Below are positions 1 to 64,000 of a DNA stretch of 64,000 nt, piece by piece (within the stretch, counting starts at the first letter, position 1; each line of letters starts with the position of its first letter). The notes beneath the pieces are model-generated. The model saw nothing but the letters and a program-made list of their open reading frames with translations, made no database searches and was not told the DNA's origin. Origin of the DNA: Nitrospirales bacterium (GTDB taxonomy: Bacteria; Nitrospirota; Nitrospiria; Nitrospirales; UBA8639); contig JALDRJ010000002.1 of the NCBI GenBank assembly GCA_031315865.1, positions 1,710,001-1,774,000 of the forward strand, given 5' to 3'. The translations under genes and the position numbers were made by a program.

Positions 1-1
1 T

Positions 2-358
2 GACTCCGAGTCTCGTCAGCAGGAAATTTCAGATATTTCCCGTTCCTTAAAAGCTCTGGCCAAGGAGTTGGATATTCCAGTGATTGCTTTATCACAGCTC
101 AGCCGCGCCGTCGAGAACCGAAAACCGCCGGTGCCTGTTCTTGCTGATCTTCGGGAATCCGGCGCCATCGAACAAGATGCTGATGTGGTCATGTTCATTT
201 ACCGAGAAGAAGTGTATGATCCAGATACGGAGGAAAAAGGGGTTGCCCAAATCCTCGTTCGGAAACATCGAAATGGCCCCATTGGCGAGCCGAGGTTGCA
301 TTTTCATGAGCGATATGCTGCCTTTAGAGATCTTGAAGAGCATCGACAAGTCACTTAG
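2..358 (+). CDS. dnaB: Replicative DNA helicase DnaB, C-terminal part (5' end outside window)
   Basis: This is the 3' end of the hexameric helicase that unwinds DNA at the replication fork. The reading frame is open from the first bases of the window, so only the last ~118 codons are present. Visible helicase-core features are the [11 protein letters not shown] segment (motif H3), the [17 protein letters not shown] segment (motif H4 region) and the closing [14 protein letters not shown] stretch typical of the DnaB C-terminus. It ends in a normal stop and shows no sign of an intein in the part visible. The next gene starts 68 bp downstream on the same strand. Confidence 0.95.
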
Positions 359-426
359 GGAGGGTGTGGAAGTTTTTGGTGGTGCTGTACTTTGTGCGAA
401 TAATAAAAGGATAGTATGATACGAAT

Positions 427-2277
427 ATGTCTGGCTCTTCTCCTATGATGAGACGCGAGTGTGCTCGCCATGACCGATGTCATGTGACGTCATGGACACG
501 TGTCTCGTTAGTATTCCTGGCCGCTCCTCTGCTTATCCTGTCTTGTGGTACCGCCCCACAAGGGAGTCTCCAAACGCCTGACGCGACTCCGGTTCAAACG
601 TCTGCACCGATTCACCCTCAGGCCTACTATTATTTCTTGCGTGGCTACTTAAATGAATTAGCCAATGATCCCGATCAGGCGATTATTGAATATCACAAAG
701 GGTTACGCGTTGACCCGGATTCCGTCTATCTTAGGATACGAATCGCGAGGCTCTATTTTTCCAACAGTGAAATGTCCAAAGCCGTTGAGATGGCTGACAG
801 TATTTCAACCTCGAACGTGACGGACCATTCCGAGCTTTTCGATCTTGCGAAGATTTATGCGGGAACGGGCCATTCGGAGAAAGCTCTTGACTTGTTTGAC
901 CGTGTGATCGAAGCCGCCCCAGACCAAGAGAAGGGATACCTCTCCAAGGGGATGCTTCTATTGGGGTTAAAGCGAACAGGCGAAGCCCAAGCGGTCTTGC
1001 AAGAAGCGATCGCCAACGTTCCCCGCTCGTCCTCTGCCTATTATTACTTGGGTGTTGCGGTGCACGAAGATGGCAAAACGGCGGACGCCACACAATACTT
1101 TGAAAAGGCCATAGAATTACAACCAGATTTTCGCCGAGCCTATCAGGGCTTAGGAACGCTCTATGAGAGACAGCAGCAGCTTGAGCATGCCAGCCGGGTG
1201 TACGGACGTTATTTGGAGGAGGTGAACCCGCATGACAAGGAGTTTCGCCTGCAATTGGTGAAGCTCCATCTTGAGACGCAGGCGTACGCCGATGCCTTGA
1301 AACAATTGGAGCTGATCATCAAAGATTATCCGGGTGATTTGAATGCCCAAGTCCGCGTGGCCCTTGTGTACGGTGAAATGGGGGATTACCAACAGGCTAT
1401 CGATAGGTTGACAGGTATTTTGAAAGCTCGTCCCAATGAACTCCGGGTGCGTGATTATTTAGGCTTGATGTATGAAGAAATGAAAGATTATGACCAGGCC
1501 GCAGAGATTTATCGTGAAAATTTGCGATTGAACCCCGATTTTTACGATAGCATCTTGCACTTGGGGTTTTTGTCCTATCGTCAGAAACAATTTTCAGAAG
1601 CCATCACTCGCTTGGAACATGCGAAGGCCATTCATCCTAAGCGTTCAGAGTCCTATTTGCTCTTGGGCCTTACCTATCTCCAGCAGGAGCAGTATGTGTC
1701 GGCTATCAAAGAGTTTGAAGAGGGCATTCAACAGGACCCCACCAATGCCGACCTTCATTTCAACCTGGGGACCGTCTACGATAAGTTGAACAGATTTGAT
1801 GACGTCGTTCTGGAAATGGAACGCACGTTGACCTTGGAACCCGAGCATGCTGACGCTCTGAATTACCTGGGGTACAGTTATGCCGACCGAGGAGTGAAAA
1901 TTGAGCAAGCCGTCGAGTTGACAAGACGCGCGGTCAAATTAAGACCGAACAACGGCTATTATATCGATAGTCTTGGATGGGCCCTGTTCAAGGTCGGTCG
2001 AAGTGAGGAAGCTCTCGCGACGATTCATCGTGCATTGTCCTTCGTTTCAGATGATCCCGTCATTTTTGAACATCTCGGAGAGATCCATCTCCAACGACAA
2101 GAACTGGAAAAAGCTCAAAAGGCCTGGTCTCGATCGATTGAGCTGGACTCATCCAATGAACGGTTGATCCAACGTTTTCGAGATCATGGATTTGGAGAGC
2201 CCACTCTTCTTCATACGCCCGAAGCCGAATTACCCAAAGTCAGCCATAGTACTTCCGAACATTCCGTTTCCCCGTAA
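427..2277 (+). CDS. TPR-repeat lipoprotein
   Basis: The 616-residue protein consists of about a dozen tetratricopeptide repeats from roughly residue 65 to 590, with the usual W/L-G-Y-A-F-A-P spacing (for example YLGVAVHEDGKTADATQYF and YDQAAEIYRENLRLNPDF). The N-terminus has a hydrophobic stretch followed by LLILSCG, which fits a lipobox with Cys at about residue 40, so the mature protein is probably anchored at the cell envelope. TPR proteins act as assembly or interaction scaffolds and no enzymatic motif is visible. It follows dnaB with a short gap. A pilin-like gene lies 300 bp downstream, so a role in pilus or outer-membrane assembly is possible but not shown. The ATG at 427 lacks a strong ribosome site, and a later start at the MMRRE methionines is also possible. 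Confidence 0.85.
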   Translation: MSGSSPMMRRECARHDRCHVTSWTRVSLVFLAAPLLILSCGTAPQGSLQTPDATPVQTSAPIHPQAYYYFLRGYLNELANDPDQAIIEYHKGLRVDPDSVYLRIRIARLYFSNSEMSKAVEMADSISTSNVTDHSELFDLAKIYAGTGHSEKALDLFDRVIEAAPDQEKGYLSKGMLLLGLKRTGEAQAVLQEAIANVPRSSSAYYYLGVAVHEDGKTADATQYFEKAIELQPDFRRAYQGLGTLYERQQQLEHASRVYGRYLEEVNPHDKEFRLQLVKLHLETQAYADALKQLELIIKDYPGDLNAQVRVALVYGEMGDYQQAIDRLTGILKARPNELRVRDYLGLMYEEMKDYDQAAEIYRENLRLNPDFYDSILHLGFLSYRQKQFSEAITRLEHAKAIHPKRSESYLLLGLTYLQQEQYVSAIKEFEEGIQQDPTNADLHFNLGTVYDKLNRFDDVVLEMERTLTLEPEHADALNYLGYSYADRGVKIEQAVELTRRAVKLRPNNGYYIDSLGWALFKVGRSEEALATIHRALSFVSDDPVIFEHLGEIHLQRQELEKAQKAWSRSIELDSSNERLIQRFRDHGFGEPTLLHTPEAELPKVSHSTSEHSVSP

Positions 2278-2391
2278 AGATTACATGTTTCTGGTACGCC
2301 TTTCTGTGTGAGGGGTGATTTTATAGGGACGACGGCTGGTGAGAGAGGGAACTGCGATTTTGGGGCCTTAAAACGAGCATCAGCGGATTAA

Positions 2392-2410
2392 GGCAGGCTT
2401 TCTGTCTGCC
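2392..2410. other. Hairpin in the gap between TPR lipoprotein and pilin gene
   Basis: GGCAGGC and GTCTGCC form a 7-bp stem (one G-U pair) with a 5-nt loop, in the 300-bp stretch between stop and start. No T-run follows, so it is not a textbook terminator. It could be a leader structure of the pilin transcript. No known riboswitch core was recognised in the stretch. Confidence 0.35.
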
Positions 2411-2576
2411 GACAAGTACCATACAGAAAAAACAGGGCTAATGGGTCTTGCTTCTCAACAGGAGAGGCATGGACAGAAGTAGAACAATCATGCACAATGA
2501 ACACTGGTATTGGCAGTGTCGTCAATCCTGGCGTCTGCGCAATCTACCCAGTGTCGTCTTACGTCGGAGTCTCATT

Positions 2577-3026
2577 ATGAACAGGAACATCGCGCGAAAT
2601 GCACGTGGGTTTAGTCTTACGGAGTTGATGATCGTTGTGGCGATTATCGGTATATTGGCCACGATTGCCATTCCAAAGTTTATGACCTATCAAGCCAAGG
2701 CCAAGCAAACCGAAGCCAAGAATAATCTCGTGGCGATTCACACGGGTCAAATCGCGTATTTCGCCGAAAATAATGGTTATATCGATGATTTTAACGCGAT
2801 CGGGTTTGCGGTCAGTGGATCCTCTCAACGGTACTATTACGAACTTGGCAGAGCCAACATGGGCACCCTTCCTCCTGGTTGTACAGCTTCGACGCTTGAT
2901 CAAGCGTCGTCAAACGCATTCGTTGCGGTAGCGATCGGCAATATCGATGGAGATGCAACGTGTGATGTTTGGACTATTAACCAGGAAAAAGTTCTGACCA
3001 ACGTCACGAATGATGTTTCATCGTAA
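2577..3026 (+). CDS. Type IV pilin-like (prepilin) protein
   Basis: The protein has a short basic leader (MNRNIARNARG) followed by FSLTELMIVVAIIGILA, the class III signal of type IV pilins: a prepilin peptidase would cut after Gly and methylate the Phe, and Glu at +5 is present. The hydrophobic alpha1 helix continues to about residue 35. The remaining ~110 residues form a small globular domain with two Cys (in PPGCTAS and DATCDVW) that could pair near the C-terminus, as in many PilA proteins. The start at 2577 is chosen because GGAG lies 7 nt upstream and the leader length fits. An in-frame upstream ATG would add 43 residues before the leader and is unlikely. No assembly genes (pilB, pilC, pilQ) are nearby, so it could be a major pilin, a minor pilin or a pseudopilin. 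Confidence 0.85.
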   Translation: MNRNIARNARGFSLTELMIVVAIIGILATIAIPKFMTYQAKAKQTEAKNNLVAIHTGQIAYFAENNGYIDDFNAIGFAVSGSSQRYYYELGRANMGTLPPGCTASTLDQASSNAFVAVAIGNIDGDATCDVWTINQEKVLTNVTNDVSS

Positions 3027-3114
3027 CGCAATTCAGATCCAACGCTGACAATCAGGCGCTTCGCGGCCCATGACGGCAACCAGAGAGTTTCACGATGTGT
3101 GTACATTATCCCTG

Positions 3115-3120
3115 TATAAT
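3115..3120 (+). promoter_or_regulatory. Possible -10 box upstream of the UDP-sugar dehydrogenase gene
   Basis: A perfect TATAAT lies 75 bp upstream of the dehydrogenase start. The region 17 bp further upstream does not resemble TTGACA, so the call rests on the -10 box alone. Confidence 0.3.
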
Positions 3121-3194
3121 CGCGTAACAGCCATCATGCCGGTAATTGATCTTGATCTAGACTTCCGCAGCAGGACCGAACAAGGGGTAGAGCA

Positions 3195-4499
3195 ATGAAC
3201 ATACTCGATAAAATCAAAAACCATTCGGCGAAGATCGGCGTGGTGGGACTTGGTTACGTAGGGCTTCCACTTGCTGTTCTTCAGGCCAGGACAGGCTTTT
3301 CTGTCGTAGGGATTGACTCCGTCCCTCAAAAAGTTGACTTGGTCAATCAAGGTCACAACTATATCGGTGACGTAGTTGATGCGGAGCTTCGCGAAGTCGT
3401 CGACGAGAAGCGGTTGGTGGCGACGTCGGACTTTTCTGTCTTACAAGATTGCGATGTGGTCTTGATTTGCGTGCCGACTCCCCTTACGAAGAATAAAGAG
3501 CCGGATATTACGGCGATCGTGAAAGTGACAGAACATCTGGCTCGTCATGCTCACCCGGATATCTTGGTCGTATTGGAAAGCACGACTTACCCCGGTACGA
3601 CCGAAGAAGTCATTCTTCCCCGGCTCGAAGAAAAAGGGCTTACGGTTGGACAGGATTTATTCGTCGCGTTTTCACCTGAACGGGTTGATCCAGGAAATGA
3701 AAACTTCAAAACTCATAATACGTTTAAATTAGTCGGTGGCGTGACCAAAGCCTGCCGGGAAGTCGCCCAAACGTTCTATGAACAGTCCATCGTTAAAATT
3801 TTTCCACTGAGTTCACCAAGAGTCGCAGAAATGGCCAAGGTGTTTGAGAATGTATTTCGTTCCGTCAACATTGCCTTGGTGAATGAATTGACCCTGCTGT
3901 GCGATCGTATGAACATTAATGTATACGAAGTTATCGATGCCGCGGCGACCAAAAACTTTGGATTTATGCCTTTTTATCCAGGTCCGGGAGTGGGAGGGCA
4001 TTGTATTCCCCTCGATCCGTATTATTTGGCTTGGAAATCAAAAGAGTATGATATTCATACCCGCTTTATTGAGTTGGCTGGTGAAATCAACGAAAACATG
4101 CCCTACTATGTCGTCAGTAAACTTCAGCGGGTGTTAAATCACCGGGGGCAATGTTTGAATGGAGCTCAAGTGCTAGTCCTCGGCATCACGTATAAGGCCG
4201 ATATCAGTGACGAGCGGGAATCTCCTGCGACAAAGGTCATGGAATTACTGCAAAACGAAAACGCGAAGCTTGTCTATTCAGATCCATTCGCCTCTAGCGT
4301 TTGTATCGGGAGCCATCAGTATAAATCTCAACCTCTGACCCCAGAGCTACTCTCAGGGAGTGCCTGTGCTCTAATCTTAACCGCTCACTCTGCTTTCGAT
4401 TATGAAATGATCGTCCAACACGCTCCTGTCGTGTTTGATACGAGAAATGGAACACGACATGTGCAACAGAATCGTGATCGCATCGTGCTCCTGTCTTAG
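3195..4499 (+). CDS. UDP-sugar 6-dehydrogenase (UDP-GlcNAc/ManNAc type, WbpA/WecC-like)
   Basis: The enzyme oxidises C6 of a nucleotide sugar to the uronic acid with two NAD+, feeding surface polysaccharide synthesis. The 434-residue protein has the N-terminal Rossmann motif GLGYVG (residues 18-23), the central PGPGVGGHCIPLDPYYL segment with catalytic Cys270, and a C-terminal UDP-binding domain containing LGITYKADISDERESPA. The GGHCIPLDPYYL form and overall length are closer to the UDP-N-acetyl-hexosamine dehydrogenases than to short UDP-glucose dehydrogenases, but substrate cannot be decided from the sequence. It stands alone with no glycosyltransferases next to it. A purine-rich ribosome site (AGGGGTAGAG) precedes the ATG. 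Confidence 0.9.
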   Translation: MNILDKIKNHSAKIGVVGLGYVGLPLAVLQARTGFSVVGIDSVPQKVDLVNQGHNYIGDVVDAELREVVDEKRLVATSDFSVLQDCDVVLICVPTPLTKNKEPDITAIVKVTEHLARHAHPDILVVLESTTYPGTTEEVILPRLEEKGLTVGQDLFVAFSPERVDPGNENFKTHNTFKLVGGVTKACREVAQTFYEQSIVKIFPLSSPRVAEMAKVFENVFRSVNIALVNELTLLCDRMNINVYEVIDAAATKNFGFMPFYPGPGVGGHCIPLDPYYLAWKSKEYDIHTRFIELAGEINENMPYYVVSKLQRVLNHRGQCLNGAQVLVLGITYKADISDERESPATKVMELLQNENAKLVYSDPFASSVCIGSHQYKSQPLTPELLSGSACALILTAHSAFDYEMIVQHAPVVFDTRNGTRHVQQNRDRIVLLS

Positions 4500-4583
4500 T
4501 ATGTGAGCGTTGAGTTATTTCACTTGGTTTGCTTCCTATTTCAGCTCCGTTTCCCCTGAGTCGTCAGCCTCTCACCTATTTGA

Positions 4584-4612
4584 TTGACACGATGAGAGGG
4601 CTTTGTTATAAG
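4584..4612 (+). promoter_or_regulatory. Sigma-70-type promoter for the hopanoid operon
   Basis: A perfect TTGACA -35 box and a TATAAG -10 box are separated by exactly 17 bp. Transcription would start near 4619, leaving about 105 nt of leader before the squalene-hopene cyclase ATG. This is the best promoter seen in the window. Confidence 0.8.
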
Positions 4613-4724
4613 CAGTGGCCCTTCCTTATGTGACGACTGAGGGGGAAGTGCGTGTGCGTTCTTCCAAATAACTGGCGTATTTTCCTCTGATCGCACTCAA
4701 TTCACAAACAGGTATCTATAGTCA

Positions 4725-6905
4725 ATGAGAATTTTCAAGCAACTTCTCGTGCGCCTATCTGATAGTCTTTTGGCGAATGTGCATCCGGTCTTAAAATCAA
4801 AGAACCCTCAAAAATCTCTGCCTGCCTTAAAGTTGGTTGCGGACAATCCTCATCCAACAGCCGCGTCGCAGGCTTCATCCAACCGAACGCCATCGTCCGT
4901 GGCTGGCCATGCGGAATCAATCGAGGAGGCGCTTCAGCGAGGGGAATCTTGGTTTTTATCACGACAACATGCTGACACCGGTTTTTGGGTTGAAGAATTA
5001 GAAGCGGATACCACGCTGACTTCAGAATATCTCATGCTGAGACGGTTCATGAATCGAGTGGATCCGGAACGAGAGCAGAAGGCTGTTCAGTATCTCATCG
5101 AGACGCAATTAGCTGATGGAGGTTGGCCGATTTATTCGGATGGCCCAGCCGATCAGAGTGCCTCGGTTAAAGCCTATTTTGCGTTGAAGCTCTCTGGCGT
5201 CTCTCCGGATGAACCGTTCATGCAAAAAGCTCGCGAGGTCATCCTCAATAACGGCGGCGTTGTTGAGTCCAATGTCTTCACGAAAATTACGCTTGCTCTG
5301 TTCGGGCAGTATCCTTGGCGAGGTGTCCCAAGCATGCCTGCCGAAATCATGTTGGCCCCACGCTGGTTTTATTTTAATCTTTATGCCGTGTCCTATTGGT
5401 CTCGTGTTGTAATTATTCCGCTGTTAATCATCTTTGCCTACCGACCACTTTGCCGAATTCCTCAAGAGCAAGGCATTGAAGAACTCTTCATTCGACCTTC
5501 GCATTTGGTCGAATATTCACAAGAATCACCGTTTAAGAAGGACGGGGTCTGGTTGAGTTGGAGGAACTTCTTTGTCTGGATTGATTCGGTCTTAAAGCTG
5601 TATGAACTCTTCCCGATTCGATCCTTGCGGAAGCAAGCGATCAAAAGGGCGGAGGCCTGGATGCTCGACCATATGAAAGGAGAAGGTGGCTTAGGCGCCA
5701 TCTATCCGGCCATGGCGAATTCGATCGTGGCTCTTCAGGCGCTCGGGTATTCCACCGACCATCCGACGGTGGTCAAGGCTTTACAGGAAATCGAAGAGCT
5801 TGAAGTCTATTCCCACTCACGCGAACGAGGCAGTCAAAAGGAGACTCTTCATCTGCAGCCCTGTATTTCTCCAGTGTGGGATACGGCCTTGACCCTTGAT
5901 ATGTTGATCGAACGCGGGTTGAAGCCGAACCACCCGGCGTTATCGCGTGCCGCGTCATGGTTACGGTCACGGCAGACACAACGTGTTGGTGATTGGATTG
6001 TCTCGTCACCTACGGCTCGTCCTGGTGGTTGGTATTTTCAAGGTGAAAACGATTGGTATCCGGATGTCGACGACACTGCCGCCGTTGTCATTGCCTTATC
6101 AAAGCTTGAGACCGAATTGCCAGCGGACCGAGATGCGGCGATACGGTTGGGATGTGAGTGGGCGCTTGCCATGCAAGGTTCAGATGGTGGGTGGGGTGCG
6201 TACGACAAGGATAACAATCGGCTGATCTTCAACAAAATTCCCTTCGCTGATCATGAAGCCTTGCTAGACCCGAGTACGGCCGATCTGACCGGACGATGTC
6301 TTGAAATGTTGGGAACCTTAGGCTATGACCAGACACATCCGTCCGTAGGGCCGGCGTTAGAGTTTTTACGGCGCGAACAAGAATCAGACGGGAGCTGGTA
6401 TGGACGTTGGGGGGTCAACTATGTGTATGGCACATGGTGTGTTCTCGCCGGGCTCCGAGCCATCGACATCGATATGACCTCGCCCTGGGTCCAAAAAGCC
6501 GTCACGTGGTTAGAAACCGTTCAGAATCAGGACGGGGGGTGGGGTGAGTCGTGCCTTTCTTACGCCGATGTATCGGAATCGGGACGAGGTGAAAGTACGG
6601 CCTCTCAAACAGCCTGGGCCTTGATGGGCTTATTGGCCGCTGGGGTTTCCGATTCCATTAGCGTCGTGCGCGGCGTGAATTTTCTCCTCCGTCATCAACG
6701 ACCGGATGGTGTGTGGGATGAGCCGTTCCACACAGGGACCGGTTTCCCCAGAGTGTTTTATCTTCGCTACCACGGATACTTTAAATATTTTCCCTTGTGG
6801 GCGCTGGCCATGTATCGAAATGTGAAGATGAATGGTCAATCGCGGGCTGATGAATTGCGCAAAGCCACACAAGCGGCTCGACGGCAACACGAAACAACTC
6901 GCTAA
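4725..6905 (+). CDS. shc: Squalene-hopene cyclase
   Basis: This class II triterpene cyclase converts squalene to hopene/hopanol at the inner membrane. The 726-residue protein carries the catalytic DVDDTA motif (residues 447-452, the proton-donating DXDD acid) and many QW repeats, for example QLADGGWPIY, AMQGSDGGWGAYD, EQESDGSWYGRWG, NQDGGWGES and HQRPDGVW. The C-terminal FPRVFYLRYHGYFKYFP segment is also characteristic of the family. Length is at the upper end for bacterial enzymes because of a ~60-residue N-terminal extension. It is the first gene of a run of hopanoid genes and is followed 15 bp downstream by hpnG, so the two are very likely co-transcribed from the promoter ~110 bp upstream. 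Confidence 0.97.
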   Translation: MRIFKQLLVRLSDSLLANVHPVLKSKNPQKSLPALKLVADNPHPTAASQASSNRTPSSVAGHAESIEEALQRGESWFLSRQHADTGFWVEELEADTTLTSEYLMLRRFMNRVDPEREQKAVQYLIETQLADGGWPIYSDGPADQSASVKAYFALKLSGVSPDEPFMQKAREVILNNGGVVESNVFTKITLALFGQYPWRGVPSMPAEIMLAPRWFYFNLYAVSYWSRVVIIPLLIIFAYRPLCRIPQEQGIEELFIRPSHLVEYSQESPFKKDGVWLSWRNFFVWIDSVLKLYELFPIRSLRKQAIKRAEAWMLDHMKGEGGLGAIYPAMANSIVALQALGYSTDHPTVVKALQEIEELEVYSHSRERGSQKETLHLQPCISPVWDTALTLDMLIERGLKPNHPALSRAASWLRSRQTQRVGDWIVSSPTARPGGWYFQGENDWYPDVDDTAAVVIALSKLETELPADRDAAIRLGCEWALAMQGSDGGWGAYDKDNNRLIFNKIPFADHEALLDPSTADLTGRCLEMLGTLGYDQTHPSVGPALEFLRREQESDGSWYGRWGVNYVYGTWCVLAGLRAIDIDMTSPWVQKAVTWLETVQNQDGGWGESCLSYADVSESGRGESTASQTAWALMGLLAAGVSDSISVVRGVNFLLRHQRPDGVWDEPFHTGTGFPRVFYLRYHGYFKYFPLWALAMYRNVKMNGQSRADELRKATQAARRQHETTR

Positions 6906-6920
6906 AAGATCGAGATTCCC

Positions 6921-7745
6921 GTGAGCCAGTCGGTTGCATCCGAAGCTCTCCCTTTCAGGCTTGCGATCTTTACGGCCACTCGGTGGGAATTCCGATCTGT
7001 CCAAGAGTCCATCACGGTAGACGAATCTCTTGCCATTGCAGGAACGCGCGGTATCGTTGGCCGTGTGGGGCGGGTCCATGTCTACGTATTTCAATCTGGC
7101 ATCGGGCTGCAAAACGCCTATCGGGTTTCTCAGGCCGTGTTGAGTCTTCAGTCGTGGGATCTCGTCATTTCTTCAGGATTTGCGGGAGCGCTCGTTCCCT
7201 GCGACATCGGTACTCTCGTAAACGGTCATGCCGTTCTGCTCGATCAGGCTGCAGAGGTTCCTGGGTTTCTTCACTCGCGACCGATTGTCTGCGACGAATA
7301 CTTTCAAGCTAAAGTTTCTGAGGTGGCATCATCACTGGGTTCTGAGCGTCGGTCGGGGACCATTGTGAGTACGTCGCGTATCGTGGGAACCGGACGAGAA
7401 AAGCATTCTCTTGCCGTACGAACGAATGCGGTCGCGCTTGATATGGAAAGCGCGTCTTTGGGACAAATGGCACGTGAGCAACACATTCCCTTTCTCGTCG
7501 TCAGAACCATTTCCGATCTGGTCGATGAAGACTTACCCGTTGATTTTAATCTTTTTCTTCAGCCAAAACTGTGGCCCAAGGGTATCGGTCAGATCTTACG
7601 GCGACCTCTGTGTTTGCTCCGAATGCTGACCCTCCGGAATCACATGCTAGTTGCCTCTAGGCAGTTAACCGTATTTTTCCAAGAATTTTTTAACTGCATG
7701 AGTCGGGGGTCTTGTTCATCGGATATTTCGCATTCACGTTTCTGA
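6921..7745 (+). CDS. hpnG: Hopanoid-associated phosphorylase HpnG
   Basis: HpnG belongs to the nucleoside phosphorylase (PNP/MTAN) superfamily and releases adenine from adenosylhopane to give a phosphoribosyl hopane on the way to bacteriohopanetetrol. Visible features are FTATRWEFRSV at the N-terminus, the SGIGLQNAYR and ISSGFAGAL glycine-rich stretches, and ALDMESASLGQMA, the ribose/phosphate-binding ME motif of the superfamily. The length (274 aa) is somewhat longer than typical. It begins with GTG, 15 bp after shc. The pairing with shc upstream and the adenosylhopane synthase gene hpnH about 6.5 kb downstream supports the assignment over a generic MTA/SAH nucleosidase. Confidence 0.88.
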   Translation: MSQSVASEALPFRLAIFTATRWEFRSVQESITVDESLAIAGTRGIVGRVGRVHVYVFQSGIGLQNAYRVSQAVLSLQSWDLVISSGFAGALVPCDIGTLVNGHAVLLDQAAEVPGFLHSRPIVCDEYFQAKVSEVASSLGSERRSGTIVSTSRIVGTGREKHSLAVRTNAVALDMESASLGQMAREQHIPFLVVRTISDLVDEDLPVDFNLFLQPKLWPKGIGQILRRPLCLLRMLTLRNHMLVASRQLTVFFQEFFNCMSRGSCSSDISHSRF

Positions 7746-7757
7746 TCATATGATCAG
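7742..7757. other. 16-bp perfect palindrome at the end of hpnG
   Basis: CTGATCATATGATCAG is fully self-complementary and includes the hpnG stop codon. It is followed by TATTTACTGTTTC. It could be an operator or a weak transcription-attenuating stem before the next gene, whose start lies about 240 bp further on. Confidence 0.4.
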
Positions 7758-7993
7758 TATTTACTGTTTCAATCATCGCGTATAGTATGATAAGACCAGG
7801 TGTCTAGAGAATTTCTGAGCAGAGCAAAACTTGGTAATGCAGGGACTCTGGAGCTGAAGTTCTTTCCCAAGTTCTCCAGGCTGGTTGGAGGATATGAGTA
7901 ACATTTTGTGAATCGGCCTGACAAACAGTATGAGAGTTTCCAGCATTTCTATGAAGTCACTTGAATGTCTCTTCCAGACCAAGGGAGTGTGTT

Positions 7994-8617
7994 ATGGAAT
8001 CAGCTAAGAATGTGAGTATCGTGGTCCTGAGTCTTTGTGTGATCTGCGTCATGTTTCTCTCTTCGATCGGGCATGCGGCGAGTCCGGTCACTGCGACGGA
8101 GTCGATTAAAGAAACGATTGACCAGGTTCTTGCCGTGTTACGGAATGAGGAACTCAAGGGTGCGGATAAAAAAGATGAACGTTTAACTCAGTTGACCGAA
8201 ATCATTGGGCAACGGTTCGACTATGAAGAAATGGGAAAGCGGACTCTTTCTCGAGAATGGAAAAACCTGACTCCTGAACAACAAGAGGAATTCGTGGGTC
8301 TGTTTCAACGATTTCTCACCAAATCCTATGCTGGCAACGTTGATTCATACTCGGGTGAAACCATTGAGTATATTAAAGAGCGGAACAAAGGAGACTTTGC
8401 CGAAGTCCAAACGAAAGTCGTCTCGCTCAAGTCTCAAGTCCCCTTGGATTATCGTCTTCTTAAAAAGAATGAAGAGTGGCGAATTTACGACGTCGTCATC
8501 GATGGTGTGAGTCTCATGAAAAATTACCGCGGACAATTTGACCGGATCCTCAAAACCTCTTCGTTTGAAGGTCTCTTGACCAAGCTTCGGGCGAAAGCTG
8601 ATCAGGCACAACCCTGA
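7994..8617 (+). CDS. hpnM: Periplasmic lipid-binding protein, MlaC/Ttg2D family (HpnM-like)
   Basis: The 207-residue protein has a Sec signal peptide (hydrophobic core VVLSLCVICVMFLSSIGHA, cleavage near HAA-SP) followed by a single MlaC/toluene-tolerance domain, with the typical LTPEQQEEFVGLFQRFL and NYRGQFDRIL segments. MlaC proteins carry lipids across the periplasm, and the hopanoid-linked member is called HpnM. Location inside the hopanoid block, followed at once by an Omp85-type barrel, supports a role in hopanoid or phospholipid traffic. The start at 7994 is preferred because AAGGGAG lies 6 nt upstream. No MlaBDEF-type transporter genes are adjacent. Confidence 0.85.
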   Translation: MESAKNVSIVVLSLCVICVMFLSSIGHAASPVTATESIKETIDQVLAVLRNEELKGADKKDERLTQLTEIIGQRFDYEEMGKRTLSREWKNLTPEQQEEFVGLFQRFLTKSYAGNVDSYSGETIEYIKERNKGDFAEVQTKVVSLKSQVPLDYRLLKKNEEWRIYDVVIDGVSLMKNYRGQFDRILKTSSFEGLLTKLRAKADQAQP

Positions 8618-8628
8618 TTTCTTGGTCC

Positions 8629-9837
8629 ATGCCCCACGTCCGTTGGTTATTCAGTCTTTTCCTGGTTGTGGGGATGGTAGCCATGAGCAGTATCGCCTCC
8701 CTGGCGATCGCGAAACGTTCGATCTTTGGCGTCCCTGCCATTTCAACCTCTAAGAATGATGGCCGAGATTTTGGGATCATCGTCCCAATTTTGGAGTCGG
8801 ATGATGAGGGCAATCTTGTCTCTCTTATGGCGCCGATGGTGATTCATAATTCGTTCTTGGGCGTTCGCGGCACGATGAATTATTATCGGTACTGGTCTGC
8901 GGGGCGGCAATTAGAATTCGTCGGGTCCTACACGGAAGACATCGAGCGGAAGCTCAAGATTCAATATAAGGACCCGGGGTTTATTCAAGGGCTCTTTTTT
9001 CTCGATGTGGGCGCGGAGTTTTTTAAGAACGCAACGAAACGATTTTATGGGATCGGCCAGACCACGCCGAAAAGTAATGAAACCAATTACACGAGTCGAG
9101 AAATCGGAGTGCGTTGGAATTTTGGGATTCATCTCAACGACGTGACGCGTTTAATGATCGGCCAGCGATATCGTGATGTCGAAATGCAGCCTGGCGGTGT
9201 GGATACGTTGCCGTATACCAAAGATCGGTTCCCTGGAGTTGATGGAACGCAAAGAGTCACGATATTGGCCAATCGCCTGAGTTTTCAGTATGACAGTCGT
9301 GATAATCTCGTGACCCCCACGGCTGGAGTTCGCGCGGAAGCCTACGCCGAAGCTGTTCATAATTTTCAGCGGCAGAGTGCGGATGATTTCGTCTACTTTC
9401 GGTATGGGGTCGATGTTCGCGCCTTATTCCCCAGCCCCTCGAAACGTCTGATCCTTGCCGTTCGTGGGAATGTACAGCTCAGTGTCGGGAGTGGTATCCC
9501 GTTCTATGAACGAAGCTCGTTAGGAGGACAGGATAATTTACGGGGATATGGGCAGGATCGTTTTATCGATCGACACCTTGTCTCATTGAATGTTGAAGAG
9601 CGTATTCATGCGCTGGGAATCAATTTATTTAACGTGAATGTTGAGTTTGAAGTCGTCCCATTCATCGATATGGGAAGGACATACCGGAATTTTAAATATC
9701 GACAATTTAATGAATATGAGCTGACGCCGGGTATCGGGTTTCGCGGGATAGTCCGTCCTAATGTCGTGGGACGGGTCGATTGGGCGTACAGTAAAGACGG
9801 TGGAGCGGTCTTTGCGGGCTTGAGTTATCCGTTCTAG
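8629..9837 (+). CDS. Omp85/BamA-type outer-membrane barrel without POTRA domains
   Basis: The 402-residue protein has a signal peptide (SLFLVVGMVAMSSIASLAIA) and then one beta-barrel domain of the bacterial surface antigen (D15/Omp85) type. The L6-type motif GGQDNLRGYGQDRF is at about residue 300, the barrel alternation is clear (VDVRALFPSP, LILAVRGNVQLSVGSG), and the chain ends in Phe, as required for barrel recognition by BAM. No POTRA domains are present, so it resembles short Omp85 relatives rather than BamA itself. It starts 11 bp after the MlaC-like gene and is probably translated from the same message. A function in moving lipid to or through the outer membrane is inference from context. 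Confidence 0.8.
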   Translation: MPHVRWLFSLFLVVGMVAMSSIASLAIAKRSIFGVPAISTSKNDGRDFGIIVPILESDDEGNLVSLMAPMVIHNSFLGVRGTMNYYRYWSAGRQLEFVGSYTEDIERKLKIQYKDPGFIQGLFFLDVGAEFFKNATKRFYGIGQTTPKSNETNYTSREIGVRWNFGIHLNDVTRLMIGQRYRDVEMQPGGVDTLPYTKDRFPGVDGTQRVTILANRLSFQYDSRDNLVTPTAGVRAEAYAEAVHNFQRQSADDFVYFRYGVDVRALFPSPSKRLILAVRGNVQLSVGSGIPFYERSSLGGQDNLRGYGQDRFIDRHLVSLNVEERIHALGINLFNVNVEFEVVPFIDMGRTYRNFKYRQFNEYELTPGIGFRGIVRPNVVGRVDWAYSKDGGAVFAGLSYPF

Positions 9838-9887
9838 CTCGTCGATGGCCTCAAGTTCGAAAAACAAAATGCAGGAAAAGTGAGAAT

Positions 9888-10688
9888 ATGAGTTTCAGGG
9901 CGAAGAAAAACCTCAATCGTTCTGGCTTAAGGCATGCCCTAACTTTGTCTTCTGTGATTTTTCTATTTTCCTTATGTGTTGCGCTGAGCTTTTTGGTGCT
10001 GATGTCTGTGCTACATGTGTGGAGCCAGCAGGATGAGACATTCTATCTTCAGACGATTCACGAACAGATCAAGCATGCGCAGGTCGAGATTGAGGCAAGT
10101 CCGCGTGATCCGCGACTTCTCACAAAGCTGGCGGGTCTGTATTTGAATCTTGGCGCGGTGAAACAGGGTTCAATCGAACAACGGATTTCTTTTCATGAAC
10201 AGGGAGCGCAGCTCGCTAAACGAGCCTTGACGATTCAAGAAACTCTGGCTGATGCGCATTTTTACTATGCGGCCAATCTCGGAAGCGCGACCCAGCTTAA
10301 AGGAATGATGGCATCAGCATTCGTTGTCCAAGAGTTGAAGTCCCACGCCAATCGAGCCCTGGAACTTCAACACGATCATGTCCCGGCACTTCACATGCTT
10401 GGTCGGATATTCGATGAGTTGCCCTGGTTTCTCGGTGGCGATGAAGAGTTGGCTCTCCAATATATGGAACGAGCGGTCGCAATCGATGAACATGACGTTC
10501 ATGTCCGCCTTGATCTTGCAAAATTGTACATCAAAAGAGACCACGTCCACGCCGCGAAGCGGGAGCTCGAGAAGATCGTGACCGAGAACTCTCAAAAACA
10601 GGATTGGATGTGGAAACGGTATTATCAACCCGAGGCGACTGAGTTGCTCACGGAACTTCAATCATATGATGATGCGGATCAGGAGTAA
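9888..10688 (+). CDS. Membrane-anchored TPR protein
   Basis: The 266-residue protein has one N-terminal hydrophobic segment (around residues 17-45, VIFLFSLCVALSFLVLMSVL) and a soluble part built of TPR-like helical pairs (for example PRDPRLLTKLAGLYLNLGA and VHVRLDLAKLYIKRDHVHAA). This resembles periplasmic TPR adaptor proteins near outer-membrane systems. It follows the Omp85-type gene by 50 bp with AGGAAAAG upstream of the ATG. Together with the MlaC-like and Omp85-like genes it may form a small envelope-trafficking unit. No catalytic motif is visible. Confidence 0.75.
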   Translation: MSFRAKKNLNRSGLRHALTLSSVIFLFSLCVALSFLVLMSVLHVWSQQDETFYLQTIHEQIKHAQVEIEASPRDPRLLTKLAGLYLNLGAVKQGSIEQRISFHEQGAQLAKRALTIQETLADAHFYYAANLGSATQLKGMMASAFVVQELKSHANRALELQHDHVPALHMLGRIFDELPWFLGGDEELALQYMERAVAIDEHDVHVRLDLAKLYIKRDHVHAAKRELEKIVTENSQKQDWMWKRYYQPEATELLTELQSYDDADQE

Positions 10689-10721
10689 GCGCGTGAGCCT
10701 GCGTTCGCCACGCGGCATTTC

Positions 10722-10750
10722 TTGACATGTTTTCACGACTATGGGAAAAT
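10722..10750 (+). promoter_or_regulatory. Possible promoter upstream of dxs
   Basis: A perfect TTGACA is followed after 17 bp by GAAAAT, which matches four of six -10 positions. It lies about 95 bp before the dxs start, in a 155-bp gap, so dxs-ispG may be transcribed separately from shc. Confidence 0.35.
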
Positions 10751-10844
10751 CACCGTGGTTAAAGAAAACTACGCATGTCTGATATTTTCCTAGCTTTTCC
10801 TGCCTAGGTGTCTCATCAATCGTCCATAGCGAAAGGTTGATCTT

Positions 10845-12743
10845 ATGTCGGTATTAAAAAGGATTGAGAGTCCTCAAGATCTCAAAAAGCTCTCTCCGGA
10901 TGAGTTTCCTGAGCTCTGTCAAGAAATCCGGAGTCTCATTATCTCTGTAGTCTCGGATGTCGGTGGACACCTTGCGTCAAATTTGGGTGTCGTCGAATTG
11001 ACGGTTGCGCTGCATTATCTCCTTAAAACGCCTCAAGATAGGATTGTATGGGACACGAGTAATCAAGCCTATGCTCATAAGTTGTTGACCGGTAGACGAG
11101 AACAATTCCATACCCTGCGCCAGTTCGGCGGCATGAGTGGATTCTGTAAGAGAGAAGAAAGTGATTACGATGCTTTTAATGCCGGACATGCAGGGACGGG
11201 TGTTTCAGCCGCAGTCGGGTTCTCCGAGGCTCATGAGCAACTCAGGCTTCCGCATCGAACGGTTTGTGTCGTGGGAGATGGGGCGCTCACGGCCGGTATG
11301 ACCTTGGAAGGATTACAGCACGCAGGAGATCTTGGAAGAAATCTCATTGTGATACTCAATGATAATCAAATGTCGATATCCCGGAATGTCGGGGCCATCT
11401 CTGCATACTTGAATCGAACCTTTACGGGTGAGTTTTACACCAGACTTCGTGAAGAAACTTCGCAACTGCTCGAGACCATTCCGCAAATTGGCGAGCCCGT
11501 CAAGAAAATGGCCATTCGGGCGGAAGAACTCGCCAAAGGCTTTTTGCTTCCGGGCTTGCTCTTTGAAGAGTTAGGGTTTCGTTATGTCGGACCGATCGAT
11601 GGACACAATTTTGAACATCTTTTGCCGACCCTGGAAAATATACTCAAACTCAAAGGGCCCACGCTTCTGCACGTGATCACGAAAAAGGGGCTCGGGTTCG
11701 AGCCGGCCATGAAGAATCCGGTCTGGTTCCATGCCTGCTCACCGTTTGATGCCCATACCGGTGAACCCAAGAAGAAATCATCCAGGCCGTCATATAGCGC
11801 TGTGGCCGTGAAGACATTGGTCAATATGGCCAAGGAAGATAAACGGATCGTCGCGATCACCGCGGCGATGTGCGAAGGCACCGGTCTCAATGCCTTTGAA
11901 AAAGCATTTCCCGATCGTCTGTACGATGTCGGGATTGCCGAACAACATGCTGTAACCTTTGCAGCTGGCCTCGCAGCCCAAGGCATGCGTCCCGTGATCT
12001 GTATGTATTCCACGTTCTTGCAGCGGGCCTATGATCAGGTGGTCCATGACGTGGCGACCCAAGACTTGCCCGTCACATTGTGCATTGACCGGGGAGGTTT
12101 GGTGGCCGAAGACGGAACGACTCACCACGGCGCCTTTGACTATGCCTATCTTCGGCACGTTCCAAACATGATTGTCATGGCACCAAAAGATGAGAATGAA
12201 TTGCAGCACATGGTGAAGAGTTGTGTGCATTACGATAAGCCTGTGGCCGTGAGGTACCCGCGTGGTTCGAGCCTTGGTGTGCCCATGGATCCCGAGCCTG
12301 AGCCACTTCCTCTCGGGCAGGGAGAGTTACTGCGAGAAGGCGACGACGTGGCGCTTGTGGCGGTCGGGGTGCTTGTTCACCATGCCTTGGAGGCAGCCGA
12401 TCGACTGGCCGAGGAAGGTATTTCGGCGGCCGTGGTGAATGCCCGTTTTGTGAAGCCTCTTGATGAAGCGTTGATCGGGAATGTGGCTCGAAACGTGAAA
12501 TGTCTGTTGACCATGGAAGAAGGATGCCGCATGGGTGGTTTTGGATCGGCCGTCCTGGAGTCATTATCAGACCAAGGTCTATGGCAGCTGCCAACCAAAG
12601 TGTTAGGGCTTCCCGATATCTATATTGAGCAGGGCCCTCAAGAACTCTTGCGCGAAAAGTATGGATTGACGGCGAATGGCATCTATGATCAAGCTAAAGC
12701 CCTTCTTGAACGGGTTTCCCTCCAGACGACTGTCATGAGTTAG
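10845..12743 (+). CDS. dxs: 1-deoxy-D-xylulose-5-phosphate synthase
   Basis: This thiamine-diphosphate enzyme condenses pyruvate and glyceraldehyde 3-phosphate in the first step of the MEP isoprenoid pathway. The 632-residue protein has the GGHLASNLG segment with catalytic His42, the TPP-binding motif GDGALTAGM (144-152) ending at LNDNQMSIS (171-179), the second domain with YDVGIAEQHAVTFAAGLA, and the transketolase C-terminal domain. Length and motif order match the family. It sits in the hopanoid block 11 bp upstream of ispG, which links precursor supply to squalene and hopene production. Confidence 0.98.
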   Translation: MSVLKRIESPQDLKKLSPDEFPELCQEIRSLIISVVSDVGGHLASNLGVVELTVALHYLLKTPQDRIVWDTSNQAYAHKLLTGRREQFHTLRQFGGMSGFCKREESDYDAFNAGHAGTGVSAAVGFSEAHEQLRLPHRTVCVVGDGALTAGMTLEGLQHAGDLGRNLIVILNDNQMSISRNVGAISAYLNRTFTGEFYTRLREETSQLLETIPQIGEPVKKMAIRAEELAKGFLLPGLLFEELGFRYVGPIDGHNFEHLLPTLENILKLKGPTLLHVITKKGLGFEPAMKNPVWFHACSPFDAHTGEPKKKSSRPSYSAVAVKTLVNMAKEDKRIVAITAAMCEGTGLNAFEKAFPDRLYDVGIAEQHAVTFAAGLAAQGMRPVICMYSTFLQRAYDQVVHDVATQDLPVTLCIDRGGLVAEDGTTHHGAFDYAYLRHVPNMIVMAPKDENELQHMVKSCVHYDKPVAVRYPRGSSLGVPMDPEPEPLPLGQGELLREGDDVALVAVGVLVHHALEAADRLAEEGISAAVVNARFVKPLDEALIGNVARNVKCLLTMEEGCRMGGFGSAVLESLSDQGLWQLPTKVLGLPDIYIEQGPQELLREKYGLTANGIYDQAKALLERVSLQTTVMS

Positions 12744-12754
12744 GTAACGGACTC

Positions 12755-13960
12755 GTGTACATCACCCGTCGGAAAACCAAGCAAGTACAAGTTGGGAACG
12801 TCAAAATTGGGGGGGATGCCCCTATCTCCGTTCAATCCATGACGATTCCGCATCCTAGCGATGTTCAGTCTACGCTCGAGCAAATTCAGCAGCTTGAGCA
12901 AGCCGGGTGCGAATTAATTCGAGTCGCGGTCCCAGACCTGGAAGCTGCCGCAGCACTCCCCAAGATTAAACCGCACATGTCAGTGCCTTTAATCGCCGAT
13001 ATTCACTTCGATCACCGTTTAGCCTTGAAAGCGGCAGAGGTCGTGGATTGCGTCCGAATCAATCCAGGAAATATCGGGCCATGGTGGAAAACGGAAGAAG
13101 TCATCAAGGCGGTGAATGACAATGGTATTCCACTCCGTATCGGTGTAAATGGAGGGTCGCTTGAAAAGCCGCTACTGGAGAAGTACGGCTATCCTACGGC
13201 CGAAGCCTTAGCTGAATCGGCTCTGAATGCTGTCCATGCACTGGAAGATGTGGGCTTCACGAACATGAAAGTTTCACTAAAAGCTTCAGACGTCCACATG
13301 GCGATTGATGCCTACTGGCTGTTCGCACAACAATCCAACTATCCTCTGCATATCGGCATCACCGAAGCGGGCACGGCCATGACGGGAGCCGTCAAGTCGG
13401 CCTTGGGTTTAGGGTGGCTGTTGTCACAAGGCATCGGCGATACCTTGCGTGTTTCGCTGGCCGCCGATCCTGTCGAAGAAGTCAAAGTTGGGTTTGAAAT
13501 CTTAAAGTCTCTTGAGCTAAGGCATCGTGGGGTGAATGTGATTGCCTGTCCCACCTGTGGTCGGGTAGAAATCGATGTCGTCAAAATGGCGAATGAACTT
13601 GAGAGGCGATTAGCTCACATTAAAACTCCCATGACGGTTTCGGTCTTGGGGTGCGTGGTGAATGGGATAGGTGAAGGGAAAGAAGCCGATATTGGCATTG
13701 CCGGAGGTCAAGGGGCAGGGATCCTGTTTAAACAAGGTAAGCTGATGCATAAGGTGCCATCGGAAGAGTTGGTGGATACATTGGTCGAAGAAGTCGAATT
13801 GATGGCGAAAGAAAAAGAAGCTGAATTGGGTCGTGAGTCTATGAATGCTGTGTCATCTCATCAGACTCTTTCCTCTTTCGATCACTCGCAGTCACACTCG
13901 TTACGAACCGAGCCTCGAGAGAATTCACGAGAACTTCCAGTCCTTCCAGTCCGTTCCTGA
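12755..13960 (+). CDS. ispG: 4-hydroxy-3-methylbut-2-enyl-diphosphate synthase (IspG/GcpE)
   Basis: IspG reduces MEcPP to HMBPP with a [4Fe-4S] cluster, late in the MEP pathway. The three cluster cysteines are visible: Cys265 and Cys268 in ACPTCGR, and Cys300 in VLGCVVNGIGEGKEADIG, with the conserved Glu307 nearby. The N-terminal TIM barrel starts with RRKTKQVQVGNVKIGG. It starts with GTG, 11 bp after dxs. The protein is 401 residues long because of a polar tail of about 40 residues after residue 360 (Ser/His/Arg rich), which bacterial IspG proteins of about 355-375 residues do not have. The tail may be disordered. Confidence 0.97.
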   Translation: MYITRRKTKQVQVGNVKIGGDAPISVQSMTIPHPSDVQSTLEQIQQLEQAGCELIRVAVPDLEAAAALPKIKPHMSVPLIADIHFDHRLALKAAEVVDCVRINPGNIGPWWKTEEVIKAVNDNGIPLRIGVNGGSLEKPLLEKYGYPTAEALAESALNAVHALEDVGFTNMKVSLKASDVHMAIDAYWLFAQQSNYPLHIGITEAGTAMTGAVKSALGLGWLLSQGIGDTLRVSLAADPVEEVKVGFEILKSLELRHRGVNVIACPTCGRVEIDVVKMANELERRLAHIKTPMTVSVLGCVVNGIGEGKEADIGIAGGQGAGILFKQGKLMHKVPSEELVDTLVEEVELMAKEKEAELGRESMNAVSSHQTLSSFDHSQSHSLRTEPRENSRELPVLPVRS

Positions 13961-13991
13961 GTCTTCTATTACGGGATCCTCTCAAATCGTC

Positions 13992-14021
13992 TTGTCTTCG
14001 TTGATTGCGTGCCTCTATAAT
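13992..14021 (+). promoter_or_regulatory. Promoter for tRNA-Cys
   Basis: TTGTCT and a perfect TATAAT are separated by 18 bp, and the -10 box ends 9 bp before the first base of the mature tRNA, a usual distance for tRNA promoters. Confidence 0.6.
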
Positions 14022-14030
14022 GAACTCCTT

Positions 14031-14106
14031 GGCGCCGTACCCAAGTGGCTAAGGGAGCAGTCTGCAAAACTGCGATTCAGCGGTTCGAACCCGCTCGGCG
14101 CCTCCA
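14031..14106 (+). tRNA. tRNA-Cys (anticodon GCA)
   Basis: The full cloverleaf can be folded by eye. The acceptor arm GGCGCCG pairs with CGGCGCC, the anticodon arm GCAGT/ACTGC carries loop CTGCAAA with anticodon GCA, and the T arm has GCGG-TTCGAAC-CCGC. The discriminator is T (U73), as expected for bacterial tRNA-Cys, and the CCA end is encoded. It lies between ispG and hpnH. Confidence 0.97.
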
Positions 14107-14233
14107 CTTCTCGATACCCATTTCTTCATTCGTGAAGCCTGGTTCATAACGAATTTAATAGCGAAGGCTTTCTGTGAGAGGACTACACCTAAATAGACTT
14201 TCATTCCCGCAGCTAAGATAGAAGGAGAGCACG

Positions 14234-15250
14234 ATGGCCGTACCTGTCTCTCAGATGTTCACTGTCGCGAAGTATGTCATTACTCAAAAGCTCAAAAAAA
14301 CCAAGCGATATCCGCTCGTTCTCATGCTTGAGCCCCTCTTTCGCTGTAACCTTGAATGTGCGGGGTGCGGAAAAATTCAATATCCCGAGCATGTTCTTGA
14401 TCGTCGGCTGACTCCCGAGCAATGCTGGGCGGCGGCTGACGACTGTGGTGCGCCGATTGTCAGTATCCCTGGTGGAGAGCCGCTGATTCATCCGGAAATG
14501 CCGAAGATCATCCAAGGATTGGTCGCCAGAAAGAAGTATGTGTATCTGTGCACGAATGCGATCTTATTAGAGCGGAAGTTGGCCGATTATACCCCGTCTA
14601 AATATTTAACCTTTAGTATTCATATGGACGGGTTGAGGGATGAACATGATTTGGCCGTGTGTCGTGATGGGGTCTACGATGTGGCGGTCAAGGCCATCCG
14701 GGCGGCGTTGAAGCGCGGGTTTCGCGTCACGACCAATACCACATTGTTTGATGATGCGAATCCGTCTCGCGTCCGAAAATTTTTCGACGAAATGATGGGG
14801 CTGGGTGTCGAAGGCATGATGATCTCACCGGGCTATAGTTATGACAAGGCTCCTGACCAAAACAGTTTTCTTAAGCGCGATCGCACGCGTGCGCTCTTTA
14901 CTCAGCTGCTCAGTGAGCGAAAGAGGGCCTGGCAGTTCAATCAATCTCCGCTCTTCTTGGAATTTTTGATGGGGAAGCGAGACTATCAATGTACCCCCTG
15001 GGGGAATCCTACGTATAATGTTTTTGGCTGGCAGAAGCCGTGCTATTTAATTCAGGATGGCTACGTGTCTTCATTTCGTGAGCTCCTCGAAGAGACCGAC
15101 TGGGATCAGTACGGAACTGGGCGCAATGACAAGTGTCGCGATTGCATGGTGCATTGTGGGTATGAAGCCTCAGCGGTTGAAGATACCTTTAGCACGTGGT
15201 CCGGGTTTTTGGGGACAGTCCGGGCGACACTCTTTCCAAAGGCGACTTAG
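14234..15250 (+). CDS. hpnH: Adenosylhopane synthase HpnH (radical SAM)
   Basis: HpnH adds a 5'-deoxyadenosyl group to diploptene, giving adenosylhopane, the first step of side-chain extension. The 338-residue protein has the radical-SAM cluster motif CNLECAGCG (Cys38, Cys42, Cys45) and IPGGEPLIHPEMP (the GGE SAM-binding motif). The C-terminal part contains further Cys in CTPWG, KPCYLI and KCRDCMVHCGYE, as in this SPASM-like family. A ribosome site (AGAAGGAGAG) lies just before the ATG. With shc and hpnG upstream, the pathway from squalene to ribosylhopane is nearly complete in this window. Confidence 0.95.
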   Translation: MAVPVSQMFTVAKYVITQKLKKTKRYPLVLMLEPLFRCNLECAGCGKIQYPEHVLDRRLTPEQCWAAADDCGAPIVSIPGGEPLIHPEMPKIIQGLVARKKYVYLCTNAILLERKLADYTPSKYLTFSIHMDGLRDEHDLAVCRDGVYDVAVKAIRAALKRGFRVTTNTTLFDDANPSRVRKFFDEMMGLGVEGMMISPGYSYDKAPDQNSFLKRDRTRALFTQLLSERKRAWQFNQSPLFLEFLMGKRDYQCTPWGNPTYNVFGWQKPCYLIQDGYVSSFRELLEETDWDQYGTGRNDKCRDCMVHCGYEASAVEDTFSTWSGFLGTVRATLFPKAT

Positions 15251-15295
15251 AGCTCCCTCGATTATTTTGATTTCTGAGTGTGATGGCTTGCCGTG

Positions 15296-15661
15296 ATGAC
15301 GAATGACCAAGATCATCCCCCTTCTACAGGACAGAGTCTCGAAGGGCATGTCTTTACGTTGACGGATCCTCAAGAGCGATTACGTGTGATTGAGCTTGCA
15401 TTTGATTATCGCGGCGATGTCACGATCGAGTTAGGTTCAGGAGAGATGATAGAAGGGTATCTCTTCGATAGAGATGGGGCGTCTTCCAGTCCGACGATTA
15501 AAATGTTTCTTAAGGGACAGTCTGAAGCGCGAACGCTCGACATTCAACAGATCATTTCCCTGACCTTTTCAGGGGAAGACACGGCGTTCGGGAAATCTTG
15601 GGATGATTGGGTCAATAAGAAGGAAAAGGTTTCTCAAAAGGTTCATGCCTCTGGCGAGTGA
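15296..15661 (+). CDS. Conserved small protein of unknown function downstream of hpnH
   Basis: This soluble protein of about 121 residues has no signal peptide, membrane segment or recognised motif. Its middle part (VTIELGSGEMIEGYLFDRDG followed by TIKMFLKGQSEARTLDIQQI) looks like a small beta-barrel of the Sm/SH3 kind, but that is only a visual impression. The end is charged (WDDWVNKKEKVSQKV). It follows hpnH by 45 bp in the same direction and may be co-transcribed, which would tie it to hopanoid metabolism. GTG at 15293 directly before the ATG is an alternative start. Confidence 0.7.
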   Translation: MTNDQDHPPSTGQSLEGHVFTLTDPQERLRVIELAFDYRGDVTIELGSGEMIEGYLFDRDGASSSPTIKMFLKGQSEARTLDIQQIISLTFSGEDTAFGKSWDDWVNKKEKVSQKVHASGE

Positions 15662-16414
15662 TCCCTCCTGCCTCTCCATGATTCGGTAGCCTGTTTTTTC
15701 TGCAGGGTTTCTACCTGCTTTGTATTTCCTCTCTCCGGCCTTTCTTTTGAATATATTTCGGGAAAACAAAAACCTGCACATACCGTAAGCCCTAGGTGCT
15801 GAAATGCATGATGATAGTTCACTGTAATTCTGCAAATCTAGCGGACTGAAGGCATTCGAAGCGGAGTTGTTCAATGAGTAAAAGAAAACGTATTGTTGAG
15901 TTTCATGGCACTGAGAAAGGAAGATTTTCGATATGTGAAAAATTTTCGTACGTAGATGCTTGCTTCGATCGAGTTCAACGTGCTGAATATCAAGAAACGT
16001 AATAAGCCGTTGATCGTGGGAATATGCAGGAAGAATGATTGACGGTAGCCCGTTGTCTGTGATAGAAACCACGGACATTTTGCGGAAGGGTTTTCGTGAT
16101 TGGATGAGTTGAGCCTTAAGCGGAAGAAGCTGGATCCCGTGGATCAAAGCGTGAGAGATCATAGAGCGTGATCCACAATTTATAGAGGCTGAATATCATA
16201 CATCGCATTTGTCGATATCATAAACCAGGCATAATAAAAGACAGCATTGCTTGAATTGTGTGAGGGCTTAATTTGAATGGCGCTTTTGTTCCTGGCTGGC
16301 GAGCGGGGAAAAGCGCTTTTTTGTGAGAGAGACGGTAGAGGATCCACACAAACTTCGAGTAAGCGATTTCGAGGAGCTGAATACATCACAATGTTTAATC
16401 AGGGGGTTGGGTAT
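15662..16414. other. 750-bp stretch without a supported gene, upstream of the respiratory cluster
   Basis: I see no protein with a ribosome site and plausible composition on either strand. A 197-codon minus-strand frame overlaps the preceding gene and has the composition of an antisense shadow. A short stem, GCAGG with CCTGC around 15702-15718 followed by TTTGTATTT, may end the hpnH transcript. The last 200 bp should hold the promoter of the respiratory cluster, but no convincing -35/-10 pair was found (TTGTCG at 16209 and CATAAT at 16230 are only 15 bp apart). Confidence 0.5.
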
Positions 16415-16900
16415 ATGAAGCAACGCTACAGTGTTAAGGCCGTATTCTTGATCGGGCTATCCGTTATAAGTTTAACCATCACGGCATGTGGTGGAGGAGG
16501 TTCTGAGGGTCCGCCAAAACCGCCGCCACCGGCTCCACCAGAGTATGCGGATAAGCATATGCCTGCTGATTACTGGAATAATCCAGCGATTATCGAGCAA
16601 GGGCAAGCCATCTACACAGGGCAACAGAATATTGACGTGAATTGCGCAAGTTGCCATGGGAAAAATGGGAAACCTGTAAAGGCTGGGGCAAGAGATTTTC
16701 GAAATACCGAACACATGAAGCTCTTTTCTGACTCACAGTGGTTTTGGCGTGTGTCGGAGGGTGTGAAGGGGACAAAGATGAAAGCTTGGAAGAGCAAGCT
16801 ATCGGAAGATGAAATTTGGAAAGTCATTGCCTTTGAAGCTACGTTTGGGTTGAAGGGGCAAAAATATGATGTAGAGAAGAAGGCATGGGTGCCAAACTGA
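16415..16900 (+). CDS. Monohaem c-type cytochrome lipoprotein
   Basis: This protein of about 161 residues has a lipoprotein signal (SVISLTITAC, lipid Cys25), then a Gly/Pro-rich linker (GGGGSEGPPKPPPPAPP), then one cytochrome c domain with the haem motif CASCH (residues 77-81). Met residues in GTKMKAWKSKL can supply the sixth haem ligand, and the following LSEDEIWKVIAF segment is typical of class I cytochromes c. The start at 16415 is chosen because AGGGGG lies 8 nt upstream and gives a compact signal peptide. The frame is open further upstream but without signal features. It opens a long run of respiratory genes and probably passes electrons on the periplasmic side. Confidence 0.88.
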   Translation: MKQRYSVKAVFLIGLSVISLTITACGGGGSEGPPKPPPPAPPEYADKHMPADYWNNPAIIEQGQAIYTGQQNIDVNCASCHGKNGKPVKAGARDFRNTEHMKLFSDSQWFWRVSEGVKGTKMKAWKSKLSEDEIWKVIAFEATFGLKGQKYDVEKKAWVPN

Positions 16901-16970
16901 GAATCCGAGAGTGTCTCGTTCAATTCGGTGAGGTATGTGAAGCCATGAATATGAAGGAGGGCGAAAACCC

Positions 16971-18683
16971 TTGAAAACACTGAGTCGAAGCTTATTGATG
17001 CTAACTGGCCTTGTGGCCGTGGGGGCAGCTTCTGCGTATGGGCAAATCCCAGACGCGCCAGTTGTTGATTTTCCGTATGCGGGGAATCGCACCGGTGTTT
17101 GGGTTGTCGCGCAGTTGCATATCTTGTTCGCTGCCTTCATTCTCGGCGCACCGATTTTTGCGGTTGTTTCTGAGTGGCTAGGGTATAAGAATAATGACCC
17201 CAAGTATGATCGACTCGCAAAGGAGGTCACCAAGGTCACGGTCATCCTGTATAGCATGACCGCGTTGACAGGTGGTCTCTTTATCTTTGTGTTGTTGGGG
17301 ACTTACCCGGATTTTACGACCTGGTTGATCAAGAACTTTTTCCTGGTCTTTGCCATTATCTATCCCCTGCTCTTCATCGCAGAAACGATCATTCTCTATA
17401 CTTATTTCTATTCATGGGATTCGATGAAAGGAAGTAAGAAGGCTCGCCATATCGCGTTAGGCGTGTTGTTGAACCTTGTTGGGACGATTACGCTGTTCGT
17501 GATCGATGGGCCTACGGCATTTATGAATACCCCGGCCAAGGCGGCTGAGGGAATGTCGCTCGTGGAGTTTGTGCAGACCGCGGGCCTGTGGGATAAGGTG
17601 GCCAACTATAGTTGGATGCCGCTGAACCTTCACCGTCTGGTCGGAAATGTGACGTTTGGAGGGTTCATTGCTGGATTAATCGCAGCTTATATGTACATGC
17701 GTTCCCGGTCTGATGAGGAGCGAGCTTACTACGATTGGATGGGATTTATCGGAAATCTTATCGGGGTAGGAGCGCTGCTATTGCTCCCGTTCATGGGCTA
17801 TTTGTTGGCGTATGAGCTTTGTGACTACGATGCTTCAATTTGCCCGTATATGATGGCGGATCAGTTGTCGATGTTCTTTGAGATGCAGGGGGCCATGATT
17901 GGCCTGATTTTTCTCGCCAGTAATTATTATATCTGGCTTAGTATGAAGCGGATTCAGGGTGTCGAGCAGGTAAGGATATCAGGACTGGTGATGATCGCGG
18001 TTATCATTATGCCAGCCGTGATGGGACTGGCCTGGAAGATGTTTCCGCCTCCGGAATGGCAGTCATTGATATTCCTGGCTGCCCTTGTTGTTCTGCCTCC
18101 TGTTCTTAGTAAGCTTCCCGGGTTGAGGTTTACCGTGTCAGCCTTCACGATGATCAAGGTTGGGTTCTTGATGATCGTCGTCGCTGATGCGATTTGGATG
18201 ACCCCGCATGGTTTTGTGGCGACTCAGGGATTGGCCACGCATGACCTAGAACTTCCAGAGTGGGCGCAAGAACTGGCTTTGATGCCAGCGAAAAATGCCG
18301 CTGCGTTTACCTTGGTGTTCCTGACCGTCGTGAATTATATTCTGTACAATCGAGCGATTCGAATGGGGAGCATCTCTTGGGGGAAAATCGATTTTGCCTC
18401 GCAATTTGTTCTCATTTTCCTGGCCTTCAGTGCGATATGGACTATGGGCTTGATGGGGACGGTTCGCTCGTTGACCCGCAAGTATTTCCATGTTTACAAC
18501 CTGGTTCCGGACTTCACTTCTGAGGCCTTTACCCCCACGTTGGCGTATTCCGCCTGGTGGATCACCGGTTGTACGATTGTCTTCTTTGTTGTGGTCAGTT
18601 TTGCCATTATGGTCACACTTCGAATTACGAAAGATAAAGCTCCTGAAGCACAGGGAGTTCCACTTCCTGAAGGGGCGAAATAA
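16971..18683 (+). CDS. Cytochrome-bd-like (CydA-like) multi-haem b membrane protein 1
   Basis: The 570-residue protein has about 13-14 membrane helices and resembles subunit I of cytochrome bd oxidase. His50 in WVVAQLHILFAAF matches the first CydA haem ligand region, and His221 in MPLNLHRLVGN matches the second. The segment FFLVFAIIYPLLFIAETIIL resembles the CydA helix containing the FxxES motif. A clear quinol-binding Q-loop was not found. Unlike CydA it has a cleavable-looking signal peptide (ASA-YGQIP near residue 22). A TTG start is used, with AAGGAGGG about 10 nt upstream. A nine-codon reading frame (from 16945) ends by overlapping this TTG in TTGA, suggesting coupled translation. It is paralogous to the protein encoded at 22572-24437. 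It probably carries haem b in the respiratory complex encoded here, and oxygen reduction is possible but unproven. Confidence 0.82.
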   Translation: MKTLSRSLLMLTGLVAVGAASAYGQIPDAPVVDFPYAGNRTGVWVVAQLHILFAAFILGAPIFAVVSEWLGYKNNDPKYDRLAKEVTKVTVILYSMTALTGGLFIFVLLGTYPDFTTWLIKNFFLVFAIIYPLLFIAETIILYTYFYSWDSMKGSKKARHIALGVLLNLVGTITLFVIDGPTAFMNTPAKAAEGMSLVEFVQTAGLWDKVANYSWMPLNLHRLVGNVTFGGFIAGLIAAYMYMRSRSDEERAYYDWMGFIGNLIGVGALLLLPFMGYLLAYELCDYDASICPYMMADQLSMFFEMQGAMIGLIFLASNYYIWLSMKRIQGVEQVRISGLVMIAVIIMPAVMGLAWKMFPPPEWQSLIFLAALVVLPPVLSKLPGLRFTVSAFTMIKVGFLMIVVADAIWMTPHGFVATQGLATHDLELPEWAQELALMPAKNAAAFTLVFLTVVNYILYNRAIRMGSISWGKIDFASQFVLIFLAFSAIWTMGLMGTVRSLTRKYFHVYNLVPDFTSEAFTPTLAYSAWWITGCTIVFFVVVSFAIMVTLRITKDKAPEAQGVPLPEGAK

Positions 18684-18710
18684 TCCTCAGGGAGTAAAAG
18701 GGGGAAGCGA

Positions 18711-19517
18711 ATGGCTCAGCAAAGTTTGATGGGTAACATCATGAAAAAGGGCATCATTGGCGTGATCGTCGGGGGCATTCTCGTCGTCATTGCCAAGCTG
18801 ACCCATTTTCCGTTTGTGTTTCAAGTGATGTTCTTTATGTATGCGATGTTGGGTGCATTGGTCTTTATTCTTCTTGATGCGCCTTCGATGAAACGGTTGG
18901 AGGGCGGAAAAGCCGCGGTCGGGCTTGTTGTGTTTTATGTCATCTTATCTTTGGTGTACATCGGAGGAGCCAGCGGGCTACCTCAGTACGATCCAGAAGA
19001 TGAAAAGGGAAAGATTGATAAAATCCTCAAAGCAAGGAAAGCTCGAACGGAACAAGGAAAGGCGGAGGAACTCCTTGCTCGGACTAAGGCTCTCGATGAA
19101 CGAGCGATAGCTATCGACAAAAAGTTAAATACCCTCGGAGCAGGGAAGATAGAAGTTGTTGAAGAGGTAGTGTCTGTGACCTCTGCTGCCGGTGGAGATA
19201 TTATTGCACTGGGAAAAGAGCAATGGGAGCTGCAGGAATGCTATAACTGCCACAAACTCTTTGGAGAGGGTGGGAAAAAGCGGGGCCCTGTTCTGGATAA
19301 CATCGGAAGTCTCATGACGCCAGCGCAGCTTAAAGAGAAAATTATCGACCCAAAGAGTTGGATGGCTGAAGGCTTTGATAAACAATACAAAAAAGGCAAG
19401 ATGCCGGACAAGTATAAAGATCTCATGTTTGATAATGAAATCGACGCGCTTGTGGCCTTTCTGGCCTCACTGAAGGATACGTCTGTCGAAACGCCGAAAC
19501 CCATTAAGATGAACTAA
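18711..19517 (+). CDS. Membrane-bound monohaem cytochrome c with coiled-coil linker
   Basis: The 268-residue protein begins with three hydrophobic segments (about residues 14-29, 37-56 and 68-87). A charged helical linker follows (about 98-140, ARKARTEQGKAEELLARTK), then a cytochrome c domain with haem motif CYNCH (177-181). The candidate Met ligand is in KKGKMPDKYKDL. The closing EIDALVAFLASL helix is typical of class I cytochromes c. It lies 27 bp after the first CydA-like gene and 24 bp before the Rieske gene, with GGGGAAG as ribosome site, so it is a likely subunit of the same complex, with its haem on the periplasmic side. Confidence 0.85.
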   Translation: MAQQSLMGNIMKKGIIGVIVGGILVVIAKLTHFPFVFQVMFFMYAMLGALVFILLDAPSMKRLEGGKAAVGLVVFYVILSLVYIGGASGLPQYDPEDEKGKIDKILKARKARTEQGKAEELLARTKALDERAIAIDKKLNTLGAGKIEVVEEVVSVTSAAGGDIIALGKEQWELQECYNCHKLFGEGGKKRGPVLDNIGSLMTPAQLKEKIIDPKSWMAEGFDKQYKKGKMPDKYKDLMFDNEIDALVAFLASLKDTSVETPKPIKMN

Positions 19518-19541
19518 TTTATTTAACGACTCTGTTGTCTT

Positions 19542-20486
19542 ATGCAACCTAAATTATCCGCAAAAGCAAGCTGTAGTGATGGGGAGGTTGGAAGGGTCTC
19601 AAAGGTCATTGTGGACCCCATTTCTCATGAGGTGAGCCATATTGTTGTGCAGGAAACCTCAGGTCAGCGACAGGAGCGTAAGGTTCCTATTGGGGAAGTC
19701 CAGGAAATCGTGAATGAGGAGGAAATCACTCTTCGGTGTTCTAGGGGTGAGTTTGCGCAATTTCCAGTCCTGGATCGGGATCACTATGTGACGACCCATG
19801 AGGTCGAGATTGCGCATCTTGAAGACAACCTGCATGTTGAGCCTGGAGAGGTATTAGTCCCTTTTCCATGCTTGGAACGCGATGTTCCGCGCCGAACGTT
19901 TTTCACGAATATGACTCATGCGATCGGAGCCCTCATCGCTCTGCCTTTGGCGTTTCCTGTCTTGAAATACCTTATGAAGCCGATGTACAAGCCATTCGAT
20001 AATGAATGGTTTAACGTCGGTAATATTAAAAAAATCACGAAAGAAAATATCGGGTATCAGTTCAAGTTTGATCGCGGGTTTAAAGAAGCTTTCATGCCAG
20101 AGCAACAAATTGAAAAAAATATCTGGGTCGTCAAGGCCACACCTGAGGTCAAGAAAGCCGTCTACGACGGGAAAGACCGAAAGTATTACGATAACAATGG
20201 TAACGTCATCTGGGTGAATAAAGCCAACTCTCCCTACATCGGCTATTCGGGCAAATGTCCTCATCTTGGCTGCGGGTATAAATGGAGAAAGACAAAGAAT
20301 TTTCCCGATGGTGTATTTTTGTGTCCTTGTCATTTGAGCATCTATGATGAAGCGGGTAAGGTGCTTGATGGCCCTGCGCCGAGGGCCCTAGATGTACTTC
20401 CGCTTGATGTGAATGCTGGTGGAGAAATAAAAATCATTGACGTGGAATACAAGGCTGGCGTGAAGAATCAAATTCGACTTTTATAA
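19542..20486 (+). CDS. Rieske iron-sulfur protein with N-terminal PRC-barrel-like domain
   Basis: The 314-residue protein has three parts. Residues 1-100 look like a PRC-barrel (GEVGRVSKVIVDPISHEVSH followed by IVVQ, then KVPIGEVQEI), a small beta domain known from RimM and reaction-centre subunit H. Residues 116-145 hold PRRTFF followed by one hydrophobic helix (ALIALPLAFPVL), which looks like an internal Tat-type signal anchor. Residues 230-275 hold the Rieske [2Fe-2S] site, CPHLGC (Cys239, His241, Cys244) and CPCH (Cys261, Cys263, His264). The cluster passes electrons from quinol at cytochrome b to cytochrome c. The cytochrome b gene follows 16 bp downstream. The N-terminal domain would sit in the cytoplasm, which is unusual for a Rieske protein. 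Confidence 0.92.
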   Translation: MQPKLSAKASCSDGEVGRVSKVIVDPISHEVSHIVVQETSGQRQERKVPIGEVQEIVNEEEITLRCSRGEFAQFPVLDRDHYVTTHEVEIAHLEDNLHVEPGEVLVPFPCLERDVPRRTFFTNMTHAIGALIALPLAFPVLKYLMKPMYKPFDNEWFNVGNIKKITKENIGYQFKFDRGFKEAFMPEQQIEKNIWVVKATPEVKKAVYDGKDRKYYDNNGNVIWVNKANSPYIGYSGKCPHLGCGYKWRKTKNFPDGVFLCPCHLSIYDEAGKVLDGPAPRALDVLPLDVNAGGEIKIIDVEYKAGVKNQIRLL

Positions 20487-20502
20487 TTGCCTCATTTTTA
20501 CC

Positions 20503-21615
20503 ATGAATGAACAACCGCGTACCGTAAATGAGCCGAATGCGTTTGAAAAAGTTGTCGACTTCGTAGATGAGCGAGTCGGGCTAAAAACGATACAAGCGAA
20601 GATGCTCAATGAGCCAGTTCCTGGTGGCTCGCGCTGGGCATACGCGTTCGGTTCGGTTCTCCTCTTCATTTTCATCCTCCAAGTGGTTACTGGGATCCTG
20701 CTGATGTTCTACTACGTCCCCAGTACCGATCATGCCTACGCCAGTACTCAATATATTATCCATGAAGTCGAGTATGGCTGGTTTTTGTTGAGCTACCATT
20801 TCTGGGGATCCTCAGCCATGGTCGTCATGGTTTTTGCGCATATGTCTCAGGTATTTCTCTGGGGGGCGTATAAAAAGCCACGAGAATTGATATGGCTAGT
20901 TGGATTGGCGTTGTTCGGGATTGTCATGGCATTCGGGTTTACTGGATATTTGCTTCCTTGGGATCAGCGAGCCTATTGGGCAACAGTCGTTGGAGTTGAG
21001 ATCATGGACAAGACGCCGCTTGTCGGTGATTTTATGGCTCGTTTCTTAAAGGGAGGGCCAACCCCTGGGCAGATGACTCTCAGCCGATTCTTCGTGATTC
21101 ACGTGATGGTTCTGCCAGCAGGATTAATGGGACTGGCAGGCTTGCATCTATTCCTTTTCCGTAAGGCTGGCCCTGCCGGACCATTCCGAGGTACTCCAGA
21201 AGAGCTGAAAGCCAAAACTGATTACTTTTTCCCTCGTCAAATTTGGAAAGATATCGTGGCGATGGCCACAGTGTTCTTGATCGTCTGCAGCCTGGCATTT
21301 ATCGAACCAGTTGTGTTGTTAGAGAAAGCAACCCCAGACCCAGGGGATTATCATCCTGAGCCAGAGTGGTACTTCTTATTCTTATTCCAGCTCTTGCGTT
21401 TGAAAATGTTTGGCGGGGAATTTGGGCAATTTCTTGGGGCCATTGCCATTCCTGGTGCATTTATGGCTCTCTTGGCAGCTTTGCCATTTCTTGATACCAA
21501 TCCTGAGCGTAATATTTTTAAGAGACCGGTTGCTCTGGTAAGTTGGATTGTCATTATGGTCGGTATTCTCATTTTTACCGTTTCGGCCATTTTAAATCGA
21601 GAATTTCTTCACTAA
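20503..21615 (+). CDS. Cytochrome b of a bc/b6f-type quinol-cytochrome c reductase
   Basis: The 370-residue membrane protein binds two b haems through His99 and His113 (in LLSYHFWGSS and VFAHMSQVF) and His200 and His215 (in FFVIHVMV and LAGLHLFLF). The spacing in the second pair, 14 residues between the histidines, is that of cytochrome b6 rather than mitochondrial cytochrome b. The C-terminal half is fused as in cytochrome b and carries HPEPEWYF (284-291), the PEWY motif of the quinol-oxidising Qo site. GFTGYLLPWDQRAYWA is the usual conserved loop. It lies directly after the Rieske gene, as in pet operons, and is the core of the quinol-oxidising part of this cluster. Confidence 0.95.
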   Translation: MNEQPRTVNEPNAFEKVVDFVDERVGLKTIQAKMLNEPVPGGSRWAYAFGSVLLFIFILQVVTGILLMFYYVPSTDHAYASTQYIIHEVEYGWFLLSYHFWGSSAMVVMVFAHMSQVFLWGAYKKPRELIWLVGLALFGIVMAFGFTGYLLPWDQRAYWATVVGVEIMDKTPLVGDFMARFLKGGPTPGQMTLSRFFVIHVMVLPAGLMGLAGLHLFLFRKAGPAGPFRGTPEELKAKTDYFFPRQIWKDIVAMATVFLIVCSLAFIEPVVLLEKATPDPGDYHPEPEWYFLFLFQLLRLKMFGGEFGQFLGAIAIPGAFMALLAALPFLDTNPERNIFKRPVALVSWIVIMVGILIFTVSAILNREFLH

Positions 21616-21622
21616 AACTAAT

Positions 21623-22501
21623 ATGTCAAATACGAAACTCGGTCTTCTCGTTTTCTGGCCGACCTTTTGGACGGGCTTTCCGATCAAAATGGTCGTTTGT
21701 CTATTACTGTTGGCCGGAGGGCTTCATCCCTGGAAAGGTCTAGGGCTTGAGTTTTTACTCGCCCTGTCCATCCCTATCGATATTTGGGCTTTAGGCGTTT
21801 GCGCGCGAACGGTGTTTTTGGAACGTTTGGATGTCGATCCTCAACCTGGCCTGGGACTAAGACTGTGGTGGAAGTGGGCGTTGTTTAGTGCTATCTACCT
21901 GCCAATAACGACCATCATCGTAAAAGCTGTGACATCCGGCTCAAAGGCGATGAGTCACAGCATTGTTGAAACCATTAAGGAATATATTTGGGCAGTGCCA
22001 GTCGCGGAGCAAATATCGATTGATTTGGTCTTATGGGGGACAGTCGCCTCTGTAGTCCTTATTCTCTTAGTCATGGGATGGTTGTGGGGGCTTGGAGCTT
22101 TTGCGCAACGTGAAGTCTCAGCGGGAGTAAAGAAAGACGGAACGTTCCAGGATATTGTGCGTTTCTGGGATCTACTACGGGTTCCACGGGATCAGGCATT
22201 ACTCCTTACTGCCTTTACAGGAACAGGGGTTGTTCTTGTCTTTCTTTTTTGGGGACTACTGCCGGAAACCACGCCTCATCCTCATGATGAATATGAGTAC
22301 ACGAATGTGGTAAAGGTAGAGCCGCCAGTTAAGCCGCTTGAGGTTCTTAAGTTTACAGAAAAAGTATTGAAAAAAGCAGAGCTGGCGATTCAGGGATTAG
22401 AAAACGAAAAAGATGTAGAAGACGACGCAAGCAAGGAAAATGGATCGCAGCAAGAAAAGGTCAAGGCTGAATCCCAGAAAGCAACGTCTCCTCCAAAGTA
22501 A
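21623..22501 (+). CDS. Membrane protein of unknown function in the respiratory cluster
   Basis: The 292-residue protein has about four to six hydrophobic helices (for example MVVCLLLLAGGL, FLLALSIPIDIWALGV, SVVLILLVMGWLWGLGAF and GTGVVLVFLFWGLLP) and a charged soluble tail of about 80 residues (EKVLKKAELAIQGLENEKD and following). No haem c motif or recognised domain is visible. It starts 7 bp after the cytochrome b gene and lies between it and the second CydA-like gene, so it is probably a structural or linking subunit of the complex. I do not recognise its family. Confidence 0.75.
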   Translation: MSNTKLGLLVFWPTFWTGFPIKMVVCLLLLAGGLHPWKGLGLEFLLALSIPIDIWALGVCARTVFLERLDVDPQPGLGLRLWWKWALFSAIYLPITTIIVKAVTSGSKAMSHSIVETIKEYIWAVPVAEQISIDLVLWGTVASVVLILLVMGWLWGLGAFAQREVSAGVKKDGTFQDIVRFWDLLRVPRDQALLLTAFTGTGVVLVFLFWGLLPETTPHPHDEYEYTNVVKVEPPVKPLEVLKFTEKVLKKAELAIQGLENEKDVEDDASKENGSQQEKVKAESQKATSPPK

Positions 22502-22571
22502 AGATGGGATGTAACATTATCTGAGTCCCCGTGACGGTCAAAACAGGCCAGCGGGTCAGGAGAAGGGTCAC

Positions 22572-24437
22572 ATGAACAGGAAACCTCTTCAAATCCTCAG
22601 GAATTCTAGTTTTCCGATTTCGGGGAGCGCTCTTCTTAAATGGGGTGGTCTGTTCATTCTTGTATTGTTCCCGGTTTTGGCATGGGCTCAAGATGCGGCT
22701 ACCCAGGCCATGTCGGTGGAGTATCGTGATATTCCAGGAATTGGGAGCCGGAATATTATTTGGATCGTAGCTCAACAGCATCTTTTGCTGGCAGGCTTCG
22801 TTCTGGGAGTTCCTATTTTTGCCTGGGTTTGTGAAATAGTCGGTTGGAAGACCAAAGAGCCTCGCTATGACAAGCTGGCTAAGGAATTTACCAAGCTTCT
22901 CACTTCAGCCTATGCGACGACGGCTCTGTTTGGAGGGATTCTACTTTTCCTTCTTATTGGTCTGTACCCGAAATTAATGGCTTACCTGACCGACATCTTC
23001 TTTCCATCGTTTATCGCCTACTGTCTCCTTTTTATCGCAGAAACTGCCACGCTTTATATGTATTGGTATGGATGGGATGCGATGCAGGGTAACAAAAAGG
23101 CTTTGCATATCTTCCTTGGCTTCCTGCTCAATTTATTCGCGATTGGCATTATGATCGTTCCTAATGCGTGGGCGACTTTCCAGGCCAGCCCTGTTGTGGT
23201 GGCAGACGGAACCGCGATTGAAAAAGCCTGGGCCGCCATGCAGAACCCGACGTGGTGGCCGGTGAATATTCACAGGCTGATCGCAAACGTCGTACTGGGT
23301 GGGTTCATCTGCGGCGCGTACGCCGGAGTGCGTTATCTGCTCGCCGTCACCCGTGAAGAGAAAGAGCATTATGACTGGATGGGATATGTTGGAAATTTTA
23401 TCGGTGTCTTTGGGATGTTGCCCTTGCCCTTCGCCGGATATTGGTTGATGCGAGAAATCTATCAGTATAATCAGCAGATGGGGATCACCCTGATGGGTGG
23501 ATTTTTAGCGTGGTTGTTTATCCTTCAGGCGATGCTGATTGGCGTGTTATTCCTTGGAGCCAATTATTACTTCTGGCTAGGTATTGCTCACAGGATACCT
23601 GGGTCTGAGGGTCAGTATAAAAAACCCATTATGGCGATGCTGATCGTCTTGCTCGTTTGTCTGGGGGTGTGGATGACACCACATTCTCTCGTTGCCAGTT
23701 TGGAAGAAGCCAGAAAAATGGGAGGAACCCATCACCCACTTCTCGGGGTGTTTGGGGTGATGTCCGCCAAGATGACCGTATCGAATTTGATGATTCTCGT
23801 GACATTTATGAGTTTTATTATGTATTGGCGGGCGGGAAAGGTTGAAACAGCTGGTTGGGCGAAAGCCGCAAAAGCGCTCATGGGAGCTTTGCTGGTGATC
23901 GCTGGAATCGCCGTGATCGTACTTGGAGTCTGGGGATATTTCGTGCCGGCCATCATCAGGATTAACTATTTTTCAGTGGCGCAGGTGTTGATCGTGCTCT
24001 TTATCATGATAACCTTCACACCATTAACGGCGCTTTTGATGAAAAGCGCTAAAACCACGACCGAGATGGTGTGGGGAAAAATGCCTATTCGTGCTGGATA
24101 TAGTCTGGTGTTGAATGCCGTGATGGTCATCCTGTTGATGTCACTCATGGGCTATGCGCGATCATCCTCTCGCGTGCATTGGCATATTTATGGTGTGATG
24201 CGAGATACGTCAGAATACGCCTACTCACCGGCGCTCGGCTATGCCGCTGCATTTATGTCATTGAATACCTTTGTGTTTTGTTTGTTGGCGGCATTCATAT
24301 TCTGGGTCGCAACTTTAGGAGATAAAGCGAAAAAACAGCCACCAGAAGGAGGGGAGGCTGAGAAGGTTCCCCCAATGGGAAGCGTGGCTCCAGCGATGGC
24401 TGGAGGAGCTCCTAGGCAGGGCGAAAAGCTAAGCTGA
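22572..24437 (+). CDS. Cytochrome-bd-like (CydA-like) multi-haem b membrane protein 2
   Basis: The 621-residue protein is a paralogue of the one encoded at 16971-18683. It shares the order WIVAQQHLLL (His70), a second His in WWPVNIHRLIANV (His234), HYDWMGYVGNFIGVFGMLP and VWMTPHSLVAS. It also has a signal peptide (VLFPVLAWA-QDA, near residue 39) and about 14 membrane helices, then a Gly/Pro-rich cytoplasmic or periplasmic tail (PPEGGEAEKVPPMG). Tail and signal peptide are not features of ordinary CydA. The two copies probably carry haem b in one complex. Which one, if either, reduces oxygen cannot be told from the sequence. It starts 70 bp after the preceding gene, with AGGAGAAGG upstream. 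Confidence 0.82.
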   Translation: MNRKPLQILRNSSFPISGSALLKWGGLFILVLFPVLAWAQDAATQAMSVEYRDIPGIGSRNIIWIVAQQHLLLAGFVLGVPIFAWVCEIVGWKTKEPRYDKLAKEFTKLLTSAYATTALFGGILLFLLIGLYPKLMAYLTDIFFPSFIAYCLLFIAETATLYMYWYGWDAMQGNKKALHIFLGFLLNLFAIGIMIVPNAWATFQASPVVVADGTAIEKAWAAMQNPTWWPVNIHRLIANVVLGGFICGAYAGVRYLLAVTREEKEHYDWMGYVGNFIGVFGMLPLPFAGYWLMREIYQYNQQMGITLMGGFLAWLFILQAMLIGVLFLGANYYFWLGIAHRIPGSEGQYKKPIMAMLIVLLVCLGVWMTPHSLVASLEEARKMGGTHHPLLGVFGVMSAKMTVSNLMILVTFMSFIMYWRAGKVETAGWAKAAKALMGALLVIAGIAVIVLGVWGYFVPAIIRINYFSVAQVLIVLFIMITFTPLTALLMKSAKTTTEMVWGKMPIRAGYSLVLNAVMVILLMSLMGYARSSSRVHWHIYGVMRDTSEYAYSPALGYAAAFMSLNTFVFCLLAAFIFWVATLGDKAKKQPPEGGEAEKVPPMGSVAPAMAGGAPRQGEKLS

Positions 24438-24488
24438 GTTCTGGGCTATCCTTGGGGATTTGCTGATAACCAGGAAATAAGAGGCATC

Positions 24489-25145
24489 ATGAGTGAAGTT
24501 GCATTATTGCAATTGATAGGGCTGATCGTTGTCGGACTTGGCGTAGCTATTCTTCTGTTCATCAAATCCAAGTTCCTTAGGGTTATCGGGTTTGTCATAA
24601 TTGTTCTAGGATCATTCAGCCTGATTGCCTTGGGTGTTCCACAAATGGCATCTCTCCCTCCAGCTATCGAGACTTTTGATATTGCCAGCGTCAAGACGCC
24701 AGACGATCTGGCGTCTATCGGCCAGAAAATATTTTTTAGTAAAGGTCAATGTGCTTTGTGTCATTCCATTGGTCCGAGTGAATCAGCGAGGTGTCCTGAT
24801 CTTGCTGGTATCGGGGCAAAACTAACTCCTGAGTTTATCTATGAGAGTTTAACGGATCCACAAGCTTACATCTATTTGGACTTCCGCCACGATCAGCTTC
24901 CCGAGGAGTATCCGGCGCGTATGCCGTATATCAACAAAAATCCCATTGCGCTGAGTAAACCCGAGATCTATTCGGTCATCGCATTTTTGCAAAAGATGAG
25001 CGGTGAACCTATCAGTATTCAGATAGAAGATGTGATGGTCGTTGAGGTAGCCGAAGAACGAATACCAGTCCCCATTCATGCCGCTCCAAATGTGAGTGAA
25101 GAAGAAGTGGTCGTCGTTGGGACCACCAGTATTGAAAGTGATTAA
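24489..25145 (+). CDS. Membrane-anchored monohaem cytochrome c
   Basis: The 218-residue protein has two N-terminal membrane segments (about residues 7-25 and 31-50), then a cytochrome c domain with haem motif CALCH (88-92). Met145 in YPARMPYINK probably serves as sixth ligand, and SKPEIYSVIAFLQKM is the closing helix. The end is acidic (VSEEEVVVVG). It sits in the middle of the cluster, 50 bp after the second CydA-like gene and with the next cytochrome c gene 18 bp downstream. Confidence 0.87.
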   Translation: MSEVALLQLIGLIVVGLGVAILLFIKSKFLRVIGFVIIVLGSFSLIALGVPQMASLPPAIETFDIASVKTPDDLASIGQKIFFSKGQCALCHSIGPSESARCPDLAGIGAKLTPEFIYESLTDPQAYIYLDFRHDQLPEEYPARMPYINKNPIALSKPEIYSVIAFLQKMSGEPISIQIEDVMVVEVAEERIPVPIHAAPNVSEEEVVVVGTTSIESD

Positions 25146-25163
25146 ACGCTAGGAGTGAGTGTT

Positions 25164-25886
25164 ATGAAAGGTCCTCTCGTATCAGCAGCGATTTTGCTTA
25201 GTGGCGTCTTTGTCTTTTTAAAGTTTATTCTCCCTTTGTTTACGGCGCCTTTGCCGGCAAGCCTCATATATCTCTACTTGGCAATTACGCTGAGTGGAAT
25301 CATGATTTTTGACACCATGAGTGAGAGAGGACTTGAGACATTCATGGGACCCATAAATCGGTTTTTGTCGGGAGAAGTTCAGGGCACGGCCAAAACGGCC
25401 AGGCTCTTGGTCTTTATTGTCTTCCCTCTACTGGTAGGCTGGCAAACGTATACTAAACTAGCTCCGAGTGATTTACCTCCAGCAGAGAACCGAACGATCC
25501 ACCCGGCGCCTCCTGGTGAATTCGTTGGATTAGCGAATCCTTACCCCACGAATAATTCTAATATTCAGCAGGGGAAGGGAATCTATGCAGCGAACTGCTC
25601 ACCCTGTCATGGTCCAAACTTTGATGGAAAGGGCGTGGCTGCGCCAGGATTCAATCCTCCTCCTGCCAATTTTGCGGATCCTGGAACCATTGCTCAGCTT
25701 CAGGAATCGTACTTATTTTGGCGTATAAAAAAAGGTGGGGTCGGCTTACCGATTGAAGGGATGCCATGGAAGTCCGCCATGCCTCGCTGGGAGGAGGAAT
25801 TAACGGATGAGCAGATTTGGAAAGTGATTATCGGTGAATACGATGGGGCCGGACAATCACCAAGAACCTGGGAAGAAGAAGAATAG
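25164..25886 (+). CDS. Membrane-anchored monohaem cytochrome c
   Basis: The 240-residue protein has three membrane segments (about residues 5-27, 32-50 and 81-97), then a cytochrome c domain with haem motif CSPCH (145-149). GLPIEGMPWKSAMPRW supplies candidate Met ligands, and LTDEQIWKVIIGEYDG forms the closing helix. The ATG at 25164 is chosen because AGGAG lies 8 nt upstream. An in-frame GTG three codons earlier overlaps that ribosome site. It belongs to the same gene run and is likely another electron carrier of the complex, facing the periplasm. Confidence 0.87.
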   Translation: MKGPLVSAAILLSGVFVFLKFILPLFTAPLPASLIYLYLAITLSGIMIFDTMSERGLETFMGPINRFLSGEVQGTAKTARLLVFIVFPLLVGWQTYTKLAPSDLPPAENRTIHPAPPGEFVGLANPYPTNNSNIQQGKGIYAANCSPCHGPNFDGKGVAAPGFNPPPANFADPGTIAQLQESYLFWRIKKGGVGLPIEGMPWKSAMPRWEEELTDEQIWKVIIGEYDGAGQSPRTWEEEE

Positions 25887-25912
25887 AGAGTGATTTTATT
25901 CTTTGTAACCAG

Positions 25913-26779
25913 ATGGTTTATGGATATGAGGTCATGAGGGGTATGATCGGAAAAAAAGGAATTGGTCTGGCGTCTGCCATGATCTTTGGAGTGATGGGCC
26001 TATGGGCTATCCCGGTGTTTGCAAGTGACCCTCCACCTGATGATGCGCCGGCAAGCGTTTCAGTTCGAGTATACTTGACGGAAGGAACCGTGCCAGTGAG
26101 CGATCCAAACGCTGCTGAGTGGGATTCTGTCGCGTCATCGGAGTTTAACTTGGCCCCCCAAGTGCATTGGCCTGACCGTATTCAGGATGCCACGGTTAAG
26201 TCCGTTAAGGTACGCGGTCTTCATGACGAACAAACCATCGCCATCCTGGTTGAATACCAAGACCCCACTCAAGATCCAGCAGACGCCGCTGCATTGGAGT
26301 TTATGGTTGGTGATCAAATGGCCCATTTTGCTCATGGTCAAGAAATGCTTCAAGTCGAGGGTGGCCCTGTCAACATCTGGTATTGGAAGAATGAAGAGGG
26401 AAAAGCCACAGACATGAGTGCGAAAGGATTCAAGACACTACGACTGCAAGAGCAACAGGATGTCTCGGCGACAGGGATCTGGCAAGACGGTGTCTGGAAG
26501 GTCGTGTTTTCAAGACCGCTTCAAACCGGAGATGAAAACGACATCCAGATAGATCCAGGAAAATGGACGAGTGTGGCCTTTGCGTTCTGGGATGGAAAAA
26601 TCATTGAGGGTGCCGTGAAAGAAAAGGGAAGTCAAAAGGCTGTTTCCTCGTGGTGGTATATTCGCGCAGAGCCAGCGCCAGACAATTCTATCTTTGGCTA
26701 TGTCGCCTTAGGTCTCCTAATAGCGGCGGCATTTGAATATTTTCTCGTAAGAAAGCTTCGAAAAGGACAGCCGGCATGA
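25913..26779 (+). CDS. Haem b protein related to ethylbenzene dehydrogenase gamma subunit / NxrC
   Basis: The 288-residue protein has a signal peptide (LASAMIFGVMGLWAIPVFA), a periplasmic beta-rich domain, and a C-terminal membrane anchor (IFGYVALGLLIAAAFEYFLV). The domain carries the pattern of the EB_dh haem-binding family: an N-terminal EWDSVASSEFNLAPQ stretch, IAILVEYQDPT, MAHFAHG, and VVFSRPLQTGDEN followed by WTSVAFAFWDG. Members bind one haem b with Met and Lys ligands and carry electrons for DMSO-reductase-type enzymes, including nitrite oxidoreductase. No alpha or beta subunit gene is here, so it may work with the cytochromes around it. Starts at 25934 or 25943 are also possible. Its stop overlaps the next start in ATGA. 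Confidence 0.75.
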   Translation: MVYGYEVMRGMIGKKGIGLASAMIFGVMGLWAIPVFASDPPPDDAPASVSVRVYLTEGTVPVSDPNAAEWDSVASSEFNLAPQVHWPDRIQDATVKSVKVRGLHDEQTIAILVEYQDPTQDPADAAALEFMVGDQMAHFAHGQEMLQVEGGPVNIWYWKNEEGKATDMSAKGFKTLRLQEQQDVSATGIWQDGVWKVVFSRPLQTGDENDIQIDPGKWTSVAFAFWDGKIIEGAVKEKGSQKAVSSWWYIRAEPAPDNSIFGYVALGLLIAAAFEYFLVRKLRKGQPA

Positions 26780-27816
26780 GGGGCGTACCGACAATTCGGC
26801 AAGCGTGGGTTTGGTCAGTTTTGCTCGTTATCGGCATGTTTTTCTTCGTGAATGGGTGCGCGATATTTGAAGATGAGCACACAGCGAAGGGAAAAAAGTT
26901 ATACCGCCATTATTGTATGCATTGTCATGGGGAGTCCGGGAGACAAGGTGAAGGGTTTAATTGGGACAGTCTTTCGAATATGGAATTTCCACCCCCGAAA
27001 GATTTGTCCGATTCATCGATGGGAAGTTCAATATCCGATAAGGACATTTTTAACGCCATTTCAAGAGATATGAAAGATACATCGGATCCAAAAGTAATCG
27101 AGGATGTTGAGTACTTCGGCGTCGCGACCATGCCGACTTTCAAATATACACTATCCGAGATGGAAATTTGGTCTTTAGTTCGTTACGTTCGATCTCTTCA
27201 TGGGGGTGATTTTACGTTTGATGTCGAAGGCAGGCGTCAACTATTGGAGTCTGAGCTAGAGACGACTAAGCAGGAAATGGAGGTCGCAACACAAGCACTA
27301 GAAGCTGCGGAAGCCAAACGGGACGCGGAACTGGAGGCTGCTGAAGCGGCGGCTGAGGCTGCAGGTGATGAAGATTTTGAAGCGGAAGAAATAGAACTTC
27401 CCGAGGAAGAAGTAGCTGCCAAAGCATCCATGAGGTATACGGAAGCCAAGAATGCCTTTGAACGTTTCGCAAAACGCCCGAAGGTGACGGTGGCTCGTCC
27501 AGATTTGAAGACCACAGATGAAGAGCGTGCGGTTCTTGAGAAAGAAGGTAAGCATCTGTATATCAATAAATACGGATGCAATAGTTGCCATCGTATCCAA
27601 GGACAAGGGGGGTTGGTTGGTCCGGAACTCGATCGTGCAGGATTTCGATTAAATGACACATGGATTTACGAATGGATTCTGTACCCGCAAGGTATTAAAA
27701 AGCACACCAGAATGCCAAACCTTGGGTTGAACGACCATGATGCTCGAGCAGTGACCGCCTACTTGGAAACGCTTCGCGCTCCGAAGCCTGATGAACCTGT
27801 TCTTTCCCAAGAGTAG
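26776..27816 (+). CDS. Dihaem cytochrome c lipoprotein with long coiled-coil spacer
   Basis: The 346-residue protein has a lipoprotein signal (MFFFVNGC, Cys28) and two cytochrome c domains, with haem motifs CMHCH (47-51) and CNSCH (268-272). Met residues in VATMPTFKYT and HTRMPNLGL are candidate ligands. Between the domains lies a strongly charged, Ala/Glu-rich helix of about 80 residues (152-235, such as EAAEAKRDAELEAAEAAAEA) that should form a coiled coil holding the haem domains apart. The start overlaps the preceding stop (ATGA), so translation is coupled. It closes the respiratory gene run, and its stop is only 5 bp from the stop of the convergent prenyltransferase gene. Confidence 0.88.
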   Translation: MRGVPTIRQAWVWSVLLVIGMFFFVNGCAIFEDEHTAKGKKLYRHYCMHCHGESGRQGEGFNWDSLSNMEFPPPKDLSDSSMGSSISDKDIFNAISRDMKDTSDPKVIEDVEYFGVATMPTFKYTLSEMEIWSLVRYVRSLHGGDFTFDVEGRRQLLESELETTKQEMEVATQALEAAEAKRDAELEAAEAAAEAAGDEDFEAEEIELPEEEVAAKASMRYTEAKNAFERFAKRPKVTVARPDLKTTDEERAVLEKEGKHLYINKYGCNSCHRIQGQGGLVGPELDRAGFRLNDTWIYEWILYPQGIKKHTRMPNLGLNDHDARAVTAYLETLRAPKPDEPVLSQE

Positions 27817-27821
27817 CTGAC

Positions 27822-28733
27822 TTAAATTTTTCCTGCCCAGAGTAGCACTAACATCGCTATACCCACCCAAACATGTTGCTTAAACATCGTGAAGTAAGTG
27901 TGTCGTTGTTGTGGTTGAGTGAGTCGCCAGACCTGCCAGCTTAAAAACAGGCTGATTCCTAGAAGCCCAACGAAAAAAAAATTGTTTAACGAAGCAAGCC
28001 ATCCCGCCATTCCGATAAAGATCAGCGTGAGGCTTGATGCGCCAGCCACACCGGCCCACACATATTCTCCGAAGAAAATGGCGGAAGACTTCACGCCAAT
28101 TTTCACATCGTCTTCGCGATCCTGAAGAGCATAAATCGTATCATACGCTACGGCCCAGAAGACTGTTCCTAAAAACAACAGCCAGGTCTCTAATTCCAAG
28201 CGATTTTGAACGGCTGCCCAAGCCATCACGGTTCCCCACCCAAAGGCAATACCGAGAATGAGTTGCGGAATATGAATATACCGTTTTGCAAAGGGATATA
28301 ACGCGGCCAGGGCCAATGCAATAGGGCTTAGAGCGATACTCAGTGGGTTGAGTGATAAAACAAGCCCGAACGATAGGACGACGAATATTAAAGCGAGACT
28401 CAGTGCCTGAAGCGGGGAAAGTGCTCCTCGCGCGAGCGGGCGATGTTGTGTACGCTGAACTTGCTTGTCGATTGACCGGTCGGCAAGATCATTAAAAATG
28501 ACCCCAGCGCTTCGCATGAGAAAGGCCCCAATCGTAAAAATAAGAACCAGGGCCGGGTCAAGCTGGTTCTTCTCTGAAGCCAATACGAGTGCCCATAAAG
28601 AAGGAAGCAGGAGCAGCCATGTTCCGCTTTGACTCGGGAGTCGGATAAGCTGCAGTGCCGTTATCCAAAAGTGTTCACGTTGTTGAGGAACGTTGGGTGA
28701 GGATTCAGTAGTTGAAGAGGGGGGAGTCGTCAT
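27822..28733 (-). CDS. UbiA-family prenyltransferase (UbiA or MqnP type)
   Basis: The 303-residue membrane protein has eight or nine helices and both aspartate-rich motifs of the UbiA family: NDLADRSIDKQVQRTQHRPL and YDTIYALQDREDD. These bind the Mg-diphosphate of the polyprenyl donor. The family attaches polyprenyl chains to the aromatic head group of quinones at the membrane. UbiA of ubiquinone synthesis and MqnP of the futalosine menaquinone route are closely alike, and no other quinone gene nearby decides between them, so I leave the symbol open. It faces the respiratory cluster tail to tail, with almost no space for a terminator. Confidence 0.9.
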   Translation of the reverse strand: MTTPPSSTTESSPNVPQQREHFWITALQLIRLPSQSGTWLLLLPSLWALVLASEKNQLDPALVLIFTIGAFLMRSAGVIFNDLADRSIDKQVQRTQHRPLARGALSPLQALSLALIFVVLSFGLVLSLNPLSIALSPIALALAALYPFAKRYIHIPQLILGIAFGWGTVMAWAAVQNRLELETWLLFLGTVFWAVAYDTIYALQDREDDVKIGVKSSAIFFGEYVWAGVAGASSLTLIFIGMAGWLASLNNFFFVGLLGISLFLSWQVWRLTQPQQRHTYFTMFKQHVWVGIAMLVLLWAGKI

Positions 28734-28835
28734 GACATGAACTTACAACAATCTTCGGTTTGAAAAGTCTTTGCTATGAGAAGAAGGAAAAGAGGTTGAT
28801 CCAATGCCTAGCTCACAAAACCGTTGGGATAGCGA

Positions 28836-29294
28836 TTATTTCACGCTGAATCGTGTGATGCAAAGTATTTGGTCTGGATCAGCCGAGGAGGCGACAACGA
28901 TCATCCAATCGCCGATAGGGTCTCCACGTCGGAAATCTTTTGAACTCCACATGCGGTACCCGGAAGACGGTCGGATCGAAAGATTGACTTGCGAGATCTG
29001 AACCCACGTGTTGTCGACATGTTGAAGCCAGGTATGTCGGATAGTGCCGGCTGAGGATGATGCAATACGCATCCAGAAAAAAATTTTAGGATGAACTGCA
29101 GTGTCAATCACGGGAAGTTCGCCTTTGCCGTTTTTGTCTTTTTCACAGAATGCGGGTGGTGAAACTGGGTCTATCGGTTGTCGGTCTTGAATCACTCCTG
29201 CTAAGGAAATGTCGAGGACCTCGAAGTCAGCCCAGCACTCGATGGTTGGTATCAGGAGACAACTGATGATCAATAATGCCAGCCGGACACGCAC
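28836..29294 (-). CDS. Secreted DUF2914 protein
   Basis: The 152-residue protein has a Sec signal peptide (LALLIISCLLIPTIECWA) and a single domain with FFWMRIAS, IRHTWLQH, the YRMWSSKDF motif, GDWMIVV and a C-terminal ITRFSV strand, which is the pattern of DUF2914. Function of this family is unknown. Two Cys could pair outside the cytoplasm. It starts with GTG, with AAAGGAGA about 9 nt upstream, and lies about 100 bp upstream of the prenyltransferase gene on the same strand, so the two may share a transcript. Confidence 0.8.
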   Translation of the reverse strand: MRVRLALLIISCLLIPTIECWADFEVLDISLAGVIQDRQPIDPVSPPAFCEKDKNGKGELPVIDTAVHPKIFFWMRIASSSAGTIRHTWLQHVDNTWVQISQVNLSIRPSSGYRMWSSKDFRRGDPIGDWMIVVASSADPDQILCITRFSVK

Positions 29295-29419
29295 TGAAAA
29301 AATCTCCTTTATCTCAAGGAAGTATGTGAGGTCTCCAGACGCAGATATGTGACCAACTTAGGGCATAACATGCCCCTTGTCAACGGGTTTGACGATAGAA
29401 CGTCTATCTTTGTGCACAG

Positions 29420-29449
29420 TTGACGCCTCTCCTCGAAGAAGGGTATAAA
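29420..29449 (+). promoter_or_regulatory. Promoter upstream of tRNA-Thr
   Basis: TTGACG and TATAAA are separated by 18 bp, matching sigma-70-type boxes at five of six positions each. The -10 box ends 75 bp before the tRNA, so the primary transcript would carry a short 5' leader. Confidence 0.55.
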
Positions 29450-29524
29450 CGAGCTGATTGTTCAAGAAACAGTCTGTGATTCCGATAAAACTCAATGGCG
29501 GTGTTGTCCCGCCAACCCACCAGG

Positions 29525-29599
<75 letters not shown>

Positions 29600-29889
29600 T
29601 TAATCCCTTCCTGATCACGAGATGTTACGGCCAAATAGACCTGTGTGATCCCCTGTCTCATACGTGCGGAAATGAATTGAATTAGTAAGACAGTTCAGAT
29701 TGGGTACCACTGTCTTCGAGCAAATCGAGAGGCCATCGGCAACTTCGGAGGACATGTGCTGATGAACGGATATTCGGTCTTTCCCGTATTTACGGAACCG
29801 AAGTGTCCGAGATGGATGGGGCGTTCCATGACGCGATCGGGATGTGTATGGGAACGAGGGTGTTTTACATAATTCTCAAAAAGGAGTAA

Positions 29890-29913
29890 GCTAAAGTTAG
29901 CTGAAAAGTTAGC
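29890..29913. repeat. Short repeat AAAGTTAGC, twice, in the leader of a response-regulator gene
   Basis: AAAGTTAGC occurs twice with starts 12 bp apart, and the first copy also forms the inverted repeat GCTAA-AG-TTAGC. It lies about 60-85 bp before the regulator start, in a 375-bp stretch that otherwise holds no gene. The placement fits a regulator-binding site. Confidence 0.4.
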
Positions 29914-29974
29914 AAACTGGAAGGTGTTTTATTTTGTGATGCGTGCCCAAGCCGGTTGATACGCTGTTATCGAA

Positions 29975-30718
29975 ATGGCAGTACTCAGTAGCGAAACGAA
30001 CGATCCTATTATAGGCCTACAAGTAAAGCGGTCCGAACATATGACTTCTTCTCCCATTGAATGCGGAATCGGTTATCTTCACGTATTGCTCATTGATGAC
30101 CATATCATCTTTCGGCGAGGGCTTCGCCAGGTGCTGTTGGCAAAGTTCCCCGACTTAGCGATTGTCGAGGTGGGGACCGCACAAGAAGGGCTGGACGCAC
30201 TCGGTCAACAAAAATTCGATCTTGTCTTTTTAGACCTGAATCTGCCCGATAAACCTGGCATTCAATTCCTGAAAGAGGTCAATGGCCTCGGTTATACAGT
30301 GCCTATCATCGTTCTGAGCGTTTTTTCAGAGAAAGAGTTCGGCATACGAGTCTTGCAAGCGCATGGTGCGTCCTACTTACGAAAAGATTGCTCGAATGAA
30401 GAACTCTATCGGTGCGTCCAAGTCGTTTGCGGCGGCCAGAAACACGTTTCAGATACGTTAGGCGAACAACTGGCTGAATCGGTCGCCGGTGGATTGGATG
30501 CATTAGGTCCCTATCATTCTTTAAGCAATCGAGAAATTGAAATCTTGCATCTGTTTGCCATGGGGAATAAGCCGATGGAAATTGCGAATCTCTTGTCCCT
30601 GAGCGTGAAGACCGTAAGTTCCCATCGGACTAGACTGTTAGAGAAATTAAACTTACGAACCACTGCTGAATTAATTCGTTACGCGATCAAGAGTGAGTTA
30701 TACGATAATTCTCAATAG
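29975..30718 (+). CDS. NarL/FixJ-type response regulator
   Basis: The protein has an N-terminal receiver (about residues 34-150) with acidic pair Asp41-Asp42 in LLIDDH, phospho-acceptor Asp87 in FLDLNLPD and Lys137 in YLRKD. A LuxR-type helix-turn-helix follows at about 180-240 (LSNREIEILHLFAMGNKPME and VKTVSSHR). It would activate or repress transcription when phosphorylated. The receiver and HTH are strongly similar to the regulator encoded at 43291-43968 (shared LPDK, SYLRKD, LSNRE, MGN, LSVKTVS and LRTTAE), so the two are paralogues. A histidine kinase gene lies convergently just downstream and is a candidate partner. The first ~30 residues are not conserved, so ATG at 30041 is an alternative start. 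Confidence 0.92.
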   Translation: MAVLSSETNDPIIGLQVKRSEHMTSSPIECGIGYLHVLLIDDHIIFRRGLRQVLLAKFPDLAIVEVGTAQEGLDALGQQKFDLVFLDLNLPDKPGIQFLKEVNGLGYTVPIIVLSVFSEKEFGIRVLQAHGASYLRKDCSNEELYRCVQVVCGGQKHVSDTLGEQLAESVAGGLDALGPYHSLSNREIEILHLFAMGNKPMEIANLLSLSVKTVSSHRTRLLEKLNLRTTAELIRYAIKSELYDNSQ

Positions 30719-30874
30719 TTTCGTCTAGCTCTCACTCTCACGGGACCAATCACCAACCGACGCCAACCCAACCGTCTCGTTCATCCCTTCTTAAAAGCTT
30801 GTCTGTGGTGTCTATCGGATAGCCCGGATCTATCGACCTACGTTATTCTGTGCTCGGCCGTTCGGGTCGTAGAC

Positions 30875-32935
30875 TTAATGAGCTGACTCCATGATCGTTT
30901 GGTGAAGCATTGCGATCCCATTTGTTTTGGAAATTAGGTCAAAAGCACCTGCTTCTTGAAATTTTTCCCTGGTTTCCTGTGTCATTGTCTCAATCAGTCC
31001 GATAATCAGTATCTCAGGATAGCATGTCTTAATAAGACGAGTGATCTGGATTTCGTTCTGTTCTGGAGCGGTGACGTCAAGGATGACGACATCGGGATTA
31101 AACTCTGAAATAGCATCCAGGAGGCTGTCCTCGTCGTCAAACTGGCCGACGACTTGGATGTCTCCAAATGTTTCGAGTATATTGCATATCCCTTGGCGCA
31201 CCATAATGTGAGGACTGACTGCCAGCACACGTTTTCTCGATAGAACGGAGAATCTTTCTTTCCACCTTTCTTCGAGTTCCTGAGGGGTGTGGCGTAGTGG
31301 AGCCGATATGATCTCCTCCTTGGCCGTATGAGTCGTTTCGAATTCCTGGTTCTTGTGGTCCTTAATAGGAAGATTTAGGATAACCGCTGTACCTTTCCCG
31401 GGTTCGCTAAAGATTTTCACCCATCCTCCGACTTTTTTGATTCGCTCCACAACACCCAGTAGCCCCAGTTTCGTGGCAAATTTTTGCGAAGATGAATCCG
31501 ACCCCGCTTCCCTCGTGTCAAACCCAATCCCCCTGTCCGTCACACTGATTTGTAAATGGTTCCTGACAATCTCAACCCTCGCGACTGCGTCTGAAACTTG
31601 AGCATGTTGTATGATGTTTATGTACAGTTCTCTCACGGCATGAAAGATCGTGAGCCCCTCAGTATCGCTAATGGCTGGAATATCCTTTTCATAGAAGAGT
31701 TTCACGGCCAGCCCATATTTCTTCATGTTCTCTCCCAACCATTCCAAGGCGGGTATCAACCCGTTTTGTTGCAAGATCGCGGGGCTTAGTTCGAGAATCA
31801 TAGTCATCGTGGCTTCCAGTCCTTCAGCAAACAAGGTCTCGATCTCATCGAAGAAATCATGCAATCGCAATTCTGCCCTCGGCAGAGTACGCCACTTGGC
31901 GACCCGCCATTTTCCTAAAATCATAATGTGTTGAACCGTGTCATGTAAGTACTGGGCCACCCGTATTCGCTCACGATACTCTGTCAAATTCAAGCCATAC
32001 GTCAGTACCTGCAGATGGTGGGGCGATGTTCCAAGGGCTTGCGTGCATTCAGAGATGCTTTTTTCGAGTCGGAGTGCGAGTTCGTGAAATTTCTCTCCGC
32101 CTTCATGTTGCGCTGATTCAAATAATCTCAAGTCTGTGATGTCGACGATGGCAGCCACAACTCCAGAAACGTCTTCAGTAATCTCAAGAGGCATGTAGGA
32201 AGCGATAAAATGTGATTTGAGCTCGCGTGTGAGAGAAGGCCAAGAGACGACATCAAACGCGACACGTTCACCTTGTAATGCTTGATCCAGCTTAGGTTGA
32301 ATCTGCAGCCAGCCGCTGCCAAGGACGTCAGATACAGAACGTCCGATCACCGACTCATCCGGAGGTTTCTTGAGAACGTCCTGGAGATAGGCCCGGTTGG
32401 CATAGCGATAGATATATTGTTCGTCGACGACGAACAGTCCGACCGGCGCATCATTGGCCGCGAGGTTCGCGAATATCATATCGTCACGCGGCTTTGAAGA
32501 TCCGACGTGCGGGACTAATCGCAGCCCCCCCATGACTCGGAGTCGATCTTCCGGGGTGTGATACGCACGCCCGACGATCAGCACTTGTTGGGGGGGATCC
32601 CCCTCCGTGGTCGTTTGTACGGTCGTCGAAAATTGTCGCATGCTTCCTTTTTTAGCTTGTAGCGCTTGATCGATTACCCGTTGGAATCGCTCGTGATCCT
32701 TCGAATGAATGAACGACAAAAGGTCCTTCCACTCGGTGAATGCCGATCGTGAGGTTCCCAATATTTCAGCAAACTTTCGATCGACAACCAAATGTCCGTT
32801 AGCATGATCATATAAATACAGCCCGGGAATATCATACAGGTCTTTGGTGATCCGACTCTTCTTTAAAGAGTCTTTCGTTGGATATTCAGGTACTTTTTTC
32901 ATAATGAGTACTCGCTGTAGATGATGGCAGATCAT
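30875..32935 (-). CDS. PAS-PAS histidine kinase with degenerate C-terminal receiver
   Basis: The soluble 686-residue protein has PAS domains at about residues 30-145 and 160-275, a HisKA_3 dimerisation domain with His331 (AQYLHDTVQH), a HATPase domain at about 430-525 (N-box ELYINIIQHA, G1 DRGIGF, G2 GLLGV), and a receiver at about 568-685. The kinase part looks intact and is of the NarX/DegS class that pairs with NarL-type regulators. In the receiver Asp620 (VVILDVTAPE) and Lys670 are kept, but the usual acidic pair is replaced by Ser-Pro (LAVSPHIMVR), so metal binding and normal phosphorylation are doubtful. It is convergent with the response regulator encoded at 29975-30718. A start 11 codons later (MKKVPEY) is possible. 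Confidence 0.9.
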   Translation of the reverse strand: MICHHLQRVLIMKKVPEYPTKDSLKKSRITKDLYDIPGLYLYDHANGHLVVDRKFAEILGTSRSAFTEWKDLLSFIHSKDHERFQRVIDQALQAKKGSMRQFSTTVQTTTEGDPPQQVLIVGRAYHTPEDRLRVMGGLRLVPHVGSSKPRDDMIFANLAANDAPVGLFVVDEQYIYRYANRAYLQDVLKKPPDESVIGRSVSDVLGSGWLQIQPKLDQALQGERVAFDVVSWPSLTRELKSHFIASYMPLEITEDVSGVVAAIVDITDLRLFESAQHEGGEKFHELALRLEKSISECTQALGTSPHHLQVLTYGLNLTEYRERIRVAQYLHDTVQHIMILGKWRVAKWRTLPRAELRLHDFFDEIETLFAEGLEATMTMILELSPAILQQNGLIPALEWLGENMKKYGLAVKLFYEKDIPAISDTEGLTIFHAVRELYINIIQHAQVSDAVARVEIVRNHLQISVTDRGIGFDTREAGSDSSSQKFATKLGLLGVVERIKKVGGWVKIFSEPGKGTAVILNLPIKDHKNQEFETTHTAKEEIISAPLRHTPQELEERWKERFSVLSRKRVLAVSPHIMVRQGICNILETFGDIQVVGQFDDEDSLLDAISEFNPDVVILDVTAPEQNEIQITRLIKTCYPEILIIGLIETMTQETREKFQEAGAFDLISKTNGIAMLHQTIMESAH

Positions 32936-32982
32936 TCTTCATGGATGAATGGCTCAAGAGTCGTGTATGAATTATAAAAAGG

Positions 32983-33243
32983 TCATCTCGTGACCATAGA
33001 TCTTGAACTTAGCTTCAAAACAACGTATAGCCGCTCTGCCAAAATCAAAAGAGAATGACATGGTTGAGTAACCCGACCGAAACCTTCTCCCTGTGTCGAG
33101 GTTTGGAGAAACCACAAGGGACGGCCATGGTCCGTACACGATCGTTTCATGCGGGAAACATGCTGTTTTAGAGCCAAGAATAATTGACCGTTCCATTGGA
33201 TGAAAGCCAGTCGCAAGGCTCTTAACGGATAAGTCGTATACAC
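32983..33243 (-). CDS. Possible small protein of unknown function
   Basis: This 86-codon frame begins with GTG behind a strong purine run (AAAGGGGGTGGG). The protein is basic and has no recognised motif. A second overlapping minus-strand frame here is of similar length, and codon choice does not clearly favour either. It may be a real small gene, a remnant, or chance. Confidence 0.25.
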   Translation of the reverse strand: MYTTYPLRALRLAFIQWNGQLFLALKQHVSRMKRSCTDHGRPLWFLQTSTQGEGFGRVTQPCHSLLILAERLYVVLKLSSRSMVTR

Positions 33244-33525
33244 GTGCCCACCCCCTTTCTCTTCCTTTGCATGAATTGATGAAGCGAATCCAGGTTTAGA
33301 GACAAGGATGCACGATTGGGCCTGAAGCGCAGGGGATATTCCTACTTCTCCTCTTTCCAGCAGGCGCCGAAATGGTTGCGTAACGCGTTATGACCGTCTT
33401 TGTCCTCGCATGTCATTTCTTGTTCGTACTCCTTTGAAACATTTCCGGTCCGAAGCTCAGCCGCAGGGTCATTTCATCCGTAGACACAGCACGGGCGAAA
33501 AGTGAAGTGGGCATGCCGAATGGCC
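33244..33525. other. Stretch without a recognised gene
   Basis: Together with the doubtful small frame next to it, this is a 590-bp region between two minus-strand signalling genes. I see no convincing gene, RNA or clear repeat in it. Confidence 0.5.
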
Positions 33526-34545
33526 TTAGGATCTGTAGGTCTTGTGCGTATAGGGAAACGGCATTTGAAATTTCGTAAATCCCAGTGTGCCCTCTCTGCG
33601 AAGATGAATGAACGTCCCTAGAAGAAGTCCGAATTCTTCGAGCATTGCGCGGTTATCATAAAAGGGAAAAACAGATTTAAAACATAAAAGTTCAAGCACG
33701 CCGACAAGTTGTCCTGTCAAGGTCGTTAATGGAAGCCTCACTCGGAGACAATGAGGTGGGCGCTTGAGAGTTGAACCATGAGCGCGGTTCCCTTTTTTTT
33801 GATCGTTGGGATTGTCGACTGGAGATTGTATCGCCTCGATTTGAAGGTTGCAGAGGCTGTGTCCATTCTTGAATGAACTCGTTTTCTGGAGTGTCGTAGC
33901 GAGTTTGGGGACATAATGACTCAAGGATGAGTCGGGGTCACACCAATGCGTAAGGCACGTGACGACATCGTGTTTCGGGTCGTTGGTCCAGAGTAGTGCT
34001 GCATCGGCAAAAAAGTGCCCAGTCAAAACTTTAAGAAGAGTCTGAAACGAATCTCGATCCGCGAGATTCGTTAAACAATTCGAAGCCAGGGAAAACAAGT
34101 GGAATTCCGTATTCAGGTGGTTTCGAATCGTGAGATGTTCCTGGATGAGTAAGCAGCCATATCGAAATTCTCGAAAAACCGAGGTAGGATGAAACAACAG
34201 ATCAAAGAACGGGGTCAAAAATTGATGGTCTTTCCGAGACATAGGGACTTCAAGATGGCAGGCTTGATGTTTGGTGATCGAGCCGAGGAGGCCACGTTTG
34301 AATTGGGAATGAAGAAAATTATCCCCGACATCTACACACGCAGAATTTTCAGAGGTCTTGCCATGGCGGTTGTCCGGAGAATCAGGAAGTCCCGTCATTC
34401 GCCGAAAAATTCCATTGCATGTAACGATCGAAATTTTCGTCGGGTCCGACTGCGATCCGACAAGGACACTGGTTCCGGGTTGACTGCTGATGAGCGTGGA
34501 TGCCATGTCCGATTTCCTGTGGACTTGCTGATTGGCTTTGAACAT
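33526..34545 (-). CDS. PAS/GAF-type sensory protein without output domain
   Basis: The soluble protein of 339 residues has a PAS-like N-terminal part (about residues 25-155, with SIVTCNGIFRRMTGLPDSP and a C-terminal FREFRYGCLLIQE strand) and a GAF-like domain at about 165-330 (LASNCLTNLADRDSFQTLLK, ADAALLWTNDP, VRLPLTTLTGQLVGVLELL). No kinase, cyclase or DNA-binding part follows. It may hand its signal to other proteins by direct contact, or be the remnant of a sensor kinase. The start at 34545 is chosen because GGAGG lies 5 nt upstream. It reads away from the response regulator gene at 35032, across a shared 490-bp intergenic region. Confidence 0.65.
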   Translation of the reverse strand: MFKANQQVHRKSDMASTLISSQPGTSVLVGSQSDPTKISIVTCNGIFRRMTGLPDSPDNRHGKTSENSACVDVGDNFLHSQFKRGLLGSITKHQACHLEVPMSRKDHQFLTPFFDLLFHPTSVFREFRYGCLLIQEHLTIRNHLNTEFHLFSLASNCLTNLADRDSFQTLLKVLTGHFFADAALLWTNDPKHDVVTCLTHWCDPDSSLSHYVPKLATTLQKTSSFKNGHSLCNLQIEAIQSPVDNPNDQKKGNRAHGSTLKRPPHCLRVRLPLTTLTGQLVGVLELLCFKSVFPFYDNRAMLEEFGLLLGTFIHLRREGTLGFTKFQMPFPYTHKTYRS

Positions 34546-34888
34546 GGGAGCCTCCTTCCCCGTGCATAAGTGATGTAGGTAGCGTAAGGATGACAAAATT
34601 CTGTTACTTGGCAAAGAGGGTAAACAGCCAATTTTTTATGGAAAAAGTATTAGCCATCTGGTGAAGATCCTGTACGGGATGGCATGCCGATCTTATCGTT
34701 GCCGAAGGAAATTGGGCAGAAACAGTCATCGACATAGAAGCAGGTGGTCGTTGTGAGCCTCACTGATACGATTCATCAATGAGCCGATCCATAGGTAAAT
34801 GGGCCAGAAAAGCGCCTGGAACGAGGGAGTTTAGAAGAAAGTGCGTTCCTATCCTGAATGTTGTGGTCTAGGCGTGTGTCTATGGAGC

Positions 34889-34919
34889 CTTACCCGAATG
34901 GGTAAGCCGAATGGGTATG
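34889..34919. promoter_or_regulatory. Tandem NarL-heptamer-like operator upstream of a response-regulator gene
   Basis: Two adjoining 13-bp repeats, CCGAATGGGTAAG and CCGAATGGGTATG, each contain ATGGGTA, the complement of TACCCAT, which fits the NarL heptamer consensus TACYYMT. The first copy is also half of the inverted repeat CTTACCC-GAAT-GGGTAAG. A possible -10 box, TACAAT (34964-34969), with no good -35 lies downstream, putting the repeats at about -80 to -57, a normal position for an activator. The site probably controls the NarL-type regulator gene that starts at 35032. Confidence 0.5.
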
Positions 34920-35031
34920 ATTATTCGTCCTGGCGACTCTATGTTAAATTGTGATGATTTTCGTACAATGGTGCTGTAATACGGAACATGTAGACAGAAG
35001 GCGCCACTCATTTCTGTAGTTGGAGGTATTT

Positions 35032-35721
35032 ATGGAAGCCAGTACTCCGGGAATTCTAAAACCTCCAATAAAGATTCTGATCGTTGACGATCATGAAGTG
35101 GTTCGCCTAGGGATACGTAATGTGCTCGAACGCGTACCGGGTTATCAGGTCGTCGGACAGGCGTCGTGTAGTGAAGAAGCATTAGCGTACGTGAAACAAA
35201 ACGACCCGCCTGATCTCATCCTCTTAGACATTCGATTGCCGGATCAGGACGGGTTCCTGACGTGTCAAAAAATTTTAACTTACCACCCGAGTTGCCGCGT
35301 CTTGTTCTTGTCTTCTTTCGTCAACCCCGCATTCATCCAGCAGGCGGTGATTGCTGGAGCGTATGGGTATGTACTCAAAGCCGTCGGCTCGAAAAGCCTG
35401 CTGGAATCTATTGCACAGGTGGTGCGGGGTGAGAGTACGCTGGATCCACTCGCGCTTCAAGAGATATTCGCATGGCTCAGGCAGGGGCAGGGCCAGGGAC
35501 GTCAAGATTTGATAGAAAAATTATCTGAACAAGAACGGGCGATCCTGACGCTTGTGTCGGAAGGAAAAACCAACAAGGAAATTGCCTCCCACATTCACGT
35601 CAGCGAGAGCACCGTCAAAAATTATCTTGGAAAAATTTTCGAAAAGCTTGGGGTCACGCGACGAGCCGAAGCAGCGGCCATGGTGACGAAAGCCATGATT
35701 GACCAGGATCATCTGGTGTAA
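35032..35721 (+). CDS. NarL/FixJ-type response regulator
   Basis: The 229-residue protein has a receiver with acidic pair Asp19-Asp20, phospho-acceptor Asp66 (LILLDIRLPD) and Lys116, and a LuxR helix-turn-helix at about 160-220 (LSEQERAILTLVSEGKTNKE and VSESTVKNYLGKIFEKL). The HTH resembles that of DevR/DosR and LiaR-type regulators more than the two paralogous regulators elsewhere in this region. The ATG at 35032 has GGAGG 5 nt upstream. A membrane-bound NarX-class kinase gene follows 240 bp downstream on the same strand and is the likely partner. Confidence 0.94.
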   Translation: MEASTPGILKPPIKILIVDDHEVVRLGIRNVLERVPGYQVVGQASCSEEALAYVKQNDPPDLILLDIRLPDQDGFLTCQKILTYHPSCRVLFLSSFVNPAFIQQAVIAGAYGYVLKAVGSKSLLESIAQVVRGESTLDPLALQEIFAWLRQGQGQGRQDLIEKLSEQERAILTLVSEGKTNKEIASHIHVSESTVKNYLGKIFEKLGVTRRAEAAAMVTKAMIDQDHLV

Positions 35722-35963
35722 AGATTGCGAGCCCTTGATGACGGATTAACATCCTACAGTGCTCGCGCAAGCGAACCTACTATGCTGGCTTCAGAATGTT
35801 TGAGCACCACGAGGCCTCCCTCTCATTGGTTTGCATCGCCAGTACGTCCTGTTATCTCGTAGGCGTATCGCATACTCTCTGTCTGTTGCACTCGACCGCA
35901 GGGAGGCATGCTAACGGTTACGGGCCATATGTCTCGTATTCCGGAAAACGTTCGTAGGTGATT

Positions 35964-38195
35964 ATGTCGATAATGTTTTCCGATAATCCGCCATCTCGCA
36001 TTCCTTCTTTTCTGCACACGATTGTTCCTGCCGTAGGTTCAACCACCTCCCGGTATATTTTTGCCAGTCTTTGTCTGGGGCAAGTCATTCTTGGGCTGGT
36101 CTTGATGCCTGACTCTGTCGGAGAGGTGTCGGTATTCGCCATTATTCAGATATTCATGTGGGCCATCAGTCCGATGCTCCTCAATGAATGGCCTGTTCCA
36201 CGCTGGCCTCTCGATCTCTTCATCGCTGTGGCTGGCGTCTCTCTCACAAGTCTCTTTTTGTACGAGAAGTCCAGTATTTTATTGTTGCTTCCCTCAGCGT
36301 GGAACCTGGTCCTGCTGAGCTACATGGGAAGAGGGATTCTCACGGCGAGTATCATCGGTGGAGTGGTGACCACGATGGTCGGCTCGTATATCATGATTGA
36401 ACGTGGTGTGCCTCTCATTGGATCGTCCTACCCCATTGATCGTTTACTCTGGGCATTGAGCATGCAATTATGGACGACCCTTCAACTGCTCATCATTTTT
36501 TCATACAAGAAACCCCAAGATCTGACACGCCCATCAACCCTGTTCCGCTCATTCATCCTTCCCCAAAATCCTCTGTTCCAGAGGGTGCTCAGCATAGGGA
36601 GCACCTGGTTGACTGCCCCAGTTTTCCCTGATGAATCGGAAACCCAAATTGCACATCGAGCATATCCCATTATTCTTCTGCTCATCGGCACTCCACTGTT
36701 GGCGCTGTTCATTCATTGGTCTCTTTATAGGCTTATCCTGGCCGATGTCGTCTTTAACCTCTTCATAGTCTGTCTAGGGGGCTTGTTGTTGTTCTTGCTC
36801 AGGTCAGGACGGGTTCGGTTGGTGACCGGGATACTATTAGCTCAGCTGTTTACTGGAACGGCTTTTGGATGCTGGGTGTATGGATGGCTGCATCCGACGG
36901 CCCTAGGCTTTCTCTTGGGTGATATTCTGATCGCTCTTCACTTAGCGCCAAGGCTCGCTCTCGGAGCGATGTTGGGAATTTCCCTGCTTCTGTTGTTTGC
37001 CACGGGGAGTTGGGCGCAGCACTATGGGCTTTTACCACAGCCGAATCTAAATCCAGCCCAATCTCTTGGAGGGTCCGTCATCGCGATGTTTAATACCTTA
37101 GTGATCTTGCATGCGTACCACCGCAGGTTCCAAACAACGGTTCAGCAATCTCATACATCGGCCGTCAATTATCAACAAGTGCTGGCGGACGCTCCGATCG
37201 GGATAGTCGTTTTGGATCATCATCTACGCGTCATGTATGTCAACCAGGCGATTCTGCGCTGTTTTGAGATCAGTCCGCAATTGGTTGACCGTTCATGGAG
37301 ACGCTTTGAACAGCGACTTTTGACGCTCGAAGGCGTTTCGAAGGCCGTGACGAAGTGTTTGAACACAGGTTCCCCCTTTACGCTGGACATTCTTACCCGT
37401 CGCGCAGTGGCGTCTGACCCCCTTCGTCTTCAAGTGTACGGAGTGGGGTTGGAGGATGGGAGGGGGCGAAATGTTGGCTGTCAATTAATGGTGGTAGATT
37501 TATCGGAGCTTGTGCAGGCAGAAGAGCAGTTACAGATCAACATGGACAATCAAGAGAAAATCAGACGGGACCTGCATGATGGTATTCTGCAAGCGCTCTT
37601 TGCACATGGTCTTCAATTGGAAGATCTCATCCAGACGGTCCACGATCTAGAACAGCGGGATTTCGGTGCGCGAATTCAGGGGGGGCTCCTGAGGCTGGAT
37701 CAAGTGATTGAAACGCTGAAAAGTATGATTGGAGAAGGCGATTCATCGTTCGAAGCTCGCCATACGTTCATGAGGAACTTGCAGTCATTTTGTGAAATCA
37801 TCGAGAAGGTGGGAGACGTGAAGATTGACGTTCATTGTCCGGAGACGTTGTTAGCGACATTAACGAGTCAAGAGTTAGAGCATGTATCCATGATCGCACA
37901 AGAAGCCTTGAGCAACGTGATACAGCACGCTCACGCTTCACGGGTGTGGGTAAAGTTGATGGTCATGGACCAAGGGGTCGTGTTTGAAGTGCGGGATGAT
38001 GGATCTGGGTTTCCCGATGATACGCTGAGGCTTCTCTCGCGCGATAAACATCGAGGACACGGGTTACCAAACATGGAAGCACGAGCCAAGGCTATTAATG
38101 CCAGGGTAGATTTGGATTCGACGCCGGAGATGGGTACATCATTACGGATATGTTTCTCAGCGTCGGACCAATTGAGAAAAGTCGCTTCCCATTGA
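35964..38195 (+). CDS. Membrane-bound PAS histidine kinase (HisKA_3 class)
   Basis: The protein of about 743 residues has roughly ten to twelve hydrophobic helices in the first 390 residues, arranged as two groups, then a PAS domain (about 395-515, YQQVLADAPIGIVVLDHHLR), a HisKA_3 domain with His538 in RRDLHDGILQALF, and an HATPase domain (N-box MIAQEALSNVIQHAHAS, G1 RDDGSGF, G2 HGLPNMEARA). All catalytic elements look complete. It should phosphorylate NarL-type regulators, most simply the one encoded just upstream. The membrane part may sense a small molecule or membrane state. The gene encoding an inactive relative lies about 250 bp downstream. The ATG at 35964 is chosen over GTG 35958 for its position after TAGG. 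Confidence 0.92.
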   Translation: MSIMFSDNPPSRIPSFLHTIVPAVGSTTSRYIFASLCLGQVILGLVLMPDSVGEVSVFAIIQIFMWAISPMLLNEWPVPRWPLDLFIAVAGVSLTSLFLYEKSSILLLLPSAWNLVLLSYMGRGILTASIIGGVVTTMVGSYIMIERGVPLIGSSYPIDRLLWALSMQLWTTLQLLIIFSYKKPQDLTRPSTLFRSFILPQNPLFQRVLSIGSTWLTAPVFPDESETQIAHRAYPIILLLIGTPLLALFIHWSLYRLILADVVFNLFIVCLGGLLLFLLRSGRVRLVTGILLAQLFTGTAFGCWVYGWLHPTALGFLLGDILIALHLAPRLALGAMLGISLLLLFATGSWAQHYGLLPQPNLNPAQSLGGSVIAMFNTLVILHAYHRRFQTTVQQSHTSAVNYQQVLADAPIGIVVLDHHLRVMYVNQAILRCFEISPQLVDRSWRRFEQRLLTLEGVSKAVTKCLNTGSPFTLDILTRRAVASDPLRLQVYGVGLEDGRGRNVGCQLMVVDLSELVQAEEQLQINMDNQEKIRRDLHDGILQALFAHGLQLEDLIQTVHDLEQRDFGARIQGGLLRLDQVIETLKSMIGEGDSSFEARHTFMRNLQSFCEIIEKVGDVKIDVHCPETLLATLTSQELEHVSMIAQEALSNVIQHAHASRVWVKLMVMDQGVVFEVRDDGSGFPDDTLRLLSRDKHRGHGLPNMEARAKAINARVDLDSTPEMGTSLRICFSASDQLRKVASH

Positions 38196-38322
38196 GCCTA
38201 GAGTTCCTCATGTCAGGAAGAAATGTCGAGAGGGGGGCCGTTATTGATGGAGATCCTCACCATATGCGGTTTTATAAGGTAGAGGCGAAGCTGAAAACGC
38301 ATCCTGCGTCAACGAACCGTAG

Positions 38323-38345
38323 AGCAGTCCTCATCACGGACTGCT
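38323..38345. other. 8-bp perfect hairpin between kinase and pseudokinase genes
   Basis: AGCAGTCC and GGACTGCT pair around the loop TCATCAC. No T-run follows. It may reduce read-through between the two genes, or stabilise an mRNA end. Confidence 0.45.
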
Positions 38346-38442
38346 TGGCCAGGAGAACATGCTGGCTGCATCAGATTAACCGGGCCCTGTCAGCTGAATC
38401 CTTGACTTTTACAGTTGACCGGGAGGCAACAATCTACCAAAA

Positions 38443-40653
38443 ATGAATATTCTATTTTCTCAGTTGTTCAATGCCTCTCCTCTGTCTCGTCAGCAGATTC
38501 GACGCATTCAAACGATTATTGTCATCTACCTTCTGCCGGCGACTTGTCAGTGGCTTGTTGGACTCATGGCTGGCACAGAACCCGGGGGGTTGTCCAGCTG
38601 GCTCAAGTGGGCGTATGTGGTGTTTGATCTGTCAGTTTTCGTCTTGATTTATTTCGAGTGGGTCCGGGTCGGGTTATTTTTGACGTTGGGTTCCTTTTGT
38701 CTTCTCACGATCCAGATGCTTTCGATTTCCTCGTCATCAGTCCTCTTTCTCGTGCCGGGCGCCACGAATGTCTTGTTAATCGCTTTCTTAAGCTATGGCG
38801 TCCATCTGGCCAGTCTGATGGCTTTTTTGTTTGTGGTTCTGATGGCAGGAGACGTTGCAGGGAATTTCTCTTTGCTCGTCTACCATCATCTTCATATGCC
38901 TTACTATTGGGGGATCGTGGGCTTAGGGGTGGCCACGAATGTGTTGTTCCTTTACTGCATGCGCCTCTGGTCTCCCAATATTCCGATCCTGAAAGTGTCT
39001 TTCCCCGTCAGATATTTCGAACGCTTCAATCGGATCTGGAAAATTCTCAGCGTTCTCCGTAAAAAGAAGGATTCAAACAACCTGTTGGGAGTGCTTCCAG
39101 GTCCCTTAAGGTCGAGCGTTGACCGGCAAGCGAGTCAGCTCTTACCCATACTCTTCGTCTCTCTTTTCAATCATCTTGTGATGTTGTGGGTCGGTCACTA
39201 CGGGCAAATGTTCCTGCCGGGAGAAGTCGTTGTACATGGAATAGCCATTGTCTTTCTCTTGCTGATTTTCCTGATTGTACAAAAGGGCCGCTGGGTTCTT
39301 ATCGGGACATGGGGATTCGTTATCTATGCCAGCAGCATCACGCTCCTTCTGGGGTGGGCATTTGGAGTCCTCAACCCTGTCACCATGCCCTATTTGATGG
39401 GATCGATCGTGGCCATTGGGCTACTCACGACATGGGAAAAGGGCTTTATCATCGGGGGAACCTTGTTAGGCTTGGTGATCATGGTCATGACGGTCACGGG
39501 ACAATCGGGAGCGCTTCATATCAGTGAATTCGAGTCAGTGAGAGGGTGGGCGTTCACGCTCTGCCTTTTAGATCTCCTTCTCGTGGTTCTCCATACCCAT
39601 TATCGTTCTATACAACAAGCGCTCAAGGAACGAGAGTTTTTTGAGGTTAATTATAAGCAACTCTTGGCGAGTGCCCCGCTGGGAATCGTCGTAACGATGC
39701 AGGATGGATCTGTGGTCGAAGCCAATGAGGCTGCCCGACAACTGCTGGCTGTTTCATCCGATCCTTCCTTTGGTTCAAAATTTCACCTGAATGCAAGGCT
39801 TCAGTTAGGGGTCGACTATGCGTTAACCCAACGGGCCTCCCATGTGTTTGAAGCCGTGATTCCTGCCCATGACTTTATGAGTCACCGCCATTTACAAGTC
39901 CATTGTTCTCCTCTCTTTACGGGTTCTAAGGGTGTGGATCGTTGTCAATTGATGTTAGTGGACTGTACAGAGCTGCGGGACAAGGAGCGAGCCTTGCAGC
40001 AGCAATTAAGTGATCGTGAGCGTATCAATCAATATTTGGATGATGGAATTTTACTACGCCTCATACAGCATGCCCAGTCCTTGAGAAATCTTCCGATTTT
40101 TTTCTCATGGCAAGCTCGTGAGGTAACGATTCTAGGTCTTGAGAAGGGCTTACAAGAGGTGGAAACCATCATGAAAGATATTCGAAAGGTCCTGTCAGGT
40201 CTCAGCATTCCAACGTATCAAGGTGAGCGAGTGGGCGACGAATTCCAAGAAGCCATCAGTCATCTTAGTAAACGGTACAACATGTCAGTGCACTTCGAGC
40301 GTAAGTCCTCCTTTTTGAATTGTCTTGAGGGAACCCTTGGCGGTCAAATCGTGGAGCTGCTTCGGGAAATGCTCGAATGGTTCCGGAAGGAAGGCCTGAC
40401 ACATCACATGCGGGTTCATCTGTGGGATCATGAAGAATTTATCGCGATCGAAATTGAGGGCTATCCTACCGAACCCGTTCTCGTTCCGGTGCCAGTCTCA
40501 CCTGATCACGCCTGTTCAAACGGTCAGGCCCTCGGGGCGATCAAGCAGAAAACCTACCGGCTCCATGGAGTCGTGATTCGAGATGATTTGCCTGATGGAG
40601 GAAATATTCTGAAAGTACGGTTTCCACTTCCACGATTCCATGAGATGACATGA
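38443..40653 (+). CDS. Membrane-bound PAS pseudokinase (HisKA_3-like, histidine lost)
   Basis: The 736-residue protein has the same plan as the kinase encoded just upstream: about ten to twelve membrane helices, a PAS domain at about 395-510 (YKQLLASAPLGIVVTMQDGS) and a kinase-like C-terminus. The two align over the membrane part, PAS and DHp helix. At the phospho-acceptor position it reads INQYLDDGILLRLI, with Asp533 where the partner has His. The HATPase part has no N-box asparagine (LLREMLEWFRKEG) and no DxGxG motif. Autophosphorylation is therefore not expected. Because the reading frame is intact over the full length, it is probably kept as a regulator of the active kinase, for example as a heterodimer partner. 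Confidence 0.85.
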   Translation: MNILFSQLFNASPLSRQQIRRIQTIIVIYLLPATCQWLVGLMAGTEPGGLSSWLKWAYVVFDLSVFVLIYFEWVRVGLFLTLGSFCLLTIQMLSISSSSVLFLVPGATNVLLIAFLSYGVHLASLMAFLFVVLMAGDVAGNFSLLVYHHLHMPYYWGIVGLGVATNVLFLYCMRLWSPNIPILKVSFPVRYFERFNRIWKILSVLRKKKDSNNLLGVLPGPLRSSVDRQASQLLPILFVSLFNHLVMLWVGHYGQMFLPGEVVVHGIAIVFLLLIFLIVQKGRWVLIGTWGFVIYASSITLLLGWAFGVLNPVTMPYLMGSIVAIGLLTTWEKGFIIGGTLLGLVIMVMTVTGQSGALHISEFESVRGWAFTLCLLDLLLVVLHTHYRSIQQALKEREFFEVNYKQLLASAPLGIVVTMQDGSVVEANEAARQLLAVSSDPSFGSKFHLNARLQLGVDYALTQRASHVFEAVIPAHDFMSHRHLQVHCSPLFTGSKGVDRCQLMLVDCTELRDKERALQQQLSDRERINQYLDDGILLRLIQHAQSLRNLPIFFSWQAREVTILGLEKGLQEVETIMKDIRKVLSGLSIPTYQGERVGDEFQEAISHLSKRYNMSVHFERKSSFLNCLEGTLGGQIVELLREMLEWFRKEGLTHHMRVHLWDHEEFIAIEIEGYPTEPVLVPVPVSPDHACSNGQALGAIKQKTYRLHGVVIRDDLPDGGNILKVRFPLPRFHEMT

Positions 40654-40865
40654 TGTAGGCGGCGAGTCGGAACAATAGCCTTCCATCACAGCCGATTATT
40701 CAGACCTCATGTGAGTCGTGGAAGGATCAATGTCTGGGCACCGGTGAATGTGGTCGCGCTCTTCAGACGCATTCCTAGAGCAAGGAATGGAATGACACCC
40801 CCGCTATCTCAGGATTGTATTGTCTATGTTTCGCGCGTCGTTTCTTCGACATTCAGGGAGGAAAG

Positions 40866-43031
40866 ATGGCGTCTCAAGCATTTTCATCAACGTACTCTGG
40901 GCTTTTCTTGAGCGGGTTTCTATTTGTATCCGTGCCTCTTTGGTTTGTTGTCCCTGTGAGTCATGCTGAAGAGGTTTCTTCGAAGGAAGAGGTTCAAGAA
41001 TTGCCGGTCACCTACGTGAGCGGCAATAGAATTGAAGAAGACGTTGAGGATGTGCCGATTCCCATCAGCGTGTTGAAAGAACAGGACCTGGTGGACCGAA
41101 AGGTGTATCGGTTAGAGGACCTCACGCTTCAGCTTCCTAATTTGTTCAATGCTCCGGAGTCCCAACGAAGCGTGGAGTTCACGTTCCGTGGGCTGGGCCC
41201 TTCGTTTTTTATCGGTCAATCTCCGGTCGTGCTGATGGTTGATGGTATGCCAATCAGTCAAAATCAGTCCTTGAGCCTGAATCTCGCCAATGTGGAACAA
41301 GTTGAATTTCTTCGGGGTGCACAAAACACTCTGTTTGGACAGAGTGCGATCGGAGGTGTCATTAACGTCACGACGTCTAAGCCTACAAATGAAGTGAAAG
41401 CTCACGTGGAGGGGTATGCGGGGGCGCGGAATTCCTACCGGGGGGAAGCCGCGCTCTCGGCGCCACTGGTGGAGGATAAATTGTTCCTGGGACTGGCGTA
41501 TACGCATTGGCGTACGGATGGGTTTATTCAAAACACGTATCCGGGGACCAGGAAAGAATTAAACTTTGAACGACAGGATCAATTCAATCTGAACCTCAAT
41601 TGGTACCCCACGGCTCGATACTCTGGCCGGGTGTTCTTGATCAGAGATGTGATCGATTCCGGGCAGGAGCGGGCCGCGGCCGTCGGTGCGATTGATCATC
41701 GCGTCGAGACGGTCTCACACGATATCGAAGGCCGTTCAGACTTTGAAAATAATCGTATCGGTGTGATGCAGAAATATGCGATGGACAAGGTTGAGTTTTC
41801 TTCCATGACGAGCGCATCCACGCTCAATCGAAGACGATTATGGGACAATGATTTCGGGTCCGGCAATTCTACGGACGGACGTCCGTTGAATTTGAAGTAT
41901 GATACGCTGACGGTGACCCAGGAGCTGCTGGCGCAATCCTCCAAGGAGCAAACCGTCAAATGGTCTGTGGGCGGATTTTTTGAGTATGATAACCGCGACA
42001 TCGACCAGGCCTTTCCCCGTTCTGGCGCGACGCCGCCGCCAGGAACTCCCATCAATTTGGATACACATCTGCAATCCAGGACCCAAACGTTCCTGGGTGC
42101 CTTGTTCGGGCAAGCGCGAATTCCCGTGACGGATCAAGGCGGTTTAACGCTGGGCGCACGCGGCCAGATGACGCACCGGGATTTTAAGAACCTGGTATTC
42201 CTCGGAACGTTTTTCCCCGCGAACCCCACTACCCATGCGCCGAGTATTAGTCGAATCAATACGAATAATACCTGGTGGGCGTTCATGCCGCGAGCCATGA
42301 TCGACTATCATCTGACTGATCAAGTTCTGCTGTGGGCCAGCTATGCGAGGGGCCACTTGCCGGGAGGGTATAACTTTCTCGATCTCAGCGCGGGGTTTTT
42401 TCAGACGGCAGACCGGAAATTCAAGTCTCAAAAGTCCAACGATTTCGAGGTGGGGCTTAAATCTCATTGGTGGGATCGTCGGTGGATCTTCAACGTCAAT
42501 TTTTTCTATATCGACAGCATGGACTACCAAACGTTGGAGTTCCGACCCAATGGAGGGATTTTTTCCGGTAATGCCGGCAAGGTCGTTTCCAAGGGAGTGG
42601 AGATTGAAAGCATCTTGAAAGTGACGTCCTGGCTCACCCTCGATACCGCGATCGGGATCACCAATGCGGAATTTAAGAAATATCATGTTTCGTTCGCCGA
42701 TAATACTGGAAATTATGTCCAGCGCACGCCCTCTCATACGATTCATGTGGGACTCCAGTATCGTCAGAGCCCGTTTATGGCTCGTGTCGATTGGAATCAA
42801 GTGGGGACGGTCTTCTTCGACAATGAAAACACGTTTAAGCAATCACCCTATAATGTAGTGAATATTCGCGTCGGGTATGAGCGGGAGCATTGGGCTGCAT
42901 ATGTGACGGTCGATAACCTGATGGATACCGAGTACGCCATTCGAGCGGCGTTCATTGATGATCCTCAGGGGGATGTCTCCTGGGGCAATCCCCGGACCAT
43001 TGGCGGGGTGTTACGACTATTTTTTGGGTAA
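40866..43031 (+). CDS. TonB-dependent outer-membrane receptor
   Basis: The 721-residue protein has a signal peptide (residues 1-37, ending VSHA-EE), a short segment with PVTYVSGNR like a TonB box, a plug domain (about 50-170, with LRGAQNTLFGQSAIGGVINV) and a 22-strand barrel that ends in Phe-Gly. The ligand cannot be named: the overall look is of a siderophore/cobalamin-type receptor. The start at 40866 is supported by GGGAGGAAAG just upstream. It stands between the pseudokinase and a NarL-type regulator gene, so expression may be tied to these signalling proteins. No exbB, exbD or tonB gene is nearby. Confidence 0.92.
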   Translation: MASQAFSSTYSGLFLSGFLFVSVPLWFVVPVSHAEEVSSKEEVQELPVTYVSGNRIEEDVEDVPIPISVLKEQDLVDRKVYRLEDLTLQLPNLFNAPESQRSVEFTFRGLGPSFFIGQSPVVLMVDGMPISQNQSLSLNLANVEQVEFLRGAQNTLFGQSAIGGVINVTTSKPTNEVKAHVEGYAGARNSYRGEAALSAPLVEDKLFLGLAYTHWRTDGFIQNTYPGTRKELNFERQDQFNLNLNWYPTARYSGRVFLIRDVIDSGQERAAAVGAIDHRVETVSHDIEGRSDFENNRIGVMQKYAMDKVEFSSMTSASTLNRRRLWDNDFGSGNSTDGRPLNLKYDTLTVTQELLAQSSKEQTVKWSVGGFFEYDNRDIDQAFPRSGATPPPGTPINLDTHLQSRTQTFLGALFGQARIPVTDQGGLTLGARGQMTHRDFKNLVFLGTFFPANPTTHAPSISRINTNNTWWAFMPRAMIDYHLTDQVLLWASYARGHLPGGYNFLDLSAGFFQTADRKFKSQKSNDFEVGLKSHWWDRRWIFNVNFFYIDSMDYQTLEFRPNGGIFSGNAGKVVSKGVEIESILKVTSWLTLDTAIGITNAEFKKYHVSFADNTGNYVQRTPSHTIHVGLQYRQSPFMARVDWNQVGTVFFDNENTFKQSPYNVVNIRVGYEREHWAAYVTVDNLMDTEYAIRAAFIDDPQGDVSWGNPRTIGGVLRLFFG

Positions 43032-43069
43032 CCGGGATGATGAGAACGAAGTGGGCCGCGTGAGGAAAA

Positions 43070-43086
43070 CGGTGTCTTCAACACCG
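43070..43086 (+). terminator. Weak terminator-like hairpin after the TonB receptor gene
   Basis: CGGTGT and ACACCG form a 6-bp stem with a 5-nt loop 39 bp after the stop. The following bases are not T-rich, so termination strength is uncertain. Confidence 0.35.
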
Positions 43087-43111
43087 ATGCAAGGGAAATT
43101 AATCATATTTG

Positions 43112-43120
43112 TGGTATAAT
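43112..43120 (+). promoter_or_regulatory. Extended -10 promoter upstream of the small ORF / response regulator
   Basis: TGGTATAAT is a perfect extended -10 element (TGnTATAAT). No clear -35 is present, as is common for extended -10 promoters. It lies 40 bp before the small coupled reading frame at 43160. Confidence 0.6.
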
Positions 43121-43159
43121 TTCTCTGTCTGTAGTATTTTCATATAAAAAGGAACATGA

Positions 43160-43294
43160 ATGAATCATCCCATGATCGGTGACACCAAAAGGACGAACGC
43201 CGGATCAAACTTGAACTGTCTCAATACAGCGATGTCGGCCGCCGAGCTGTATGGGGCTGGTCCTTCATCTGAGACAAGAAATGGAATGACATGA
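43160..43294 (+). CDS. 44-residue small protein or leader peptide coupled to the response regulator
   Basis: A short frame starts with ATG behind AAAAAGGA (7 nt spacing) and reads MNHPMIGDTKRT and on to ETRNGMT. Its TGA overlaps the ATG of the NarL-type regulator gene in ATGA. The extended -10 promoter lies 40 bp upstream. The arrangement is what a translated leader coupled to the next gene would look like. The peptide is hydrophilic and has no recognised motif. Confidence 0.5.
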   Translation: MNHPMIGDTKRTNAGSNLNCLNTAMSAAELYGAGPSSETRNGMT

Positions 43295-43968
43295 CGTCCC
43301 AACTTGACTCCATTGATCACATGCAGGGTAAAGCGTTAATCGTCGATGACCATTTAATTTTCAGGCAAGGTTTGAAGGAGGTCATCTCGCTGAGGTTTCC
43401 GAATTTGGCGTTTGGGGATGCTGGCACGGCGAAGGAAGCGTGGCAGATCATGCAACAGGAACCTTTCAAGCTGTTATTCTTGGATATCAGTTTGCCGGAT
43501 AAATCAGGGTTGGATTTTTTGCATGAAGTAAGGGCATACGGTATTAAAACACCCGCGATTGTCCTCAGTTGTCATCCAGAAGAACACTTTGGTCTGCGAG
43601 TCTTAAAAATCAATTCTTCCTCGTATCTGAGGAAAGATTGCAACCCCGAGGAGTTGTATGAATGTCTGAGACGAATGATTACCGGGAAAAAGTACGTGAC
43701 GAACAATATCAAAATGCACTTGGCCGAGATCATCACCCATCCAAATCAATCGAAACGACACCATTTATTGAGTAATCGGGAATTTGAAGTGTTACGTCTT
43801 CTGGCAATGGGGAATACCCCCAAAATGATCGCTGATAAGCTTTATTTGAGCGTGAAAACCGTAAGTACCCACCGTACAAAAATTCTGCAGAAGTTACAGT
43901 TGCGGACCACAGCTGAGATTTTTCGGTATACTCAGCACAATAATCTTTTCGCCGATATCAACGTTTAG
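43291..43968 (+). CDS. NarL/FixJ-type response regulator
   Basis: The 225-residue protein has a receiver with Asp19-Asp20 (LIVDDHLIF), phospho-acceptor Asp65 (LFLDISLPD) and Lys in YLRKD, and a LuxR helix-turn-helix (LSNREFEVLRLLAMGNTPKM and VKTVSTHRTKILQKL). It is a clear paralogue of the regulator encoded at 29975-30718. The start overlaps a short upstream reading frame, so its translation is probably coupled. No kinase is adjacent on the same strand. Candidates are the soluble PAS kinase or the membrane kinase encoded elsewhere in this island. Confidence 0.93.
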   Translation: MTSQLDSIDHMQGKALIVDDHLIFRQGLKEVISLRFPNLAFGDAGTAKEAWQIMQQEPFKLLFLDISLPDKSGLDFLHEVRAYGIKTPAIVLSCHPEEHFGLRVLKINSSSYLRKDCNPEELYECLRRMITGKKYVTNNIKMHLAEIITHPNQSKRHHLLSNREFEVLRLLAMGNTPKMIADKLYLSVKTVSTHRTKILQKLQLRTTAEIFRYTQHNNLFADINV

Positions 43969-44373
43969 GCTGAAGACGCGTCGTGTGTCTGGCTATTGTT
44001 GAGTTCGAGGGAGGGTCCTCGGTCGCGTAAGTGACGGGGATTATCCATTTCCTTTGCTCGATAGTGCGCTTGAGCTCTGAGGATATACTGCCCCTGTTCC
44101 TTCCTAGACCTCCTCGTGTTTCCTTTCAAATGTGATGTCTCACCCATCATCCGTATGCGTTCGGCATGTGGTTGGCACAATCGGGGGTTCTTTTTATTTC
44201 CGTTTTTAAACGAGTTCCTGGAGTGGAACTATGGGTTTTTCCTACATAATTTTCAGAACTTTTCCTATATCGCACGACGTGCAAGTACCCGAAGAAAGAA
44301 TACACAAAATGATCCAATCCCATGCACCCTTGTCGATTCCACACGTTCTGGAAAAATTATGAGGAGGACATTC
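43969..44373. other. 400-bp stretch without a supported gene
   Basis: The second half is an open extension of the following small gene, but the strong ribosome site lies inside it, so the extension is not counted as coding. I see no RNA gene or clear repeat. Confidence 0.5.
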
Positions 44374-44643
44374 ATGCGTCACCAAGAAATGTCGCGTGCT
44401 CATTCTGAAGAGATTCGGGACAAGACCTGCACGAATTTAATGCATGTGCTGAATGATTTAACGACGTCACTTCAAGACTTTTTAAAGGCGGTGCGTTTAC
44501 AAGCGAATGATCTCCAGCGACTTCAGACGCTGTTGGATGAAGAAAATATAAAAGATGATGATATTGAGCAAATTATCAAGGACCTTCTCACCGATAGCCT
44601 CATGAAGGCCAAAGCCGGCCTTCCGGAATCGAAGACCGGCTAG
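44374..44643 (+). CDS. Small helical protein of unknown function
   Basis: The 89-residue protein is mainly charged helix (LNDLTTSLQDFLKAVRLQAN and DIEQIIKDLLTDSLMKAKAG) and probably forms a coiled coil. It has no signal peptide or membrane part. GAGGAGG lies 6 nt before the ATG, a very good ribosome site, and supports this start over the longer open frame. It lies between a response regulator gene and a chemoreceptor gene, 240 bp before the latter. A role in signalling is only a guess from position. Confidence 0.7.
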   Translation: MRHQEMSRAHSEEIRDKTCTNLMHVLNDLTTSLQDFLKAVRLQANDLQRLQTLLDEENIKDDDIEQIIKDLLTDSLMKAKAGLPESKTG

Positions 44644-44882
44644 ACGCAGCATGTTTGGCAGCCGAGGCCGGACGGTCCTCATGCACTGACCAAGTCGCGT
44701 GACATGGATATTATTGGGATTTCAACAAGGTCGATAAAGAGCCTGAAGATTCGAGCTTTGGGAAGGGGGACATGACAACGTACACGGCATGTGTCTGAAC
44801 GGTATTCAGAAAACGTCAGAGGGGCATTCATTATCCGGAAGGAAATAATAACGTTAAGCTTTTATTCGGGGAGAGATAGGCT

Positions 44883-47762
44883 ATGAAGAACGTCTTCGCT
44901 ACAGGTTTGAGTTGGGGCATTACATCGAAATTAGTCGCCATGTTTGTCGTGTTCGGGGTATTGCCAATGGGTGCGGTAGGCGTTATTGCCTTCGATGCAG
45001 CGGATGATATGAAGGATGCGATCGGGATGCGAGTGTTGTCGGCAACATTAGAGTTGTCCGATAAAATCGATCGAAATCTCTTTGAACGCTATGGGGATGT
45101 CCAGGCTTTCGGGTACAACGAAGTTCTCCATCAGCATTCGCACTGGTATGACCCGACTCCCCAGAATCCTATCAGTCAAGCTATGAATAAATATGCCGCC
45201 ACCTATGGGATTTACGATTTGATGATTGTGGTGGACACGAAGGGGAAGGTCATTGCGGCGAATTATACGGATTCGATGGGAAAGCCGATTCATAGCCGAT
45301 TTCTATTCGAGAAGAACTATAGTGAGGCGCCATGGTTCAAGGCCTTGGCACAGAGAGAATTCACGACCAAGCATCCCTTTACGGCCCCGGGGAACGATAC
45401 GGCCACAGGGACATATGTCGAAGATGCGCATCTCGATCCTGATGTGGCCAAAGCCTTGGGAACGGATGGGTATGTGTTAGGCTTTTCGGCGCCGGTGTAT
45501 GATGACGCGGGAGAAGTGATCGCGTATTGGTCGAATCGCATGGGCTTTGGTGCGGTCGAACGAATGGTTCAGGATTCTTATGAAAATTTGAAGTCATTAG
45601 GGTTTGCGGGGGCTGAATTGAGTCTGCTGGATGGCAGTGGCCGACTCCTCGTGGACTATGATCCCGTGACATCGGGGGCCCTCACGATCACGAGGGACTT
45701 CACGGTGTTAACAAAGTTCAACTTGGCAGAAAATGGCGTGGAGGCCGCAAAAGCCGCGGTCAATGGAGAATCGGGATTTCGTACAGCGCACCATGTTCGG
45801 AAGAAGATCGATCAAGTGAGCGGATATACGCATTCGAAGGGTGCTCTCGGCTTCCCTGGCATGAATTGGTCATTACTGATTCGAATCCCGTCCGTCGAAG
45901 CGGCGGCCGAATCCAATGCGCTTCAGATGAAAGTGGTGATAACCGGTATCGTGTGTTTAAGCATACTCCTCCCGTTGGGCTGGTGGGTGGGCCGGAAGGG
46001 AGCTCAACAAGTGGTGGCTCTGCAAAAGGTCGCTCAACGCATGACAGAAGGGGATTATGCCGTACGCGTGAAATTGAAATCGCAAGATGAAATTGGACGA
46101 TTGGGCTTATCTTTTAACGAAATGGCTGGGCAGATCGAGGACAATATCGTCAAAGGGCGAGAGTTTGAAGGCAAGATGGCCGCTATCAGCAAAGCGGAGA
46201 TGATCATCGAGTTTCAGTTGGATGGGACGATCATCACGGCCAACGAGAATTTTTGCCAAACCATGGGGTACTCTCTCGAGGAGATTAAGGGGCAGCACCA
46301 TTCTATGTTCGCAGATCCCGAGGAGGCAAAAAGCCCTGCGTATCACGCGTTCTGGGCAAAACTCAATCGTGGAGAATTCGATGCGGGCGTATACCGACGC
46401 CTAGGCCGAGGGGGAAAAGAAGTGTGGCTTCAAGCGTCGTATAATCCCATCCTGGACGCCAATAACAAGCCGTATAAGGTTGTCAAGTTCGCATCTGATA
46501 TTACAGGGCAGAAAAAAGCCCAAGTTGAAGTTGAACGGTTGATAGAGGCCGCTGCGAAAGGGGAATTGGAAGAGCGCATCGCCACGGAGGAGTTTGAAGG
46601 ATCCTCGCGAGAGCTGGCTGAAAATTTTAACGAATTGCTTGCCGCGGTGGATTCTCCGTTGAGAGAGGCCCGTACGGTGCTCTCGGCCGTTGCGAACGGA
46701 GACCTCAGTACGCTTATGATCGGGCAATACCAAGGCCAATTTGATGAGATCAAGAATAGTGTGAACGAGGCTATTCAGAATCTTCGAGGCATTGTCCAGG
46801 CAGTACGAGACGGCGCGAAAAATGTTTCCAAGGCCTCCAATGAACTGTTAGACGGCAATAAAAACCTATCAGAACGTACGTCTACCCAGGCCAGCGCATT
46901 AGAGGAAACCAGTGCTTCCATGGAGGAGATGACCTCCACGATCAAACAAAACGCGGATAACGCCAAACAGGCCAACCAACTGGCGGCAGCTGCCCGGGAA
47001 GTCGCTGAGAAAGGCGGCACCGTGACGAGTAACGCCGTGAATGCGATGGATGCCATCAACAAGAGCAGTAAGAAAATTGCCGACATTACGAACGTCATTG
47101 ATGAACTCGCGTTTCAGACGAACCTCCTGGCATTGAATGCTGCAGTGGAAGCGGCCAGGGCGGGAGAGCAGGGCCGAGGGTTTGCTGTGGTGGCCTCGGA
47201 GGTCAGAAATCTCGCGCAACGTTCGGCGACTGCGGCGAAAGAGATCAAAACACTCATCAACGAATCGGTACAAAATGTCGACGATGGTAGCGAGTTAGTG
47301 AATCAATCAGGCCGCCAACTGGAAGAAATCGTCGGTTCAGTCAAACGTGTGACGGATATTATCTCAGAGATTAGCGCTGCATCACAGGAGCAAGCGACTG
47401 GGATCGAGCAAATCAACCAGTCAGTGGTGCAGATGGATCAAAGCGTTCAGCAAAATGCCGCGCTCGTAGAGCATGCTTCCTCGGCGTCGCAATCTCTCAA
47501 GCAGCATGCGTACGAACTTATGGAGAGAGTGGCATCTTTTAAGATTACTGAAGAACGAACCACATCGGAGCATCGTCATGAAGGCAACATGAAGTCGGAA
47601 CCCGAGCACTTGGACATGAATGTTGAACGTGCCGGTATTACTTTCGCTAAGCCGTCTGAGTCGACCAAGAGCGCGGCCAAACCCACTCCGCCCTTAGCGA
47701 GTGTTGGTAAGAATGGGAACGATTCGGCGATGTTAGAAGATAACTTCTTTCAAGAATTCTAG
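44883..47762 (+). CDS. Methyl-accepting chemotaxis protein with periplasmic sensor, HAMP and PAS
   Basis: The 959-residue receptor has a first membrane helix (about 17-37), a large periplasmic sensor probably of the Cache type (about 40-345), a second membrane helix (about 352-368), a HAMP domain (about 369-425), a PAS domain (about 430-545, with [20 protein letters not shown]), a second HAMP-like stretch (about 560-650) and the MCP signalling hairpin with tip [20 protein letters not shown]. It ends in NFFQEF, where FFQEF fits the pattern of a CheR-binding tail pentapeptide. No che genes are nearby. It would report a ligand to the flagellar or pilus chemotaxis system. GGGGAGAG lies just before the ATG. 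Confidence 0.95.
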
Positions 47763-47781
47763 TGGATGAGTCTTGTTTGGC

Positions 47782-48489
47782 ATGAATCGTCTGCGTTTGC
47801 ATTCTGGATTTGCCGCAGACGTACGGGATAAAATTCCATATCCCTTCGTGACTCATACTTCACGATCTTTCATAGTACAAACCTTCAAAGCAGAGAAAGT
47901 CTGTCTCAGATTTTTTTCAGGGGCAAAGATCGCATTATATATTTTCTTCTTGCTCATGGGCCAATCCGAAAGTTTTCTGCTGGCCCATGAAAATCTTGAG
48001 AACTCAGTTCTGGCCGAAAGTCGAGCCGAGGAGAAGTATTCTGATCTCACTCACCTCACCCTGGAAGACCTGATGGCAGTTGAGATCGTTTCGCTTGGCC
48101 AAAAACAACCAACACTCTTTGAAAACACTTCGGTCGTGTATGTGATTACTCAGGAGGACATTCGTCGCTCCGAAGTGACAAGCATCCCTGAAGCGCTTCG
48201 AATGGTTCCAGGTGTACAGGTAGATCGTCTTAGCGATCAGCAGTGGGCCATCAAAATACAAGGGCTTCTTGATCGCTTAGTGAATACGCTACTCGTGATG
48301 ATTGATGGGTGTCTTGTGTCCAAGTCCTTGTTGACTGGGACGACGTGGGACATGCGGGACACCATGCTGGAAGATATCGAGCGAATTGAAGTCTCCCGAG
48401 AGTCGGCTGAGACTTCCAGGGGAGTCAACGCGATCAATGGAGTAATTCATATCTTTACGACACACGGCCGCAACAATCAAGAATTCTAA
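47782..48489 (+). CDS. Plug-only TonB-receptor-like protein (no barrel)
   Basis: The protein of 235 residues has an N-terminal part with one hydrophobic segment (about residue 50-70, IALYIFFLLMGQSESFLLA, a likely signal peptide if translation starts later), a short acidic segment, and one TonB-receptor plug domain: SVVYVITQEDIRRSEVTSIP, EALRMVPGVQV, VMIDGCLV, ERIEVSR and NAINGVIHIFTTHG. In normal receptors this last segment is where the barrel begins, but here the frame stops after HGRNNQEF. The next gene is convergent, so no barrel follows. It is either a deletion remnant or a stand-alone plug. The true start is uncertain, as no good ribosome site was seen. Confidence 0.7.
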   Translation: MNRLRLHSGFAADVRDKIPYPFVTHTSRSFIVQTFKAEKVCLRFFSGAKIALYIFFLLMGQSESFLLAHENLENSVLAESRAEEKYSDLTHLTLEDLMAVEIVSLGQKQPTLFENTSVVYVITQEDIRRSEVTSIPEALRMVPGVQVDRLSDQQWAIKIQGLLDRLVNTLLVMIDGCLVSKSLLTGTTWDMRDTMLEDIERIEVSRESAETSRGVNAINGVIHIFTTHGRNNQEF

Positions 48490-48503
48490 TGCTGTAGCTC
48501 GAA

Positions 48504-48532
48504 GAGGGCAGCGTATTGTATGATGCGCCCTC
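48504..48532. terminator. Bidirectional terminator-like hairpin between convergent genes
   Basis: GAGGGC and GCCCTC pair with a 17-nt loop in the 47-bp gap between two convergent stops. GTCTTTAT follows on the plus strand. Confidence 0.45.
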
Positions 48533-48536
48533 GTCT

Positions 48537-50162
48537 TTATACTGAAAGCGAAACATTCAAATGCTTATTCAGACAGGCGAGCAATTCCTGAATTTTGAAC
48601 GGTTTGCTCAAGAAATCGTCTGCCCCATTCATCGTTTGTTTATGAAACTGATGATGTAAGACATCAGCGGTACAGAAAATGATGGGTGTCGTGTTTCCCC
48701 CCTCCAGGGCTCTGATTTGTCGCGTGGCTTCCATGCCATCCATGTCTGGCATCCGATTATCCATGATGACTAAGTCCGGTTTCCATCGTACGAAGGCGTT
48801 GCTCCCTTCCCTCCCATTTGTGGCTTCCATTACTTCGAATCCGACGCTTGTTAAGATATTTTTCAACAGCATGCGATTCGAATAATTGTCTTCAACGATA
48901 AGAATACGTAGTGGTTTTTGAGAGGTTTCAACCCCCATCATCTCTCTCAAGCCTGGAGAAGTCACTACGGGATTCTGATCCACGGTTACGGGAATTTGAA
49001 CCTTGAAAAGAGAACCCTGCTCTAGTCGGCTTTCGACATTGATTGTTCCTCCCATTAATTCGACTAAACGATGGACAATGGATAGTCCTAACCCCACGCC
49101 CTCTTTCAGCGCGCCGTGGCGAAGCTGCTTAAAGGGTTTGAACAGTTCCGGCTGTTCATGTTCAGCGAAACCGGTACCGGTATCCTCGACTTCAAAGAGT
49201 AAGCGTGGTTGTGGCGATTCCGCGACAAAAAATCCCCGTACCGTTAATTCAACTTTTCCTGTGTCTGTAAACTTGACGGCATTGTTGAGGAGGTTAAGCA
49301 AGATTTGACGGACTTTAACGCAGTCTAGGAGAACGTGTGGGGAGAACTCGATATTGCTGGTTACTGAAAAATCCAGCCCCTTTTTGCTGGCCAATGGGTG
49401 TATGATGGCCTGAACGTCCCGCAAAAGTTCTCTGAGATCGCAAGGAGCCAAGTGCAGTTCAAGGCTGCCGGACTCGATCTTTTCCATGTCAAGAAGATTG
49501 TCGATGATCCCTCTCAACTGTTCTCCTGCACTCATAATAATCTGGAAGTATTGTCGATATTCTTCGGGAATATCCTTTTTATACTGCAGAAACTCAGAGA
49601 ATCCAATGATGGCGTTCAATGGTGTCCGAAGTTCGTGGCTCGTGTTGGCCAGAAAGAGACTTTTGGCGTGGTTCGCAGATTCGGCCTCAACCTTGGCTTC
49701 TTCTGACCGGCTAAATTTGTTCCGGGTGAGGTCGCATGCATAGGAGATCAGCAAGCTGCCAATCCAGAACATTCCTAACGCTAACCCATCTCCGCTATCT
49801 TGTAGGAACGTTGTGTTATCGATAGGCCAGGAGAGCATGATCGCCGTGGCGAACCCTGCCATGAGTAGCCCGCTCGCGAAACCTCGCTTGCCTATAAACA
49901 AGGCTGAGAGGACAACGCATGTCAAAAAGATGATAAACGAAATACTCTTTTCTTCTAGTTCGGCAATTAGCCACACGAAAAGGTTCGTGCTAATTCCGGC
50001 TATGCTGAGAAGAAGGAATGCTTGAATCGACCACTGCGGGAAAGTTTTGATTGGCTCTCTCTTGAAAAAATGCTTGACAAAGTTGAAATTCGGGCTTGGT
50101 GTAGGGATGTTGATTGATATATGAGGCATGAGCTCTTTGAGCGCAATGTGTTTGTGTGCCAT
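48537..50162 (-). CDS. Hybrid histidine kinase with C-terminal receiver
   Basis: The 541-residue protein has a membrane part of about four helices (residues 45-145), a HisKA domain with His176 (NTSHELRTPLNAIIGFSEF), an HATPase domain (N-box LLNLLNNAVKF, G1 EDTGTGF, G2 GVGLGLSIV) and an intact receiver (ILIVEDNYSN, Asp468 in VIMDNRMPDMDG, Lys in SKPF). This is the BarA/LuxQ-like hybrid class, distinct from the HisKA_3 kinases elsewhere in the island. AAGGAG lies 5 nt before the ATG. A degenerate kinase gene lies about 110 bp upstream on the same strand, so the two may be in one transcript. Confidence 0.94.
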   Translation of the reverse strand: MAHKHIALKELMPHISINIPTPSPNFNFVKHFFKREPIKTFPQWSIQAFLLLSIAGISTNLFVWLIAELEEKSISFIIFLTCVVLSALFIGKRGFASGLLMAGFATAIMLSWPIDNTTFLQDSGDGLALGMFWIGSLLISYACDLTRNKFSRSEEAKVEAESANHAKSLFLANTSHELRTPLNAIIGFSEFLQYKKDIPEEYRQYFQIIMSAGEQLRGIIDNLLDMEKIESGSLELHLAPCDLRELLRDVQAIIHPLASKKGLDFSVTSNIEFSPHVLLDCVKVRQILLNLLNNAVKFTDTGKVELTVRGFFVAESPQPRLLFEVEDTGTGFAEHEQPELFKPFKQLRHGALKEGVGLGLSIVHRLVELMGGTINVESRLEQGSLFKVQIPVTVDQNPVVTSPGLREMMGVETSQKPLRILIVEDNYSNRMLLKNILTSVGFEVMEATNGREGSNAFVRWKPDLVIMDNRMPDMDGMEATRQIRALEGGNTTPIIFCTADVLHHQFHKQTMNGADDFLSKPFKIQELLACLNKHLNVSLSV

Positions 50163-50273
50163 GGCTTCTCCTTTGCCGGAGTTGTCTTATCCGGACGGAA
50201 GAAAATATGAATGGATATGAAGCTAGCCATGAAAAGAGCTGGGCGCCATCTAGAAGTGGCGGTTTTCCACAAA

Positions 50274-51134
50274 TTAAGACTTTTGATAAATCGGGAAATG
50301 CAATCGAAATTGTGTACTTTTTCCAAGAATGCTTTGCATGGTGAGGACTCCTCCATGGCTTCTTATTATTTCTTGAGCCATTCCGGGTCTTCGCTGGCTT
50401 CGGTCTTGCTTTATTTGAGCTAAAGCCAAGTCTTCAATAACTTGATCGAGCTGTTCTTGAGATGTCTCACGTCTGTTGTCCTCAATGGTTAAACGCAATG
50501 CTCTTCTCTTGTTGAACGGTTTTGATTCAACAGTATCGGGGACTTCCCAAAGAGATATTCGAATGTGAGCGTTATCTTGTTCTCGGACGGCCTCAAGACT
50601 ATTTCCCAGTAAATTGGCCAAGAGGGGATCGATGTCAGCAGGAATCGCTAGAATGCGACAAGAAGAGCAAAAGTTTTCCACGGTGATATCGACGCTGGAA
50701 GGCAAGAAAGAGGGAAGCGTTTGTGCAATGGCGTTGGAAACGGCATCGGCAAGATCGATGACAACATAGGTAGGAAATTTTTCAGGTTGGGAGAGCACTA
50801 GCTGGGATAGTAGAGATGAGGAATCTACTAGTATTCCTAATGCTTCGTTAACATGTCTTTTCAGTTCGGACGTGGAGAGGTCTTCGAGAAGCCCGAGTTC
50901 TAAATGCCCCTGCATTCCCGTTAGCAGATTTCGGAAATCATGTAATATACAGTAAACTTTTCGTCCCAATTCTATGAGCTCAGGTTCAAGTAGGGTTTGT
51001 CCCACCTTTTCATGATTTTCACGAGCATAGTTCTGGAGTATGATGTTGTCACAAACAGGAAATGACTTCTCTGACACGAGCATTTGAACCTCGTCTAAAT
51101 TTGACGCCTCGTAGCTGCCATTAATCCTATTCAT
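50274..51134 (-). CDS. Soluble histidine-kinase-like protein with degenerate ATP site
   Basis: The 286-residue protein has no sensor domain of recognised type in its first ~50 residues. A DHp helix follows with His65 in CILHDFRNLLTGMQGHLEL, a form seen in NtrB-like kinases, then an ATPase-like domain with N-box LLANLLGNSLEAV. The G1 motif is LTIEDNRRETSQ, where an active kinase has DNGxG, and the ending is IRSHGGVLTMQSILGKSTQF followed by RLHFPI. Loss of the G1 glycines makes ATP binding doubtful. AAGGAGGG lies just before the ATG. It is followed by the hybrid kinase gene and may pass or buffer phosphate for it. Confidence 0.85.
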   Translation of the reverse strand: MNRINGSYEASNLDEVQMLVSEKSFPVCDNIILQNYARENHEKVGQTLLEPELIELGRKVYCILHDFRNLLTGMQGHLELGLLEDLSTSELKRHVNEALGILVDSSSLLSQLVLSQPEKFPTYVVIDLADAVSNAIAQTLPSFLPSSVDITVENFCSSCRILAIPADIDPLLANLLGNSLEAVREQDNAHIRISLWEVPDTVESKPFNKRRALRLTIEDNRRETSQEQLDQVIEDLALAQIKQDRSQRRPGMAQEIIRSHGGVLTMQSILGKSTQFRLHFPIYQKS

Positions 51135-51454
51135 TCGATCCCTCCTTGGATTTAAGAATTATTAGTAATTATTGAATACTGTAGAGAGATTCCCGAAGGT
51201 TTCCTATTGCTTTTATGATGGTTTTGGGGGGGCTTATCGTCTGATTGCCTATTCGGTAATTGTCTGAGTTTATTGTTGCATGAAGTGTGTTCTCTCTTGC
51301 ATGCTCTGGTGCCTTTGTGAGCAGGCACATGAGTGATGCAACCGTCAATATGAGTAACGAGGAATGGGGAGATAATGCAGCCCGTGACGGCCATCCTAGT
51401 CCGCCGGTAAGCTGGTGTTGGATGAGGTTAGCTTGTGGGGGGATCAGAGTCACA

Positions 51455-51480
51455 GGTGAAGGGGGGATTCCCCCTTCACC
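51455..51480 (-). terminator. Strong hairpin downstream of the DUF4331 gene
   Basis: GGTGAAGGGGG and CCCCCTTCACC form a perfect 11-bp stem with loop GATT, 27 bp after the minus-strand stop. No T-run follows, but the stem is the most stable seen in the window. It probably ends the transcript or protects its 3' end. Confidence 0.65.
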
Positions 51481-51506
51481 TCGTGTTAAACGCCAAGTTC
51501 AATCAA

Positions 51507-52565
51507 TCATTCGACCGGAACAACATAGGGGAATGCGGCTTGATACCGGTCGGACGTGTTCGCATAGTCCGTGACATTTGTTCCACTAAACAACGTGAGC
51601 ATCACATCCATGACATCATTGCTCAACTTCCTTCCGTTGATTTTCTCATCGCTGAATTGAGCTGGTGTGCCAATGGTATAGGGTAAGACGTCCGGCATGA
51701 GCTTGTTCGCCACGGCATCGGCGTAAGCAACCGGGTCGGGTTGTGTACCGGCGAGGGATACTGCTCTCAAAACAGTGTTGGAAATAGCGTATTTCCGTTC
51801 GTAGTCGGTGTGCGGTCGATGATGAATGTGTTCATAAATTTCCGGTGTATTGTTCCCAAAGAATAAATGGGTTAGGAGCGGATTGGCCATTCGGTTGATT
51901 TGTTGCCAGCCATCGTCGATCTTCATGGCCGTTGTCGTAAAATAATACACCTGTTCACTTAACAGTTTGTTTGGAATTTCTAGCACGATCGCTCCGATCA
52001 TGCGATTGGCGAAAAAGTCTTGCTTATTGTCAAACGCATGCACATCAAACTTCCCCTCGTTCAAATCCTTTTTAAACGCACGCAGGCCCACAGCATTTCC
52101 CATGAATGGGTCTCTAGCCACCCCTACCCACATTTTGATTCCATTGTTCATCGTGACTGTATGACCGATGGTGCCAGTCCCAATAGTTTCTCCCTGCTGG
52201 CCAATAGCGGCATTGGGCCCATCGACGTGGCCTAGTTCAAAGTCCTTCCCTTTGAAACGAACTGTATAGGTGAGGCCTTTGGCAAATGTCAGATCGGAGG
52301 CGATATGAAAGCTATACAGTCCATCACTGCCGAATATTTCTTTGTTATCTTTACTGGCTGTCGGATTCACATCCATGATAAACGTCGTGTATCCCGGTCT
52401 CTCGGATTCAAAGACAAACGAATCGGTCAAATCGAATGTCGGGTATCTCTTCGATAATTCGGTTTCAAAATGATGACTGCCAGTCAGTATAAACAGGCAG
52501 AACACGCCGAATAGCATGTAGACAATTTTGCTTCTCAGGTTCGTGGTTGTACGATTCATGTTCAT
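51507..52565 (-). CDS. DUF4331 secreted protein
   Basis: The 352-residue protein has an N-terminal hydrophobic segment (IVYMLFGVFCLFILTGSHHF) acting as signal or anchor and then a DUF4331 domain: YPTFDLTDSFVFESERPGYT, FIMDVNPTA, VGVARDPFMGNAVGLRAF, AFDNKQDFFANRMIGAIVLE, IPNKLL and NGRKLSNDVMDVML. The family is found in many environmental bacteria and its biochemical role is not known. A beta-rich, possibly surface-exposed protein is expected. The start at 52565 is chosen because AGGAG lies 5-6 nt upstream. A promoter for it is visible about 80-108 bp upstream, overlapped by a NarL-like half site. Confidence 0.85.
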   Translation of the reverse strand: MNMNRTTTNLRSKIVYMLFGVFCLFILTGSHHFETELSKRYPTFDLTDSFVFESERPGYTTFIMDVNPTASKDNKEIFGSDGLYSFHIASDLTFAKGLTYTVRFKGKDFELGHVDGPNAAIGQQGETIGTGTIGHTVTMNNGIKMWVGVARDPFMGNAVGLRAFKKDLNEGKFDVHAFDNKQDFFANRMIGAIVLEIPNKLLSEQVYYFTTTAMKIDDGWQQINRMANPLLTHLFFGNNTPEIYEHIHHRPHTDYERKYAISNTVLRAVSLAGTQPDPVAYADAVANKLMPDVLPYTIGTPAQFSDEKINGRKLSNDVMDVMLTLFSGTNVTDYANTSDRYQAAFPYVVPVE

Positions 52566-52644
52566 CACAACTCCTAGTCTTGAAGGTTGAGCATATTGAG
52601 ATGTTCGAGTTATCCCAACATGTTTATAATAAAAATGGGAAAAC

Positions 52645-52673
52645 ATTATACCTGAAAACACCGAATGGGTCTA
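52645..52673 (-). promoter_or_regulatory. Promoter for the DUF4331 gene with overlapping NarL-like half site
   Basis: On the minus strand TAGACC and a perfect TATAAT are separated by 17 bp, placing the start of transcription near 52638 and a leader of about 70 nt. The plus-strand CCGAATGGGTC at 52661-52671 overlaps the -35 box and shares its first ten bases with the tandem repeats at 34894-34919, suggesting the same regulator could bind here. Confidence 0.55.
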
Positions 52674-52843
52674 ATGATTCGACAAGTTCCACGAACGTGA
52701 TCTATTCAGATTGATATTAAAGCTGACTCCAAGAATTGCCGATAGATTTACACTATGAGCAGGAAGCGACAAGAAATGCTTACGTACGAGGACGAGATCC
52801 AGCAGATAGCGTGGAAACTCATAAACTTTTAGGAGGAACGTGT

Positions 52844-53479
52844 ATGGCAACTGTGAGTGAATTAGAAGCACCGACACAATCAAGTACGAGCTACAAACCG
52901 TTAGAATCACAAAAGACGTTCCAAGTCCCGACTCAACCCGTGGATGGCAAAGGAGAAGTTGTCGCATTTATCGGGCCAGGCGTTGAATTTAAGGGTGAAA
53001 TTTTCTATGAGGGCAGTGTGCAGATTGATGGAACGCTCGATGGCCAAATCCACACGAATGGCACATTATTAATCGGAGAACAGGCGGTTATCAGTGCGAA
53101 AGTGAACGCGGGGTCGGTCATCAGTAAGGGAAAGGTGAATGGAGACATTGTCGCGAATAAGCAGGTCCAATTGCTGTCAACGGCCATTATGGACGGATCC
53201 TTGACAACCCCAGAGTTGTCGATGGAAATCGGAGTGGTGTTCAACGGCGATATCTCGATGCGAACTGGAGCTAATGCTGCAAATGACAACTCCTCATTCA
53301 AGTATAAAGACCACAGTCCCTATCAAAAGTCCAACGGAAATACCTCGAATATGAAGAAAGACAAGGGGCCTGAAACGTCGGGCCTGTCTTCGAAATCATC
53401 AGAAACTACGTCGAATGGTGACAAACACACAGCCAACGGCTCATCGGTGAAATCCGACTCGAATCAATCCAGCAAGTAA
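52844..53479 (+). CDS. Bactofilin
   Basis: The 211-residue protein has a central bactofilin (DUF583) domain at about residues 45-145: IGPGVEFKGEIFYEGSVQID, GTLDGQIHTNGTLLIG, ISAKVNAGSVISKGKVNGDI, a right-handed beta-helix that polymerises without nucleotide. Disordered, Ser/Lys-rich tails lie on both sides, with a long one at the C-terminus. Bactofilins form membrane-associated scaffolds for cell shape, stalk or polar protein placement. AGGAGGAA lies 5 nt before the ATG. No M23 peptidase or other cell-shape gene is adjacent. Confidence 0.95.
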   Translation: MATVSELEAPTQSSTSYKPLESQKTFQVPTQPVDGKGEVVAFIGPGVEFKGEIFYEGSVQIDGTLDGQIHTNGTLLIGEQAVISAKVNAGSVISKGKVNGDIVANKQVQLLSTAIMDGSLTTPELSMEIGVVFNGDISMRTGANAANDNSSFKYKDHSPYQKSNGNTSNMKKDKGPETSGLSSKSSETTSNGDKHTANGSSVKSDSNQSSK

Positions 53480-53512
53480 CCGGCTACACATTGTCGATCA
53501 TCGCTAGAGGGG

Positions 53513-53560
53513 GAGTCCTTCTTGAGTCAAGAGCCAGTCTCTTTTCTTCAGCAAGGACTC
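53513..53560 (+). terminator. Terminator-like structure after the bactofilin gene
   Basis: GAGTCCTT and AAGGACTC pair across 32 nt that include the small palindrome CTTGA-G-TCAAG, and TTCCTTCTT follows. It starts 34 bp after the stop. Confidence 0.5.
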
Positions 53561-54109
53561 TTCCTTCTTAGAACCTTTCTCCCGTCCTTCCAAGCTCCTC
53601 CGTCAACCGTTTGACGCACGTCTGATGGACAAGATCATGACTCCATAGCGTTCTATCGCCGTTTCCAACAACTTGTGTATGGTTCAACGTTGTTCTGCGA
53701 GGAGTTTGTTGTATTTACCGATTGGAACTCGTGTGGATTCGCTATAGCGTCACGTTCGAGAAATGCTACTGTCCGTTAGGTCGTATGAAGTTGGTGAGTT
53801 CTTTAAAGGCCATCCTGAGTCTCGTAAGAAAGGCTGACAGTCGCGCGAATCTTCTAACTTCCTGAATTGACGAGTGTTTCCTCGTTGAGCCTTTGTTATT
53901 CCCTCCACAATCGTCAGGCTGATTAACACGCTTTTCGTATTTTCCCTTCTTTGCGTGAGATCTCCCAGGCGAGGTGTCGTTCCCCTTATTCCTAGGTGCT
54001 CACTCTTGGTGGGAATTGTGTCAATTCTATAAAACTCACGTCGAAAGGCATGCCCTTTGCTCTAACAAACATTCGAACCAACAATTTACCAATGAGTGAG
54101 GGCAGGAAC
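53561..54109. other. 550-bp stretch without a supported gene
   Basis: Only very short frames are open. A small perfect inverted repeat, CGTCAA-CCGT-TTGACG, lies at 53601-53616. I see nothing else that can be named. Confidence 0.5.
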
Positions 54110-54256
54110 ATGAAAACTTGTGAAAAATGCCAAGGTTCGATGGTCATTGAACGAGCCGTAGATCTAGAGGTTGGGCTCAAAATTTTATATTACGCATGTT
54201 TAAATTGTGGTCGACGGGTACAAGCAGAAAAAGAACCCCGGCCCCTGGTTCATTAA
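54110..54256 (+). CDS. Small zinc-ribbon protein
   Basis: The 48-residue protein has two Cys pairs, MKTCEKCQGSM at the start and YYACLNCGRR near the end, forming a likely zinc ribbon with a short hydrophobic strand between. Such small ribbons often bind nucleic acid or partner proteins. AGGAAC lies just before the ATG. An in-frame ATG six codons earlier is an alternative. It is followed 17 bp downstream by another small gene. Confidence 0.75.
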   Translation: MKTCEKCQGSMVIERAVDLEVGLKILYYACLNCGRRVQAEKEPRPLVH

Positions 54257-54273
54257 TAAAAGGGAGGGAAATC

Positions 54274-54534
54274 ATGTCAACAAGCACCAATCAAACTGTA
54301 CGACCACTCAGTCACGACGAGAAGAAAGCGGCAGAAGCCGCCTTTCGAGGGGGGCCATTCAATCCCAAGTGGTCTGAGGCGGCTAGAAAAGTCTATCAAG
54401 GAATTTCTGGTGCCATAGCCAATCGCCCCAGCGAGATTCTTAGTCAGCTAGCGGTACAAACTCAAAATTTGCATCTGGCACCTGCTGTCACGGAAAAGAA
54501 GCCCCGTTCACGCTCAAAGACGAAAATTCAATAA
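54274..54534 (+). CDS. Small protein of unknown function
   Basis: The 86-residue protein has a compact conserved-looking core (LSHDEKKAAEAAFRGGPFNP followed by KWSEAARKVYQGIS) and a basic end (KKPRSRSKTKIQ). There is no signal peptide or membrane segment. GGGAGGG lies 7 nt before the ATG. I do not recognise a function. The close pairing with the zinc-ribbon gene upstream suggests the two are co-transcribed. Confidence 0.75.
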   Translation: MSTSTNQTVRPLSHDEKKAAEAAFRGGPFNPKWSEAARKVYQGISGAIANRPSEILSQLAVQTQNLHLAPAVTEKKPRSRSKTKIQ

Positions 54535-54818
54535 TACGATTCGTGGGGGCAGCCCCATCAGGGGTATGCTCCCTCAATCGATTCCTCTCGGATCATTCTC
54601 ATTATCTCGCCAGGCTGTGTTCTTCCGGTCTTTCCCCTGATTGAAACCTTCTTCTATTTAAAAAACGTCGCCTTCATCTCTGAACAACAGGGATGGGTTC
54701 CATCCATGGGAACGCATTTGGGTTCGCGATCGTGATGAAGATTTCAGGATGGGCACGAACCTGGTACACTTTTGTGAGATAATCAGCATGCCGGCATTTG
54801 CATGTTTCTTGGAGAGAT

Positions 54819-56318
54819 ATGGACATCGCCAGTCTATCGAAAGTCGTCATGGTGCGGAGTTGCGAAGAGGAGGACCCTAAGGGGCATTTTCTTTCACTGT
54901 ATGATCGGCAACGAGCCATTCAGCAAGCAAATGAAAAACTGACATTAGATGAACAGAGTAGAGGGACAAACGCCTTCGATGAGTCCCTTATCGTGGAACG
55001 GGCCTATCGGCTCATGGAAACATTGGAGAGTCGCTATCCGGTTTTTTCGACTGCTCGCGGATTAACGCTCCTACGGATTCCACTTTTCCTGATCCTGACC
55101 CTCGCTCTTGTCGGCGGGTTTTGGACCGACCCAATCGCCCCGAAAGGGCAAATCAATCTCCTACAGTTCCCATTGCTCGTGTTAGTGATTTGGAATGTTG
55201 TCATGTATGCGTGGTCAATCCTCAAGTACGCCGGCCAGACTCTATGGAGCAAGCCGTTAGTGGAGGCGACTGCAGATCGGTTGGCGTCCGTAGGTCTTTG
55301 GGTGTCACGCCTTAAATTGAGTTTCCTGCAGCGGACCAGTCATGAAGAAAAGCAGTGGATTGGCGCATCAGTGGCCAGGTTCTATCGATCGTGGAGCGCC
55401 TTCGTAGGCGAGGGGATGCGTCTGAATGGAACGTCTATGCTGCATTGGGGCGCCGCGGGACTTGCCGTTGGAGTCATTATCGGGTTGTATATTCGAGGGT
55501 TTGCATTCGAATATCGTGCGAGCTGGTCAAGTACGTTTCTCGAAGCCGGACAGGTTCATCATCTATTGGCTTTTATCCTGTTTCCCGCATCGAAGCTTCT
55601 GGGGGTCGATATTCCATCCGTTCAGGCGTTGGCTGCACTCAAAGCGCCAGGAAATGAGAATGCCGCGATATGGATTCATTTGTGGGCCGTGACATGCTTG
55701 ATTTTTATCGTGCTTCCGAGAGTCACGCTGGCCCTGATCACGAAGCAACGTGCCTTGGAACGATTAAATGGGCTTACGCTTCCGTTGGATCAGCCATACT
55801 TTCATCGCATGCTCGCTCAATACAGGGCCGAGAGTATGCGGGTCGAGATATTGCCGTACCAGTGTCAGCCTGATCAAGCCGCTGTCCAATATCTAGAAGA
55901 ATTGAGTTTAGGGATGTTTGGAGATCACGCGTATGTTCAGACGAGAGCGCCTCTTGCATACGGAGAGACTGATATTGCAATGCAAGCCCCAGGTCGCGAG
56001 GCACTTCGTGTGTTCATCATCTTTGATGTGGCTACGACACCGGAAAAGGAAGTCCATGGTGAATTTCTTCAACATCTTCAAGGTCAAGTCGAACGTTGGA
56101 CAGCTGGCGCATCGCTGTTGGTCTTTCTTCAAGAAGAGTCTTACCGGTCCAGAGTCGATCCCATACGATTACATGGACGCTCCCAAACTTGGCGACGATT
56201 CCTGAATGGGTATGGCCTAGAGCCGATTTTTTTGGGTCAAACCGGTGAGAGAGACGATGACTTGCCTCAGCAAGCGGCGGCGAAGCTATGGTCCGGGCGT
56301 TCCCAAGAGGTCCTGTGA
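54819..56318 (+). CDS. DUF2868 membrane protein
   Basis: The 499-residue protein has membrane helices at about residues 85-105, 115-140, 215-235 and 285-305 and a soluble C-terminal half (about 330-499). The order of segments, RAYRLMETLESRYPVFSTAR followed by GLTLLR, and the companion GTPase gene downstream identify the DUF2868/DUF3482 pair. Function of the pair is not established. The start at 54819 follows GGAGAGAT. Its stop overlaps the probable GTG start of the GTPase gene in GTGA, so the two are translationally coupled and probably form a complex. Confidence 0.85.
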   Translation: MDIASLSKVVMVRSCEEEDPKGHFLSLYDRQRAIQQANEKLTLDEQSRGTNAFDESLIVERAYRLMETLESRYPVFSTARGLTLLRIPLFLILTLALVGGFWTDPIAPKGQINLLQFPLLVLVIWNVVMYAWSILKYAGQTLWSKPLVEATADRLASVGLWVSRLKLSFLQRTSHEEKQWIGASVARFYRSWSAFVGEGMRLNGTSMLHWGAAGLAVGVIIGLYIRGFAFEYRASWSSTFLEAGQVHHLLAFILFPASKLLGVDIPSVQALAALKAPGNENAAIWIHLWAVTCLIFIVLPRVTLALITKQRALERLNGLTLPLDQPYFHRMLAQYRAESMRVEILPYQCQPDQAAVQYLEELSLGMFGDHAYVQTRAPLAYGETDIAMQAPGREALRVFIIFDVATTPEKEVHGEFLQHLQGQVERWTAGASLLVFLQEESYRSRVDPIRLHGRSQTWRRFLNGYGLEPIFLGQTGERDDDLPQQAAAKLWSGRSQEVL

Positions 56319-57781
56319 GCCAAGATATCTCCAGACGAATCACCGTTTCCATCACCTCCCATACGAATATTGGCAAGACCACGCTGATCCGGACTCTGCT
56401 TCGCCGTGATGTGGGAAAAGTGTTGGATCAAGCTCATGTCACAGATCAGAACGAGCAGTTTACGTGGTTGGAATCGGATGAGGGAGATCGGCTGGATATC
56501 TGGGATACTCCAGGGTTTGGGAATTCCGTCCAACTCCTGAAATTATTACAGAAGCAGGATCATCCCATCGGATGGATGATTGCCCATGTTTGGGACCGTT
56601 TTAAAGATCGACCCTTATGGTGTAGTCAGCAGGCGCTCAAGAATGTTCGTGATGAGGCTGATGTCGTGCTGTATCTCGTCAATGCCTCAGAACCGCCTAT
56701 GCTGGCAGGTGGGTATATTCATCCAGAAATGCAACTTCTTGATTGGTTGCGGAAGCCGGTGTTGGTGACGTTAAATCAAATCGGTCGAGAAGATGGAGAT
56801 TCTGAACGAAAAGAACGCGAGCGTCAGTGGTTTGATTTATTCAAGCAGTATTCCGTGGTTCAGGGAGTCATCAGCTTGGACAGTTTTTCAAGGTGTTGGG
56901 TTCTTGAAGGGGTGTTGTTGGAAGATATTCAACGGCTGCTCCCCGCACACGTGCACGCAACCATGACACGATTAACGGATAGCTGGAGAGCTAGCAATAT
57001 CAAAGTGTTCAAGAAGACGATGAACCGAATCGCACATGTCGTTGCCAGAGCGGTTTGTGATGGAGAAGATGTGACCGGAACAGGAGCGGGCCGCAAGGCA
57101 GGCGTCACGCGTGCGGTCCAAGAACTGAATCGTCGACTCGACCACGATACTCGTCTTGCGATGCAGGATTTGATCGAGTGGCATGGATTGGAAGGCGACG
57201 CGGCCCTGAAAATTCACACGCAATTACACGATTTGACCGTTCCCATTGAGTCTTCCGTCATGGAAGAAACGTTAGGTCGCGCAGCCATAGGAGGGTTTGG
57301 TGGAGCGGCGGCCGGAACAGCCGCGGGGGCGGCGATTGACGCGACGACGGGCGGGATGTCGCTCGGGCTTTTTGCGTTGACGGGCGCATTTCTTGGAGCG
57401 TTGGGATTGGCGGCCTGGGGCAAAGAAGCCGAAGCGGAAGAGACGTTGACGATCAAATGGGTCCCGAAGTTCCTTGATGGTCTTACGCAGGATCTGCTCT
57501 TACGTTACTTGGCCGTCGCACATTTTGGGCGGGGCCGTGGTGAATTTCGTGTCGATCATGATGTTTCGGCGCTTTGGAAAAGGGCCATAAGCAACGTCTA
57601 TATACCCTACGAAGGAGAGTTTCGGGAAATTTGGAAAGCAGGTGATTCGCACGATCCTCGAAATGTTCACGATGTCACGGCAGAGGTTTCAACACGTCTC
57701 ATCAAGATTGCTCGCCAGGTTCTGATCGGATTGTATCCGATCAGTGAGAAAATAAGCCTGCGAGACCAAGATGACCCGTGA
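56315..57781 (+). CDS. DUF3482-type GTPase
   Basis: The protein of about 488 residues starts with a GTPase domain: P-loop TSHTNIGKTTL (Gly20-Lys21-Thr22), DTPGFGN (G3) and a modified G4 motif LNQIGRE in place of NKxD. The C-terminal half has a glycine-rich hydrophobic pair (IGGFGGAAAGTAAGAAID and LGLFALTGAFLGALGLAAWG) that may dip into the membrane. The modified G1 and G4 make nucleotide specificity uncertain. The GTG at 56315 overlaps the preceding stop and is the likely start, though an in-frame ATG at 56288 also exists. It is always to be read with its DUF2868 partner. Confidence 0.85.
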   Translation: MSQDISRRITVSITSHTNIGKTTLIRTLLRRDVGKVLDQAHVTDQNEQFTWLESDEGDRLDIWDTPGFGNSVQLLKLLQKQDHPIGWMIAHVWDRFKDRPLWCSQQALKNVRDEADVVLYLVNASEPPMLAGGYIHPEMQLLDWLRKPVLVTLNQIGREDGDSERKERERQWFDLFKQYSVVQGVISLDSFSRCWVLEGVLLEDIQRLLPAHVHATMTRLTDSWRASNIKVFKKTMNRIAHVVARAVCDGEDVTGTGAGRKAGVTRAVQELNRRLDHDTRLAMQDLIEWHGLEGDAALKIHTQLHDLTVPIESSVMEETLGRAAIGGFGGAAAGTAAGAAIDATTGGMSLGLFALTGAFLGALGLAAWGKEAEAEETLTIKWVPKFLDGLTQDLLLRYLAVAHFGRGRGEFRVDHDVSALWKRAISNVYIPYEGEFREIWKAGDSHDPRNVHDVTAEVSTRLIKIARQVLIGLYPISEKISLRDQDDP

Positions 57782-57803
57782 TGTCCTGTTCAGCTGTCTC
57801 GTT

Positions 57804-58181
57804 TTAGTTGGTAGCTTGTTCAGACAATATCGGTGAGATGTCTGCCGGTGAGTAGGTCGGGGGTTTTACCCATTTGCCATCTTCCCGTTTGTGTCCTCCG
57901 ACCTTACTCATATTGGAGCGGTGGACTTCGTTGAAGACCGGTTCCATGTCGATGCCGCATGATACGGCGGTCCCATAGACCACATAGAGTAAGTCCGCGA
58001 GCTCCTTGGCGATATTCGGAAGGTTTTGAGTCTGCATCGCCTCTTGAAGTTCGTCAAATTCTTCCTGGATAAGCCGGACTCGAAGTTGCTGAATTGATGC
58101 ATCTGGAGGTGTCGGTTGGGACGCGACTTGAATCTCGAATTGTTCATGAAAAGCCAGCACCATTTGTTGCGCATTATTCAA
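57804..58181 (-). CDS. MazG-like nucleotide pyrophosphohydrolase
   Basis: The 125-residue protein is an all-alpha NTP-PPase of the MazG/PRA-PH group. The Mg-binding acids lie in LIQEEFDELQEAM and KELADLLYVVYGTAVSCGID, and a VHRSNMSKVGG stretch follows, typical of the group. It likely hydrolyses a non-standard or excess nucleoside triphosphate to the monophosphate. It is convergent with the DUF3482 gene (22-bp gap) and sits 23 bp downstream of the glycerate kinase gene on the same strand, so both may be in one transcript. Confidence 0.88.
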   Translation of the reverse strand: MNNAQQMVLAFHEQFEIQVASQPTPPDASIQQLRVRLIQEEFDELQEAMQTQNLPNIAKELADLLYVVYGTAVSCGIDMEPVFNEVHRSNMSKVGGHKREDGKWVKPPTYSPADISPILSEQATN

Positions 58182-58204
58182 TGGATGAGTGTCCTTCGCA
58201 AGTT

Positions 58205-59542
58205 TCAGAATGTTAATAAAATATAGATGTCATTCACGTTCGTGCCGGTCGGCCCTGTCTTGATATGTGCCCCAACGTCTTGAAAAAATCGATAACTGTC
58301 ATGTGCGTTCAAGGCTCTTTGTGGATCGATCCCCTTCAATCGCGCACGTCTGACCGTGTCCCCGCTCACGACCGCTCCTGCGGCATCTGTCGGCCCATCC
58401 GAGCCATCCGTCCCTAACCCTGCCATAATCACGTTCGGGAGTCCAGCCAGACCGATGGCCGCTGCGAGCACGCATTCTTGAACGCGACCGCCCTGGCCGG
58501 ATTTTTTGATCCTCACAGTGGGCTCTCCTCCCCAGATAAAACACATAGGCCGGCGAGTTCCTGTGTTCCGAAGAACGATCTTTTTTGCAAGAACCGCCAT
58601 CGACTGCCCTAATTCTTTGGCTTCGCCTTGAAACATGGTCTCTTGGATAACTGGACGAAATCCCAGGTGTTTCGCCGTTTTCTTGATTTGCTGGATGACT
58701 GATTGATTGTTTCCGATGACGATGTTCTGTACTCGTTGCAGTCGAGGGTCTCCGGGTTTGGGCGTTTCAGGAACCGTTCCTCGAATACCCTGTTTGATAT
58801 GTTGCTGCACGCGTGCGGGAACCACATGCCATATGTTGTACTGTTCCAAGACTCGTCGAGCCTGTTGATGGGTCGTCGGGTCTGGAGCTGTTGGGCCTGA
58901 TCCTATTGTGGCAATATCATCTCCGGCCACATCAGAGAGGATGAGGCTAATAACGGTCGAGGAGGTGGAGGCCGCGAGTTGTCCGCCTTTGACGGCTGAC
59001 AGGTGTTTTCTCACAACATTCATTTCTTGGATACTGGCCCCGCTCCGAAGGAGTAATTCCGTGGTGCGTTGTTTGTCGCTGAGGGTGAGTCCTGGCGCTG
59101 GCGCGGCTATCAGGCTTGAAGTTCCTCCTGAGATCAGCGCGATGAGTAAATCGTGATGGGTGAGGGTGCCGAGAAGTCGTTGTACAGCCTTGGCTGCTTT
59201 TAGGCTTCTGTTATCCGGAGTAGGATGTCCCGCTTGGAACCCCTCGATGTTTAGAGGCATGGACTGAGGAAAATCTTTGACGACGAGAAGTCCGCTCGTC
59301 AATCGATTCCCTAAAAGCTGTTCTAAGGCATGAACCATCGGTACTGAGGCTTTGCCCATACCGACACAGACAATTCTGTTGTACGAGCGGAGCTGATAGG
59401 TACGTTTGGCGACCCGCAGGGTCTCGCCTCGGCGTTTGCAATACCGGCCAATGGCGATATCTGGCTGAGCTGCGGCCAAGCCTGCATTGAAGAGTCGAGT
59501 GACTATGGACTTGTGTGAGCGGTTTGGAAAGTAAATCCTCAT
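58205..59542 (-). CDS. Glycerate 2-kinase (GckA/TtuD, MOFRL family)
   Basis: The 445-residue protein phosphorylates D-glycerate, probably to 2-phosphoglycerate. The N-terminal domain has VCVGMGKASVPM, AGHPTPDNRSL, LISGGTSSLIAAP, MNVVRKHLSAVKGG and LSDVAGDDIATIGSGPTAPD. The C-terminal MOFRL domain has FIWGGEPTV, GQGGRVQECVLAAA and GTDGSDGPTDAAGA, ending with TGTNVNDIYILL. All key segments are present. It would return glycerate from photorespiratory-type or serine metabolism to glycolysis. It is divergent from the uracil-DNA glycosylase gene (56-bp gap). Confidence 0.93.
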   Translation of the reverse strand: MRIYFPNRSHKSIVTRLFNAGLAAAQPDIAIGRYCKRRGETLRVAKRTYQLRSYNRIVCVGMGKASVPMVHALEQLLGNRLTSGLLVVKDFPQSMPLNIEGFQAGHPTPDNRSLKAAKAVQRLLGTLTHHDLLIALISGGTSSLIAAPAPGLTLSDKQRTTELLLRSGASIQEMNVVRKHLSAVKGGQLAASTSSTVISLILSDVAGDDIATIGSGPTAPDPTTHQQARRVLEQYNIWHVVPARVQQHIKQGIRGTVPETPKPGDPRLQRVQNIVIGNNQSVIQQIKKTAKHLGFRPVIQETMFQGEAKELGQSMAVLAKKIVLRNTGTRRPMCFIWGGEPTVRIKKSGQGGRVQECVLAAAIGLAGLPNVIMAGLGTDGSDGPTDAAGAVVSGDTVRRARLKGIDPQRALNAHDSYRFFQDVGAHIKTGPTGTNVNDIYILLTF

Positions 59543-59598
59543 GAATCACTCGTGATTTTGTATGGGTATGGACGCTCTCTCTATGATACTATCCGGGC

Positions 59599-60288
59599 AT
59601 GCAGGCCCTGAAAGTTGTACAACAAACAGTGTCGGATTGCACCCTGTGTCCGAGGTTGACCCAATATCGTCGAGAGATCGCACGAGTCAAAGTGAAGCGA
59701 TTTCTCGATTGGGACTATTGGGGAAGGCCGATTCCCGGGTTCGGCGATCCAAAGGCCAGACTGTTCGTCGTGGGGTTGGCTCCTGCCGCTCATGGAGGAA
59801 ATCGTACGGGTCGGGTCTTCACGGGAGACAGGAGCGGGGATTGGTTGTATGCAGCCTTGCATAGATACCATTTTGCGAATCAACCAGATTCAACGCATGT
59901 CAAAGACGGGATGAAACTCACGGACTGTTATATCGCGGCCGCTGTCCGCTGCGCTCCGCCCGCCAATAAACCTCTGAAAGAAGAATTTGATGCCTGCCGT
60001 CCTTACCTTGCCGACGAAATGCGTTTACTCAGACGAGTGGAAGTCGTCATTGCGCTCGGTAAAATTGCGTTTGATGAATACCTCAAAACGTGTCAGTCCC
60101 TTGGGCATGTCATCCCTTCGCCCAAGCCAAAGTTCGGCCATAGTGTGGTCTGCGCATTGCCAGGGCACGTGACCCTCATTGGATCGTATCACCCGAGTCA
60201 ACAGAATACGTTCACTGGAAAGTTGACGAAACCCATGTTTCACGCGGTCTTTAAACAGGCAAGATCGATATTGTCCAGGACGGCGTAA
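59599..60288 (+). CDS. Uracil-DNA glycosylase, family 5 (UdgB type)
   Basis: The 229-residue enzyme removes uracil and related damaged bases from DNA. It has an N-terminal iron-sulfur Cys pair (SDCTLCPRLTQ, Cys14 and Cys17) with further Cys in EFDACRPYL and VVCALPGH, the active-site segment VGLAPAAHGGNRTGRVFTGD, which has no acidic residue in the GLAPAxHG motif and so is family 5 rather than family 4, and the C-terminal SYHPSQQNTFTGKL loop. The start at 59599 gives the usual N-terminus of the family. Confidence 0.92.
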   Translation: MQALKVVQQTVSDCTLCPRLTQYRREIARVKVKRFLDWDYWGRPIPGFGDPKARLFVVGLAPAAHGGNRTGRVFTGDRSGDWLYAALHRYHFANQPDSTHVKDGMKLTDCYIAAAVRCAPPANKPLKEEFDACRPYLADEMRLLRRVEVVIALGKIAFDEYLKTCQSLGHVIPSPKPKFGHSVVCALPGHVTLIGSYHPSQQNTFTGKLTKPMFHAVFKQARSILSRTA

Positions 60289-60532
60289 CACGCAGGATGG
60301 TCACGCGAACCGTTCTTCCCGGCGGGTGTATGATCATGTGGTGCTCATTCATGTAGACGACAAAGGCGCGGGACCATCATTTGACGGAACTTTGTCGGAG
60401 GGATAAAATTTTGGTGTGGATACGTCAGGCGAATTTTGATGATTGGCGTGTTGCCGACCGGGGACAGCAAGCGCATCAATTTTTGTCATGTTCGCGACAG
60501 GATCGAATGGACTTTGGTGGAAGGAGTGGATC

Positions 60533-60844
60533 GTGGTAAAACGATTGATCGGGGTCATATTCATTGGCACGTTGCTCTCGGCCTGTGGAGGCAATCCTTA
60601 CCTTGAAGCGTCGTTAAATCCCGCCGAATTTGAAGGAAAAGATAAGGCGTGGTTTGAAGAAAACTGGGGAAAACCCAATGCCAAGACTCAACGGTTTTTC
60701 GGAGGAGAGTCGTGGCTCTATTATCGGATTGCTGGAGGAGAAAAGCATTTTCCATTTTTCAACTTTTCTCCCAATACCTGTGAAATTACTCTTGACTTCG
60801 ACGGGGAAGATAAGTTGGACTCCTATGACTATTCAGACTGTTAA
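60533..60844 (+). CDS. Small lipoprotein of unknown function
   Basis: The 103-residue protein has a lipoprotein signal (IGVIFIGTLLSACGG, lipid Cys) and a short domain with AWFEENWGKPNAKTQRFFGG, ESWLYYRIAGG, a Phe-rich stretch and CEITLDFDGEDKLDSYDY. The last pattern (strand, acidic turn, strand) resembles the SmpA/OmlA (BamE-like) fold, but the match is only visual. It begins with GTG behind AAGGAG (7 nt), which suits the signal peptide. An open upstream extension has no signal features. Confidence 0.75.
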   Translation: MVKRLIGVIFIGTLLSACGGNPYLEASLNPAEFEGKDKAWFEENWGKPNAKTQRFFGGESWLYYRIAGGEKHFPFFNFSPNTCEITLDFDGEDKLDSYDYSDC

Positions 60845-60942
60845 ATTTTCTTTTGCTCGGAAACGACCTGCCGTTTTGACCCGGTCTGGTCTTGGTCTTA
60901 CAAAAAAGAGCCTTTCCATTGTCGAGTGATAACCGATCTGGC

Positions 60943-61740
60943 ATGGAGCCCCGTGTGAGACGATTGGTTCACAAAGTTTCCTCACCCCAGCAACTCTTCC
61001 CGATTGCCGCACAGACATTCTCTGATATCACGAAGGAAGCGATTGCTCGATCCGGCCGCATGATTGTCGCCTTGGCTGGAGGATCGACTCCCAGGGCGCT
61101 CTATGAACTCATGGCCAACGAGCCCTACCGCTTGATGATCGATTGGAAAAACCTGTTCATCTTTTGGGGTGATGAGCGGCATGTGCCTCCAGATCATCAG
61201 GATAGCAATTACCGAATGGCGCATGATTCGTTGTTATCGAAAGTTCCGGTGGTTCCTGATCGAGTGCATCGCATGCATGGTGAGTTGGAGGACGCTGGAG
61301 AGGCTGCAGAGCGGTATGAGCAGGTCTTGCGAGAAGTGTGCTCCGGGTCGGAGAAAGAGGTTCCGCGTTTCGACCTTATCCTGTTAGGCATGGGGCCCGA
61401 TGGGCACACGGCTTCTCTCTTTCCAGGCACGGAGGCTGTCCATGAATCTTCCCGTTGGGTTGTCGCTCCATGGGTGGAAAAATTTCAGACTTCTCGCGTG
61501 ACGATGACCCCTGTCGTGCTGAATCACGCTCGCCACATTCTGTTCTTAGTAAGTGGAAAGGACAAGGCTCCCGCGCTAGAAGCTGTCCTGGAAGGACCAT
61601 CGTTACCGGATGAGTATCCGTCTCAAGTCATTGCTCCCAAATCTGGAGGTGTGACGTGGTTAGTCGATGAGAACGCGGCGAGTCTTCTGAAAACGACCGT
61701 GTTTCATGCTTATGAACCCGTGGATTATCGTGATGAATAA
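60943..61740 (+). CDS. pgl: 6-phosphogluconolactonase
   Basis: The enzyme hydrolyses 6-phosphogluconolactone in the oxidative pentose phosphate pathway. The protein of 265 residues has VALAGGSTPRALYELM, FWGDERHVPPDHQDSNYRM, LILLGMGPDGHTASLFPGT and ILFLVSGKDKAPAL, all signature segments of the DevB/Pgl family. ATG at 60943 is chosen as the first ATG, though no strong ribosome site was seen and in-frame TTG codons upstream (60892, 60919) could serve. The zwf and gnd genes are not nearby. Its end overlaps the start of the next gene by a few codons. Confidence 0.93.
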   Translation: MEPRVRRLVHKVSSPQQLFPIAAQTFSDITKEAIARSGRMIVALAGGSTPRALYELMANEPYRLMIDWKNLFIFWGDERHVPPDHQDSNYRMAHDSLLSKVPVVPDRVHRMHGELEDAGEAAERYEQVLREVCSGSEKEVPRFDLILLGMGPDGHTASLFPGTEAVHESSRWVVAPWVEKFQTSRVTMTPVVLNHARHILFLVSGKDKAPALEAVLEGPSLPDEYPSQVIAPKSGGVTWLVDENAASLLKTTVFHAYEPVDYRDE

Positions 61741-62131
61741 TACGACGAAAGCACCGACGCCATTCATTCAGGCCCTACACCATACGTCGGTGACATGTGT
61801 GACGTTAAATTGTCCTGGAGCCGTGACGGTTGTTGATCTCTCTCATCGTGATGATCGTGTGAAGACGTTCAGCTTTCACTGTGATCACTGTAGCTGGAGT
61901 GAAGAAATTTCCGGTGATGTGCAGGTTGACCCTCCTTGGGATGAAGCGGCACTGATTGAAATTATCGAAGAACACCTTCTGCATCTCGAACCGGTTTGTC
62001 CGCACGATCAGGCTCCTGTCCACTTTCAATCTCTTCCGAATCCCCGCCGACAAGCTCGATATCGAATCTCCTGCCAGTATTGTGGCCGGCAAGCTGAACT
62101 TGAATGGCCTCCAGCCGAAGCCAAGTGGTAA
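61733..62131 (+). CDS. Small Cys-rich (zinc-ribbon-like) protein of unknown function
   Basis: The protein of 132 residues has three groups of Cys/His: VTCVTLNC near the start, FSFHCDHCSWSEE in the middle and ISCQYCGRQ near the end, with LEPVCPHDQ between. This points to two metal-binding ribbons. There is no signal peptide. It overlaps the end of the pgl gene in another frame, so translation is probably coupled. I do not recognise its function. Confidence 0.65.
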   Translation: MNNTTKAPTPFIQALHHTSVTCVTLNCPGAVTVVDLSHRDDRVKTFSFHCDHCSWSEEISGDVQVDPPWDEAALIEIIEEHLLHLEPVCPHDQAPVHFQSLPNPRRQARYRISCQYCGRQAELEWPPAEAKW

Positions 62132-62160
62132 TTTGGCTATGCCTCGTCAATTCCTCGACA

Positions 62161-62922
62161 ATGAAAAAGATCAAAAAGAAGAAGACAAGCAAGTCCCGAA
62201 TCTCGCCGGCCTATGTCATCGGATTTACCCATGGAGACCCACCGCCCCCTGGCTATCTTGCCGCCTGGTTTGATCAGCAGTATGGCGGCCCGTTGAAGAT
62301 CCAGTTTCTTTCGCAAACCGGACATGCAAATTTCGAAGCCATGCATACGCACTGGCGCGCGCGAATCAACATGAATCTTGATGCAAGCGCGAGTCAGATC
62401 TGGCGGGAGCAACTTCATTGGCAGCATTCATCCATCGCAGAAGTCTTTTCGGGTGCGAATGGAGGCCAGTCCAAACTCGATAGCGTGTTACATGTGGCGC
62501 GTCTTGCTCGAGGTTTGACATTACTGACCGAAGGGACTGCGTACGATGTTGCGGCGAGAATCTACTGCAACCCGTCCGATTGGCAGGATCAGCCGTTGAC
62601 CGGATTTTCTCTCCTTGATCATGTTCAGATCGGACAGACAGAGAAACTCCAGGAGGGCCAGGTCTGGTTTTATACTCAGGGGTTGAGTAAGTTTGGTCTT
62701 GATGAACTGGAATGTCTTCGTCCTGTCGGACTTTCAGAAAATGGCGTAAAAGAGATGTTAGAGGAAAGTGCCGAATATATTGTCCACCAAGGAAATGTCC
62801 CAAAGATAGGGGCGGAAATCACACTGCCATTTCAGGGGCAGGTCGTGAAAATCGTCCGTCATCGAACCGATCAGTCATTCGGCAGGCCAATAGCGTTTCG
62901 TGAAATACGATGGTCTTCGTGA
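62161..62922 (+). CDS. Uncharacterised protein with DUF4261-like C-terminal pattern
   Basis: The protein of 253 residues begins with a basic run (MKKIKKKKTSKSR) and then a globular domain, with YVIGFTHGDPPPPGYLAAWF, LDSVLHVARLARGLTLLTEG and TQGLSKFGLDELECLRP. The last segment resembles the C-terminal part of DUF4261 proteins, but the match is by eye. No membrane or catalytic motif is visible. The start is uncertain: no ribosome site was found, and an open extension reaches 62104. It lies 29 bp after the Cys-rich gene in the same direction. Confidence 0.6.
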   Translation: MKKIKKKKTSKSRISPAYVIGFTHGDPPPPGYLAAWFDQQYGGPLKIQFLSQTGHANFEAMHTHWRARINMNLDASASQIWREQLHWQHSSIAEVFSGANGGQSKLDSVLHVARLARGLTLLTEGTAYDVAARIYCNPSDWQDQPLTGFSLLDHVQIGQTEKLQEGQVWFYTQGLSKFGLDELECLRPVGLSENGVKEMLEESAEYIVHQGNVPKIGAEITLPFQGQVVKIVRHRTDQSFGRPIAFREIRWSS

Positions 62923-62964
62923 TTTGAGGTCTCTCAGAAACGATCCGGATGTTCTAAGTGGAAA

Positions 62965-63903
62965 CTATGCGGTCGTTGGAGTGCTGCCGGGCTTTTTCTG
63001 GATGACATTCATCGCCAGCGCGATCATCGATCCAACGTCTGAGACGCTGGCGGGAAGGACCAACGTGTTGCTGGCCTTGGCCAGCTCTCCGAACTCCTCA
63101 ATGTATTGTTCCGCGACGCGAAGCTGCACCGCTTCATACCCGCCATTGACCTGAATGGCTTCCGCGACTTTACGTATACCTTCCGCGGTGGCGTTCGCGA
63201 TGGCCAGAATAGCCTGAGCTTGTCCCTCCGCTTCGTTAATCTGTTGGAGTTTCTTGGCTTCAGAAGCCTTGATGACTTGTTGTTTCTCTCCTTCAGCGTT
63301 ATTGATCATCGCATCCCGTTCCCCTTCCGATCCCAGAACGACCGCCCGTTTTTCACGCTCGGCCCGCATTTGTTTTTCCATGGCATTGAGCACATCTTGA
63401 GGGGGGGTGATGTTTCGAATTTCATAGCGCAGGACTTTAATGCCCCATGGAGCCGAGGCTTTATCCAATTCATTGACGACTTGGATATTGATGTTCGTCC
63501 GTTCTTCAAACGTCCGATCGAGATCGATCTTGCCGATTTCACTCCGGAGTGTGGTTTGGGCCAATTGCGAGATCGCAAAACGATAATCAGTTATCCCGTA
63601 AGACGCTCGTTCGGCATCCAAGACCTTGGTGTAGAGGACGCCATCCACGCCCACCTGCACATTATCCTTTGTGATACAAATTTGTTCCGGGACATCCATG
63701 GCCACTTCTTTGAGCGTATGTTTATAGCGAACGACATCCAGGAATGGGATCAAGATATGAAAACCGGCTCCCATCGTTGCCGAGTACTTCCCGAGTCGTT
63801 CGACGACATACGCACTCTGTTGTGGAACGATGATGGCCGTTTTGGCCAAAATGATGAGGACGAGCACCGATAAAAAGATGGCGACAACTAATTCACCCGA
63901 CAT
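62965..63903 (-). CDS. SPFH/stomatin-family membrane protein (QmcA-like)
   Basis: The 312-residue protein has one N-terminal membrane helix (residues 4-27), the SPFH domain (VPQQSAYVVERLGKYSATMG, GFHILIPFLDVVRYKH, SQLAQTTLRSEIGKIDLDRT, ITPPQDVLNAMEKQMRAERE), then a long charged helix (about 195-240) and a hydrophobic C-terminus (MIALAMNVIQ). Such proteins form large ring or cage assemblies on the membrane that organise proteases or membrane domains. AAGGAGG lies 6 nt before the ATG. Its start overlaps the end of an NfeD-type gene upstream, the common partner. Confidence 0.95.
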   Translation of the reverse strand: MSGELVVAIFLSVLVLIILAKTAIIVPQQSAYVVERLGKYSATMGAGFHILIPFLDVVRYKHTLKEVAMDVPEQICITKDNVQVGVDGVLYTKVLDAERASYGITDYRFAISQLAQTTLRSEIGKIDLDRTFEERTNINIQVVNELDKASAPWGIKVLRYEIRNITPPQDVLNAMEKQMRAEREKRAVVLGSEGERDAMINNAEGEKQQVIKASEAKKLQQINEAEGQAQAILAIANATAEGIRKVAEAIQVNGGYEAVQLRVAEQYIEEFGELAKASNTLVLPASVSDVGSMIALAMNVIQKKPGSTPTTA

Positions 63904-64000
63904 GCTGTTCCTCCTTCATGGGAGATTCTGCTTTGATCCAAAGCGTCAGACCATCGACTCGAACGACTTCGGTTCGTTGTCCTCTGTGCAGCAAAGTTTC
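63893..64000 (-). CDS. NfeD-like protein, C-terminal end (rest outside window)
   Basis: The last 35 codons of an upstream minus-strand gene are visible, reading RGQRTEVVRVDGLTLWIKAE and ending KEEQHVG. This strand pattern fits the end of the OB-fold at the C-terminus of NfeD proteins, which pair with SPFH proteins. Its stop overlaps the SPFH start by 11 nt, so the two are co-translated. The call rests mainly on context because so little is in the window. Confidence 0.6.
   Translation of the reverse strand, partial: ETLLHRGQRTEVVRVDGLTLWIKAESPMKEEQHVG

Follow-up and report, generated by a model that had tools for sequence, protein, structure and literature searches.

The cluster comprises 11 co-directional genes on the + strand, at positions 16415-27816 of the window (i.e., the whole stretch of 64,000 nucleotides that was analyzed). 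The host genome is 3.78 Mb in size and belongs to the order Nitrospirales. The genes, checked against the list of open reading frames (ORFs), are separated by gaps of 7-70 bases with a single ATGA overlap at 26776-26779, and are as follows:

16415..16900, + strand: cyc1, a monohaem cytochrome c with the lipobox ITAC; probably a lipoprotein
16971..18683, + strand: N1, CydA-like; orthologue of the OR-N1 / bd-like_1 type
18711..19517, + strand: cycM, a monohaem cytochrome c with N-terminal transmembrane (TM) helices as the membrane anchor; travels with N1
19542..20486, + strand: Rieske 2Fe-2S protein with one TM helix and an N-terminal extension of ~100 aa
20503..21615, + strand: cytochrome b of the b6 type, a single chain of the b6 and subunit-IV parts; PEWY present
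21623..22501, + strand: family-less membrane protein with an N-terminal helical domain (four long helices) and a C-terminal one-TM part
22572..24437, + strand: N2, CydA-like, of the OR-N2 / bd-like_2 type; orthologue in Ca. N. defluvii (locus L075)
24489..25145, + strand: cycA, a monohaem cytochrome c with a membrane anchor; related loci have it joined to the C-terminus of N2 as one protein
25155..25886, + strand: cycB, a membrane-anchored monohaem cytochrome c; belongs to the N2 module
25913..26779, + strand: EB_dh / NxrC-like haem b protein with a signal peptide and a C-terminal TM helix; fits alt_nxrC_1 of N. moscoviensis
26776..27816, + strand: cycD, a dihaem cytochrome c with the lipobox VNGC; ATGA overlap with the EB_dh gene

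The gene content and identities given in the original prediction were verified throughout, including all of the ORFs, the Pfam families, the six CxxCH motifs, the ATGA overlap, and the haem and Rieske ligands. The five c-type proteins matched Cytochrom_C or CBB3 in Pfam, and the six CxxCH motifs are distributed singly in cyc1, cycM, cycA, and cycB and doubly in cycD. Lipoboxes were found in cyc1 and cycD and TM anchors in cycM, cycA, cycB, and the EB_dh protein; every electron carrier of the cluster thus appears to be tethered to the membrane. The EB_dh protein matched the EB_dh family at 1e-22 (81 bits against a cut-off of 33.3) and is NxrC-like by this measure, while its score for TIGR03477 (100 bits) fell under the curated cut-off of 169.85, so that the protein is related to this family but is not a full member. 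A radical SAM/DUF3463 gene (14234-15250) and a small family-less gene (15293-15661) are located upstream of the cluster, as in nearly all of the Nitrospirales loci. Immediately downstream, a gene for a UbiA-family prenyltransferase lies on the opposite strand (27822-28733, -) and could serve quinone or haem synthesis.

The Rieske protein (Pfam Rieske, 9e-8) and cytochrome b (Cytochrome_B, 7e-50; Cytochrom_B_C, 6e-9) displayed features expected for bc1/b6f (complex III), namely the intact Rieske motifs CxHxGC and CxCHxS, two His pairs in cytochrome b (99/113 and 200/215, with the b6-type spacing), and PEWY at position 287. The ligands and motifs of cytochrome b and the Rieske protein were kept in 66/66 and 67/67 orthologues, respectively. 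Residues 1-103 of the Rieske protein matched no Pfam family. No dedicated cytochrome c1 or f subunit was assignable in the cluster; cycM follows N1 also in locus L048, in which complex III does not adjoin.

The gene directly 3' of the cytochrome b gene encodes the family-less membrane protein, for which no match was found in the searches of PDB and Pfam. The structure model of this protein (pLDDT 79.6) had no Foldseek match with E <= 0.001. The best VIA rows were ABC transporters at Z 6-7, a level typical of long helices, and the model thus shows no clear known fold. The protein is confined to Nitrospirales apart from one weak match elsewhere (E 5e-4). In two loci (L109 and L112), stand-alone proteins of 91-94 aa are encoded directly after cytochrome b, and a profile of the family-less protein matched these short proteins (E 5e-11 and 6e-13), the match covering the one-helix part at its C-terminus. 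Because of this match, the family-less protein is best read as a small one-helix neighbor of complex III that has been extended by a gained helical domain. It may serve as a subunit of complex III or as a bridge to N2.

N1 and N2 matched Cyt_bd_oxida_I (PF01654) at 2.5e-17 and 3e-19 (63 and 69 bits against a cut-off of 26.2). The N2 model (pLDDT 83) bears the CydA fold, with Z 31-34 over ~350 residues against ten bd structures (among them Z 33.6 over 355 residues), and we regard the two proteins as members of the cytochrome bd superfamily. Both N1 and N2 keep the equivalents of the CydA haem ligands H19, H186, and M393, as well as that of E107; the equivalence to M393 is based on the profile alignment of N1 and the invariance of M397. 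The H19/H186/M393 equivalents were kept in nearly all of the other OR-N-type proteins sampled and the E107 equivalent in most of them, albeit the latter was lost in some of the fused forms described below (E157 is replaced by Ser or Thr in 5/11 fused proteins). The ligand E445 is lacking in N1 and replaced in N2 (S531), and the OR-N-type proteins sampled have Ser, rarely Asn or Ala, at this position. Seven residues past the E445 position lies an invariant His (538 in N2), where the model is of low confidence (residues 536-539). The proposed copper site H387/H388 is common in the N2 types and absent from N1. Thus, the cluster shares the CydA fold and the H19/H186/M393 equivalents with canonical, quinol-oxidizing CydAB but differs from it in three respects: E445 is replaced, the Q-loop with the quinol-binding residues has no counterpart in N1 or N2 (membrane helices being present there instead), and no CydB is encoded among the eleven genes.

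The N2 model also resembled ActC of alternative complex III (Z 19.4) and PsrC of the NrfD family (Z 15.4), well above unrelated rows, and quinone chemistry at N2 is therefore conceivable. Such resemblance is in line with the idea, raised for Nitrospina (PMC3578206), that the CydA-like proteins, rather than being oxidases, act as quinone-reactive modules passing electrons from cytochrome c to quinone, as in alternative complex III, for reverse electron flow. We regard this reading as improbable, as N2 matches CydA far better (Z 31-34) and lacks the quinol-binding Q-loop, relatives carry N2 as a fusion with cytochrome c, and no match to COX1/heme-copper oxidase was found in the host genome. Other than the genes in the cluster, the genome carries one canonical CydA away from the cluster, two further EB_dh genes, and a second cluster (L047; C2:325000-344500) that holds another two CydA-like proteins together with c-type cytochromes and an EB_dh protein of 646 aa bearing cytochrome c domains; this second cluster fits the bd-like_3/bd-like_4/alt_nxrC_2 region.

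As the same order was found in the loci including those of N. moscoviensis (L073) and Ca. N. defluvii (L075, the NIDE0901 region), the cluster, judged from its genes, is the region already known as CIII_1 / bd-like_1 / bd-like_2 / alt_nxrC_1 in N. moscoviensis (PMC6606698). Both loci comprise the same eleven genes as the window with no difference in gene content found, and their N2 and N1 are ~81% and ~73% identical to those of the window. Mundinger et al. (2019) reported high transcription and co-expression of this region, in which CIII_1 and bd-like_1 are accompanied by bd-like_2 as the putative complex IV, by several c-type cytochromes, and by alt_nxrC_1, and they proposed a III-IV supercomplex (PMC6606698). 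The CydA-like pair was named OR-N1 and OR-N2 and proposed as a CydAA' terminal oxidase (PMC12342949, PMC10839748). The window proteins share the CydA core fold, the haem ligands, the lack of a quinol site, and nearby cytochromes c with the OR-N family; both these names and the CIII_1/bd-like names are applied here through the orthology with the named loci and the gene content, not through locus tags. What is new in this study is the comparative evidence, i.e., the separable modules, the N2-cycA fusion, the antiporter genes, N2 in the genomes lacking N1, and the extended family-less protein.

The eleven genes were identical in content, order, and strand in all of the 52 fully covered loci with this type of N2, and the 20 partly covered loci were all contiguous sub-runs of the same order (note that a few genomes entered these counts twice, e.g., N. 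defluvii as L019/L075). Such consistency indicates that the arrangement is not due to chance, and the test set by the original prediction, conserved order across genomes, held within Nitrospirales. In an even sample of the phylum, N1, N2, and the family-less protein were present in 37/37 genomes of the order. Three loci, labelled Nitrospinota (L066), Cyclobacteriaceae (L111), and Gammaproteobacteria (L118), carry Nitrospirota-type clusters and are probably mis-binned.

Outside the order, the cluster splits into two sets (L032-L046, L048, and L124-L136): cyc1-N1-cycM, which occurs alongside complex III or, as in L048, apart from it, and N2-cycA-cycB-EB_dh. The N2 set, N2-cycA-cycB and usually EB_dh, was found alone in other Nitrospirota families and also in Rokubacteria, Methylomirabilota, Chloroflexota, Poribacteria, and one Myxococcota contig. 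Three loci (L109, L112, and L181) are intermediate, with the order cyc1-N1-cycM-Rieske-cytochrome b-short protein-N2. N2 without N1 was found in eight genomes of the family f5 (90-99% complete), the families f33-f36, and a further eleven genomes outside Nitrospirota (one of them unplaced); the best match of the N1 search in these genomes was the N2 locus itself. Conversely, three f28 genomes, which are MAGs of Nitrospirales (73-96% complete, with some stretches masked), possess N1 and the complex III genes and, next after these, cycA and cycD, whereas N2, cycB, and EB_dh are absent in between; this gives a weak indication that N2 is missing from these genomes altogether. Rieske/cytochrome b genes of another type were found near N2-type genes in L029, L114, L119, L129, and L186 in differing arrangements, and the pairing of complex III with an N2-type oxidase is thus regarded as recurrent. 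Within the complex III/OR-N cluster of L112, a gene at L112:9506-9838 encodes a protein resembling the ATP synthase c subunit (PF00137, E 6e-14); such a gene is present also within the clusters of L191, L192, and L120.

These data bear on how the eleven products are assembled. The original prediction held that they form one large complex coupling quinol oxidation to another redox step. The present results support a connection of quinol-cytochrome c chemistry with another redox step. A single large, stable complex of all the products, comparable to the III-IV supercomplex of Mundinger et al., would agree with the strictly kept order and tight spacing, the repeated proximity of complex III to N2-type oxidases in other arrangements, and the co-expression in N. 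moscoviensis (PMC6606698); nevertheless, we consider it rather unlikely, as the modules stand apart outside the order, the eight f5 genomes have N2 in the absence of N1, and the clusters of the f28 genomes within the order hold N1 and complex III but lack N2. The breaks between the modules fall between the family-less protein and N2, and are consistent with at least two separate complexes that share one operon solely for regulation, complex III/OR-N1 and OR-N2 meeting via diffusing or tethered cytochromes. To this arrangement we give somewhat less than an even chance, since the order strictly kept throughout Nitrospirales exceeds what co-regulation needs. A stable physical supercomplex of the cluster products is possible. 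From the module borders, the chances are about even that OR-N1 is tied more closely to complex III than to OR-N2.

In L029, L030, L110, and L112-L119, N2 and a cycA-like domain are encoded as one ORF, with CxxCH near residue 670-708. A quick tree placed 10/11 of the fused N2 in one clade (SH-aLRT 98). The N2 of Nitrospira sp. RCA (L113 = G221, 99% complete) falls in this fused clade, while its N1 sits among the ordinary Nitrospira N1; from these positions, we conclude that the N2-cycA of the standard cluster is replaced by the fused form in this genome. Likewise, N2 is swapped in L120 with N1 being native. The alternative that OR-N1 and OR-N2 form an obligate CydAA'-type heterodimeric oxidase, with the rest of the cluster as electron carriers (PMC12342949, PMC10839748), is favored by the presence of both genes in the 37 genomes of the order mentioned above and by their location in one cluster. 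This alternative appears doubtful to us, because N2 occurs in the genomes lacking N1, N2 was exchanged next to a native N1 in two loci, and every tested haem ligand is kept in both proteins, so that neither of the two looks like a degenerate partner.

Most of the fused loci carry two Mrp/NuoL-type antiporter genes. Two Proton_antipo_M (Mrp/NuoL-like) genes follow the fused gene in L112, L113, L115, L116, L118, L191, and L192 (L191 and L112 are of the same genome) and precede it in L029, L114, L184, and L186; L119 has two Mrp1-type matches, and no antiporter gene was found in the stretch seen of the fused loci L110 and L189. In Nitrospira sp. RCA, the fused N2 and antiporter region spans L113:9845-15648, and the second antiporter has an intact frame with 77% identity to its L112 counterpart. 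L184 (G303, 72% complete) is a second Nitrospirales genome with the fused N2 and antiporter genes inside this cluster. TO_1/TO_2 of Ca. Manganitrophaceae share with the window cluster a bd-like protein, c-type cytochromes, and a periplasmic haem b protein (PMC9040806). TO_2 has two MrpD-like subunits, whereas the window cluster has no Mrp subunit and its N2 is of the plain, unfused form. Although the MrpD-like subunits of TO_2 were reported as restricted to Ca. Manganitrophaceae (PMC9040806), Mrp genes with the fused N2-cycA were found here in several families, including those of the Nitrospirales genomes G221 and G303 as well as f5 and f30. As a tentative proposal, to which we attach less than even odds, OR-N2 and its cytochrome c may make up an oxidase core that can be exchanged and that occurs either in a plain form, as in the window, or in a fused form accompanied by two complex-I-type ion-pump subunits.

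Altogether, the cluster likely encodes complex III plus OR-N oxygen reductases supplied by cytochrome c, and would be the main high-potential respiratory machinery in a nitrite-oxidizing Nitrospirales bacterium. The first module would comprise complex III (the Rieske protein, the b6-type cytochrome b, and the small TM subunit) together with OR-N1 and its two c-type cytochromes, and the second OR-N2 with cycA, cycB, the NxrC-like haem b protein, and the dihaem cycD. Electrons from nitrite oxidized in the periplasm would enter the membrane-tethered c-type and b-type haem proteins and pass through cycA to OR-N2, the putative cytochrome c oxidase, at which O2 would be reduced. Following the published models, some of the electrons would be driven backwards via complex III into the methyl-plastoquinone pool, while electrons from low-potential donors would run forward through complex III and supply the same oxidase. 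Reverse flow via complex III with methyl-plastoquinones has been described (PMC12324825), and complex III presumably works with OR-N2 in both directions as published. The N2-cycA fusion directly supports cytochrome c as a partner of N2 and is the clearest hint that it is the electron donor, and we have good confidence that OR-N2 and cycA act as an O2 reductase of the bd superfamily fed by cytochrome c. The explanation is also favored by the conserved eleven-gene order, the retained bd haem ligands and the missing Q-loop, the CydA fold of N2, the genome having no heme-copper oxidase match and its one canonical CydA elsewhere, the recurrent proximity of N2-type and Rieske/cytochrome b genes, and the co-expression in N. 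moscoviensis. Three points count against this explanation, namely the replacement of E445 in N2, the resemblance of the N2 model to ActC and PsrC (Z 15-19), and that we found in the literature no demonstration of O2 reduction by any OR-N enzyme. Nor did we find in the literature a report of a purified Nitrospira terminal oxidase.

Nitrospira carries much of the world's nitrite oxidation, and its nitrite-oxidizing members are believed to use the cluster for delivering electrons from nitrite to oxygen and for returning electrons to the quinone pool. With the fusion, the borders of the modules, and the N2 swap that occurs in nature, concrete constructs and partners are available for testing the electron donor of OR-N2, the need for OR-N1, and ion pumping. 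If the two-form core is true, a bd-type O2 reductase can couple to ion pumping through borrowed Mrp/NuoL modules, and orthologous Nitrospira clusters would naturally differ in pump coupling.
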